64,000 nt of DNA, from NCBI GenBank assembly GCA_026120185.1, contig JANUWF010003367.1, positions 1,710,001-1,774,000 on the forward strand, written 5' to 3'. The notes below the pieces were generated by a model. That model was not told the DNA's origin. It saw nothing but the letters and a program-made list of their open reading frames with translations, and searched no databases. The translations under genes and the position numbers were made by a program. Shown here piece by piece: positions 1 to 64,000 of this stretch. The stretch is from Voacanga thouarsii. Taxonomy: Eukaryota > Streptophyta > Magnoliopsida > Gentianales > Apocynaceae. How positions within the stretch are numbered: position 1 is the first letter of the stretch; each line of letters starts with the position of its first letter.

Positions 1-2
1 TG

Positions 3-578
3 CACCGGATCTGGCACATAGGTAATGAAGCGTCTCAACATGATGCATCATACGCGCAATAAGCAGTCGGAAGAATGTTCGATATTGCCATGCGTACTTT
101 GGCTGCCAGTGGCGAATCCGATCGTCTAAATCGAATGCCGCATGAGCCATTCAGACGATCGTATGCTGCTGATATGATACCGCCGATCCCACAACAAGTG
201 TCTCGACAAGAACCACCAATAAGACGGGGCGGTAGACGGGCTCGTCGGCGCGCAGCAGTTGAGGAAGTTCCCCCGCAGCAGTATTACTCACCGGTGCATA
301 GAGATGAAGATGTTTACGTGCCAGGCGCTCCTGCAATGGTCTATGATGATTACGTTCCAGTTTCGCTAGTTGCAAATGACTTCGTCCCTGGTGCAGCAGT
401 TTCAAATGATCACGATGATTTTTTAACTTCGCAGTACATAATTTTCAATCCTAAGTATATTTCTTCGGGAGGCGAGTTTGCTGCTGGTACATCTATTGGA
501 CCGTCTCGAAAACAGTATAGACAGTCTGAGGACGATGTTGGTCCGTTGTACGCTACAGATGAACAAGATGAGGGATAA
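3..578 (+). pseudogene. C-terminal tail of an unrecognised protein, possibly plant-mobile-domain/MAIN-like, interrupted
   Basis: Codons run in frame from base 3 (HRIWHIGNEASQHD), meet a TAA at 60-62, then stay open from 63 to the TGA-flanked end at 578; the first ATG after the stop is at 75. The open part has a basic patch (RRGGRRARRRA, about residues 51-61 from that ATG) and an acidic, Tyr/Val/Asp-rich tail without hydrophobic segments. The gene's 5' part lies outside the window. The HRIWH start and disordered tail remind me of proteins carried by Mutator-like elements or plant-mobile-domain relatives, but I cannot prove a family. The in-frame stop and the repeat-rich 3' flank favour a transposon-borne or dead gene over a host gene. 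The antisense frame at 151-405 is a shadow. Confidence 0.35.
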
Positions 579-2400
579 CCTGAATCACATTCTCAGCAAC
601 AACCACTGAGACGAGTTCAACCTCAGCGAAACCGTCGATGATTTCATTGTGAGACTAGTTTTTATAATTGGTTTTGACGATTTTATGTGTATGTGTATAT
701 TATTGATATTTAAAATTAATTATAATTAATTTTTATACATAATTGTAATTAAATTTTAGCATTCAAATTAATAAATTAAATTCTAACAATTAAATTTAAA
801 TTTAAAATAATTAGAAAAATAATTAATTATTATTTCAAAAATATTATGTTTAACGGATTAAAGATAAATAATAAAATAAATTGCATGTCTACATATAAAA
901 ATATTTACGCTAACAAATTAATGTGAAATTCAAAAAAAATTACTACATGTTTTTAACGTACACATTTACAATTAATTATACATAATTATAATTATATTTT
1001 AGCATCTAAAAATTAAAAGTAAGTTTAAAGAAATTAGAAAAACAATAAACTATCATTTCAAAACTATTATGTTTTAACGAATTAAAAGATAAACAATAAA
1101 ATAAATTAAAAGATTAAAAATTATTGTCATTTTTTACGATAAAAATAAATTAGGATTCAATTTTAGTATTAATTGAGATTTAAAATTATTTAAAATTTTA
1201 TTAAAAATAACTGTGATTTTATATTGTGAACGAAACTAAATCAAAAAAATTATTGAATACAATTGTTTATTTAAATAAAAAATTAAATTAAATAGAGCCG
1301 AAATTACATGTCTACATATAATAATATTTTTACTAAAGAATTAATGTTAAATTAAAAAAAAATTCTAAATATTTTTGCTAAAGAATTTTTGCCATGTAGA
1401 GAAGTCATGTTTTTTTTTTTTTTTAAAAGGATTTCTCTGTAGAGAAATCAAATTGTCAAACCTCGTGAAGATTTTAGGTATACATTATTGACATTTAAAA
1501 TTAATTATAATTAATTTTTATACATAATTGTAATTAAATTTTAGTATCTAAAATTTTAAATTAAATTCTAAAAATTAAAATTAAACTTAAAGAAATTAGA
1601 AAAATAAAAAATTATTTTTAATGAATTAAAGATAATAAAATAAATTAAAATTTATTGTCATTTTTTGGTGATAAAAATAATTTTAATTTTAATTTTAATA
1701 TTAATTGAGAATTAAAATAATTTAAAATTTTAATAAAAATAACTATCATTTTGTATTATGAACGAAATTAAATAAAAAATTTATTAAATATAATCGTTTA
1801 TTTAAATAAAAAATTAAATTAATTAAAACTAAAATTAGATTTAATGTAAAATTAAAAAAAAATTGATGTTGTTAAAAATTGAATGCATTTGAATTGGGTG
1901 GATGGCACCTTGTGTCTACCCGACACGAGGTGCACTTTCGTATCCGTCAGACGCGAGATTCCTCCTCTAGGGGGATTGTCCAAAATTTATACCCCATTCG
2001 AAATTCCTTTTTAAAATCCTACCATTTTGATCAAAAAACCCTAGAAACATGAACGTCCCCAGAATTTTTCAAGAAGAGAGAAATATACAGAGTGGACCGT
2101 GAGAAATTATAAGAGGGACTTTTGAGTTGACATTTAATTTTCTTTTTTAAAAAAAAAACTCAAAGTCGCCAACTAGTGGTGATGGGTTAGACATGAGACA
2201 AAATGAGTAAGTTTCATTAGAGAAGAAAAAAAAATTGGAATGTGATATTGTATCAATTTGTGTTGGGCAGGTGACGAAGTTACTCAAATCATATTTGACC
2301 TTAAAATTTTATGGACATTTGTTCTTTAAACTTTATATTCGTGCGTTGGTGAGACTATATCAATGAGCTTGGATCTTTAGTGAGCCTCTTACCCTTTTGA
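579..2400. repeat. AT-rich non-coding DNA with diverged direct repeats
   Basis: The stretch is very AT-rich and has no credible frame. A segment near 700-800 (attaattataattaattt, then tacataattgtaattaaat) recurs at about 1,490-1,560 and, more diverged, at 950-1,020. The following 300-400 bases also resemble each other (runs of gaacgaa-ttaaataaaaa and tttatttaaataaaaaatta near 1,230-1,290 and 1,760-1,820). This looks like an old tandem duplication or two copies of one AT-rich element. A more GC-rich piece at 1,900-2,060 (gacacgaggtgcactttcg) may belong to the same element as the broken frame at the window start. Confidence 0.45.
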
Positions 2401-3671
2401 ACAATGAACATCCTATAATGGTTAATTCACCTTATGTAGGTAGTGTTATGACGACTTAGTTTTTTTTAAACGATTAAAATATTTTATAACAATACGTTAT
2501 TGAGTGTATAGTAACCGAATTCTTTTAATATAATAGAATATTCTGTAACAGTTAGATTTTATATTAGATAGATTTATATTTGAAGTCTGTATGATAGCAA
2601 ATGTTAATTATTCACAAAAATATCATGGATTGGATTAAATTGGAACTGCACCACTGGTAGACTAATCGATCTAAACACAGACCACATCAAAAACCACAAA
2701 TTGCCTAAAAGTTCCACTAGAATCAATTTTGTAATATCTGACACAGTGCTTTTCATAACTCTTCTATTCAAATAGACTTTAAACAAAGTTCAGTTAGTTT
2801 TGGAATTCGATTTTGGGGGGCAATGATGACATTTTTAATATATTTCACAGTTACAGTGTAATTGGAACAACTCCAATGGGAATTGATGCAAAGATCAATC
2901 AAGCAGCATCAAGTATTTTTCGTAGAAACTTTATATATATATAATTTGAGAAAGATTCAAAGGGACAGATCTTAAATTTTTTTAAAACTTTATACTTTCT
3001 TTAAATAATTTAAATTTTTTAAAAATTCTAAAATTTACCTTTTGCTCTCATAATTTTTTTTATAATTGTAATAATTTCTTTTAATATATTATTTTATGTA
3101 ATTTACCTTCTCAACTTTAACTTCTTAATTTTGTCCATGTATATATACATATACATATACATATATATGGATACACATACATATATGTGTGTATATATAT
3201 GTATATATATTAAAATCAAAATATTTAAAGTCTTGCGAATTAAAAGCACAGAACATGTTATCTTCAAGTATTCTTTGCCAATTGGAAAGATTTTTCAATT
3301 ATTTGTAAATTGCTCCTTGACTAAAATTACCTAATAACTCAAACTCTATGTTATCTTTTCACTTTCAATTTTAAGGCATTTTATTTTTTGTTAATTTTTA
3401 ATCCACCTAAGGGTACGGAATTTGCTATAACCAATTATGATAAAATAATGATCCCTAATCATTAGTTAAGTATAAAAGACGTGTATAATATGGATACACT
3501 GATTTCTCCTTAAGATTTGAAGTTTTTTTTTTTTTTTTTGGGTTCGAAAATGAGAAATTTTATTAAGTGGTCAAAAAAGAAGAATCATTATACGTATGCT
3601 ATACTAGTACAAATACAAATTAAGTAGTATGAATACCCTCTACTCCATCATTTTCTGGCCACGGCAGCATG
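2401..3671. other. intergenic, no gene seen
   Basis: I see no coding signal. It holds poly-A/T tracts and an imperfect TA/CA microsatellite at about 3,137-3,212, which alone produces a short tyrosine/isoleucine frame there. Confidence 0.5.
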
Positions 3672-4105
3672 TCATTTCAACCAAGTCGGAACTCTCAAAC
3701 ACCAACCATAATCAATTCCGCCAGTTTCCGTTGGCGCCGGGGAAGGAGAGTCCTCCTCAGAAACCGGATGCTACAGACCTCCTCTAGAAAACAAACTTCC
3801 AGTCTTCGATCGAAACTCCCCGACTCATTAGTAAAATAATAAGAAATTAGTCTATTTTATCCTTAAAGTTTAGAGTTAATATTATTTTTATTTTTAATAA
3901 TTTTTCTACTATTATAATTTTTAATGAAATTATAATTTGTCAGGTGATTTCTAATTTTTTTTTTATGATTTAACATATTAGGGATCATAATAATAATAGA
4001 AAAAAATAGACTACTTTCACATGAGATTGTAGTCCAAACCAAAATGTGCCAGACATACTCGCGGTGAAATTCTGCAATCTATCTCCCAAACCAAGCTTCT
4101 TCATA
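3672..4105 (-). other. putative two-exon coding fragment of unknown function
   Basis: Two GC-richer islands in AT-rich DNA read as exons on the minus strand. The upstream island (4,105-4,015) follows an acceptor-like tgcag and ends at AAA|gtagtc; it reads MKKLGLGDRLQNFTAS and continues to HVK. The downstream island (3,770-3,672) follows ctgtag and reads HPVSEEDSPSPAPTETGG, closing with VPTWLK and TGA. The phase matches across a 244 nt AT-rich gap. I do not recognise the protein and see no clear upstream exons, so it may be a 3' gene remnant. A different frame also stays open through the second island, so this is tentative. Confidence 0.22.
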
Positions 4106-5851
4106 CTGCATTAGCCCATTCACAGTGCAGGGCAGTGTCTATGTGTGCCTCTCAGTTTTCAAAGATTGATTGATAGCCAAAAGTGATTCCATGATCAATT
4201 ATATGATTCTTCTCTTTCACACAGAAAAGCATTTCGAATCCTTTCGCAATATGAATGTTTGAACATCGTAGATGATTCGAGGTGATAAAAAGGATCATAT
4301 TTATTTCAAATTCAATCCCTTTTTTCTTAATTTAAAAAACTAAAAAATAATATTATTTATGTGATTTCGACATAACTCTAATTTTATAAAAAGTATATGG
4401 TCATATTATGAATACTTGTTATTCATCAATGTTATCTAAAAATGATGTATAGTCAAATAAGAAAATATAAGAAATGATGCTTAAAAGATTTTATATGTGA
4501 CCTTACATTATTAATTTAAATTAATTAATTTAAGATTATTTTAATGAGTATGTGATAGAATACTTAAAAACGATTCATATGAGATTGTAACTCAGTGAGT
4601 ACTATCACAAGTAGTACCATCACAAGAATGAGCAACGTCTAAGAACGAGAGTGGCAATTATAAGGGAAGACAAGCAAATCCATTATTCACTTAATCAACA
4701 TAGCTCAAGCTAAATTATTGTATTTCTAATTCTTCTACATTATATGTAATTTTCATAGAAGCACTTGGAAAGTGATGTATGTTGCAAAATCAGAGGAATG
4801 GAGATGTTGAAGAAAAGGCATTCTTGCTTACAAGAAAATGACCGACAATTCAGTTGGGCTAACATCCATCCTTTTCCATCCACATTTTCCTTTCTTGCTT
4901 TCATGAAGTTAAGCTTAATAGAAATTGTATGATGAATGGTTATTCAAATTGCTATTCAACTTATAAAAACCTTAACGAAAGGTGGTAAAAAATGCTAGAT
5001 ATTTGTACAACATTTTAGTGAAATTCTAACAAAAATGACAAGTTAGAAGAAAAAAAAACATCGATTACAGACAAAATGAGATTCGAATGGCAATATGTTG
5101 TTTGACAATAATTTTCAGGTGAGAAATTAAAAATTTTCTTGGTCTCTTATACACTCAAGTGCAAGAATTTTTATTGAAAGTGTTATATATGTATACTCAT
5201 TTCTTATTTCGTATTTTTAACTATTTTTTTCGATTGAAAATAATTGTCATATCAATAATTTTTTCCTTACAAATTATACGTCTTTTTAGATATTAAAAAT
5301 CTTTATTATATTTTAAAAATCTATCTTTGCTGTTATGTTATTTCAAATGTTATTATAGAGAATCTAAGAGGTTAGATTATCTTAACCATATACATCACAT
5401 TTTGAGTAATAGAAATATTTTAAAGAATTTGAAAATTAATGTCGAACTAAAATAATTATTAAAATATTTTTATGATCAACACTTTTTATTAGATAAAAAT
5501 TTTTAATTTAATTTATATTCTTAAATTCTTATTATATTAAAAAAATGGGAATGTAAAAATTAATACCTAAGTTGCTAAAAAAAAAAAAAATCTTTGCAAA
5601 AAAATACACACCTTTTAGGAGGAAAATCTTTAAGTTCATATATTAAAGGAAATATTGCTTTAAAAAAAGAATGAGGTAGTTAAATTAAGGGAAGTTTTTA
5701 AGGTCCTAAATTGCAATTTTCCACGATAAGAAAATAGGTGAAAAATCATTACGGAAAAAAACACACCCCTAAGAGAGGTTATACCCGCCGACGACGGTCC
5801 ATCCTGGTCTTCCCCAACCTTTCCTCTCTTCCAACTTTTTTCAGCTGGAAA
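4106..5851. other. intergenic and upstream region of the F-box gene, no gene seen
   Basis: AT-rich DNA without coding signal. The last ~150 bases carry the probable promoter and leader of the downstream F-box gene. The frame that extends this gene upstream from 5,738 is rich in Lys/Arg and unlike the family, so I treat it as leader. Confidence 0.4.
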
Positions 5852-6946
5852 ATGCCTGACACCACCGCTACCAGCAGCAGCCAACCAGCGCCGGACTCTG
5901 AATCTCAGCTTATTCCAAATCTTCCCGATGATGTTGCTTTGAACTGCATAGCGAGAGTCCCGAGGTCCTTTCACCCTAATCTCTCACTAGTCTCAAAGTC
6001 GTGGCAATCTACCGTACGCTCTCCTGCATTCTTTACAATTCGATCCCTGCTACAGACAACTCAGACTTCCCTTTTCCTCAACCTCCGTATCGGTTCCTCT
6101 TTTCGTTGGTACTCCTTCCTGCCAAATTTCTCAAAAAACCCACAAAAGTCCCTTGTTCCTCTGCCTCCAATCCCCTCCCAGCCTGTCGGGCCGGCGATTG
6201 CAGCTCTTGGCCCGAAAATATATGTAATGGGTGGCTCGGTTAATGAAATTCCTTTAAATTATATGTGGGTTTTCGATTGTAGGTTTAACAGATGGGAGTC
6301 CGGCCCGAATATGAGGGTGGGTAGAGAGTTTGCTGCGGCAGGGGTGGTTGGTGGGAAGATTTATGTAATGGGTGGGTGTATTGTTGATAATTGGGCCCGG
6401 TCGATGAATTGGGCTGAGGTTTATGACCCTGTAGCTGAGACTTGGGCCCCAGTTCCCAGCCCTATTGAGGTGAGGGAGAAGTGGATGCATGGGAATGCAG
6501 TGATTGGAGGGAGAATCTATGCAATGGCAGACAGAGGTGGGCTGGTGTATGATGTAGGGTTAGGGGAGTGGGGGAATGTGCCCAAAAGGCTTGATTTAGG
6601 ATGGAGAGGACGTGCAACAGTGGTGGGAGAAGTGTTGTATTGTTATGATTATTTGGGAAAGATTAAAGGTTATGATGTGGAGGTTGATGCTTGGAAGGAG
6701 TTGATAGGTGTGGAGAAAGGGTTGCCTAAGTTCTTGTGTGGTGCAACAATGGTGAACTATGATGGGAGGTTGTGTGTTGTTTGGGAAGGGAAGGCAAGTG
6801 GGAAGGAGGTGGAGATTATGTGTGCAGAGATTGACGTTTGGCAAGACAGAGATGGAAAGTTGAATGGAAAGATTTTGTGGTCTGATGTAATTCTTGCTGT
6901 TCCTAAAAGGTCAGCAATTGCACATTGCTTGGCAGTTCGGTTCTGA
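5852..6946 (+). CDS. SKIP6: F-box/kelch-repeat protein, SKIP6-like
   Basis: An intronless frame of 364 codons. I start at the ATG at 5,852, because the F-box begins about 18 residues later and upstream codons (from 5,738) are unlike the family. The F-box covers residues 18-60 (LIPNLPDDVALNCIARVPR, then LSLVSKSW), the part that binds Skp1/ASK proteins in SCF ubiquitin ligases. Kelch strands follow: GPKIYVMGG (120-128), REFAAAGVVGGKIYVMGG (158-175), EVREKWMHGNAVIGGRIYAM (206-225) and later weaker units; these form a propeller that usually picks the substrate. The order and conserved phrases (CRFNRWESGP, LDLGWRGRA, VLYCYDYLGKI, AHCLAV) fit the Arabidopsis SKIP6 group. The protein looks intact. 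By family knowledge it would act in the cytosol or nucleus; its target is unknown. The 3' flank carries splice-like signals (GCAATAGCAG|gttatg at about 6,972; gctgcag|agactg at about 7,142), so a spliced 3' UTR is possible. Confidence 0.88.
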   Translation: MPDTTATSSSQPAPDSESQLIPNLPDDVALNCIARVPRSFHPNLSLVSKSWQSTVRSPAFFTIRSLLQTTQTSLFLNLRIGSSFRWYSFLPNFSKNPQKSLVPLPPIPSQPVGPAIAALGPKIYVMGGSVNEIPLNYMWVFDCRFNRWESGPNMRVGREFAAAGVVGGKIYVMGGCIVDNWARSMNWAEVYDPVAETWAPVPSPIEVREKWMHGNAVIGGRIYAMADRGGLVYDVGLGEWGNVPKRLDLGWRGRATVVGEVLYCYDYLGKIKGYDVEVDAWKELIGVEKGLPKFLCGATMVNYDGRLCVVWEGKASGKEVEIMCAEIDVWQDRDGKLNGKILWSDVILAVPKRSAIAHCLAVRF

Positions 6947-7205
6947 TGGCAATGCCTCGTATGCAATAGCAGGTTATGTGATTGTTGTCTTTCAAGATGT
7001 CTAAGCGCCTTAGTTTTTGCTTTTGATTCATGAGTTTATGCTTCAGAAACACATATCCACTGTGTTTTTGAATTTGGACTATGTTTAAAATATAACAGTT
7101 ATCATGCTTTACAATCTACATTTAATTGTTTTGATGCTGCAGAGACTGAATGATCCTTCAGTATCCAAAAGTGTGCTCCTTGTTAACTTAAGATCTATTT
7201 ATATT

Positions 7206-7424
7206 TTTCAAGATGTAAATGAACTGTAAATTAATTAGGATAAGGAGTTGTAAATGGATTAGGAAGATCAATTTCAAATCCCTTAAATGAAGGGATATGA
7301 TTAGATTAGTTTGATCCCTTAAACGGAGGGATTTGATTAGACAGGGATTTAGGAGTAATCTTTTTCCTCTTGTAATCTAGTAAATTCAATAATGGATATG
7401 AGAAAATCAGTATCCTTTTTCTCA
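7206..7424 (+). repeat. 5' LTR of the copia element
   Basis: It matches the downstream copy through aagatgtaaatgarctgtaa, the doubled phrase around aatcccttaaatgaaggg and the end tccttttTctca. The expected TGTT start is mutated (TTTC). It is ~19 bases shorter than the 3' copy. Confidence 0.8.
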
Positions 7425-7822
7425 GTTGGTATCAGAGCCCTAGGCTTTCTAGGAGTCTTCTTCCACTCCTCTGTTGAGCAGCCTTCATTGCTGCATTGTC
7501 TTCTCTTTCAAGCAGCCTTCATTGCTGTCATTTTCTCTTTGTTTTTCCCCGGGCAGCCTTAATTGCTGCAAATATCTTTGCTTTACCATGTTAACCTCTC
7601 AAACACAAGTTGTAAGAGCAAAATGCTAGAGGCTACGTGGTAAACCACCAGTCGAGAGTGGGGAAACCATGAGATCAACCTAAAATCGGGGAAAATTCTT
7701 CAATAGGAGTGTGCAATAGTGAAGAAATTGAGAAACAAGAAGCTTGTTGGGACCTCTTGAGAAGCGTTCTAGAGCATGTTATTTGTCTCTTTCAGGTAAA
7801 TCTTTATTTTCTTTTTGCATGA

Positions 7823-10360
7823 ATGCCTCAGACAATTTATGCCGACTTATGGGTCATAGACTCTGGTGCCACAGACCATATGCCTCCTACATCTCAACTC
7901 TTCCACACCTATACCCAATGCCCAAGTAACAGACAAATTGTAGTGGCCAATGCTTCTTTAGCTACTGTTGCGGGGTCCGGAGATATTCATATTACACCTA
8001 CCCTTGTCCTTAAAAATGTCCTTCATGTGCTGAAACTTTGACCACCCTTGGTTACATTCAAAAGCTTACCTGTGATCTTAAATATTATGCTATTTTTTCC
8101 CCTTCTTATTGTGTTTTTCAGGAACAAGACTCGGGGAGGAGGATTGGACTTATTAAGGAAAGAAGTGGCCTTTGTTACCTTGAATCATCTCAAAAGGGTA
8201 GGAGCAGTTTATCCACTTCTTTTCTCAGTTCATCCATCATTTAGGACTCTAAAAATCATGCTTCCTCATTTGTGTCAAGGATTAGATATCTCTGAATTTC
8301 ATTGTGACATTTGGGTAGAGGTTGTTCTCACTGCCACATACATGATAAATAGACTTCCCTCATATTTGTTAGACAACAAAAGTCCTATAGATATCCTTAG
8401 TAGTTTCTACCCTCATTTCCGAACCTCTAATGGTCTTATACCTAGGATATTAGGGTGCCCTGCCTTTGTTCATGTCCACAATCAACATAGAAGCAATTTA
8501 GATCCCCGAGCAATCAAATGTGTCTTCCTGGTTACTTATCCAAGTGCTACCACCCTTCCTCTAGAAAGTTTTACATCTCACCAAATGTCAGCTTTGCTGA
8601 AAATACACATTTTTTCTTCAAGTCCTCTCTTTAGGGAGAGATTTCAATGATGGAAGATAGTACTTGTGGGTCCTTTGAACCAATTAAAACTCTTGTTCTT
8701 CCTCATGTTCCAACCCGTGGTGCTAAACCCAAGTTCTTTGATTCAATCACAAGTGAGTCTCCTAATTTTGCCATTGAACCTGAGTCATCACCTAATTCTG
8801 CCATTGAACCTGAGTCATCACATAATTCTGCCACTGAATTTGAGTCATCACATAATTCTGCCACTTATCCCAACTAGCGTCAATCACAATTTTCCAAGGT
8901 TCTCTCAAGTGTATTCAAGGAGAAAGGCCGTTCCAGAGCTGACACAATCTGTTGAAATCTCTAGGGAAAAACATTGTTGATTTCAAGTAGATTTTCACAC
9001 TGAAATACAAGGCTGATGGATCCTTTGAGAGATATAAAGCATGATTGGTGGCCAAAGGATACACTCAAACCTATGGTGTTGATTATCAGGAGACATTTGT
9101 TCTAGTGGCCAAAATGCATACTGTGAGAATTTTTGTTATCATTGGCTGCTCACTTCAATTCGCAACTTTTATAGTATGACATTAAGAATGCATTTCTCCA
9201 TGGTGACTTAGATGAAGAAATCTACATGAACATCCCACCAGGATTCGATGTGAACGTAAGTAAGAAGGTGTGTAAGATGAGAAAAGGCTCTTTATGGGTT
9301 AAAATAGTCTCCCAGAGCATGGTTTGGGAGATTTGCAAAAGTTATGAAAGATTCTGGGTATAAACAAAGCCAAGGTGACCACACTCTCTTCATTAAGCAT
9401 TCAGTTGCAGGGGGAGTAACAACTCTTCTAGTCTATGTGGATAACATTATAGTAACTGGAATGACAAGGGCGAGAAACACGAGTTGAAGAAAAGACTAAT
9501 GAAAAGAGTTTGAGATAAAGGAATAAGGGAAACTAAAGTACTTCCATGGTATTGAGGTGGCATGTTCCAGACATGGGATCTTTATATCCTAACAGAAGTA
9601 TGCAACTGATTTATTGACAGAAACAAGAAAGCTAGGGTGTAAGCCAGTCTCTACCCCAGTGGATCCAAACTATAAGTTAGGAGAAGCAAAAGAAGAACCA
9701 GCTGTTGATGAAAGAATGTATCAGAAGTTGGTTGTGACTCATATACCTTTACTTACACCCGGCCAGACATAGTACACTCAGTGAGTGTAATTAGTCAATT
9801 CATGCATGATCCAAGAGAATCTCATCTTCGTAGCTTACAGGGTGCTAAAAGGGATTTTGTTCAAAATGAATGATGCTCTTGCTCTAGAAACTTACACTGA
9901 TGCTGACTATGTAGGTTTCCTAGTAGATAGAAGATTAGTCACGGGATATTATACTTTTCTTGGAGGCAATCTGGTGACATGGAGAAGCAAGAAGCAGAAT
10001 GTAGTGGCAAGGTCATCTGCAGAATTAGAATTCAGGGTTTTTGCTCAAGGACTGTGTGAACTATTCTGGCTAAAGATTATTCTAGATGATTTGAGGGTCA
10101 AATAGGAAGGTCCTATGAGGCTTTATTGTGACAAGTCAGTTAGCAATATTGTTCACAATCCTATACAACATGATAGGACAAAGCATATTGAAATTGATAG
10201 ACATTTCATTATAGAAAAATTGGAGGAAGGGTTAGTATGTATGTCCTATGTTCCATCAAAACACCAATTAGCTGATGTTCTAACAAAGGGGCTGAACAGT
10301 TTGAGTTTCCATGATCTTGTTTTCAGGTTGGGAATGGAAGACATCTATTCCTTAGCTTGA
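7823..10360 (+). pseudogene. copia gag-pol remnant: protease, integrase, RT, RNase H
   Basis: Domains in copia order across several frames. Retropepsin shows VIDSGATDHM near 7,850. GAG-pre-integrase (KLTCDLKYYAIFSPSYCVF) is near 8,060-8,130. Integrase core and C-terminal pieces (TATYMINRLPSYLLDNKSP, LGCPAFVHV) cover 8,280-8,600. A proline/serine linker with short tandem repeats follows at about 8,768-8,870. Reverse transcriptase is at 8,990-9,720 (NAFLHGDLDEEIYMNIPPGF). RNase H is at 9,806-10,360 (VARSSAELEF, DRTKHIEIDRHFI, QLADVLTKGL). The RT active site reads YVDN near 9,437 instead of YVDD, losing a catalytic aspartate. Several frameshifts and stops make it non-functional. Confidence 0.85.
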
Positions 10361-10367
10361 GGGGGAG

Positions 10368-10605
10368 TGTTAAGATGTAAATGAGCTGTAAATTAATTAG
10401 GATAATGAGTTGTAAATAGATTAGAAAGATCAATTTCAAATCCCTTAAATGAAGGGATATGATTCGATTAGTTTTATCTTTAAATGGAGGGATTTGATTA
10501 GACAGGTATCTAGATTTAGGAGTAATCTTTTTTCTATTGTAATCTGTTATATAATACCGTGTAAAGTCAATCATGGATGTGAGAAAATCAGCATCCTTTT
10601 TCTCA
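10368..10605 (+). repeat. 3' LTR of the copia element
   Basis: It begins TGTTAAGATGTAAATGAG directly after the polypurine tract and ends ccttttTCTCA, matching the 5' copy. It has an extra piece (tctgttatataatacc) lacking from the other LTR, so the copies have diverged by indels. Confidence 0.8.
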
Positions 10606-13600
10606 GATTTTTGTTACAATATTCTCTGTTTTATACTGAAACTATTGTTTTTGGAATAAAAATTTGCAGCTGGTAAGTATCTAGTTGAATTGCACACATC
10701 ATATTGTCTTTTTCACATAGAAGGCAGAAAATATTGGACTCTTTTGGAAAGAAATTGTATTTGGCAAGGGCAGAATATTGTATTCATCAATGATTTCTAA
10801 TTGAATGTTTGGTTATATCATAAAAGAGAATATTTAAGAGCTAATAAATTGAAAGTTAGCTACTTTTTGAACAATGGTAATAGAATCACGGAGATGGTCG
10901 GGCCTTGCCTACTTCACACTTGCATTTCTTGATCGCTGTTATTGTATATCTTCTTCCCATGGGGATACTTTTGTGTAAAAGTTTTCCATGACAACATTTT
11001 AATTTGATTACGTCATCAATGTTATTGACCTTTAATTAATTTAAATACATGCACACACAACAATAGCATATATTTCTCTTCCCATCTGTCTTTTCTCTAG
11101 TTCCTTTATTTGATTATATTCCTCTGCAGATGTGGGATTTGGATTCTCTATTTTGTAATATCGCATTAAGCCACAGGGCCTGGGAAGTTTTATTTTCATT
11201 TTTACCCTTGTCTTGGGGGCAGAAAACTTGGCTCCAAGTGTTTCTTTCCTTTTTATTTATCCTGAGATTTAGAAGTACAAAGTGCTGATAAAGGCAAATT
11301 GTCATTTTGTAGGAGTCTTTTCAAACAGGATTCTTCAACTAATGCATTTGCAGAAGTTGAGGCCAAACTATTTCTCTGCAAAGACTACAAATCCGAATAA
11401 ATTAACATCTTCAAATTGGTTCCATGCTTTTGATTGGTCTAAAATGCAAAGGAGTTCAACTAATCAGCTGGTCCAGGTTCTCCATCAGGAACGTCCAATG
11501 TTCAATAGGAATTCCAGGCCGTGCACCAGTATTTTCATTGTTCTCAAGTCAATGGAGCTGTGGATTTACTGGCCAAGTTTGCTACAGCCTTTGTAAATAT
11601 TATTCTCTATACTCATCAGTGTTCCTTTAAAATGTAGCTTTCTTATGTTGAATTTCGAGCATATCTAGCCTGTCTATAGTTTAAGAAGTTTGAAAATTCG
11701 ACTGATATGCACCTCTTTCTTGATTGATGCTTAATGAAAATGAATAAATGGAAAGTTTCTTTGAATATTAGTGATGAGTACTTGAGTTGAACATGAAGTT
11801 TGGGGAGAACATACATATTTTTAACAGAAGACCAAGAAGAGTTAATGATGCTAATTGTTGAATCTGAGTTGTGTGTGCTTGGTTTTATTTCTTTTGAGTC
11901 AAAAAACCAAGTGAATGGTGTTTGTTTTGATGCTGTGGAGGGTTAGGCCCCAAATGAGGAAGGAGATATAAGAAAACAAGAGTTCTTGCCATGAGAAGCA
12001 ACTCAGTGGAGTGTTGTTTTGCTCCTGCAAAGTTGACAAGCCAGGGGTTTCTGAAAGGCTGTAGTTGGCCTGGAAAAAATATGCTGAAATTCTGATTTTT
12101 TCAATATATGATTTGAAGTGTATCATCAGGTTGACCAGGAAATCTGCTTAAGGTACAACTCATTCTAGATAATATTTGAATTCCATTGCCAGTTTCATCC
12201 TGGGATTGAATATGGAGGACCAAATTGTAGCAGGGTTCAACAGGACAGCATTTCTAACTAGGAGACCAGAAGATTGAAGCAAAACTGAGCTACCAGATGG
12301 AAGCTGCACAGGTTTCATTTTCCATGAATTGCTTGTACTTTCCTTCTTTACTTGTACTTTTTCTCGTTTTCTTCTCCTGGAAACTATTGTACAGTGAAGA
12401 AATTTTGTTTAAATAGTTGATACAGGGATGGTGAATGAACTTTGAAGAATTTCATTGACTGAAATGTACTGTGCAACACCAACACGTGTCGTTTATCGTA
12501 AGAATTTGTTCAGAAGCATTTCTCAGGTGCAGATTGTATAACGTCTAACCTAAGTGGACCTCAGTTGGGATGGCGGACAGATTTAGATTTATTATAGTAA
12601 TAATAATTATTATTATTAAAAATAAATAAAAAATCCTTTTAAACAGATATACATATGTGAAGAAATGTGGTACATCAATGGTCAGATGTTCTACAAGTGA
12701 AATTGGGCAATTAGGTCTGCTCTTTTCTCAGGATTTTGACGTCACAGGATTTCGTGAGTTCAAGAATTGTTTTAAAATGAGATTATTTGAGTATAATAAA
12801 AAATTATTATTTAAAATTAAGCGTAATTTAAAAAGAGAATATGATATGGTGTAAATATGTGATAATTTTTAAAAATATATATGTTAAATAATAATATATT
12901 TAAATTAAAGTAAAATTTTGTTTAGAATGAATTTATGGAAATCTTCATCCACTTGAGGCCTTAGAATTCCTTGATTTTAGTTCTAAGAAATTAGAATTAT
13001 TGACAAATTCTTTTGCATTAAGATTTGTATCAAGAATTACAGTTTTTTTGACCGAATTGGACCGGTCTCCAAACCGGTCCAATCCTCTTTTTCAAAGCGA
13101 AATTTTAAAAAATTATCCTATTTTTGTATGAATCGATTTGGACCAACTGGTCCAACCGTTGAACCAGCTAGTCCAATAGAATTGAACTGTTTTATTTTTA
13201 TTTTTTTTTACTAAATAAGATAATATATTTATAGAAAAGAAATAAGTTACATAAATAGACTAAATAGTCTATAGTAATGTAGGAAATATTACATTTTCTT
13301 CTAATTTCATTATTTATGCCTTCATAGATTTGAATTACACTATATTATTGATTAATTTTATTCTTAAAAATAATTATATTTTTAAATTATAATATTACAA
13401 ACTCAATTATGGTTTAATTACGATCTAATTACAATTAGACCATTGAACCAATAAATTTTTTAGTTCAATATCAAGTCTGATTCTGAAAACATTGTCTAGA
13501 ATTTGACACCAGATTCCATAGACAAATAAAATTTTATTTTTTTGTTAATATAATGAATGTATTTAAAAATAAAGAATTTAGATGGTATATAATTTTAAAT

Positions 13601-14288
13601 TTACATACTCCAATTGTTTAAACTTAAGGAATAAAAAGGGTGTAGAGGCCTATATTTATTAATTTACTAATATTTTGTAAATCACATGCTGCTATTTTAA
13701 TGAAATTTTATAGCATAAAAACGTTGAAGAGACTCACATTTATTAAATTACCAACAGTTGTAAATCTCATACGTTTTTAGTGTAATTCCAAAGTCACGTA
13801 ATGGACAAAGCATTAAAATTTATTGGTATTTCAATTCCTATAGACATTGTTAGGAAAAGAACATCCAGGATTTGAGCCCCACATGTTTTAACTCTTATCC
13901 AAAACTTCATGGCAAAAAGTGAAAAACAAAATTCTCTCTCTCTCTCTCTCAAAGTGGCAGGAACCAAGAACTGAGGTATTATATATACCTTCACAAAGAA
14001 TGCCTTTTTTTTTTTTCAAAGAGTAGTTTACAGATGGAACAGACAAAAAGCATACATGATACCCTTACGGTACCCAAGAAAGCAAAAAGTAATTGAACTG
14101 ACAACCTTAAAACATTGTATTTATCTAATCAGTCATGACTAATCACACATCAAATGGAAAATCTAAAGAAAAGGGGGGCAAAAAAAAAAAAAAAAATCAA
14201 TGTATAACTCCTGCCATGCCTCACTCGACTTTGCCCAGAGAAGAACCCCACAGATTGTTTCCTTAGGACTTTCTTGATTCACATAGCC
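10606..14288. other. intergenic; no intact gene, some repeat remnants
   Basis: No convincing gene. Near 11,530-11,590 one frame reads FHCSQVNGAVDLLAKFA, which faintly recalls the end of a LINE RNase H, but the surrounding frame is broken. A stretch at about 13,040-13,180 holds repeated rearrangements of ttggaccggt and ccaaccgg, typical of a dispersed plant repeat with palindromic ends. A CT microsatellite lies at about 13,932-13,949. Several splice-like signals (ttgcag, ggggcag) occur at 10,660-11,350 and could mark non-coding 3' exons of the upstream F-box transcript. Confidence 0.35.
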
Positions 14289-17200
14289 TCATTTCCTCAA
14301 GAAACTCTCAATCTGTACAAGTGCCTGTTGACATGTACAGAATCAAGTTAGTCAAAAAAAGAGAAGGGCAACAAGTTTATCACCCCTCAACCAAATAAAC
14401 AAATTAGGGACAAAATAGTTTTCTATCCGATAGTCTCTCCTTCCTGAAGTATTAACTTACCATATTGCTCTACAAGTTTCAACTTTACTTTCTTTTGAAA
14501 TACTTTAAACATGAAATGAATTAAAAGAGAACAAAGTGACCTTTCCCATATTTATCAGTATCTCTTTCAGACAAACTAATTAATAAAGCAGCAATGCATG
14601 CTTCCTGATTTCTCATTAACTGTTATCCACCTTCAATCCTTTGTTCATATTTGTTTCCAGTCAAATTAGGACGTTCAACTTTGAAAAGGAGAGAAGAATA
14701 AATGAAATCACCGCAAAACTGGAAGGGGGTGGTGGAATATGCATATAGAGGGGAAAGCAATAAGGACCTCAATTGCAATTGCAGCAGGAGTGATGTTACA
14801 AATATCTTTGCATCCCAGTTTGTCTGCTATATCTGAAAAAGGAGGGGAGGTCGACATTCTCATCATGTTTGAAAAATAAATGAATATGTAATATCCATGA
14901 ATAAGAACAACGAATGAATGCATAGTCTGAGGACCAGGACATAGCGGTGGTGGGGGTGTGAAACTTCTAAAAATGGTTAAAATCATACTCTCAAGGGAGA
15001 CCCTGGCACTGGCATTGGTATATGCTTCTCCCCTCTCCTCCAAAAGGGTAGATAAACGATTGAAAGCCTGCATGAGAGAGAGTACCCTTTCAAATTTCAA
15101 CAAATGACTATTGACCAGCACATCAAATAAGAAAGATTGGTTCAGGTTTCTTCTCCTATATTTCCAGTAAAAAGTGGACCTTTGTATAAGCATCTCCAGA
15201 ATCACCGTGCAGAAGGGGACGAGAATCAGTTCCTACTGCTGCAATTCTCCGTGCCAAAGCTTCCAAGGGTACATCTAGCCAAACACTAATACCCCTGTGC
15301 ATGTATTTCCTAACAAAAAAGCAGCAAAGAGCCAGACAACTTGGTAAACAGATGACCAACCACACTAAGTGAAACAGCAAAGGCTGAGAAATAATCTCTC
15401 TCACGATAATACCAATTAATGGGCCGAACAACTGCACCCCCACCTGTGGAAACAACTAGTCGTTGCATTGAAGAGAGCTTTCGCAACACCTCAGTCTAAA
15501 GAACAGAAGCAGAATAATAAATTCTTGACTCTAAGAAGGTAAAAACTAAACAAACTTGTAGGTGAATGCATTGAAGAAGCAAGCAGCAAATGTATTACTA
15601 GTATCTACCAGTATTTTAAAAGTGATTTATAAAATTAAATTGTATTACAAGTATTTGCCCGTACTGTGAAAGAAGATTTATAAAATTATGTTCAAATTAA
15701 TGTAATAAAAAATGGTTTTCTCCAGCCATTTTCTAACCTTGACATGGTTTTTGTTTTCTAAGTTTTTATAATTATCAATGACTTTTGCAATGCTAAGTTG
15801 AACTGCGAGCTTTAGTGAAGTACTTTCAGTCTCAAAACGAAATTTGAACTTTATCTAAGAGGTTTTTTTTGGCCTCAAATTCAAATATTACAATAAAAGC
15901 ATTGCTCCAGTGAATCAATGAACACCTCTCAAAGAACTTTCAAATGAAAAATACTTCTATACAAGGTCAAAACACAGCCAACCACCAAACAAGATCATCC
16001 AACCTGAAAAGGAAGCCCACCCTATCACTTTTATGTGGGGTAGGCTGTTACTAACTTATATCTATGCAACATCTAATTATATCTTACATGGTATATAGCC
16101 TGCCTCTGGGGAGTTTATGGATTATCTGAACTTATTTTTCTTGGGAAAGGGGGAGTTTAAAATTCAAACTCCATGCTATATCCAATTCCTTTGTTCCACT
16201 CTGAAAAAAGGGATATCTTTAAGAAACAATTTGAGAAGAATTTGATGAGAAAGGAGATGCAAAACAAGTCAACAATAAAGAGAAAAAATTTAACATGGAA
16301 AATAGAATTATATGTGTATGTTTAGTTAACTCTTTTTCTTTTCTCATTAAAAGAATGACAAACAAGAATTCATCTTTTGTGGACATCTCAAGTGCTAGAA
16401 ATCCTGCACAACATTTGAACATTCAGGCTTCCAACAATCTATACCTTGCGTGGAAGTTTGTGAAAAGCCAAAAAACATGGTCCTAAATTCTGAAACTACA
16501 TGAGAGAGTCCACATCTAACCAAAACCCCTTCAAGCTCCAAAATATTGTTACTTTATCACCAATGATGATAAGGTTCATAAACTCATCAGACTCAGAAAA
16601 GAAAGTTTCTTTGGCAGAAACACATATCACATGATCAATTTCAAAATCCCAAAACTTTGAAAATCAAGCAACATAAAAACTACAGAATATTGAAGTCCCT
16701 CGATTTTCTATAAAAGTGAATAAAGAAAACAGAAAAGTTATCCAAGAGATGGTTTAATAAAGTTCTACAATGCAATAGAATACATAGGTATGGGTTCACT
16801 AATCCAATTTCACATAGAGCATGAAAGTGAATATTAATGCAAAAGCACAAAAATGTATGTGTTTAAAAGTATATCCCTCGCTTTAGGTGTTTAACATTTC
16901 AAGATAATGCAACAAATGAAAAACTAACATGCTTCTTATCTGACCTCATTGTCTCTGAAGAAGCCCTCACCATAATGCTTAAATATTTCAGCAACAGTTG
17001 TTCCTCCGACAGACTGCTCAATTAGTGTGTCACTGAATCATCGGAGAAAATGACAAAGATTTAAGACCAATTTGGTAACTCAATTAAGTACTTAAAATTA
17101 ATTAATTAAGCTAAAAAATACTGTAAAGTGCTTAATTACTTCAGTACGTTTGATAATAAAATCTTGTTATCACCTAATTGATTAAGATGTACTAAAATCA

Positions 17201-20200
17201 TGTTCTAAATTTCAAGTGAAGTGAAAATTACTTAATTTGAAATCCAAATATGTTAGATGCTTATTTAATTATAGTTATTTTTCATTTAATCCAAATTGTA
17301 ATTAAAAAAATAGTATAATTAATTTAGTCTTCAAATTCAGACTTCATTTTTCAAAATTTAGATTTTACAATTTAATAGTTAAATATTTAAATTTCAGTGT
17401 TCAAACTTCCTTTATCAAACAGGCCCTCAGCAAGGGACACTAAAGGAACTTTAGCAGAATGTGTGAAAATAAAATAAGAAGATTGGAGCTGTTCAATTTT
17501 CTAATGTCCTTGTTTAGAATAGAGTGTTTACTAGTAAAATTCAACACAGAGACTAAAAATCTTCTCATTTGTGTTTATATGCAGCACAAAGTAGTTCAAA
17601 ACAGCAATATAGCATTTACTAAAAGAAATAGATTATCTTGAAACAAACCAGTCAAAGAATGAATAGTTAAGCACTTCGGACAAAATCCTGCCAATAGTTG
17701 TTTTCCCAGAGCCCATCATTCCTGCAATGTGCATTTCAAGTTGTAATATGCATGACTTTTAAACCTCAAGGACTAACTCAAGGAATTTGATAACTATAAG
17801 CCCTGCACTTATTGTCTATTTTTGCTTTCGTCTGGTTAACATTAGAAAGTTTATCAATAAATGAAGAGATACAAAAATGATGAGGAATTTTCAAGAACTA
17901 GAATTTATCAAGAGCAGTCTCCGAGTACCTCAACAAATATGTTTTATTACAAATCTGGAAAACATCAGATGCCAACTGCTAATTAGCCAGAGACTTCCAC
18001 TTACATTTTGAAGGAGATCCCAATGACCTCTCTTCCACCCTAACAAGAAGTATGTAGCCTTCTCAGACCTCAACTTTATCATGTGCAGAATATCTCTTGC
18101 CCTCAGGGCAACAAGCAAGAAAAGAAGAGTAACTTTGATCCAAGGTAACTCCATAGGCACAAACGATCTTTAAAAATCCTCCTGTTCCGTACTTCCATAG
18201 CACCCAAGAAATTGAAACCAAGTACAAGAGGCTACACAATTTTCCCTTGCTTGCTCTTGCCAAAGGCACAAAATTTAATTTGCATGAATCTCCCAGATCC
18301 TATGTGAAAATCCACTTCTCAACCAAAATAGAAATTCCAAGAAATCATCCCTAAGCTTCCTTGTTATCAACAATGAAGGGTGAAGCAACTTTTAGTCCTA
18401 TTGCTGAACTGGCACATAAAACAGACATCTGCGATCAAAAGTCTTAAAAGGCAGCATCACCTTCAAAAGTCATTCTCCCACTTGTTTTATAGGAATGAAG
18501 TAGTGCTGGCCCCTCTCTCAGTTCCCATTAAACAACTACTATGACAAACCCTCAGACTTGTCAACTGACAACTTATATGAAAATGTAGAATACTTAAATG
18601 CAGTTGTTTCACTGTTAGTCTTGATATTATATCAGTACAAGTGAAATTGTTTTAACCAGAATACAGAAGATCTAAGTTTGTGGTCAGCTAGTTACTTTCA
18701 TGCCAGTTGTAAGGAAATCAAGGCAGTACAAGGTGACTTGGTCCTGTAAAAGGAGAAGTGGGTAACAAGAATTCAGCAGAGGGAAGTGCTACATTGAATG
18801 GTGAGTCTAAAGTTTGCAATTCCATCCTATCCCATTGAAGAAGGTGCTTAACAAGATCATATAATCTTCTTTTACAAATGATTGGTAAAAATCTAGTCCA
18901 TAGAATTTTCTAATATCAAATAAATTCTATACACATTTAGGGGTCGTTTAGGAATTTAAATAGGGTAAGTATTTGTGAAGTTTAGGATGATGATGTGACA
19001 TTGCCTAATTATTGTTCTCGAACCTTCGGTTACAGCTCTCTCTAAGGGGAACCTTAACTGGACCTCCTAAAAGCAGTTACAGTTTCGATTTTATCAACAG
19101 CGGTTACAGTTCCATTTATAGTTTTGGTGAAACACTGGTTTACGGTTACGGTTCAGATTATGATTCCAATGCGGTTCAGGCCATTGGTAGAGAATTTTTT
19201 AATTTTAAAAATATATATATATATATTAAAAAAAAAGAAAAAGAAAAAGAAGGGTCTAGTACATAATTCTAATTACTTATCCTTTTAAGGTGCAAATGAT
19301 TGAGATTTTGAGCAAATAATTGAGATTCTGAGAGACAGAAATGAGATTTGAGATGGAATGATAATGGTAGTGGTGCGGGGTATTTATAGGCAATCAAAGA
19401 ACAGATGAAGATAAATGAGAAAAGACGTCAACAGTTCCGGCCCATTCAGGCAGAACCGAACCTCCAGGTCAGGTTACAGTTTAAAAAATTAGGAACCTTA
19501 ATTGGAACCATCCATGAAGGTTCTGGTTCCGGTTTTGCGCCATGAACCATTGACCACAGATCAGTTCCTATCTGTTTCCAATTTGGAACTGAACTGTTAT
19601 CGGGGCTAATTGAGGGACAAAGGCAGAATAAAATGGCAGTTTGGTTTGATGATGCTCACCGTCTAAGAAAGCAGTTTATCATGCACCATTTCTCACATGA
19701 TTTTCTGCATAGGTGGCCAACAGAGCAGTAAGGTGGTAACCATAAAATTCTGGCTAATTACATGTGTTAGAATTTAGGTAATAGGACCAAAATATATAGA
19801 AACAGACAGGCGTGCATCGGGAAGGAGATTTTAGGCCCCACATCTCATGCTTCCTTGTTTGATGCCAGAGGACAAGTTTACATTTGGTAGCCATCAGTTT
19901 GGTCTTCTTAACAGAATACATGGTTTGACCAGATTCAAAGGCAAAATGAAATCTTTGAGAGATTTGAGTCAAATAAAGCAATGCATGCATGTAAATAACA
20001 AACAGATTACATTGAACCCACTTCAATAAGCCCAAGTAAACAAAATGTATTAAGAATACATCCAGATCTGATCGCCACAACCTTGATTCTCAAAACTTCA
20101 TCCAACTCCTGAATCAAGATTATAATCAAAGTATTTCAGAAGACCATTCAAGCACCAGATATAATTTGACTTTATCTCTTTTGCCAGTAGTTGGAAAAGT

Positions 20201-22456
20201 AACTGCCATGATTCAGACTTGTATGTACCAGATTTCTAGAGAACATACCAGCAGATAGCCTTGAAATGGTGATCTCAGAAGTACATTCTCCAAAATTAAG
20301 GTAGAGGGAGGGCACCCGCAGAATTTTTCCCAGGATCAAGTTCATCCTCCTATTTTTCTTTTTGGATGCAAAATTATTCCTTTCCTTTTCAAAAAATCGT
20401 TTTTTGCAAATTCAACAATGGTATCTAATAACAAATTCTTTTTATGATATGACCACTAATCTTTCAAGAAAGTAGAAACCGCCTATTCAAGAGATATTCA
20501 ACTGATTTAACAATAATGACGAGCTCAAAAAGGCATTAAATCAAACCTCCTTAGTTGAAGTTAAAAAATCACCAAGATAAATGAATAAGGGAACTCACCA
20601 ACGAGATATACACAGCGTCCACTTAGATATGATTCAATCTCTTCTGACTTCTTCTGCAATTATAGCAACAGTTTATCAAATGAGGTCCAGAAACTACACA
20701 GAATACAAACTTGGCAATAAGCATCCCATATGCAGAGTTTGCGAGATGTGCAAGGTTAAATGTTGCATTGTGCCCTGGGCAGGGGGGGGCGGGCGACAGG
20801 AAATCATTTCTTTCTGCATACACTTGAAGGGAGAACAAAAATGTTAAAATATGTGTATAAACCTTCAAAAGTATTGCTTCATCAAAGGACACTGGAACAC
20901 TTCCAGACTCCAGCACCGAAGCTACAATAAAATTGCAGGAAATAAAAACGTTAGCAGCCAATAAATCTAAGTTCCCAGATTGAGATGTTATTCATGCAGT
21001 TGTTTTTACACCTCTCTTTCTTCTTTCCAGAGAAGGGTTCAGTTTGTTCAACTAGCAGCTTCAATAATGACAATATCATACAGATCTCACAAAAACTCAA
21101 AGGCATTTGCCCCAATCATAGAACAAATAACCATAAAACTAATAACCCATAGCTCATCAATGTGAAATAGCATGAATCCTCCAAAATCTATCTTCTTGAG
21201 AAATTGAATAACATAATTTACAGGCATACAAGACAAATTTTGTTGTATCAAAGTATACTTGTCCATGTTTTACTCTTCTCCAACCCACTGGCCCCTCCAC
21301 CAGAAGTCCTAAACCCACAAGAGACGGCATGTAACATACATATGAACATACATACTCCAACCATTTACCTTCACATGCCATCACCAACAGTGGAAAAGCA
21401 CAAAAGCTAGAGTTTATGCATGCAAAAAGAACCACATGCACACGCTCTCCCCTTCTCGCTCCACCCCCTCCCCCCGCGGGTGCAAAGTCAGACTCTCAAT
21501 ATGCACACGTACAAAAACAAAACTCCCTCACTCCCTTTAAACCCAGGCCAAGGCAAAACATTCATGCACGCATAAGGAAAAGCCACTCACTCCTTCCGCA
21601 TCATATCTCCTTTGTATACCATCACCGTCTTTTAACAACTTAGGCGGATCACTAACCTGGCTACTTGGTGGGGCCTGACCACTAGACCAAAGTCAGTATT
21701 AAGTTGCTAGTAGTACTCAATCCTAAACACTACCAGTCAGTCAGACCCTGCAGACACGTGATAGGGATGAACATAAGGTGTGATACAACCAAACCCAGCC
21801 TAAAACCCAAATGAAATTTCATGAAAATAGTTTTCCCTGCATTTTCTGCTCTACTCCCTTTATTTGCCTCTTTGGGCATAAGGAATCTGTCGGGACCCTT
21901 TTTCCAACAAAAATAAAATGAAATTACATTTTACAGCTATATTCATTAAGCAAATCATGAAAATTTCTCTTTATCTTGGTTGAGTCAACGACACTTTTGG
22001 CTTCAGAAGGATCCTGGTGAAAAATGTACATATGTATTACTCTCCAAATAATGAAAATTTAATTTGTATTTCTCTAGAAATACTGAATCAGTCCTTTACC
22101 AAGGGGAAAAGAAAAAATAGAACTTGCATTTAATTCAGATGCTCTGGCAGTCTAGCATAACTCACCAAGATATTAAGAATGAATACAAATGTCATATTCA
22201 CCCAAATCAAAGCTCTACTAATTCACAGTCTACCTTGAACATTCTGTGAAGAACACGAGACCTGCAATGCCACTGATCTATGCCCATTTGTGGCTTTTCC
22301 AAAATTCAAATAACAAGAAACAAGTTGTTGACGATTCCTCAACCCATTTCCACTGGAACCTCCCGTAAAATGCAATGATCCGATCGGTCTCCTTGCAACA
22401 TTATCCGAGTCCATCCATGTCGACCATGGTAAACGCTGCAAAACTTTAGCTTCCAT
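14289..22456 (-). CDS. SK: shikimate kinase, plastid (10 exons)
   Basis: The enzyme phosphorylates shikimate at the 3-hydroxyl using ATP, in the plastid pathway to chorismate and aromatic amino acids. Coding exons, 5' to 3' on the minus strand: 22456-22234, 20921-20863, 20653-20599, 17721-17649, 17032-16945, 15495-15413, 15309-15180, 15067-14989, 14832-14768, 14324-14289. They sum to 891 nt (296 residues plus stop), and all junctions are GT-AG with continuous phase. Residues 1 to ~75 look like a transit peptide (start MEAKVLQRL; Ser/Arg-rich, few acids). Walker A is GMMGSGKTT (113-121), shikimate contacts FFDCD (134-138), FFRDNE (161-166) and STGGGAV (182-188), lid Arg in SRPLL (223-227), and adenine-side [14 protein letters not shown] (248-261). 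The length is usual for plant enzymes. The start is the first ATG before the conserved NVQ|AS junction. Introns 1 and 3 are large (1.3 and 2.9 kb) and hold repeats. Looks intact. Confidence 0.93.
17060..17430. mobile_element. putative hAT-like MITE in shikimate kinase intron 4
   Basis: An AT-rich block of ~370 bases between exons 5 and 4. Its ends look like imperfect inverted repeats: gaccaatttggtaactc on the left, and on the right tttatcaaacaggccct, which reverses to agggcctgtttgataaa. That end is common in plant hAT-type MITEs. I did not find a matching 8 bp target duplication. Confidence 0.35.
18940..19625. repeat. dispersed repeat with GGTTAC/GGTTCCGG-rich ends in shikimate kinase intron 3
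   Basis: Both ends are rich in short repeats (ggttacagt, ggttacggttc on the left; ccgaacc, ggttctggttccggtttt on the right). The centre is AT-rich with a small TA run (about 19,210-19,225). Such subterminal repeats are usual in non-autonomous hAT elements. Exact termini and target duplication are not clear. Confidence 0.35.
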
Positions 22457-25057
22457 TCTTGGACTTCAAAAGACTCTAACCAAACTCCTTTTTTTTTCTT
22501 TTTTTTTTCCAGTTTAGAGAAACGAAAATTGAACGGCTGACCCAAAACAGCTTCTTTTTAAATAGAATTAAACGTCAAATCGCTTGGGGCTGACTCCTTT
22601 ACAGACCGAAGCTTCACACCATCATCCCTGCACAATTAAAAAACTAATAAACAAATTATCTCCAAGAAATATCCTTGATTACAGAAACAATACTCATTTT
22701 TTACTTGTTCTGGCACTGGATAAAGAAATAAAACAATTCCACAAATTCTTTAAGCCCGAAAAACACAGCAATAGAATCCATCTCAACCACTAAATGCTAA
22801 AACAACAAAAATTCATGTCTTCGTGCAAATTCAAGAAATCCAAGAAAGTAAAACCTTTTACAGAGAAACTCATATAAAGGGTAGAAGCATTAAAGCTGTG
22901 ACTGTGCGTACCGGAAGATCAAAGAGATGGCGAAAAAATGGATGGTTTGGTGAGTTGTTGATGTTTCTCTTCCAATGGGTTGAGCTAAATTTTATATGTG
23001 TGTGGTGTGTGTATGGAAAGGGGGTAGGTGAAGGAATGCGGACCGGAGGGAGACGGTGTTGTACTTCTTCAAATTTTCAAATTATTTATATATGTGGCAG
23101 TGGCACCAGATTTGATGGAAGTACAATGTGAAACATGAGGCTGGAAATTTTGGCCAAAAGGTCTAAAGCAGAGGTCAGAGTCGTTGAATTTTGTTTGGGT
23201 TCAACTTGGGCCGGGCTTTCTCCAACTCAGTCAGTTGCACGAGTTTGAGCTTATATTACATTTGCTTTACAAATTTGTTTAAATATAATAAAAATTATAA
23301 AAATATGATATTAAAATAGGATAGAAATGGAGTTAAAAATAAAAAAATATAATATGTTGTGAGTATATAATAATTTTTAAAAAATAAAAAATTATTTAAA
23401 TTATAATTATTCTAAATTAAATTGAAGATTGAGATTGAGAAGAATTCCACTGGTGAGATGTGAGGAGAAAAGATAACAAGAAGTAAATATAAATCTAAAT
23501 ATGGAATGAAAGTAAATTAAGAAATATGTTACTCTTTTTTTACATCAGCATCCCTTTTCCTCTCGAATTAGAAAGGTTAAGAGAAAGAAAATAATTAAAA
23601 ATACTAAATAACATATTATCTTTTTTTTTTTACTTTGAAAATAAATAAAAGATGGAATAATGGATAAAAACGTAGAGTAATTTAATAGTTCTATTTTTTG
23701 TCCTTTCCTTTCCCTTATATCAAATAAAATAAAATTAAAAATGAAATATTCCCCTCTGTGAAGTATTTATTCCCTTTCCCAATCCCTTCTCTTCCCTTTA
23801 CCTTTCCCTTTCTGCGAACCAAACATAGCATTTTTTTTTTATTCCAAATTTAGAATAAGTCAACTTCCATTTATATACTATATTTAGTTGGAAGAAAAAT
23901 AGGGAGAAAAAATGAGAGGAATATAAATTTAAAAGTAAATAAGTGATTTTTCTCATTTAATTGGAAGGAAAAAAAAAAAAAAGGAGGGCCAGAAAAATTT
24001 TCTGCTCTATATTAGAAAAAAAAGTCTGTTCAAATCTAAACAAATAAGAATATGAATTGGAACAAAAGAATAATTTTTATCCTTATATTATTTTCTTTAT
24101 TATATCACCGTTATTACACCTACGATCACATACCTCTCCTCATTTCTTTCTATCTTACTCCCTTGGGTTCTAATCTTTACTTCCATCTCTTCACCGATGC
24201 TATTACTTTACCTTTGACCATTGCACAAATATGTTAAGAACTTTTTTATTTATTATTTTTTGTTAGCATAATTTTGAGTGATAATTTCGATTTTTTTTTT
24301 AAAAAATTAAATTGTAAACTTAGGGTTTCATAAAACCCTTTTTTATTGAAACTTTACTTCTTTGATAATATTTTTCGATATTTTTTAGTAGTTTGTTATT
24401 GTTAATTGGTCCACCCTAATGTAATCAAAGGATATGGTAACTTCATCCCTCAACTTTAAGCTATCATAAGCCATGTTGTCTCATGTCTTCTTATTCTAAC
24501 TTCATATTGCATTTTCCAATCAAGGATCTCTTACTCCATTTTATTACTGTGTTCAAATCATAATATTGAACTTCTAACTATTGATTTACTACAAATATGG
24601 GTAAATAAATTTAAATTCATTAATAAGATTATTTCTGATAACATTTTGTCTTGATATGGAGGATCTCTTTTTTTTTTTTTTTATTGTTAATTGATTTTGG
24701 GAGCAAAACAAAACACCAGACCAGGAAAATCTTCTTCCTTTTTTTATTTGGTAAAATTCTTCTTCTTTATCTAATATTTTTTAGTGAAAAATGGCACTAA
24801 TTAACTAGATAGGGTATGGATTTCGACTGACTTGTGCCCCTCATATTAGGGCTGCTTGATCACGGAACTGGAAAATAACCAATTTGATTTGAATAACAAA
24901 CTGAAAAGAATTAGAATAAAAAAAAGTTGACTTTTGTTTATTTTGAAAATCAAACGGTTTCGAAATTTTTTTATTCAATATTCGAACTAAAAACCATCTC
25001 AAACCAAATGAAAATCGTTCCAAATCGTAACGAATCGAGAAACCAAAAAATGAATAA

Positions 25058-25113
<56 letters not shown>

Positions 25114-26010
25114 ATAAGAGATTCTAATTTTTTATTAATGAGTAAAAGATTAGAAATAATAGAATCAATTTTTATTTTTCTTTAATGATAAAAAATTTGA
25201 GATTTATGACTAAATGATAAAAGTGTATTGAAATTTAATATTATTTTTTTTAGATTGATAATATTTCATTTGATAAGGTTGATTGAAATTTAATCGACAA
25301 AAATCGATCTCTTTTTCTCATTAAAAGATCATTTCAAAAACTTTATATATCATTTTTAGTTGCACAATTTGTAAGATAAGATCATTGATATTCTTAATTA
25401 TTTTATTTTTTTAAGTGCAAGTTCTTTCAGAATTTTTATAAAAATTTTAATTTTTATCATTTGGTCTCAAAAATATCTGAAAATTGAATTAAAACTGTCT
25501 TTGTCATATTAGAACCGAAGACTCAAATATCCGTCTGTCTTGTTTCAAAATTCGAGACAAGATGGGATGAAGATTTTGACACTGAAGATATTGGAGAACC
25601 AAATTTCAGAAAGGTATTGAAGATATCCAAATTCCCAAACTGTCGAAATCCTACTCTATATATTTGCATGATTTAGAACCTAAAGCATTAAACATCTTTA
25701 TCCAAAAGAATCTATAAATGAATTATCAATTTTAATTCTTGGAAAAAATTTATGCATTGAGTTTCAAGAAGTGTTGTTTCTTTCTGCATTTGAACCATAT
25801 TGACTCTCTATTAAATTGCAAAACTGGTTGTGATAATTGCTCTTTTCTTAATTTTTTGCTGCAATTATGTTGCTTCCTATTGTTTATCATTTCAGAGAAC
25901 TTATTTAATTTCATTTTTAAATGAAAATTGCAAGCAATAGGACCTGAATATGGTTAATTAGATAGAATTAGCTGAAGTTCATTTATGTCTTGGCTCAAAG
26001 ATTTGAAGAA
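22457..26010. other. 5' flank of the shikimate kinase gene and AT-rich intergenic DNA
   Basis: The first ~500 bases should hold the leader and promoter of the minus-strand shikimate kinase gene, including a pyrimidine/poly-T tract at 22,490-22,510 on the plus strand. Beyond that I see no gene. A TA microsatellite covers 25,062-25,110. Phrases such as gaaccaaacatag (23,818-23,830) recur near 57,360 (gaaccaaatatag), suggesting a dispersed short repeat. Confidence 0.45.
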
Positions 26011-26523
26011 TGTCACGTCCCGTGACCGAGAATGATATGGCAATATTTCAAAAAGAATGTCAAACCCCGACAAACCAACTAATTCTGTGTATTCAAAAAA
26101 ATATCATAAGTTTTCATTAAATGAACTTAAAATACATTGTCTCCAAAATCCCAATTAATATTTGAGAAATATAATTGTTGAATTTAAAACATTAACTCTA
26201 AAGACATTCCAAGCAAAATAAATTAAATTCATAACCTAGACTTAATAGTTTAAAAGTCAGTCAAACTCCAAAAATCCATAACTCTAAATCCTCCTCAGAG
26301 CATTCTTCCAACGCATCTTTATCTAATTGAAAGCTTACAAAATTAATAAATATAGAGTGAACTTCATAGGATTGAATATGTTATAAAAATATTAGTTTTA
26401 CAAAGGTTAACAATATATATATCATTAAACATTCAAGAATTTCTTTTCAACAATGCAAAAACCATACTTAAAACAAAAGTTGCATTGGACGTTGGCTTAA
26501 ACATACAAAGAATAAATAAATAA

Positions 26524-26559
<36 letters not shown>

Positions 26560-27010
26560 AAGAAAAGGACATGAACAGTACCCATCAAACTTCAAACAAT
26601 GGCTACAACAGGGTTGTCTCCCTTGTGCAACAGAGCATTTTTTTTTTTAATTTTAATTGTTTTTTTAATGGATGAGGGGTGATGAATAGTACCCCTCGTC
26701 AAACAACCAAAACAAGCCTTCTGTTAATATAAATGACGTGGGGACATGGTTGCTCCCACAAGTGACCAAAAACAAGGCACAAGTAACGCTCACAAAAATT
26801 AAATTAATTTTTTTTTTGTTGGGATCATTAATCCCCACATTGAGCAACATACCTAGAATTGCAAACACGGGCTATACAATCACTTCAAAATCGATACTGC
26901 CCCAACGGTTTTTTTTTCCTTTATAAAAAAATTTCAGCAAAGTGAAACTAAAAGAAACGGAAACCTCAGAAACAACTAACAATGACAGAAGCTCCCAATA
27001 ACAACAACAT

Positions 27011-27267
27011 TGTTATGAATTATTGGAATTTCCATTAATTAGTGGAGGTTCCACTAATTATGGATTTATGTGAATTATTAGAAGATTTTTATGGATGTCC
27101 ACCATTTAGTGGAGACACCATTATTTTGTGAAGGAAAGATTAGTGAAAGAAAGATTAGAGAAAATTGTGAGATAAAAGAAAGAGAGAAATTCTTGTACAA
27201 AATAGTTAGAGTTTTATTAGTGTGTAGTGTGAAGATTTTATTCTAACACTACCCTAATTTTATAACA
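27011..27267 (+). repeat. 5' LTR of the young copia element
   Basis: It runs from TGTTATGAATTATTGG to CCTAATTTTATAACA, followed directly by cgttatcagcacgag, the usual position of the primer-binding site. It contains an inverted pair, attagtggaggttccactaat.. in its first 40 bases. Confidence 0.92.
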
Positions 27268-27940
27268 CGTTATCAGCACGAGTCTCTACCGTTATTAAAG
27301 CCAGAAGACAGGTACGCATTTATTGATCTCGCTAAATTCGAATTTGTAGCCCTTGATATTTCGAAAAAAAATTATATGTCATACAGAAATGTATCTAAAT
27401 GCTAAAAAAAAAGGAGATCCATATGTCATGTGGATAAAAAGAAAGATTTGACCACTCGAAGATGGTCGTACTACCTATCGCACGGTATGAATGGTTGCAC
27501 CTGAAGTTGCAAGATTGTAAAACCGTGAACTCCGTGATGTATAAAACTACATATTAGTTAAAAAATTTTGCAGAGAAAAAGTTACTGATAAAGTTATATT
27601 GGAGAAGACATTCTCCACTTTTCATACCTCGAATATTGTCCTGCAAGAATAATATCGAGAAAAATGGTATCCCAAATTGACAAATTTAACATGAGTTATT
27701 ATTGAGAAATCATGAAGCTGGATGAACCGGCTCAACAAGCACTCCGAAGTGAATGTCGTTGGCTCCAGCAGAAGCCATCGTTATAGTTGTAGTTGTGGCA
27801 GTGGCCGTGGTTATGGTCATGGACACACTCGATATTTCCTTATCACGGAGAAATATTGGCCACCTGAAGTGGAACAGAAAAGATAATAAGGGAAAAAGAT
27901 ATTTCCATTAATAATAAGCATCACATCTTTTATTCATATC
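27268..27940 (+). pseudogene. copia gag remnant
   Basis: Pieces in shifting frames match copia gag of the AAK-LTR-Gag type: FVALDIS near 27,340, a capsid piece near 27,600 (LEKTFSTF-like codons), then VNVVGSSRSH and a Gly/His-rich SGRGYGHGHTRYF stretch near 27,750-27,835 that normally precedes the zinc knuckle. Stops and deletions are frequent. The gag similarity fades by about 27,940, where the antisense RKD segment begins. Confidence 0.6.
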
Positions 27941-28166
27941 ACTAGTGTTCATATGAACTTGATGATACATGCTTATAGTTGCTCTTTTGTAATTGAGTCG
28001 ACAAATGTAAGATGAAGGTTCGTAATTGTTCTTTTTCAATATTTACATTAGAGGACGACAAACAATTAGTAATTATGGACTTCAACTCCTCTTTTTCGAC
28101 ATCCTCCTCCTTTTCTTTCCCCTTTGAGCCAAGCATCGAAACTAGCGAGCAGAATTAGCCGTAAAA

Positions 28167-29340
28167 TTACTCGCGAAATGAGTCTTGAGATTTTATGATC
28201 TCCTTAAGTTTATTATATTTCTTATTATATTTGGCCTTGAAGCATGCTTGTCTCAATTTCTGTGTTTGGTCCTCTAACTGCGTATTAGGACTTTCTTCTA
28301 CCAACTGTTTTTCACATTCCAGATATCGCAATGGCTTCTTTTAATTTCTTCTCGCCCATATGTCCTCCTTCTTCTTTATTTTGCATATCCCGTAAATCGA
28401 AGTGATATCATCGGTTATTTACTTATAAATCTTTCATAGTTTCATACTTGCAAATAATAAGTATGTATGAGAGAGAACCCGGACATTCTTGATTATGGTC
28501 TCCAAGCTCACCAATTTCCTGTGAGGCCATCGACGAATTCCTAACTCCCTACATCTTTTCTTGAGACGGGTTATGCCAATATTCGGTTCTTTGGTCGCGC
28601 TCATGATTGGTAGGTAAAAGTATCTGCGAAATTGTTTCTCTTGATAGTGTCTGGGAGTTATTGCCCTTCTTCTCTCTCTGCCTCTTAATCATCTTCTTCT
28701 CCCCAAGAATTTTGTCTGCAATAATATCTTGAATTTCGATATTATGCATTTCATGAGTACTTACTCCGACTTCGTTGTCAAGACCACTCATTATTTCTCC
28801 TAGAAAAATAAAATAATATCGATAAAGGTAATACCATTCAAAATCCATGTTTAAATGGATAATAACCTGGAATCATATTCTGGCTTTGTTCAAAATCCAT
28901 TAGAGAGTAGAATAGATCATGCACAAGCATATCCTCATTAAAAGGAATAGCATCAAGAGGAACAGTATCAAAAGCAGTCTCTTGTAGGGGCAGATCAACT
29001 TGGTCCAAAGCAGTATGTTCAAAACTTCCAATGATTTACATAAAAAACAAACCAAAAGAGAGTTTAATTTCATTATCAAGCACACTAAAAACAAATGGAA
29101 GCCCTCAAAGGTATTTCACCTGAAATTAGGAGGAAGCGGTTGGTATGGAAAGGAAAACATATCAAAATCTTCTGCGTTCGAATTAGGCGTAAGCGGTTGG
29201 TTTGAAAAGGAAAACATATCAAAATCTTACGTGTTCGAATTAGGCGAAGCGGTTGGTTTGGAAATGAAAATACATCAACATCTCGCTGCAGAAACTAAGT
29301 CAAAATTTGACCATGTCTCAAATGAATTACGAGTCTCCAT
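28167..29340 (-). pseudogene. RKD-like: RKD-type RWP-RK transcription factor gene, captured in the copia element
   Basis: RKD proteins are plant DNA-binding factors of egg cell and gametophyte identity. On the minus strand, exon 1 (29,340-29,120) starts METRNSFETWSNFDLVSA and carries three 57 bp repeats. Exon 2 (about 29,020-28,867) reads ALDQVDLPLQETAFDTVP, then LVHDLFYSLMDFEQSQNM. A clean intron (gttatt...ttttctag) leads to exon 3 (28,799 to about 28,479) with a basic stretch and the RWP-RK domain: YFYLPIMSATKEPNIGI, LKKRCRELGI, and RRWPHRKL at 28,535-28,512. The last part reads LEDQTQKLRQACFKAKY and ends in TAA at 28,169-28,167, the usual leucine/coiled tail. Damage: a +1 and a -1 shift and a TAA in the exon 1 repeats, a 1 nt insertion before YFYLP, and a frame change before ECEKQLVEE. 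The gene is antisense to the host element and keeps an intron, so it was taken up as unspliced or genomic sequence. Confidence 0.85.
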
Positions 29341-29640
29341 ATCTGCTTTGTGATTTTTGTATTTGATGTTTACTAATGACTGATAACTGATATATATATC
29401 GATACATATATATATATATCTGTATGAGGAAGAAGAAGAGGTAGATGGTAGGTAGAGGGTCGGAGGAGAAGAAAAGATAAGAGAGGAAGAGGAAAAGTCG
29501 GTACCGGGAAGAGTGAAAAAAAAAGAGATATTTTTCTTGGTATTTTCTGCTTGTCATCATTTTCTTATATTTCTTTTCTTATTCTCTTGTGAAATCATTA
29601 TTCCCTAAATTAGGGGAGAACCAAAACAGCATAAAAAAGA
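29341..29640 (-). promoter_or_regulatory. leader and possible promoter of the captured RKD gene
   Basis: Upstream of the RKD ATG there is a TA-rich stretch (about 29,390-29,421) and a pyrimidine-rich leader-like run (CT-rich on the minus strand, 29,425-29,520), features common in plant 5' UTRs. Copia coding similarity only resumes at about 29,650, so this stretch probably came along with the RKD gene. Promoter activity is inferred, not shown. Confidence 0.4.
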
Positions 29641-29649
29641 TCGTGATTA

Positions 29650-31775
29650 GACAACATCATTAAATTATCTTGATCCACATACAAGCGCGTGTGAACTTGA
29701 AGTTCAAAAGATAATTCATTTGTAAAGCATTGCAAATCAAATGCCAGACACTTTTGTTGACTCCAGAAGAGTTACAAAATCGTATATTCCAGCTATAAAT
29801 GCTCCTATTCGAATTGAAGTTCCAGCAGAACAAAATATTATACCTATAGCTGCTGAGTCAAAAACATGCCAGAAGCGTGGCCGACCTCTTGGTTCTAAAG
29901 ATAAAAATCCTCGAAAGAAAAGAGGATTAAATGATCCGAAGATCATATTGAAGAAAAGAATGATAAAGACCAAGAGAGAACCGATGACAAAGAACCGAAG
30001 TTGATGAAAGTAACACCGAAATTTCTATCAATTATACCACTTCCGGTAGAAGTTGGAATCGGATAGAAACTGTTATTGATAATATATTTGCATACAATAT
30101 ATCTCTTGATGTTACACAGGATAATGATGATCCCGAACCAATATCGATTGATGAATGTCGGCATAGAAAAGATTGGCTGCAATGGAAAGATGCGATTCAA
30201 TCGGAGTTAAATGCACCGGCAAAACGTGAAGTCTTCGGACCTGCAGTCCGAACACCGAAAGGTATAAAACCTGTTGGCTACAAATGGATATTTGTGCGAA
30301 AGCGCAATGAAAAGAGTGAAATCGTTCGATATAAAGCGCGATTAGTAGCCCAAGGTTTTTCACAAAGACCAGGTATTGATTATGATGAAACTTATTCTCC
30401 TGTTGTTGATGCTATTACACTCCGATATCTTATCGGTTTGGCAAGTACATGAAAAGATAGATATGCGCCTATTAGATGTTGTCACTCGCTTACTTGTATG
30501 GAAATTTAGAAAATGATGTTTACATGAAAATCCCCGAAGGATTTCATATGCTTGAAGCATATAAACATTATCCTCGTGAAAATTACTCCATCAAGTTGCG
30601 TAAATCATTATATGGCCTGAAGCAATCCGGGCGCATGTGGTTCACACGTCTTAGTGAATATTTATTGAAAGCGGGATTTAAAAATGACCAGGTATGTCCA
30701 TGCGTTTTTATTAAGAAATCTGGTTCTAAATTTGTGATATTAGCTATATATGTTGATGATATTAATCTTATTGGAACTCTCGAAGAGCTCCAAGAAACAA
30801 TTGATTATTTAAAAAGAGAATTCGAAATCAAGGATTTTGGTAAAACCAAATTTTGCCTTGGTTTACAAATTGAACATTTGGAGAGTGGAACATTTATTCA
30901 TCAATCAACATATACAAGCAAAAGTGCTAAAAAGATTTTACATGGACAAAGCACATCCATTGAGTATTCCAATGATCGTCCGATCATTAAATGTGGATAA
31001 AGATCCTTTTCGACCTCAAGAAAATGATGAAGAACTCATTGGTCCTGAAGTACCATATCTCAGTGCAATTGGTGCATTGATGTATCTTGCTAATAACACA
31101 CGGCCCGATATTGCTTTCGTTGTCAATTTATTAGCAAGATTTAGTTCTTCACCAACACGACGACATTGGAATGGAATTAAACAAGTCTTTCGATATCTCC
31201 AAGGTACAATTGATCTCGGATTATTTTATTCAAATAAAACCAGTCCAACATTGATAGGTTATGCAGATGTCTGGTTATTTATCCGATCCACATAAAGCAC
31301 GTTCTCAAACGGGCTATCTATTTACATGTGGAAATACTTGCTATATCATGGCGTTCTACGAAACAATCTATAGCAACTACTTCTTCAAATCATGCTTGAA
31401 ATTATAGCCATTCATGAAGCAAGTCGAGAATGTGTATGGCTAAGATCCATGATTCATTATATCCGAGAAAGTTGTGGATTATCATCAATCAAAGGTATTC
31501 CAACTCCTCTTTATGAAGACAATGCAGCTTGCATAGCTCAATTACGAGGAGGATATATTAAAGGAGATCGGACAAAACATATTTCACCAAAATTCTTCTT
31601 TACTCATGAACTCCAGAAGAAATGTAAAATTGATGTGCTACAAATTCGGTCATGTGACAACCTCGCAGATATTTTCACGAAGACTTTACCGACTGCAACA
31701 TTTGAGAAGTTGAGATATAAAATCGGTATGCGTCGGTTTAAAGATTTAAAAGAATCATCTTATCAGGGGGAGTAA
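29650..31775 (+). pseudogene. copia pol remnant: integrase end, RT, RNase H
   Basis: It opens with the integrase C-terminal phrase LNYLDPHTSACELEVQKIIH (with a stop after it) and VDSRRVTKSYIPAINAPIRI, then KRGRPLGSKDKNPRK. RT follows from about 30,130 (YKWIFVRKRNEKSEIVRYKA; RLVAQGFSQRPGIDYDETYS), the tract LRKSLYGLKQSGRMWF and an intact YVDD near 30,751. RNase H runs from about 31,200 (SQTGYLFTCGNTCY; YEDNAACI; LADIFTKTLP) to the TAA at 31,773-31,775. At least four frame changes (about 30,004, 30,450, 30,930 and 31,280-31,390) prevent a single polyprotein. Confidence 0.85.
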
Positions 31776-31899
31776 TAAACAGACATATAGAATAGTGTAC
31801 TCTTTTTCCTTCACTAGATTTTTTTCCCACTGGGTTTTTATCTAGTAAGGTTTTAACGAGGCATATTCTTTATGTAATGGATGGACATCCAAGGGGGAG

Positions 31900-32156
31900 T
31901 GTTATGAATTATTGGAATTTCCATTAATTAGTGGAGGCTCCACTAATTATGGATTTATGTGAATTATTAGAAGATTTTTATGGATGTCCACCATTTAGTG
32001 GAGACACCATTATTTTGTGAAAGAAAGATTAGTGAAAGAAAGATTAGAGAAAATTGTGAGATAAAAGAAAGAGAGAAATTCTTGTGCAAAATAGTTAGAG
32101 TTTTATTAGTGTGTAGTGTGAAGATTTTATTCTAACACTACCCTAATTTTATAACA
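31900..32156 (+). repeat. 3' LTR of the young copia element
   Basis: Same length as the 5' LTR with three substitutions. It starts immediately after the AAGGGGGAG polypurine tract and is followed by the AACAT duplication. Confidence 0.92.
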
Positions 32157-33219
32157 AACATTTATTTTTCTTTTCTTTCTTAAACTAAAACGATACAGAT
32201 ATCAGAAAGAACAGCAGCCAATGATTGCAATTTTTTAAAAAATATATTAAATTCAGAACATTCGTATTAAATTCTTTTTCAAAGAGGAATCATACTAAGG
32301 CTTTGGCTAATTGATATTAGTTCCCTAACTATTATATCCCATTAGGAGAATGGCTAGAACAAAACCAAGTATAATATTCCCCTAGTAAGGGCCAAACAGA
32401 AAACTAAGTATTGTATCTCCTTAGCTATAGGCCAGTATGCAGAATTGTTTGAAAAGTCCCCACCATCACCACCCTAAAGCATTAGACAACTTATGTATCA
32501 GAATTCAATACAAAAACAAAAATTTTCATGAAAACCATAAATTTAGTACAGAACACTCATATTAACCTTATTATTAGAATCATCTAAAGTATCATACTCA
32601 ATCTAATTTGTATACTAATATAAGTTTTTTATGAATTTCATAACAGAAGCAAAACTGAAGCAGAAACCAGAACTAGGAATGAACGGAAAGTGCATAAAAG
32701 CTATATCCCCCTTACCAGACAATCCCATAAATTACAACTCAACAATTCAAACAACTCCTAAAACCCACCACAATTTTTCAAGCACCTGCAAACTCAGACA
32801 TCAATAACCCTATTAGAACCATCAGAACTCAAAAATTCCTAAATTAGAATCCTACAACCCTAATCTAATTCTCAGAATAAAAAACCCTAGATACCAATTA
32901 GATCCTAACAAAAGTATAATGGAATCGAAAATTACCAAAATCCGTAGCCTCAAGCTCCATTTCTTCCCCTGGCACCTCTTCTCTATTATTCTTATTCTCT
33001 CCCAAAATTGCCTCTGCAACGTTGGTATCATTTAGTTAGAAAAATAACGTAATTGACATACCTAATAAAAGTAAATCAGTCTTAATAATAAGTTAATTGT
33101 TAACAAGCCCCTAAATTAATTCCTCTAATAATTAAGTCCCCACATCACATGGGCTCAAATACAGACAAAAGTAACTATAAAAAGAAAGGGCCCAAGGTGG
33201 AAAGAGCCGTGGGCTTACA

Positions 33220-33342
33220 TTCCACCCCTTTGCAGAAAGTTTTGTCCTCGAAACTTGCACACCTATATCCTCAAATAAGAAAGGATACTTCTAACGTGTT
33301 TTCTCCTCCAACGCCCAAATTGCTTCACGCTCGAAGTGATTA
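33220..33342 (-). pseudogene. gypsy integrase C-terminal end plus polypurine tract
   Basis: On the minus strand from 33,342 the codons read HFEREAIWALEEKTR, a stop, KYPFLFEDIGVQVSRTK, then the polypurine tract AAGGGGTGGAA (33,230-33,220) abutting the 3' LTR. This is the usual end of a gypsy pol. It continues the frame that breaks off at about 48,163 (reading VKVQWSN), from which it is separated by the nested element with its GATTA duplication. Confidence 0.82.
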
Positions 33343-36300
33343 TGTAACACCCCACTTACTTACGTACCCAAAATGGGTTGGGGATGTTATCCTGTCCATT
33401 AGACTAGGGGTCTTTATAGCGAAAGAATAAAAGAAATTCAAATTTTAAAGAAAGTCTAAGCGAAAATTAATTAAAAAAAAGAACTTCAATACTTATACAA
33501 AAGTTCCCACATAAAAATAATATTCAAAACAAATATCCCACAAATGGACAAAGAAATTCCATAACAAAAACTTCAAGCTACTGATCTTCCAACCTAATCA
33601 AGACTTGAGGCTCCCTGAAAATATGAGTTCAAAATAGTGTGAGATTGATTATCTCAGTAAGCCCCGTGTGTAAGTTGGGCTAAGAAAATAAAATAAGTTT
33701 CATGATGCATGCACTAACGGTATATAAAAAGCTTATCATGCCTTCTTTATAAATTTAATTCTCACTTCTTGAAAGATACTAGTGAGAAATCACGGAGTAA
33801 AACGCTCTTAAAATATTTTGATTGGAAAGATATGAATGATTAAAGGAGTATTAAGCTTGGAATATAATTCCAAGGTCCCCTTAGAATAGTTCTACGGAAA
33901 TAGTTCAACAATTAAAAGCAACCAAGTTAGCGTGGCATGGTACAGAGGTGGCTCTTACACTAAGTGAAGCGCATGACCCCCGTCAGGTGGTGAAAGGGCA
34001 CAAAGGTGTCTCTCACTTCTGTGAAGCATTTGACCCCAACATCTGGTAGGTGTACATCCTACCGAGCGAGATTCTCCTCTCTCTCTCACTCAATCCAATC
34101 TGGCTGTCCCACTTCCGGCCGTCGGTTCTACTAGAACCTCGTCGCTAGCTGGGGACGGCTTAACCTTCTATATTGATGGCTTGATTGAAAAGAGTCAATT
34201 TCTTGGAGGTGGCCACCTATCGAGAGATATTCCCAGACCAACCAAAGGCTAGTAGGTCTAACCCCTATTGAGTACTCAACGTTATTCATTTTTCACAATT
34301 CATAAGGCTCCAAAACAGATCCTACAAAATTAATTCAATACAATTCCAAATAACATTTTCCAACTCACACAAAGATTTTAGAAGGTATGGTTTTGAGTCA
34401 ATATTTTATTCCAAGTGTTCATAGTTGAAGGAGCCACATGCTCAAATAAGACATGCTATAATTTTTGAAAAGTATATGCATGATAATGAATTCATCTCTT
34501 GCATATTCAAAATAAATCATAAAGTTTGATGCTTGGCTCCTAGGTCATGCTTGACATATTTCAAAAATTTCTAAATTTAGAAGTTTCTAAAATTAGAAGC
34601 TTTTCAAATGTAGAAAGTTTCCAAAATAAGAAGTTTCTAAAATATAGGAGTTTTAAAAAATTAGCTATCGTGCCATTATTTTGTGTTTGCAAGAGATACT
34701 CACCAACCTTTCTTTCAAACCAAGACAATAAAATAAAATCGATTTCATGAATGTAAGGGAACTTACCTTATCCTTAAGCTTAGGGTATGAACTCTAATAA
34801 GTTGGTCCTTATCCTTGATAATCTTCCAAATCTAGCAAAGAGTTTATATAAATCAATCACAACACTTCCTAGATCATCTCAAATAAAAAGTCCACATTAT
34901 ACACCAAGTGTACATCATGCCTATATTATACTTTGTTCGCCAAATAATGTCAATGAATAGTAAACATGAACTTTACATATACTCAACACATAAGACCTTC
35001 CATCAATCCCTTAGAAAGCATAAAATCCACCCTTAATAATTTCTCAAGAAATTAAATTAAACTGAGTAATTTAGCACAAAACCCATAGCTGCTTTCAATT
35101 TCTGGCAACCATAGTCTAAGCTCCTAAGGGTAAAAAACCTATATAAACCCCTCCAATTGACCTCAAATTTTGCAGGAACATAGCTTAACATGTTATGAAT
35201 GAAATACACTAAGCACATTGAGAAAATTAGGCTCATACAAATCGCAGAAAATTCTGAACAGAAAGTGCACGAATCTGTTTAAATCTGTCAACAAGGAGAG
35301 AAAAAAAAAAAAAGAACTCCCAACTTTGATCCCGTTTTAACCCCAAATTTTCCAGATTATTAAAGCACACAAAAGCCTGCATTTTCAACCTTTTCACCCT
35401 TAAAAACCATGCTCAAAATAGATTCCAAAATAGTGAATAGTAAGTACCAAAAATCCACTCTTCCTAGTTTTTATTTTTATTTTTTTTATGTTTTTGAAAA
35501 ATTTCTGCAATTAATTACAGTAGTTTCTGACACAACAACACACACTAAAGTCATCACTCATGTCCCTAGAATCATGGCATTTCAAAGGAAAAACAAGTTT
35601 TGCAAAAGTTTTGTATACAACCATCAACATGCTCAAAATAGGAAATTTTTTTACAGCAAAGTTCACGTTCTCATAAGTATATATATATATATAAAAGCCT
35701 TGCTTGGATTAAATTCTTCAAGAAGACTAAACTCTAAAATGCCTAGAGAAAAGGCGAAACATAGGATACTCAACATCTAACATCTTGCATTCCAGAAACA
35801 TCCAAGAATTCCCACTCAAACTACACATTCAATAGCAACAAAAATTTTAATTTTATAACCAACCATCTTAAAGCCAAAATCATGTACACAAGTTTCTCCC
35901 TTCAAATTTCCCTTGAAGAAAATAACCCCAACATTCAAGATTTACGCAGGATCAACATTAACAAGAAAAGATCCCGCACAAGGAAGTAAGGAGATAACCG
36001 AAAATTCCATCACAAACACACATATACATGCTGCCATTTTTTTTTCCCAAGAGAAAATAAAAGAAGGATCAAGCTTGTTACCTCTTGAAATCCTTTTATG
36101 AAAAAGAAGAGCAACCTAGAATGATAGTTGTTGTGTGTATCAACAAGAATAAAAAGTCACCTCTTGGCAGGAGTTTGTTTAAGAATAATCTCGTGGTGCC
36201 GATAGAGAGATTGAGGTAGATTGTGAGTGACGGTGGCTGAGAGCATGGGCAGATTAAGAGAAAAAAAAAAAAAAAAACTATCTGTAGGCTATACTCCTTA

Positions 36301-36884
36301 TGCAATGGAGAATAGAAAATCGTGAAGCTAGGGGGAATTGGGTTGTACTGGCTGATAGGAGGAAAAGATAAAGATTGATTAATTTCAAACACACTTCTAA
36401 TCAAACCACAATTCTATAGATACTAGCAGCTTTTGTGATCAGCTACGAGAAGTACAAGGAGGCGGTTCGCAACAATGAAGGAAAAGACAAAATGTCCTAA
36501 TTAAATTATGATTGCTTCTCTACTCTCCCACTTTTGGGTAGAGCAAAAAAAAAAAAAAAAAAACATCCAAGACATTGTGTAGCTAAACACGATGAACTAA
36601 TAGGAACATAATATGTACTTGTCACACCAAAGTATGTATATAATATTATAATGCAAAGCAAAAGAAAGTCTTAATATGATATTATTAAATGATTATAATA
36701 ATATATGTAATACCATTATGACTTATTAAGTGGAAACAATTATAATAACAAGATTATAATATTAGAGATGTAAACTATAATAATAAATTAATATAATATA
36801 ATTATTATATTCATAATTACAATTATCATTATAATTAAAAATTATTAAGAGGTGGCCAACCTAAGATATGGGGCATGATCATTT

Positions 36885-36986
<102 letters not shown>

Positions 36987-37124
36987 GTGGAGGTATAATC
37001 CAACTTTACTTGAAAATTCTAAAGCAAAAATTAATAGGACTAGGTAATGCAAATGAGATGGCTAAACTAGATCAACCACATGAATCACTACTAAAAAAAA
37101 ACCCAACAAATACGACCACATCAA

Positions 37125-37415
37125 TTACGACGGCCACAAACTGTCATAATTGAGGCCTTTAACGATGGTTTAGAAGCCGTCGTATTATACAAGTATATAC
37201 GACGGTTTGATCTAAACCGTCGTACTAGATCAAACAATTACGACGGTTTGAGTTGACCATTGCAAAAAGTGGACATAATACGACGGTTTAAAATAACCGT
37301 CGTATTTAGTGAACCAATTACGACGGTTTTTATAACCGTCGTATTTAGTTTAATAGTTAAATTTAATTAAATTTTGGTTGATTTTTATTATTATCACGCT
37401 TTAACAACCGTCGTA
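37125..37415. repeat. left subterminal repeat array of the CACTA element
   Basis: About ten copies of the motif tacgacgg or its inverse ccgtcgta, often as close inverted pairs (tacgacggttt ... aaccgtcgta). Such arrays bind the element's DNA-binding transposition protein in En/Spm. Confidence 0.85.
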
Positions 37416-37847
37416 TGAGTTAAACTGTAATTTACACTTTGTATTTTAATTTTTGAAGTAAAATAAAATGAGTTGAAAGTAGTTTGAATTTTATCTATCT
37501 ATGTTCAAATTTAGTCAGTAGTTTTAGTAATGATTTTAATAAATTTAACGGTTGGTTCTTAATTTGATATATACTTATATTTGTAAATACACTTTTTTAA
37601 ATTACTACTTTATAAGTATTACTAAAAAATGTGATAAAATAAAACAAATGACTTTCAAATTTGGTATAATTAAATTTGGTATAAATATTATATCTAGCTA
37701 GCTAATACTTAGATCATTAATCTTGTAAATAAATTTTAGTTTGCAACTTATGAATTCAATTTTCTTATATTTGTATTAAAGATCGAGTTTGAATTTCATT
37801 TTGTTAGTTAATTATTCTATGGTATCTTTTTTGTGTGTCTATATATA

Positions 37848-37888
<41 letters not shown>

Positions 37889-38349
37889 TTATACATTATA
37901 ACATATGTTTATTAATTAGTGAGTATTAGATTAATATGTTCCTTCCATGTGTCGTCGACAAATAAATGTCCTAATTTTCTTTTCAATTTGTCCAAAAATA
38001 ACTGCCTATTTTAAAAATAAGTAGATTGTATTTAGTTATAATATTGTTTCTAATTTAACCCTTAGCACGGTTTTATAAGGAAGCAATGGACATATTAATC
38101 ATTATTTATATAATTTCACACTTTATTAAAATACGTAATTTTTACAATTAGGTCAGTTATTGATGAACGGATGGAGTACATAATATGAAAATTTTTAATT
38201 ACAAATATGCATGCATGTGCGTATATCTTTATGTAGTATATATAATATCATTAAAATTGTAGAATTAAAGTTAATGTAATTTTGTGTCATGTTAGTGTAT
38301 ATATATATAAATTAAAAAGTAATTAATTTTTTATTTTTTATGTTGCATT

Positions 38350-38545
38350 AAATACGACGGCCATGTATAACCGTCGTATTTGTGCAAAGTAATAAGTCAG
38401 TTATTGAATAAATGTCGTATTTGTGCAAATTAATACGATGGTTATTGAGTAATCGTCGTATTAGGGCAAATTAATACGACGGTTAATGAATAACCGTCGT
38501 GTTAAATTAACATAATACGACGGTTATTACAACTGTCGTATGTAA
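38350..38545. repeat. internal second array of CACTA subterminal motifs
   Basis: The same tacgacgg/ccgtcgta motif reappears ~1.25 kb from the left end, again as inverted pairs (tacgacggttaatgaataa then ccgtcgtg). It sits just upstream of a GC-rich island that may hold the promoter or first exon. Confidence 0.8.
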
Positions 38546-38554
38546 CCGCTTAAG

Positions 38555-38760
38555 TAAAAACGCTCTGATCTACTTTCCGTTGTCTGCTTTCCTTTGTCTG
38601 CTTGCCTTGGCTTCTCTCTTCTTTGTTGAGGTCGTCGGCGCCGCGCGGTTCTCCTCGGTCAGCAGCTTGTCTTCTTCGGCAGAACGGCTGTCTTCTTCTC
38701 CGGGCTGTCTCCACCTCCGCCTCCACATCACAACTGGGCCGCATCTTAAGAGACTAGGTA
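38555..38760 (+). promoter_or_regulatory. GC-rich island, putative first exon of the CACTA transcript
   Basis: A GC-rich segment (ggtcgtcggcgccgcgcgg) in AT-rich DNA, directly after the internal motif array and ending at an exon-like GACTAG|gtattat. It may be a 5' leader exon spliced towards the transposase start at 40,202. A short frame (MSAFLCLLALASLFFVEVVG) crosses it, with a signal-peptide-like start. A captured host fragment is the alternative. Confidence 0.35.
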
Positions 38761-40201
38761 TTATAACATCTTTTTGCTTGATTTGATCCCCGTTTATTAA
38801 TTACATCAAGATATTGTGGCGTTTTAGGTTTACTGCTTCAAGATATTTGCAAATGATTTTTGGGACCTATAAATATAGACTTCCTCAATATTAAAAATAT
38901 AGAAAAGCTGAAATTAAATTGCTCGAAGGGATATAATTTTGCAGAGAAGCTTGTTTAATGGCCGTAGACCAGCCTTATGCTTATTCTTAGGTATTCTTAG
39001 CTGCATTTTAATTGATTTTTTCTTTGTCTACCGCTATTTTAATATGAATTATACAGTTGGTTATTCAATTTATTTCCTTTTAATTCTAGTTTCTTTTTTT
39101 AATGCTGGAGATGGGTCTTGATACTTTTTTCCTTGCAAATCTTTGATTCTGTTGTGCATCTAAAATTGTTTTCATGCTTTGGTCTGTTGAAGTTTCACTA
39201 TTTGATGCAACCTTATTTTGGTTGTTCATTTCTTCTGACTTAGATTTGCATTTTTTGATTTCTAATTTTTATGCTATGTTACAATCAATAGTGTTGAAAG
39301 ATAGATGCCATCTTTTCATTTATCTGCCTTGTAATCGGTTAAATAGTTTCATTTTTCTCAAAGGGAAAGCCCTAGTTGCTTTAATTTGTCATGTTTATTT
39401 TGTGATTCACTTGGATCTTATTGAGCAAGCATTTGGATACATTTCATTGTAACGTATTCGAATTATCAATTTGTGCTACAACTAATTGATTTTTTGTGAT
39501 GATGAATTTTGTCACTAAATGATAAAAATTAGTGACAAAAACTTTTTTGGAGCTTAAAATCATCACATGTAGTTATCTTAGAATGTTTTTGTGACATAAT
39601 CTTAAATTTGTCACGAACCATTTTCCGGATGAATAAGTTTCGGTCATGACAAGTGAGCTTTTTTTTTTCCAACCTTCTTTTTTTTTTTTAACAGGTTAAA
39701 ATTTATTTACATTTAATCTTGAGTCATATTAAATAATTTCACTATAACGATAGTTATGAATTGTGGGAGTGAATGTTTAGTTGATACATTCCTATATGAA
39801 TTAGAATGGGGGTTTTATTATTTTAACAAACAATTTTCACTATACGAATTATGTGTTGAAATAAAAATGCAACTTAATAATGTGTTTTGGAAGAGGACCT
39901 AGTTGGATGAGCAAAGGTTTACTTGGAAATTTGTTATAAACATGATTGATTGAATTGCATAATTGCGCATTTTAAGGTGGCCTAGTGCCTGGAAAATATT
40001 CATTTTATAAGGAAAACTTTGTCAAATTTTTTTCAAAATTTTTTTCTCTCTTGATTAGTTAAATCTTTTATTTTCTCTCTTTTAAAAACTCTCAAGATAT
40101 CTTGACCTATTTCTAAAAATTTCATTTCCATTCATTCTTGAATATGTTTATTATAACGAAACTTGTAGATCAACTAAAAATATGGATAAATGAATAGGAA
40201 G

Positions 40202-43200
40202 ATGGACCGATCGTGGATTAACTTACAAGACCGCTTTTGTGATGAATATAGTAAAGGTCTGGATGCCTTTGTAGAATTTGCGCTAAGAGATAAACCCAAT
40301 GGATCCAAAATCTATTGTCCTTGTATGAAGTACCAGAATAGATATCTTTATGGTACAATAGATGTAAAACAGCATTGCCAAATGCAGGGTTTCATGCATT
40401 GGTACAAAAAGTGGAGTGTTCATGGGGAAATATACTTATCTTCTCACAATACACCTAGCAACATCCCTTCGACTGAAAACGAACATGGGGATGATGCGGT
40501 TGGGATGCTTCAAGATATTGGTGGCATTAGTGACTTCAATAATGCAACTGAAGAGCCTGATGATTTGAGAGAGATACGTGAATTGTTGGGAGAGGCTAAT
40601 GTAGAATTGTATCTTGGTTGTACTAAATTTTCTTCACTTTCATTTATTATGAGATTGTTACATTTAAAAGTCCTAAATGGGTGGTCGAACAAGTCAGTTG
40701 ATATGCTACTTGAGCTTCTAATGGATGCTTTTAGTGAGATGGGAGTGAAAATTCCTAAGAATTACTACGAGGCTAGTAAGATAACGAATGTGTTAGGAAT
40801 GGAATGCAAAGTCTGGGATGCTTGTCCAAATAATTGCATAAGATATAGAGGGGAAAATGAGGCCGCACAACTTTGTGAGGTATGCAATGCTCCGAGGTAC
40901 AAGAAAGAGGGCAGTACAGTTGCATGCAAGCGTGTTAGATATTTTCCATTGACTCCGAGATTGAAGCGATTGTTCATGTCTCGCAAAACTGCATCCCTTA
41001 TGAGGTGGCATCGGGAATGTCGTGTGAAAGATGGAGTCTACAGACACCCAGCTGATTCTAAGGCTTGGAGAAAGTTTGATGAGTTGCATTTGGAATTTGC
41101 AAATGACTGCCAAAATGTTATACTTGGATTGGCTTCGGATGGATTTAGTCTGTTTTCAAATATGCACATACCACATATACTTGGCCAGTTGTTTTAATAC
41201 CATACAATTTGCCACCCTGGCTATGCATAAAGCAACTTTATTTTATTCTGTCAACTCTCATTGATGGCCCGAAGAGTCCGGGAAACAAAATTGACGTATT
41301 TTTACAACCATTGATCGAGGAGTTGAAACAATTGTGGCTTGACGATGTGCTTACTTATGATGCTGAGGCAAAAGAGATGTTCCGTCTGCGTGCAGCTATT
41401 ATGTGGACCATAAGTGATTTTTCAGCGTATGGTAATCTCTTTGGCTATAGTGTTTATAACCAGCGAGCTTGTCCGATATGTGGTATCAACCGTTTGTCTT
41501 ACCGTTTGCCTAATGGTGGTAAATATTGCTTCTTATATCATTGTAGATTTCTTCAACCATCACACAAGCTCCGTAGGGACAAAGTTTCTTTCTATGGTGG
41601 AATGGAATTACGACAAGCACCAAAAAGGTGTACGGGGATAGAAATTTTGACATATCTTCAGGGTTGTTTAACAGAATATGCAGTAGATGATATGAGAATT
41701 AGAATGCAGACTGACTACGAACGGAAGTTTGGCATAAATTCTTATAATTGGAAGAAGAAGAGTATTTTTTGGGAGTTGCCATATTGGGAGAGTAATTTGA
41801 TGAGGCACAACTTGGACCCGATGCATATTGAGAAAAATTTTGCAGATAATTTGTTGTTTACAATATTGGGTGATAGTACTTTTTCAAAAGATAACTTCAA
41901 AGCTCGTTAAGACCTGCAGGCAATGAATATTAGAAAGTCTTTACATCCAATTTTAAAACCGTCTGGAACTGGATACAGTTTGCCACCAGCTCCTTATACA
42001 ATGAGTCGGTCGGAAGTTGAAGTTTTTTTTTACAATATTAAAGGAATTGAGAGTCCCCGATGGCTATTGTTCAAATATTTCTCGACTGGAAAATATGAGG
42101 AGAAAGACATTAGGAGGTTTGAAGAGTCATGATTCCTACATTTTACCCCAGCAGTTAATCCCGTTAGCAGCCCGCACAACTTTGCCCAAGAATGTAGTGC
42201 AACTTTTGATTGAGATTACTTCATGTTTTAGGCAGTTGTGTTCTAAAGTCAACAAAGAGAGGCATCTCGAGTATCTTCAAGACCGTTTCGCAGTTACACT
42301 CTGTCTTCTTGAAAAGACATTCGTCCCTAGTTTTTTTTATATAATGGAATATTTACCGATACATTTGGCTGATGATGCATTATTGGCTGGTCCAGTTCAA
42401 TGTCAATGGATGTTTCCAGTTGAAAGATACTTGAAAACTCTCAAGTGTTACGTGCGCAATCGTGCTAGACCTAAAGGTTCGATAGCCAGTGGATATTTAA
42501 TGGAAGAATGTATGACATTCGTGTCGAGATATTTAGATGATGCTGAGAGCAAAGAGAATAGGCCTTCACGATATGTTGATGATGACAACCCGATGGGTAA
42601 ACCAGTTGGAAAAGAAATTGATGTAATATTTGATCATTTAACATTGATGCAAGCACATCGGTGGGTTTTAGCTAACACTGACATCCTTAAACTTTATAGA
42701 GAGTCAGTGTTCCTTTGAATCATTATCTTTCATTTTTTATACTTCTTTCATTATAACTTCTAATATTTCACGTGTGGTCTATTTGCAGTCTTCACATATC
42801 TGTCATAAATAGAGAGCATCCAAGATCTCGGTTACATGATAGACAACGTATTCATTCTCAAACGTTTCACAATTGGCTCAGTCATTATGTAAGTAAAAAC
42901 AAAGATAATATAGCAAGTTTTCCTCTACAACAATTAGCCTTTATAACACTTATACTTATTATAGGTTGATGAGAATGAAGAATGCCCTGATATTCCTACT
43001 GAAGTTAAAAAGCTTGTAAACGGTCCTTTCAATCAAGGATTGCGCTATAATGCATGCAACGTGAATGGCTTCCGATTTCGTACAATAACATACGAGGCTA
43101 ACAAGTCAACCTAAAATTCTGGCGTCATGTGTAAAGCTGATACTACGAGTTATTCCAGTCCAAGAGATATGAATCCCGTAGCAGCTGGTGTCAATTACTA

Positions 43201-43627
43201 TGGAGTGCTTACTGATATTATAAGGATCCGATATAGTAGTGAACTGAAATTTCTGTTATTCAAATGTGATTGGGTTAATGTTCATCGAGGTGTTAAAGTT
43301 GATGAACTAAAGTTTACGTTGGTGAATCTGAACCGTTTGTTGTACCGGGGAAATAAAGAGATGGATGAGCCATTCATTTTAGCAAACCAAGCGGAACAAG
43401 TTTGGTTTTCTAGCTGTCCTAAAGAAAGAGATTGGCATGTGGTAATGCCAATGATAAGAAGAGATAATTATGATGTGTATTCAAGGGACTATAATCTAGA
43501 AACTTTTCCTGCGCAGCAGTTAGATTTTCGTCCTGTTTCGCGTGAAGTAGATGCCGTATGGGTTAGAGATGGGATTTCTGGGGAGGAAGTAGATTTAGAT
43601 GGAAGAAGAATACAACCTCCAATTTAA
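40202..43627 (+). pseudogene. TNP2-type CACTA transposase, interrupted
   Basis: Transposase of the En/Spm superfamily, which cuts and rejoins element ends. I start at ATG 40,202 (MDRSWINLQDRF), the family's usual start; four extra codons lie upstream. Order: transposase-associated N-domain with CPCMKYQN (about 40,310), TNP2 core (WSNKSVDMLLELLMDAFSE; CEVCNAPRY; LTPRLKRLFMSRKTASLMRW; then TYDAEAKEMFRLRAAIMWTI; NQRACPICG; HNLDPMHIEKNF), a DUF4218-like part (LPIHLADDALLAGPVQCQWM; PVERYLKTLKCYVRNRARP) and a DUF4216-like end (NYYGVLTDIIRIRYSS). Likely exons: 40202-42702, 42789-42888, 42965-43627, phases consistent. Breaks: a frameshift near 41,165-41,200, TAA at 41,908-41,910, a frameshift near 42,100, TAA at 43,112-43,114. 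Confidence 0.88.
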
Positions 43628-43712
43628 ATGTACATAAATCACTTAATCATTTACTAAATGTGATGCAGCTGTTAAAATCTCTTACTCAATATTAAATCTT
43701 TTTGTTTTGCAG

Positions 43713-45470
43713 ATGGTAAACAAGCGTGCTCGACGTGGATCGATGCAGGATGCCATAGCTGCCGCAAGATCAGGCGCTAGTTCCTCACGGTGTACAGAGA
43801 CACCAGTTCCAGCACACGAGATCGAACAGAGATCACATACAAGTATCCGCACAGGTTCCACGGATCAGGAATCTAATCATGCGACAACTATACCACTTCT
43901 GATGTAGGTCCCAGTGGCACAGGATCTTCTTCCTCAGACCTTAGTGTCTCAGGTGTGCTAAGTTAATATAAAGTAAATATTACGATATGTCTGTTGATAT
44001 TTCAATTAATAAGTCTGTTGATATTTTGTAGGTTCCACAGCGAGAGTTCTCGCGGGGGTGAAAAATTACCTTCCGGATGGGGTGAGCCAGGGTTTCGCAA
44101 GTACGATGTTGGTGTTAACTAACACGGAGGGCTTGTTGGGTTAGATGCATCTCGTTATAGTTCAGTGGTGGGCTGTTTTGCGCGCATGAGCAGTAGGTTC
44201 CCTCTGAATTACAGAGATTGGCATTCCATACCACAGAGACTCAAAGATGAAGTTTGGCAAGAAATACAGGTAACTAATTTTATTTTAACATAGCCAAGAG
44301 TGTTTTCTTCAGAAATTAACATTTTGTTTATTTAATTATTTGTTAAAATTCGTACAAGGACAACACCATGATGCCACCAGAAGGACGTAGTGTTACAATG
44401 AAGATGATATGCGCAGCGTGGAAGGATTTTACGTCGAAGTTAAAACAAAAATACTACGTTCATTTCTAGCAAAGTACAGAGCCTATTGTTTTTCAAGATA
44501 AACGGATTGTCGAAAATCAATGGAGGATGTTAGTTGATTACCGGCGTTTGGAGAATACACAGGTCGTACCATAGAAGTTGACTACTTTTATGTCTTAGAA
44601 CTTGTTTAATTTTTTTATATGTTAACTATTAGAATTAATCACAGATGGAGGCCGACCGGAATAGACAAAATCGATCGCATTTGGCATATCCACCGGTCAC
44701 AGGAAGAATGCCGCATTCTGTTATACAGGATCAGGTATTCAGTTTATGTTATACACTATTCAGATAAAATTTATCTACTTTACTTGAAAATTTTGACAAG
44801 TCTTTACATATGGCCTCACAAGGCCAACCGATATCACAATATGATATGTTCCTTGCGACACGAAGGTGGCACGATCGGCAGGCTGATGGTTTGACTGCAG
44901 AGATAATTGTAAGTTATATTCAAATGCTAATTTTTCTGAGTTATTAAAATATGATAACGATATTATATTAACCTAATGTAAATTTGATATAATGTTTCTT
45001 AATTTTGTAGGACCGATTAGAGACAGAGTGGCAGGCATTGCCTGAGTCTGAGCGCACAGAGGAAGCAAAGGATTATATATTTCGGCGATTGTTCGGTCCA
45101 GAAACAAGAGGTCGTGTTAGGTGTAAGGGAAATGATCCAACACCAACGTCAGTCGGTCAATCATCAAGTTCTGGAACAAATGTTGAGGAGGTCATTAGGA
45201 TTGAGGTTGAGGCACGTATGCAGAGTATGCGAGATACTCGCAGGCTGAGATGCGAGCTGAGATGCAGCGTGAGTGAGAGGCTTACGAGTCACGTATAGCT
45301 GCACTTCAGACTACCATGGAAGCATTAGCGCGCAGATTGGATGCAGGCGCATTTGATGTACTGCCTATACCTCCATCTAGTGCTTTTACGGCATCTCCTG
45401 GTGTTGGTCCACTTCTCTACCTGTTAGATCGGGTGATCCTGGCGAACCTATCTGTCATAATGACTGACAT
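43713..45470 (+). pseudogene. second CACTA gene, plant Transposase_24/TNP1-like
   Basis: Begins after an acceptor (ttttgcag|ATGGTAAAC) with the basic start MVNKRARRGSMQDAIAAARS. Later pieces read NYRDWHSIPQRLKDEVWQEI (about 44,210-44,270), SVTMKMICAAWKDFTSKLK (about 44,390-44,445), SQYDMFLATRRWHDRQADG (about 44,830-44,890) and RLETEWQALPESERTEEAKD (45,014-45,073), then an Arg/Glu-rich coiled coil with MEALARRLDAGAFD at 45,316-45,357. This order matches the DNA-binding partner gene of En/Spm elements. At least five exons seem needed; I did not fix all borders. Stops such as the TAG near 44,470 suggest decay. Confidence 0.7.
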
Positions 45471-45744
45471 TTTTATTTTTTTCCTACTTATTTGTATTTG
45501 TACTACTGCTTCTGTATACTGAGGATATACTTGTTTGTCATGATGATATACTTGTTTGTATTTGTATTTGTATTCGTTATGATTTGTCTACTGAGGATAT
45601 TGCTTTTGAGTTGTTTGGCAATGAGAAGATTGTGTTTTGTTATATTTGGTGTTGAATTCATTGATTTTATTATATTTGGCTTTAAATTGTACATGTACAG
45701 GATCCCGTCTAAATAAAAAATAATTTACAAACTAAATTAGGCAT

Positions 45745-46195
45745 AATACGACGGCTGCAACCATTGTATTAGCTTGAGTGGGAACAAATACGACGGCCAT
45801 ATAACCGTCGTATTTTACTGGAACAAATACGACTGCCATGTAGCCGTCGTATTTGGTAACCAAAAGCGACAGTTTATCAAAACCGTCGCAAAAAATGACC
45901 GCGGCAAGCAAAAGCGACGAGAGCAAATACGACGGCTATAAAACCATCGTATTAGCCTAATACGACGGTTTTGTAGCCGTTGCCGAGCAAAAGTGACGAG
46001 ATCAAATACAATGGCTGTAAAATCATCGTAAAATCGTCGTATTAGCCTAATACGACGGTTTTGTAGCCGTTGCCGAGCAAAAGCGACGAGATCAAATACA
46101 ATGGCTGTAAAATCATAGTTTAGTCGTCGTATTTGGCTAATACGACGGCTGCAGCATCAAATACGATGGTCCAGTGGCCGTCGTATTTGCTCTAT
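45745..46195. repeat. right subterminal repeat array of the CACTA element
   Basis: Dense tacgacgg/ccgtcgta motifs with close relatives (aaagcgacgag, tgccgagcaaaag). A ~110 bp segment repeats nearly exactly at about 45,957-46,025 and 46,048-46,120 (gccgttgccgagcaaaag). Confidence 0.85.
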
Positions 46196-46429
46196 AATTT
46201 AGTAGTGAATCCCAAATTTAATATTATAGAAGGACTATAGAATGGAAGTAAGTCATTTGGTTATACTATTATTAAGTTAATATATATAATATATTATTGT
46301 AATTCATCAACTGGAAACAACTATAACAATAAATAATAAGTTTTCAATATATAGTAAGTAATAACAATATAATTCTAATTAGTATAATAATAATTATTAT
46401 TACAATTATAAATAATTAATAGATGACCA

Positions 46430-47866
46430 TGTTAGGATTCGTGGACTCCTAAACGCGAAAAATATCCACGAATCCCTTCCGAGGATCCAAGTAAACGATT
46501 AAGAAGATCGTAGGTTTGCAAAATTATCTTTGTTAGGTGTAATCGATATCATTCGATTCCGATTGTGCTGCTGTACGTGCAACCCAAACGATCACCAGAT
46601 ACTGCAATATGCGAACGTCCTCTATCGGATACACACCGCGAACTCACTCGTCACCCGGGGAGTGCTAGCGCCTAGGGTTTGAGAGGCTTATTTTTCCTGG
46701 TGGATGAAGGCACGAATATTCTTAACAAATAACTCTCTAGAGAAGACAGTTAGGGTTTTCTTAAAAACCCCTCCGAACCTTTTAGAGTCCAACCCTAATA
46801 ATATCTTATCGTATTTTAATTTAAATTCAAATTAAATTAAAATCGATATGATAAGATTCTGTCATTATCTCGATAATTTAACTAATTAATTTACCGAGTC
46901 AGATTCTTATAATCTAGACATTATTCAGATACATCGAATCTGGTTACCAGAAAAATAACCTAACAAGTTCGTTTATTGTGTGATCCTATAGGTTCATTTA
47001 ACACTGGCAGTGTGCCCAAATCATATTTAAATGGCGCACCAGTTATAAGCGGTTTCTAGCATTATAACTATCCAAGTTAAATGAAGATCGGTGATCTCTT
47101 TGAACCAAACCATAATTTTATATTTAGTCCTTTTTGTCACATGATATCCAGATTAAGCATAAGGCACGAAGCATATCATCCTTATTAAGCTTAATCAATT
47201 ATTTCTTGATTTCATAGTAGACTATTCAAACAAATGATATCAATATATTAGATTGATATATTTGAGTACGGCCATGCATTTTAACAGTCTAACTTATCAA
47301 AGGACCCATGGATATCTCTCCCATAATTGAGAGGGACAAATTCCTTCACTATCAATCATATTCCTCTCATTAATTTATTCTATATGCAACAGTAGTCTAA
47401 TTTATTATCTGGTTAAAGACAACTTTAGACAACGTCAAAATATAAAATTTATCAAGTAGGAAACTATGATGAATTTAGGTCAAATGACTTTTTAATATTA
47501 TTATGGCTAGAAAGTACTTATAACATGTTTCATGAAGTACTCTCACAGTTGGTCATGTCCAATACAATATTCTCTAACATTTATTTATGTTTTGACTTGA
47601 TATCACAAATATCCACAACCAATAAAACATAGCCATCTAGTTACAAACATACCAATCTTAATTTATTATTGTTCCAATAATAAAAATCGATCAGGGACTG
47701 TTTTAGAATAGTCATTGTATTTATTGTTGGGTTTTACTATCAAGTCACGTACTTGATGACCACGAAACAGAATGCATTATTCATGGAAAGGAAAACCTCG
47801 TATTATTATATAAAATATAACGACAATAGTATAAGTACAAATTGACTGTAGGGTATATCCCTAACA
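46430..47866. mobile_element. solo LTR, 1,437 bp, with GACCA target duplication
   Basis: It starts TGTTAGGATTCGTGG and ends TATCCCTAACA, and GACCA flanks it on both sides (46,425-46,429 and 47,867-47,871). The ends form an inverted TGTTAGG/CCTAACA pair. There is no coding domain and no internal second copy, so it is a solo LTR. The reverse strand (TGTTAGGGATATACCC start) looks like the sense direction of copia LTRs, but orientation is uncertain. Confidence 0.85.
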
Positions 47867-48162
47867 GACCAACCAAAAATGGGAGACATAATAGCTTTTT
47901 AGGAATAATGATGATGATGATGATGATAATAATAATTTTCACGTAAAATATTTTATAGCACAATAATCAGATGACGCCTTCCACTATTCCTAAATCACTT
48001 TTAAAAATTTAATGCATCACATATAAATATGCACATATCATTAGAACACATGCTTGGAGATTCATGAAACAAGCATATATCATGTTCAGATACATATGTT
48101 TATGTTCAATGCGTGTTAATTCTCATATATCGAGTGTGCCCTGAATGGGGTATTACAGATTA

Positions 48163-51100
48163 GACCATTGCACCTTTACATATAGAATTGATCTCTGTCT
48201 TAGAACCTATACCTTCCTATCTACAATCTTCATTGGCACTTCCTCATAAGTTAGGTCCTCCCAAACTCGTAATGGTGATGCTTCCAGCACATGGCCTGAA
48301 TCAGACATATACTGCTGTAGCTGTGATACATGAAACACATCATGCAGTCTGGATAAAGCTGGAGGTAAGGCTAGTTGGTAAGTTAAATCACGAATCCTTT
48401 CAAGGATTTCATATGACTCCACATATCTTAGGCTCAGTTTTCCATTCTTGCCAAATCTCATAACCTTTTTAGTAGGGGAAACCTTTAAATACACCTTCTT
48501 CCTACATTAAAATTCTAGTGGTCTCTGTTTACTACCAGCCCAATTCTTTTGACGTCCTGGGTAGCCTTTAATTTTTCACAAACAATGATCACATTTTCTA
48601 ATGCTACTTGTACCAACTCTGGTCCAATTATCATTCTTTCACGTACATCATCCCAATATATAGGGAATTTGCACTTCTGACCATATACGGCTTCATATGG
48701 AGCCATGCCAATACTAGTTTGATAGTTATTTTTGTAAGAGAATTCCACCAAAGTCAAGCTATCTATCCAATTGCCTTTAAAATCTAGTACATAAACTCGT
48801 AACATGTCCTCTAGTGTTTGAATTGTCCTTTTGGATTGACCATCAGTCTGAGGATGAAAAGTAATACTTAGGGTAATGACGGTTCCCAAAGCTTCATTAA
48901 AACTCTTTTTGACAAAAATCTTGTATCTCTATCCAATATAATACTCACTGGTACCCCGATTAATCTAATAATAGCATCCATATACAATTGAACTAACTCC
49001 TCTATCGAAATAGAACTTCATTGGCAAGAAATGGGCTAACTTACTCAATCGATCCACCACAACCCAAATGGCGTCTTTTCCTATTTTGGACTTAGGCAAT
49101 CCAGTGATGAAATCCATAGTGATGTGCTCCTACTTCCAAATTAGAGTTTCTAAAGGCTTTAATAATCCAGTAGGTCTTTGGTGTTCCACCTTCACCTGTT
49201 GACATACCAGACATCTAGATACAAAACCTGCTATGTCTCGTTTCATTCTATTCTACCAAAAGTTCCTCTTAAGGTCTTTATACTTCTTAGTCCCTCCTAG
49301 ATGGATCGAAAGTTTTATATTGTGAGCTTCCTTCAGTACTTCCACTTTTAATGACTCATCACTAGAAACACATAGTCTACCTTGGAATTACAAGTTTCCA
49401 TCCTTATGAATCTGAAACTCAAATTGTTCTCTACTAAGAGTAGCTGCTTTTTTCTTTTCTAACTCTCTGCCTCCAGATTGGGCTTTCTTAATCCGTTCAA
49501 CCAATGATGATTGGGCCATCAAAGCGGCCAAATAACCTGTAGTTGGTAGCACAACTTCCAACTCTAACCTCTCAAATTCAAAAATCAACTGATCTTGTTC
49601 TATAATACAAGCTAACAATGTCCCCACTCCCTTCCTATTTAAAGCATCAGCTACCCGATTTGTCTTCCCGAGATGATAACTTATTCTCAAATCGTAGTCC
49701 TTAATTAATTTTAGCTATCGTCTTTGCCTCATATTCAACTCCTCTTGGGTAAATAGATATTTTAAACTTTGAGAATCTGTGAAAACCTCACATGTCTCAC
49801 CATACATGTAATGTTTTCAAATCTTTAACACGAACACTACTATCTCTAACTCTAGATCATGAGTCGAGTAATTCTACTCATAAGGCTTCAGTTGGCGTGA
49901 TGCATAAGCTATCACCTTCCCATTTTGTATTAATACACAACCCAGTCCATTTTTTAAGGCATCATTGTAGATAGTAAAACCCCCCATCTCAAAATGTAAG
50001 GCCACAACTAGTGCAAAAATCAATAACTTCTTCAACTCTTGGAAGCTTCTCTAGCAAGCATCATTCCATTTGAATCGGACCCCATTCTGAGTAATATGAG
50101 TTAAGGGAGTACTATTTTTGAGAAATCCTCCATAAACTTTCAATAGTAACCTACCAAACTCAAGAAACTCCTGACTTCTAAAGTAGTAGTTAGTCTAGGC
50201 CATTCAACAATCACCTCAAACTTTTTAGGATCTACCGCAACTCCTTCTTCTGAAATGACATGACCCAACAATGCCACACTCCTTAGCCAGAACTAACATT
50301 TACTAAACTTCACATATGGTTTCTGTTCACGAAGTCATTGCAACACCACCTTAAGATATTCCCGATGAACTTCTTCTGATGGGGAGTATATCAGAATATC
50401 ATTTATAAATACCACCATAAACTTATCTAACTCATCCTTGAAAACTTGATTTATTAACTCCATGAATGCTGCGGGAACATTAATCAAACCAAAAGGTTTG
50501 ACTAAGAGCTCGTAATGCCGATAACGAGTTCTAGAGGGACTCTTTGGTATGACTTTAGGCTTGATACGCGATTGATGATATCCAAATCACAGATTTATCT
50601 TAGAGAATACCTTAGCCTCCTTCAACTGATCAAATAAATCATCAATTTGCAACAACGGATATTTATTATTCATCGTGATTTTGTTCAACTCACATTAATC
50701 AATACACATTCTTATGTTGCTGTCTTTCTTTTTTACAAACAGGACAGGTGCATCCCACGGAGAAACACTAGGCAGAATAAACTTCTTATCTAACAACTCT
50801 TGAAATTGACTTTTCAACTCTCTCAACTCTATTGGTGCCATCCAGTATAGTACCTTAGAAATTGGCTTAGCTCATAGTACTAGTGTAATCTCAAAATCCA
50901 TTTATCTTTCTAGTGGTATGCCGGCAGATCCTCCAAAAAAACATCCTTGAACTCACTCATCACAGCTGTGTCTTCAATTTGTGGTTCCTGCTTCTCTGTA
51001 TCCACCACATATGCCAAATATGCTTCACACCCTTTCTGCAAACATTTTCGAGTTCTAACTATAAAAATCACTGGCATTGATTCCTTGCTACACTCCTTTC

Positions 51101-51540
51101 CTTTACTCTAAAAATAGAATTCTGCTCTACTTGGTAAGGTGAACTGTACCCTTTTTCTCACGACAATCCACTAAGGCATGGTTATTAGGTAACCAATCCA
51201 TCACAGGGATGATATTAAAATCTACCATGTTCAACTGTATCAAATTCACATCTAATTCTTCTTTCCCAATTCCTATCTTTCATCCCCTATGAATAAGGTT
51301 AAAAATCAAAACCTTTCTATTAGGAATAGATACCCTATAAACATTAACTAAAAGATTGGGAATGGATTTAAAGGCTTTGGCAAACTTACGGGATACAAAT
51401 GAATACGAAGCACCATAATCAAATAGCACAGAGTTAACCAGAATTGTATCTGTAGCCACATCCTCAACTGTCTTAGCCTCCACATGAGTAAGTGTGAAGA
51501 GTGTTAGACTTCTGTTTCTGAACTCCAATCTTTGGTTTCT
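48163..51540 (-). pseudogene. gypsy pol remnant: protease, RT, RNase H, integrase
   Basis: Minus-strand order: retropepsin near 51,450 (LFDYGASYSFVS, usual LFDSGA; the catalytic Asp remains), RT at about 50,900-50,350 (PFGLINVPAAFMEL; FMVVFINDILIYSPSEE), RNase H at 49,990-49,640 ([44 protein letters not shown]), integrase at about 49,150-48,520 ([50 protein letters not shown]), then the chromodomain-linked tail (RYVESYEILERI; LPPALSRLHDVFHVSQLQQY; LTYEE) at 48,494-48,190. The RT motif reads F-I-N-D instead of F-I-D-D, so catalysis is lost. Many stops and frameshifts. The last ~37 codons lie at 33,342-33,231. Confidence 0.88.
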
Positions 51541-52129
51541 GAACTTCAGTGCTTGCTTGAGCTACCCCTAGAACTGGTTCTGGGTACTGGAAGACCTTAT
51601 GTCCTTACTTCCTACATATGAAATAACTACCTGAAGCCCACATGCACTTCCCTGGATGCCTTCTGCCACAAATAGTACACTCCTTCTAAAATGTGTTGAT
51701 ATTAAAAATTGTGAAACCAAAAACATTCATCGTATGACCTCTTAAAACAGCTGGTCCTGAAGAACTAGATATGACTCTCCTCTTAGCATCAATTTGACCT
51801 ATCAGAGTTAGTCTAGTTCTTTACCCCTTACTAAACCCAGGTTTGGAACTCTGTTCATATCTGAATCCCGATTAAGAATCCTGTCCTTAGCTGAACATGG
51901 ATCTAGGCCTCTTCTTATCTCTCTCAGCATCTGACTGCTTAAATTCGCCTCAATATCTAAACTTCTCTGGTAGGCGTCCTAATAATTGTTAAGTCTGATG
52001 GCGGATAACATTCCTTGAGTTCTGGCCTGAAGTCCTTAAACAAATCTGTTAGTTCTCAAAGTGGGATCTTGAGTGATTGCAGGAGCATATTTTCTTAATA
52101 AATTAAACTTAAGTGCATAGTCATTGCAC

Positions 52130-54625
52130 TCATCTACTCCGTCTATACCAACTTGATAATTCTCTTTCTCCATCTTGAAGGTGTTTATTACTCCAAAAAA
52201 ATATTCCTAAACCTCTCCTAGGTGAAGGGTTCCTTTCCTTAGTAGTAGATAGCTTTCCCCCATTCCACCATGTTAATGCTTCCCTAACTAGAAACGGTAT
52301 TGCTACTTTGAGTTTCACTTCCATAGTGATCTTCATGGTCTCAAAATGGTGCTTCAGTTCCTCAATCTATTCCTCAACTCTCTCTGAGCCCTCACTCCTA
52401 TTAATATTGGCATTCCTATCTTTTTCATTCTCGCATATAAAGCCCTTGTCCCAGAATCATTTCTCTTAAACCTGTGCTCCTGATCCCGCTACAATCTTTA
52501 TTGTTCAGCTTGAAGTCTTAGCTGTTCCTGTTGCACCTTCATCTATTCTTGCTGTAATATTTGCTAGCTCTGCATTACTTGAGCCACCTATTGGGTATCT
52601 CTCGCGTATCATATATAGCACAGCAGAAAATTAAAACGAGATACCATCTCAGGATCTGCATTATTGTGGAAAACAATACGTAAAGAGATAAAAGGTAACA
52701 GCTTTTTTACCTTTCTTTGATCGTCTGAAGAACAAAATTTTTCTTCTTCAAGCCGAGGCGCGATTCAGCAATCCTCTTGATCAAACACCACAAGAGTTGA
52801 ACATCCAACCACTACAATCACAGTGTGTGATTATCTCTAATAGAAATCACACAGAGAAACACTCTCAAGTACCAAAATGTTTATGTGCTAGCATTAACAA
52901 TAATGGCGGCTAGGGTTTTTGTTCAAGGACAACGAGAGAGAGAAGTGAAGAGGAGAGAATCGTGTATTCTTTAGGGTTTGGAGTAGTTTTTCATTAATCA
53001 CCACAGCTAGGGTTTCGTGTGTCTCATCTATATGTTACATGAAAATCTGCTACCAAAACTAAGAATTCTAAAATAATTAGAATTTCTTAATTGTAATTGG
53101 AAACATCAAGTTCTCTCAATTACAAATTGGACAATAAATTATAGCTAATTATAATTTGATTACAACAACTTCTCTTTCTCGCAATTAACCCCACTATGTT
53201 ATCAAATAACATCTTGAATATATAATCCTCTATTGTGTGTGACCTATTAGGCTTCCCAGACAATTGATAGCGAACATGAATTAATCCAAACGTCTTTGAG
53301 ATTAATAATCCTTAATTAATTAGAATTAATCATATTGATTCTAATCAGGATTGGTTTATTAATTCGTCAATTAATAAACTCATATTCCCAGATCATGAGC
53401 GGTATCTAACAACACATCATGACTCAAGTGGCTTGACATGAACCATTTAATAACAAACTACAGTGCAATTAAATCATTTCACCATATAATATCTCATTCG
53501 GTTTGGAGTACGGAATTAGTGCCAACTCCCTCCAGAATATATTAATTCTGGCTCGAATATAATAGTACTTGTACCAGGAATCCACTACTCTAGATGTGTA
53601 TCAATTAGAACTATTTCCAATACACAGATGCCTTGACCAAGGATTTCTCGAATAGTAATTCCTACAATGAGCCATAAGATATTCACCCCTACTATTAGGA
53701 GTAGTGAATCATTTATTGACCTTCTCAACTCTTTTCGTTCATTTCACAATGTACCCAATATCCATCTCATAGGCGGCCCTCGATCTGGCTCCAGAGATTA
53801 GAATCAAAGCACAATGTTCAGCAAATAAAGTACCTTAGAGATCTCAAATCTAAGGATATTACACGTTTGCTATATTGAGATTATATCATTAGCACTAAAT
53901 AGTTATTCATGTGATTATCTCATAGCTAGATCATCCAATGAACTTGTTCCATTAACAAGCATTCATATGTTAACTTTGAGTATCTCAATACTCATGGATA
54001 TGAAAACCACCGCCTGATCAAATCAGGAAGTCTAATACATGCTAGTCTTAACGCATTAATGATGTCCAGTCTTATTAATACTATGACTAGAGACTATTTA
54101 AGTACTAACACTATACAGTGTAGTAGGAATCTCATATCATGATTTCTTTAACACAGTGTTGTACTATGGACTTTATCTAACAGTTATTTTACACAAAAGT
54201 AAATAAAAGAAATTGTAAGATAAATAATGTCTTTTGTTAAAATAAAATGTGTCATATACAATGTACAAGTGATTGCCTCTAGCGCAGAACACTAACACCA
54301 CCATAGCTAAAATAGTGGGCATGTCTACAGGTGTACCAACTCGCAGCACAACTGATGGAATAAAAATGGGCACCCTACTTGGAAGGTTCATCGAAGCTGA
54401 AGGTGGCTTGCTGGTAATTGGTAGTGGTATAAAAGATGGAGGCGAAGGTAGGCTGACTTTAGTAGAAGGTCCTCCCGAAACACTATGAAGAGCTAACATG
54501 GTAACAGATGAGCTCTGACTCTAGACTGCCCTGCTGGCCTGTTATTGAGCCCTTGTGGCTGTTAGTCCATCTCTGCAACTATCCCCAGCACCATCCTGAA
54601 CGTTTCTTTTGTTACCAGGTGCCAT
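52130..54625 (-). pseudogene. gypsy gag remnant, split by a solo LTR
   Basis: It begins at ATG 54,625 (MAPGNKRN), runs through a proline/serine-rich N-part (SLPSPPSFIPLPITSKPPSA) to ILAM at about 54,305, then continues after the 1.7 kb insertion as VAQVMQS at about 52,587. A glutamine-rich coiled stretch (QEQLRLQAEQ) and a capsid piece with WWNGGKL near 52,265 follow. Removing the insertion and one CCACC copy restores the reading frame exactly at the junction. In-frame stops occur on both sides, so gag is dead. An AAT microsatellite sits just upstream. Confidence 0.72.
52589..54297. mobile_element. solo LTR-like insertion in gypsy gag, 1,709 bp, CCACC duplication
   Basis: CCACC flanks it on both sides (52,584-52,588 and 54,298-54,302). 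The right end is ACTAACA; the left begins TATTGGG where TGTTGGG would be expected, one mutation from a canonical TG...CA border. It has no coding domain and no second LTR. On the minus strand it starts TGTTAGTGTTCTGCGC. Size and ends resemble the 46,430-47,866 solo LTR, perhaps a related copia family. Confidence 0.78.
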
Positions 54626-54671
54626 CTAGTGATCTACAAGTTATGCATGATAAAATAATAGGAAGAAAGGA

Positions 54672-54799
<128 letters not shown>

Positions 54800-54973
54800 A
54801 ACAAACAATCTCAGAATAGCCTAAGATATTTCTTGTACTTCTACCCATCTCCAAAATTCAATCTAAGGATATAATACTTAATTCCTTACTTATTTCACAT
54901 AAAATTTAAGCTTAAAAGGTCATAACATATTTCTCTTATTAAAATTTAAGCTTAAAAGAGTCATAAACCTATT

Positions 54974-54989
54974 GGCTTTGATACCACTA
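54974..54989 (-). other. gypsy primer-binding site
   Basis: On the minus strand TAGTGGTATCAAAGCC follows the 5' LTR end (GCATGACA) by two bases. It is close to the initiator tRNA-Met complement TGGTATCAGAGC used by many plant LTR elements. Confidence 0.75.
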
Positions 54990-54991
54990 AA

Positions 54992-56829
54992 TGTCATGCT
55001 CGTGACCAGGTATGACATGGCAATATCCCAAAAAGAATGTCGAACCTTGACAAACCAACTAATTCTGTGTACTCAAAAAAATATGATAAGTTGACATTAA
55101 ATGAAATTAAAATACATTGTCTCCAAAATCCCAATTAATATCTAAGAAATATAAATGCTGAATTTAAAGCATTAACTCTAAAGACATTCCAAGCAAAATA
55201 AATTCAATTCTTAACCTAGACTTAATAATTTAAAAGCCAGTCAAAGTCTAAAATTCCATCATTCTAAATATTCCTCAAACCATTCTTCTAACTTGTCTTC
55301 ATATAATTGGAAACCTACAGAATAATAATTACAGAGTGAGCTCACTAGTTCAGTAAGGACAAATAGCTTATTGGGATTGAGTATGTTATAAAAATATTAG
55401 TTTTACAAAGGTTAACAAAAAAAAAAAAAAAACAATATCGTAAAACATTCAAGAATTTCTTTCTAGCAATGCAAAAGCCATACTTAAAACAAAAGTCGCA
55501 GTGGATGTTAGCTTTAGCATACAAAGAATATATATACTTCAAACATTAGCCGCAACAGGGTTGGCTCCTCTATGAAACAGAGCTTTTTTTTTTTTAATTT
55601 TACTATTATTTCATTTTTTTAATTGATGCGAGGTCATGAATAGTATCTCTCATCAAACAACCAAAACAAGCCTTCTGTTAACATAAATGAAGTGGGGGCA
55701 TGATTGGTCTCACAATGGACCAAAAACAAACACAAAAGTAATGCTCACAAAAACTAATTTTAGTTTTTTTTCTTTGGTTGGGAACATCAGTCCCCACATT
55801 GAGCAGCATACCTAGAATGGCAAACACAGGCTATACAATCACTTCAAACCTGATGCTGCCTCAACAAATTTTTTTTTCCTTTATTAAAAAAAAACTTCAG
55901 TAAAGTGAGACTAAAAGAAGCGAAAACCTCAAAAACAACTGAAAAATTAGGTATATAATAGCAGAAAGACCAGAATAATAGCAGGTATTATATCCCCCTA
56001 GTAAGGGCCAGACAGAAAATTAGGTATTATACCCTTCTAGCCATGGGCTAGTACACAGAACTGTTTAGGGATTACCCACCATCACCACCCTCAAGCATCA
56101 GACAACTTACATATCTGAATTCAATACAAAATAGAAATTTTCATGAAAACCATAAATTTAGTATAGAACACTCATATTAACCTTATCATTAGAATTATCT
56201 AAAATATCATACTCAATCCAATTTATATACTAACATAAGTTTTCATGAATTTCATAGCAAAAGGAAACTAAAGTAGAAACTAGAACCAAAAATAAATGGA
56301 AAGTGCAGAAAAGCTAAATCCCCTTACCAGAGATTGCCAGAAGTTACAATTTAGCAATTTAGACAACTCCTAAACACCACAACAATTCTTGAAGCACCTA
56401 CAAGCTCAGACATCAAGAACTCTATCAGAACCAACAGAACTAAAAAATTCCTAACCTAGAATCCTACAACTCTAGTCTCAATCTTAGAATTAAAAACCCT
56501 AGATACCTATTAGATCCTAACAAAAGTATGGTGGAATTCAAAATTACCTAAATCCGTAGCCTCAAGCTCCACTTCTTCCCCTAGCACCTCTTCTATGCTA
56601 TTCTTCTTTTCCCCCCAGTGCCTTTGCAACGTTGGTATAATTCAATCAGAAAAATAACATAATTGACAAACCCAATAAAAGTAAATCAGTCTTAATAATA
56701 AGTTAATTGTTAACAAACCCCTAAATTAATTCCTCTAATAATTAAGCCCCCACACCACGTGGGCTTAAATACAAACAAAAGTAACTATAAAAAGAAAGAG
56801 CCCAAGGTGAAAAGAGTCGTGGGCTCACA
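54992..56829 (-). repeat. 5' LTR of the gypsy element
   Basis: On the minus strand it starts TGTGAGCCCACGACTC and ends CACGAGCATGACA. It is colinear over its length with the two halves of the LTR at 26,011-33,219. It is uninterrupted, 1,838 bp, and has no gene. Confidence 0.87.
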
Positions 56830-58194
56830 AAGCTTCCAAAGACTTGATAACTAAGAGCTCGTGAATCTAACTGCACTCTGGAAAGATTTGATTACTTCTT
56901 ATAACTAATTTCTATTTTATTCGTACTAACTAATGTTTATTTAGTTAATAAATATATCTATACAATAGGTATAATAGTAAATTAATCAAAATAAAAAAAT
57001 ATCTCTCTTAAATTTATCACAATAAAGAATATTTCTCTTTCATTTTTTTTTAAAACAACCGAACATAATGAAGTATTATATTTGGTTGGAGTGAAAAAAA
57101 GGTGGAAAAGATGAGAGAACATAAATCTAGACAAAAATTGATAATATACGTTATTTGGTTAAGAAAAAAAGATGAAGCAGAAGTAAATTTGGAAGGGACG
57201 TAAGAAAAAAAGTCCATGTAAATGTGGATGGATTGTGCCGTAAATCAAAATAATATTTGTCACTTATTTCCTTTCTATTTCAACCAAAAAAGAAGTAAAT
57301 TATATTTACTTTTCTTGATGGAAATAAAAGTTCCATGTCCTCTCCCCTTCCTCCTTTATGAACCAAATATAGGATAAGTTTTATTGGGATGAAAAGTAAA
57401 ACGTACTTGAGGAGAGAAGTAAATGTTGAAGAAAAATCCTATATTTAATTGGAGTCAACAAATTTTCTCCTCTAATTTTAGAGGAGTTGGGAAGTAAATG
57501 AGGTTAAAAGATAAATATATCATTTTTCACAGTTTTTAATTATTAAAAAAATATAATATATATAATAATAAATTTAGTGTAATGGAAAATATTTCATTTA
57601 CTTTCCTTCTATCCCAACCAAATAAGATAGAAATAAATGTAATTTACTTCCTTTAGTAAAACTAAAAGTATCACTTTCCCTTTCTTCTTCTCCTTTGTAG
57701 ACCTAATTATGGTTCTTTTTTTTAACGGTTCGAATATGAAACTGAACCATAGTCAACAGTCCAAAAATTAGTGACCATTGTTCACAATAGAAATTGTAAA
57801 TCAAAACTGTGGTTTATAGTTGAATTAAAATTGAGGTTTTCTCAACCGGCAACTAGGCATGATCCTAATAGGCTAACCTGCGATTACCAGTTGGCCAACT
57901 GGCGGTTGATGGTTTGCCTTTTTTGGCCAACTTCAACCGTAAATCCCCATCCCTAGTTTGGCAGTTGGTGGTTGTAGTTGTAGTTAAGAAACTGCTAGTT
58001 TGGCAATTTTGTTTTTGTTTTTATTTTTTGAATTTTTAAAGAAGTTTTTAGAATGCAAAAAGTATAAAAATGATTTAAAAATAGTTAAAAATATAAGATA
58101 TAAAAAAAAGTTTGAACTTAATTTAAATTTAATAAAATCAAGCTACCTACATATCCTTTTAGGATGTAGAGGAGTCAAAATTCGCGTGGTTATC
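56830..58194. other. repeat-rich flank, no gene
   Basis: AT-rich DNA with poly-purine phrases such as ggttggagtgaaaaaaagg repeated with variation at 57,090-57,180 and 57,440-57,490, matching phrases near 23,880. From about 57,715 to 57,990 there is a subterminal-type stretch with aacggttcg, caaccgg and ggcggttg variants, which I take as the 3' end of the adjoining hAT element. Confidence 0.4.
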
Positions 58195-59420
58195 TTATCT
58201 TTGGTGATCCTCATTCTCAGTTGTACTTATAGTTCTTTTAGTGTCTACGTTTAAAAATTCGTTGACGTCTGACTGCATATTTTGTTGTTGACAATCTTCG
58301 ATTCTAATCCAATCATCTAAACGTGATTGAATTTCAACAACCTCTGGTGACATTCTTGAGCAAGCTTTGCTCAAAATGTTTCCTCTAGTAGTAAAGGCTT
58401 GTTCTACCGCAATGATTGAAATGGGAACAACAAGAATCTCCTTAGCCATTAGTGATACAATAAGAAATTTATTCCCATTTTCGACCCACCATTTTAATAT
58501 ATCAAAATTTTCACCTATATCACTCCATTTCAAATTCTATCATGGAACTTAAAGATCTTCTTGATCATGTTTCACCTTTCTAACATAAGAAGCTTTATTT
58601 TGTTAATCCTTTCAAATTTGAATACTGGATTTTCAATATTTTGAGTTGTTTGGACAGCTACACCATACATTCTGGACTATTCATTATATAAGTCACAAAA
58701 AATATTCTTTACACCGGCTATTATACAAGAAATATCAAGAAGGGATATAAAATCCTGAGTACTACTATCGCCATCATCATTATTATAGTTATTATTATCT
58801 TTTGAAAATAAAGAATTATAATAACAAGTAAGATAATCTTGTAAACCGTCCATTCTCATATATAGATCAAGAACACTAACAACTAAATTAAGGTAAACTA
58901 TTTCTAAATAATATTTTAACTATTTAGTTTTTATAGGATTAATAGAAGGAGACAAAAAAGCATCACTAGAATTTTTATTAAAAGCACTACACATTCTTGA
59001 ATAATTAAATGTGTAGTAGGGTAATAAATATCAAATAAATTATAAGTAACATCATTAAATATTTTTAAAATATTTAAAATACATTCACAAAAATTCTATT
59101 GTTAATGAAATAAATGAGTTCCAACAATTCTATTTGGGAAAAAAACACATATAAATTCTTTATATAGAAAAGATTTATTTAGCAATTCATATGTTGAATT
59201 CTATCTATGTGGGACATCTTTTGAAAATTAGTTGGGTTTCATACAATTACATCTACAAAATTGGCTCCATTCTTTTTTAGCGGCAGGCTTAAGCCATAAA
59301 TAAGAAAAAGCGGCTTTTATTGGTTGCATATAAAAATTAAGACTTTTTAAACCATTATGTACGCATATGTTTAAAAAATGGCATATACATCCAACATTGA
59401 AAACATTTATCTCCAAAAGT
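58195..59420 (-). pseudogene. hAT-superfamily transposase remnant
   Basis: The minus strand carries scattered pieces of an Ac-type transposase: an RCCAHILNL-like piece (GCICHFLNICVHNGLKSL, about 59,390-59,335), a middle piece with DYLTCYYNSLF (about 58,840), and a well-kept dimerisation domain at 58,530-58,290 (DILKWWVENGNKF, LMAKEILVVPISIIAVEQAF, LSKACSRMSPEVVEIQSRLD). The last is the C-terminal region essential for hAT oligomerisation. The ATG at 58,533 is only the first in this open stretch, not the gene's start. Stops and shifts separate the pieces and no N-terminal BED finger is seen. Confidence 0.78.
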
Positions 59421-61161
59421 TTGGCTCAATTAAATTTTTAAGACTAGTAATTGAGGCACTATTTGCACTAGCATTATAAAAAAAAAAATCTTATTCACTA
59501 AACTATATTCTTCTAGAATAATAATTAACAGTTGACAAATATTTTTAGTAGAATGTGAATTATATCAAAAGAAAATTTATTAAATTTTCTATAGATATTT
59601 TAATTTGACACTACAAGAAAAATATGTTGTTATGGCAGGAGGAAATATTGTAATAAGGGTCTGTTGTGACATTTTTTATTTTGTGATATTGACATGAAAT
59701 GTTCTCTAAAATGCCATTGCTATAGTCGCTGAGGACATTAACAAATGTCCTAATAGGTACATCTATTGTAACATGTACAACTATTATATAAGACATCGTA
59801 TTAAAACCTTTTGTCATGTTACAAAAGGGCCTGATAACTACCAAAATTCAAATCTTATATTAACATTTTAAAAGTATCATAATAACTAACATGTATAATG
59901 ACATTTACAACTGTCAGTCAAAGCTCTTCTTATAATATTTTGTTGTGTTATATAAGTGCTTACCAATGGTTGCCAATCGTTAAATTCAAATCTACAGAAA
60001 CGTTTATAAATGTCATAATAACTTTTGACAACTTTAAATTATATTACACTTTATAAGTATTTGTGACATTTTATACTGTCACTCTTATTTTTATGACATG
60101 TTTTTTAAACTTAATATAATAACAATTTTTAAATTTCCATCATGCGTTAAGTATGTTTAGATTTCTTTGAAATGTTACCTATAATGATATTGCCAACCTG
60201 TCACTACATTTTTTTTATGACATTTTAGTTCTTACATATATTAATTACCAAATATAATAAAATAAATTTAAAGCCTTTAACATAATATAAAATCATATTA
60301 AAGCCAAAATAAAATGTTTGCATACAATATGAAGTATAGTACTGTGTATATATACATCAAGGAAGTCATCAAAACTATATAATCCAAAATAATATCTCAA
60401 TGTATCCATTAAGACAAAATTCTATGAATATCTAAATGTTTCCATTTAGCCAAATGGCCTACTGTACTTCCTTCATATGCAACATCAAAATAACTTGTAG
60501 CAAAATATTCCTTTAGTCCCATTCGTTTCGAGCCCTGCAAACTTGCCATTATAAATAGCATACATTCAAGTTAGATAAAATTAGAATTTTGATAATCAAG
60601 CTATTTCTCTAATTTGAGCATAACAAAAGATTAAACACAAAGGAAAAGAGTAATGTTCAACATATCCCTCTTCCTACCCGTTGTAAACACAACTAGAATT
60701 CTAGACAGAAGTATATCCTAGGCTTGAGCATCAAAAGTAAACACATCTTCTAGCATTCCCACTTCTTCCTTGAATCACCTTGAAATTTAGTGAACTTAAA
60801 ATTTGCTCAACACCAACTACATCCATCTATTTTTTGAAGATGCAAAAGAAAGGATTAAAAAAAATGAGTAATTAAAAAGAAACAACTTAAATATCTATTA
60901 AAGATATCTTTTATTCACTAAAGTGAATAGCCCAAACAAACAAGAAGGGAAGAATATATATCCTATATTAGTCATATTGGCAAACATTAAGCTGCCTTAT
61001 ATTGAACTATAAGTTCTCAAAGGTAAATATTCTAAAACTGCCTTACAAGACACACCCAAGAACTTTCTTAGACTGTTAAAATTTTTGCTGCACTTGTTTG
61101 TTAACTAAGAAGAACTAACTAAATTGTAATCCACAAATATATAATTCTAACAAAGAGAGAT

Positions 61162-62060
61162 TGCATAAAATAGGTTGACAAAACTCCACTTTTTTTCATA
61201 GGCAATTATAGAATTCCTTCACTATCTCATAAACAAAACCATAGCCCACAAAAAATCAAAATACAACAAAATCATAGCCCACAAAAAATCAAAACACAAC
61301 ATGAGCATCACGAAAATGGGAGCCCAAACATCATTTCCATACAATGTTGTTAATACAACAATATATAGTAGCAATAAGTATATTCCACAAAGAAAAGAAA
61401 ACATAATGCTATGTTACCATATCTCAACATTTCAAGTCATAATACACCCAACATGATATAGCTGAAGATACTATTTTTGCAAAAAGAGACTGCATAAAAA
61501 AAGTTAACAAAACTCCACTTTTTCATCCAAGATTTTACAAAATTCCTTCACTATCTCATAAACAAAATCATAGCTCACAAAAAATTAAACCTCAACAAAA
61601 CCATAGCCTACGAAAAATCAGAACACAACATGAGCATCACGAAAATGGGAGCCCAAATATCATTTCCCTATAATGCTGTTAATTTAGCATTTTATAGCAG
61701 CAATAAGTATATTCCACAAAGAAGAGAAAACATAATGTTGTATTGACATATCTCAACATTTCAAGCCATGATACACCCAACATGATATGGCTGAAAATAC
61801 TATTTTTGCAAAGAGAGACTGCATAAAAAAAGTTAACAAAACTCCACATTTTTCATCCAAGATTTTACAGAATTCCTTCACCATCTCATAAACAAAACCA
61901 TAGCCCACAAAAAACCAAGCCTCAATAAAACCATAGCCCACAAAAAATTAGAACACAACACTACATAAAAAAGGATGAAAAAACTCCACATTTGTCGTAG
62001 GCTATTACAAAATTCCACACATACACATAAACAAAACTATAGCCCATAAAAAAAAGTAGA
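61162..62060. repeat. ~329 bp tandem repeat, two full units and a shortened third
   Basis: The phrase tgcataaaa-gttaacaaaactccact starts units at 61,162, 61,491 and 61,820, a period of 329. Shared parts include atgagcatcacgaaaatggg and ataagtatattccacaaaga in the first two, and catctcataaacaaaaccat in all three. A fourth start at about 61,962 comes early, so the third unit is internally shortened. Within units a catagcccacaaaaaatcaa phrase is itself doubled. Confidence 0.85.
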
Positions 62061-62452
62061 AAACTGATCACAGCTTTCTACCATCAAAAGAATCATACCA
62101 AGCTTGTTGGCCATGTAATAGGAGAACTGTGAGCATCTTCTATTGTTTTTAGAAGTGAGTATAAACGAATCAATGGCTCATTACGAGAATATGGTTGAAT
62201 GATATCAATCTCAAACCAATCTTATCCCAAGGCATGTGGGCCAACCATCTTTTCAGGGTCCAAACTCCTAATAAGTGCAGTTGCAACTATTTTTGAAGGA
62301 CCCCTTATGCTCAAGACTAAAACAGTAGCATGTACCTAACGAAAATAGACAAATAGCCAAATAGTAACAAAAATGTGATCAGTTTAGTTAGAGTAAAACA
62401 ACCAAAATTCTATGGAGCCATTGAGCTTGAATATGAAAAATAAATCAAATAG

Positions 62453-62773
62453 CTATTTCATATAAGATGTGATTCCACAAGTGTAAGATAATAGTACTCT
62501 TAATATATTGGTTATGTTAGTTGGGATAGTTTGCTGGTTTGACTTTAGTGATCCAACTCTTGACTGATTTGACATGTTGTTGTTGTTCTGTGCCATATTC
62601 ACACAAACTTCAACTAGCAGTCTACCTTGTTCCCTAATGAGTTTTGCTTGCTCTTTAGCTTGTTCCTCGAGCCTCACTATCTTATTCTTTTGTTCAGCCA
62701 TGATAATATGTTGAGTACTACAACTTGGAATTTCGCCCGAAAGATCCGATGGTGCAACACCTCCACTGCACAT
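62453..62773 (-). pseudogene. coiled-coil fragment of the second CACTA element's TNP1-like gene
   Basis: Codons read MAEQKNKIVRLEEQAKEQAK, then LIREQGRLLVEV and an Asn-rich stretch. This resembles the C-terminal coiled coil of plant Transposase_24/TNP1-like proteins and lies in the matching place relative to the TNP2 fragment. The 5' exons were not identified. Confidence 0.5.
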
Positions 62774-63749
62774 TTAAATCCGACCATTCATCTCTGGTCC
62801 CATTACTTGTGAGAAAATGTCATCAAGCCCAATTTCATCAATGGAGTTAGGTGAAAGTTCACTTCTTTTCACACTCATCAAGTTATGTAACCCAAAAAAA
62901 AAGTGCTTATTAATTATGATGAAAGAAGTTAAAAACTAAATGATAAATTATGGTGAAACATGTACTAATGTATTTGTAATCTCGCTATTTCATGATTTCC
63001 CACTAGAGTTCGTAAAGCACTCCTCGAATATTTTAGCTTGGGATGGCTGACGCCCTAATTTCTTGGCCTGTATACAAAACAATTTAATCAAAGGATTTTC
63101 TTATGTATATAACTTTTTTTGATTCATGGGCAAAAATGCTATAAAATGATATAACTTGAAATTTCTTAGATGCATAAAGCATATCACTATCAATGAATAA
63201 GAAATGTATCTCTATCTTGAGTTGACACACTAAAATAATATCCATGCCAAGTTGATTGGATATTTAAAGAATTGCAAACAACGAATTTCCAGAAAACTAG
63301 CAGTTGGCCATCGTTCACCTAGTTGAGGAAGCTATTTGTTGATAACAAACAATTAATCTTAATAACAGCAATCCAACCTAAAATTATTTTCTTTCATTTT
63401 TCCCTTTCTTATTATTATTTTGGTACCCCTTTGTATTGGAAAGGGGAAGGGGTATAGAGGAATTTAAGCTGAACTTAATTATCCAGCTCTTCAGAAACTG
63501 AACTTAAAGCCCTAGACAAAGCAATCTGATTAGTTTTGAGGCCACATTCGTATAGTACAGACTAAAGTGAATAAAATATGATGAAGCAGATTAAAAGAAT
63601 TTATGCCTATACAAAAGCATCTTTGCATTTGATGTCCTAATGTTCACATGGTAATTCTAACTTTTAATTGATCTCATCACTATTTTAACTCCCCATTCTT
63701 ATCCTGACTTGTAAATGAAACCCACTAAGCTGTATTATCCATCATTAAG

Positions 63750-64000
63750 TCAAAAATTGCATAAAACTAAATAATGCACACCTATCAATTGGATACATCC
63801 ATCGAAATTTTGCACCGGACCAATAATTCTTGCTTTATAGGCTAAGTGAACACATAGATGCATCATGATATTGAAAGTTGATGGTGGAAAGACCCGTTCT
63901 AGCTCACAAATACTGAAAACAATGTCCATCTCTAATTGTATCAAATCACAAGGCAATAATTCCTTGGAGTAGAGTAGTCTGAAATGCCTACTTAGCCTAA
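63750..64000 (-). pseudogene. TNP2-type transposase fragment of the second CACTA element
   Basis: Codons read LEMDIVFSICELERVFPPST, then MMHLCVHLAYKARIIGPVQ, the DUF4218-like part of CACTA transposases. It then slips one frame into FRWMYPID, the start of the usual next motif. A single frameshift near 63,815 thus breaks it, and the 5' part lies outside the window. Confidence 0.72.

Follow-up and report, generated by a model that had tools for sequence, protein, structure and literature searches.

Retrotransposons are already known both to capture genes and to carry antisense accessory open reading frames (ORFs), the former from sense transductions of the Bs1 type, in which host sequence is carried in sense and without introns, and the latter from the gypsy-type elements Grande, RIRE2 and Retand. 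In Bs1 of maize and other plant LTR transductions, host gene sequence lies between the LTRs and is moved with the element (PMC7264820; PMC13317346). According to the passages that describe them, transduced genes are usually in sense to gag-pol and present in one or few copies (PMC7264820), and the Bs1 segments are without full-length ORFs (PMC13317346). LTR elements also multiply host genes, and many of the genes captured in sorghum are still functional (PMC7264820); the main text of a further paper on such multiplication contains none of the terms intron, antisense, orientation or transcription factor, and its relevant passages give no case of one gene in thousands of copies. Antisense ORFs that are kept over many copies have been described as gene23 in maize Grande, in rice RIRE2 and as TRP28 in Retand, and a nuclear or DNA-binding protein has been proposed to act as a regulator of the element in such cases (PMC7264820; PMC11963269). 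These ORFs are reported to follow pol and precede the 3' LTR and to be without clear similarity to known proteins. Retroviruses likewise encode antisense nuclear regulators of the HBZ type (PMC11963269). The origin of antisense accessory ORFs is presented as an open question (PMC7264820).

The window, a stretch of 64,000 nucleotides from Voacanga thouarsii, contains a copia element which, unlike transductions of the Bs1 type, holds a complete host gene with three introns in antisense orientation and occurs in about 2,700 copies. The gene is an RKD gene of the RWP-RK family. Unlike the Grande, RIRE2 and Retand ORFs, it belongs to a copia element, where it occupies the place of the integrase, with gag on one side and reverse transcriptase on the other instead of lying downstream of pol, and the host family from which it comes is evident. 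Its origin also differs from that of the HBZ-type proteins, HBZ being, to our knowledge, not a captured host developmental gene. Among the papers listed by literature searches, judged in part by title, none reports the capture of an RWP-RK gene by a retrotransposon. We favor, with moderate confidence, the hypothesis that this is a non-autonomous copia element, moved in trans, in which the antisense RKD gene is retained in an accessory role.

Table 1. Features of the chimeric copia element, in window coordinates.
Feature	Position	Strand	Basis
Target-site duplication AACAT, left copy	27006..27010	.	sequence
5' LTR, ends TGTTA...TAACA	27011..27267	+	LTR comparison
Presumed primer-binding site adjoining 5' LTR	27268..27282	+	first 16 bases identical in 14/19 copies
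Decayed gag part of copia element	27283..27930	+	placement, and homology with the older sister L053
Left junction copia/RKD	27920..27942	.	alignments; both junctions in 30/30 copies
RKD exon 4, C-terminus, interrupted in window copy	27942..28389	-	protein similarity and alignment
RKD exon 3 with RWP-RK domain	28479..28799	-	Pfam and alignment
RKD exon 2	28867..29024	-	protein similarity and alignment
RKD exon 1, start ATG 29340	29120..29340	-	
RKD leader/upstream sequence including TA-rich run	29341..29587	-	right limit from copies with integrase
Right junction RKD/copia	29587..29588	.	L054 and L055 align to window from 29587 onward at 92%
Remaining copia pol: tail past integrase SH3 domain, reverse transcriptase, presumed RNase H; frame broken	29587..31775	+	
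Polypurine tract adjoining 3' LTR	31886..31899	+	14 bases identical in 18/19 copies
3' LTR	31900..32156	+	LTR comparison
Target-site duplication AACAT, right copy	32157..32161	.	sequence

The intact LTRs and the AACAT duplication of the original prediction were recovered (Table 1); the LTRs are 257 bp each and 99% identical, and the 5' LTR is about 100 bp shorter than the LTRs of the sister copies read. The element is of the Ty1/copia type, with TG...CA ends and a 5-bp duplication. The ends read TGTTA..TAACA in 17 of the 19 copies with paired LTRs and deviate in L034 and L041. A copia-type reverse transcriptase (RVT_2) was identified with Pfam in the pol of the window, and the relative L055 carries the SH3_retrovirus domain, the end of the integrase, upstream of the same pol. 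Neither a protease nor an integrase domain was found in the window pieces scanned with Pfam, and seven short pieces of the gag side gave no match. Because the integrase end seen in the integrase-bearing relatives is replaced here by RKD, and the scanned pieces contain no protease or integrase domain, we term the chimera non-autonomous. The predicted loss of the integrase thus stands, and retropepsin has presumably been lost as well.

The minus strand carries a whole RKD gene with four exons and three introns, from about 29340 to 27942, and exon 1 contains a 57-bp repeat in about three tandem copies (29124-29283). An intron-bearing RKD gene captured antisense within a copia element had been predicted, as almost complete, with a single intron and an end at 28167. 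The stop at 28167 is instead an internal in-frame interruption: the similarity to RKD C-termini continues past it to about 28038, and the open frame of six intact copies stops at the position of window 27942 or one codon further. Known RKD proteins align to the gene from their N-terminal to their C-terminal parts. The RWP-RK similarity proved strong in a profile search, PF02042 being detected on the minus strand in one open piece of the window (E 2.7e-17) and in the intact copy L036 (E 9.6e-21). All 120 matches listed for the captured protein carry PF02042, and most of the named ones among them are RKD or RWP-RK proteins, with one Nin-like. In a tree that covered RKD proteins, the captured protein is sister to a Catharanthus protein (98/94). 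A PDB search with the captured protein returned no relative, the single chain recovered being irrelevant (E 0.96). An F-box gene matches Coffea at 74%, which taken by itself would suggest a Rubiaceae-like host.

The limits of the captured segment were placed with the help of related copies. The right junction, previously set at about 29650, was corrected to 29587 from two copies with integrase (L054 and L055) that were read at this site, and the left boundary, previously set at 27940, lies at about 27920-27942 according to alignments with sister copies, one of which, L053, has about 100 bp extra at this junction. Both junctions, allowing up to four mismatches, are present in all 30 copies checked, which points to a single capture event. 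The integrase-bearing version of the right-junction site is represented by 3,928 words in the genome.

The sister chimeras sought on the basis of the original prediction are abundant. In the 1.35-Gb genome the right-junction word was counted 2,684 times and the RKD exon-1 words 2,749 times, against 0 for the reversed controls, although such counts do not equal numbers of elements and both haplotypes may be represented in the assembly. The contrast at the right junction excludes chance, and the suggestion that the carrier could spread RKD copies is borne out, at about 2,700 copies by word counts. Paired LTRs were found in 19 of the 21 copies examined, at a distance of 0-0.0138 (0-1.4%); both LTRs are identical in six of the 19, and exact 5-bp target duplications flank 18. 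The small distances and exact duplications indicate that the chimera moved recently.

The introns would have remained unspliced and survived each cycle because the RNA of the element carries RKD as the complementary strand. This role of the antisense orientation had been proposed from the outset; our data are consistent with it, and it is strengthened by the contrast with separate RKD copies in the genome that lack intron 3 (51 spliced-junction words). The parental RKD gene was not found among the RWP-RK/RKD loci examined in the genome: L052, which had the best PF02042 score, is a different RWP-RK gene, L053 is an older chimera, and L051 is intronless. As a separate observation, the intron-bearing locus C591:1751257 was noted as a candidate parental locus.

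In the window copy, the RKD frame is interrupted by short indels and stops, and in 24 of the 30 copies, the window copy among them, the assembled sequence gives no continuous frame; the other six have an RKD frame that is open over about 380 amino acids. We rejected the idea that the window copy is simply an old pseudogene since seven of its eight short indels lie at CAG/CTG, which makes most of its frame breaks suspect as base-calling errors. Over the 30 copies, 30 of 47 short-indel places are at CAG/CTG, where 15% would be expected. This clustering resembles what base-calling errors at methylated DNA would produce, and the broken frames in the 24 copies may mainly be ascribed to such errors. 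Methylated bases are described as complicating base-calling, in a passage that is not specific to CWG (PMC7501810), and a literature search for nanopore errors specifically at CHG found no report. The errors at CWG also hint that the copies are methylated and hence silenced. Long open stretches of pol, up to 417 amino acids, occur in some copies.

The question is then whether the RKD frame has been kept by selection. It could also have been caught once and carried along as neutral filler, with an appearance of constraint that stems from mutation bias, methylation, a sample of copies that resemble the window copy, and synonymous rates that are uneven, an explanation that we consider possible but not probable. 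The copies compared were the 30 best matches to the window copy and not a random sample. With codons adjoining CWG/CG excluded, the dN/dS ratio of the RKD frame in these copies is 0.36 (0.24-0.53), as compared with 0.91 (0.51-2.05) and 1.16 (0.70-2.00) in the shifted frames, whereas pol under this filter shows no frame-specific constraint (0.62 in frame versus 0.68 and 0.61 shifted). Such a frame-specific low ratio outside methylatable contexts would not be expected of mere filler. Nor would the pattern of variants that are shared by at least two copies outside these contexts, of which 31 are nonsynonymous, 20 synonymous and none of the 51 a stop, whereas the noncoding spectrum predicts 75% nonsynonymous changes and 6.6% stops for such variants (p 0.02 and 0.03, respectively). 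The 57-bp unit of the exon-1 repeat is a multiple of three, the only exon indel of at least 3 nt among the 30 copies is 6 nt long, and GT and AG are kept at all six splice sites in 24 of the 30 copies, all of which argues in the same direction.

Neutral carriage would, however, fit the many copies that are broken as assembled, their apparent CWG methylation, and the comparison with pol, since in the same 19 copies the RKD ratio of 0.39 is not significantly different from the pol ratio of 0.62 (bootstrap p about 0.10); within RKD in these copies, frame 0 differs from shifted frame 1 at bootstrap p 0.07. It would also fit the ratio of 0.46-0.57 against the older sister and the smaller differences between frames when the filter is not applied: unfiltered RKD ratios are 0.39 in frame versus 0.64 and 0.91 shifted and 0.65-0.89 in the antisense frames, the six intact copies give 0.32 versus 0.46 in one shifted frame, and shared variants include two stops. 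Part of the low RKD ratio stems from high synonymous diversity. Unfiltered pol pieces have ratios of 0.41-0.56 in frame, lower than in either other frame for three of the four pieces, so that pol may also be somewhat constrained. Taken as they are, these comparisons suggest that the RKD frame is moderately constrained, and selection on it is supported but not proven.

Control by RNA rather than protein, in which the element transcript with its antisense RKD would feed small RNAs acting on host RKD genes, appears improbable to us. The element RNA is complementary to RKD by construction, exact identity between the window RKD segment and a related intronless RKD copy extends over 24 nt at most, and antisense CitRKD1 is reported to have abolished nucellar embryogenesis in one transgenic citrus line (PMC6090715), but the exons are only about 81-83% identical to the intronless copy over the two longer matches, and selection on the protein frame would be unexpected. 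It is more doubtful still that the segment arrived as another mobile element (Pack-MULE, Helitron or LTR element) nested in copia. CATCA is found close to either end (27919-27923 and 29655-29659), and the genome has further RKD copies whose ends recur, yet the right CATCA belongs to the copia sequence, since the integrase-bearing copies carry it too, and the integrase has lost sequence instead of being interrupted; a nested DNA transposon is ruled out because none of ten inverted-repeat pairs in 27700-29900 joins the two ends. An assembly artefact, a risk already raised in the original prediction and general to repeats, can be dismissed, and so can a single replacement that followed the insertion at this site, since in the assembly the same junction recurs in thousands of copies with target duplications at independent places.

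We thus return to the hypothesis of an antisense accessory gene in a non-autonomous element. In a single capture, a complete RKD gene (leader, four exons and three introns) would have been placed antisense in a copia element, replacing the stretch between the end of gag and that of the integrase. The chimera, itself without integrase, would have been moved in trans by the integrase-bearing relatives that are still in the genome, and has grown to about 2,700 copies, with recent activity. Selection on the lineages that leave copies would keep the RKD frame while the pol remnant drifts, which is why RKD may work as an antisense accessory gene. RKD proteins are known elsewhere to control egg cells, egg identity, embryos and clonal embryo formation, and the captured protein might serve the element as a transcription factor in reproductive cells, the main site of RKD action, for instance through increased transcription from the LTR or by making accessible a cell state from which new copies are passed on. 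That a captured germline transcription factor is kept as the element's own gene, switching on the LTR or an egg or embryo state so that copies arise in the cells that pass them on, is a tentative and rather unlikely extension. A transposon and an RKD gene are also associated in citrus, where a MITE upstream of CitRKD1 affects embryo origin; there a small DNA transposon lies beside one host gene, whereas here the transposon itself carries the gene (PMC6090715).

Our findings make the origin of an antisense accessory ORF visible, as a complete intron-bearing host transcription-factor gene, taken up in what appears to be one capture, with two fixed junctions and integrase-bearing relatives, and the benefit of such ORFs to the element becomes directly testable. 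They also contain a warning that, because of errors at methylated CWG sites, transposon genes that are intact may seem defunct in an assembly. Potential RKD genes number in the thousands in this one plant genome. If the captured gene does serve the element in the germline, the element would control its own access to the germline, at the price of about 2,700 RKD genes spread through the genome, which could feed back on the egg and embryo fate of the host.

The copia-type LTR retrotransposon in the window carries an RKD gene on its minus strand, sited between a gag remnant and the reverse transcriptase, for which a Pfam match to RVT_2 was found on the plus strand. Between the two LTRs, 3 of 257 sites differ. 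The chimera has LTRs, a polypurine tract and a presumed primer site. The predicted RWP-RK domain was recovered in one open minus-strand piece (E 2.7e-17, Pfam), and RKD proteins of other plants aligned to the element from the N-terminal through the C-terminal part. The original prediction was right about the gene but ended it too early, at 28167, since the C-terminal stretch left out also matches RKD proteins. Comparison of the 30 copies best matching the window copy gave the exons listed in the table. Exon 1 contains about three copies of a 57-bp repeat, a multiple of three; in L053, an older sister chimera, a single unit was seen by eye.

Features of the window element, other features of the window, and related RKD copies in the genome assembly
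Feature	Location	Strand	Basis or detail
Copia-type LTR retrotransposon	27011-32156		two 257-bp LTRs, target duplication AACAT
RKD exon 1	about 29340-29120	minus	30-copy comparison
RKD exon 2	about 29024-28867	minus	30-copy comparison
RKD exon 3	about 28799-28479	minus	30-copy comparison
RKD exon 4	about 28389-27942	minus	30-copy comparison
Intact F-box/kelch gene, SKIP6-like	5738-6946		86% identity with an unnamed protein in the database and 74% with Coffea arabica
Integrase end of another retroelement	8048-8647	plus	SH3_retrovirus
CACTA-type transposase pieces	40190-43627		Transpos_assoc, Transposase_21, DUF4218, DUF4216 over four open stretches
hAT dimerisation domain	58198-58533	minus	
L053, older sister chimera	G000:C503:1434200-1436300		
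L051, RKD copy without intron 3	G000:C817:3446959-3447519 (L051:1960-2520)		

That RKD had displaced the integrase, as proposed, is supported by two relatives, L054 and L055, picked for having a reverse-transcriptase word and no exact RKD word nearby. Both hold an integrase end where the window copy has RKD, and the pol that follows aligns with that of the window copy at 92% identity from position 29587 onwards; an SH3-like integrase domain was recognised in L055. This alignment places the right junction at 29587 and demonstrates that integrase-bearing relatives exist in the genome. The protease has presumably also been lost from the chimera.

A DNA search with 27940-29650 returned 42 matches, mostly full length and 93-97% identical, with 40 of 3,657 candidates scored. 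Single words were counted genome-wide, and each reversed word, searched as a control, gave 0. The counts were 2,749 for RKD exon 1 and 5,365 for the reverse transcriptase (up to 2 mismatches each), and 2,684 for the RKD/copia right junction and 3,928 for the integrase-bearing version of that site (up to 3 mismatches each). At 24 of 46 exact exon-1 places (contigs C2-C194), the exact reverse-transcriptase word lay 1.6-1.74 kb off in the expected orientation. The order of size is clear, though a word count is not an element count and both haplotypes may be represented in the assembly. With a length of about 5.3 kb per copy, the chimeras are estimated to make up ~1% of the genome. In a Pfam search of the genome for RWP-RK, the 150 best-scoring of 3,618 candidates, which are not a random sample, all passed the cut-off with a stop-free domain.

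Without an integrase of its own, the chimera has moved many times. Among 21 copies surveyed with their flanks (the window copy and L031-L050), two LTRs could be resolved in 19, the exceptions being L038 and L046, and exact 5-bp target duplications flank all of these 19 but L043. The LTR distances range from 0 to 0.0138 (median 0.003), with six pairs identical. Since both RKD/copia junctions are also found in 30 of 30 copies, the many insertions go back to a single capture, and some of them are very young. The capture predates this recent spread, because L053 matches the chimera at 79-83% identity in the RKD segment and at 79% in the gag part, and retains about 100 bp of extra sequence at the left junction.

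As assembled, the RKD gene cannot be read through in 24 of the 30 copies, including the window copy; the frame is open, at about 380 aa, in L024, L033, L036, L037, L040 and L043. The expected GT/AG dinucleotides occur at all six splice sites in 24 of 30 copies; among the remaining six is the window copy, and L033, one of the open-frame copies, has two altered splice sites. The RKD part of the 30 copies contains 134 short indels (1-2 nt) at 47 places, 30 of which fall at CAG/CTG versus 15% expected (p 2e-14), as do 41 of 77 in the pol part of 19 copies (11% expected). Seven other trinucleotide sets were tested; six had no excess at p < 0.05, and the seventh, GCA/TGC (p 0.001), overlaps CAG/CTG in GCAG and CTGC. 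Several altered splice sites are, by eye, again changes at CAG. CAG/CTG corresponds to CWG, a CHG context that plants methylate. The simplest reading of the clustering is systematic base-calling error at methylated sites, and methyl groups make nanopore base-calling harder, according to excerpts of PMC7501810. Many chimera copies may thus be both intact and methylated, and in this assembly gene models that lie in methylated repeats deserve distrust.

With codons adjoining CWG or CG left out, dN/dS over 30 copies was 0.36 [0.24-0.53] in the RKD frame versus 0.91 [0.51-2.05] and 1.16 [0.70-2.00] in the shifted frames, and 0.26 versus 1.04 and 1.57 in the six intact copies. Unfiltered values were 0.39 versus 0.64 and 0.91 (antisense frames 0.65-0.89), and 0.32 versus 0.46 and 1.50 in the intact copies. 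Filtered pol, at 0.62 versus 0.68 and 0.61 shifted (19 copies), displays no frame-specific constraint; in four unfiltered pol pieces the in-frame value was 0.41-0.56, and in three of them it lay below both other frames. Over pol's 19 copies the RKD frame gave 0.39 [0.24-0.67], lower than pol at a bootstrap p of about 0.10 and lower than the first shifted frame at p 0.07. Outside CWG/CG, the variants observed were nonsynonymous in 90 cases, synonymous in 46 and stops in 4, whereas the noncoding spectrum predicts 147, 50 and 14. Those common to at least two copies number 31, 20 and 0, and the singletons, with 59, 26 and 4, show no clear departure; with CWG/CG included, the shared variants number 72, 51 and 2. 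Against L053, dN/dS was 0.46-0.57. These sequence comparisons lend moderate support to selection on the RKD protein, which falls short of proof.

In the tree, the element RKD, L053 and L051, an intronless RKD copy, form one clade (support 100/95). Its sister is an RKD-like protein of Catharanthus (98/94), and the Coffea and Cinchona proteins lie outside this grouping. The 74% identity of the F-box gene at 5738-6946 to Coffea suggests that the host probably belongs in or close to Rubiaceae. The ten best protein matches to the intact copy L036 are 40-46% identical over 54-90% of its length, higher identities, up to 62%, covering only about a third; no close relative was among the matches listed from a large protein database. 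A parental RKD gene was looked for in the genome and not found. A candidate is the intron-bearing, stop-free match at G000:C591:1751257-1751976 (residues 83-273 of the Coffea protein), which extends over roughly the same stretch as several intronless copies. Two further RKD-like loci, each with two matching exons and stop-free, lie head to head at G000:C486:1180762-1182463.

Separate from the chimera, RKD copies without intron 3 are represented by 51 spliced-junction words in the genome. In a DNA search their long matches are 85-91% identical to the query (40 of 1,964 candidates scored), and certain ends recur, for example 91-561, 89-523 and 104-541; they may be processed copies or be located in other repeats. 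Such copies seem to derive from sense RKD messages, and the introns seem to have been kept in an antisense capture, a contrast that agrees with the original prediction that antisense orientation preserves introns.

As outlined in excerpts of PMC7264820, genes transduced by retrotransposons are usually sense to gag-pol and found as one copy or a few, and for most antisense accessory ORFs the origin is still unknown. The RKD chimera unites the two kinds and departs from each. A literature search, judged mostly by titles and abstract openings, found no report of an RKD-carrying retrotransposon.

We hypothesize that RKD was captured either through an antisense RNA, on which read-through or template switching took place, or by DNA repair; the junctions do not discriminate among these routes. 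The enzymes for movement would be supplied in trans by the integrase-bearing relatives. Reproductive tissue is the main site of expression for most RKD genes, and an egg-cell expression programme is under RKD regulation, according to PMC6090715; the captured RKD could act on the element's behalf in reproductive cells.
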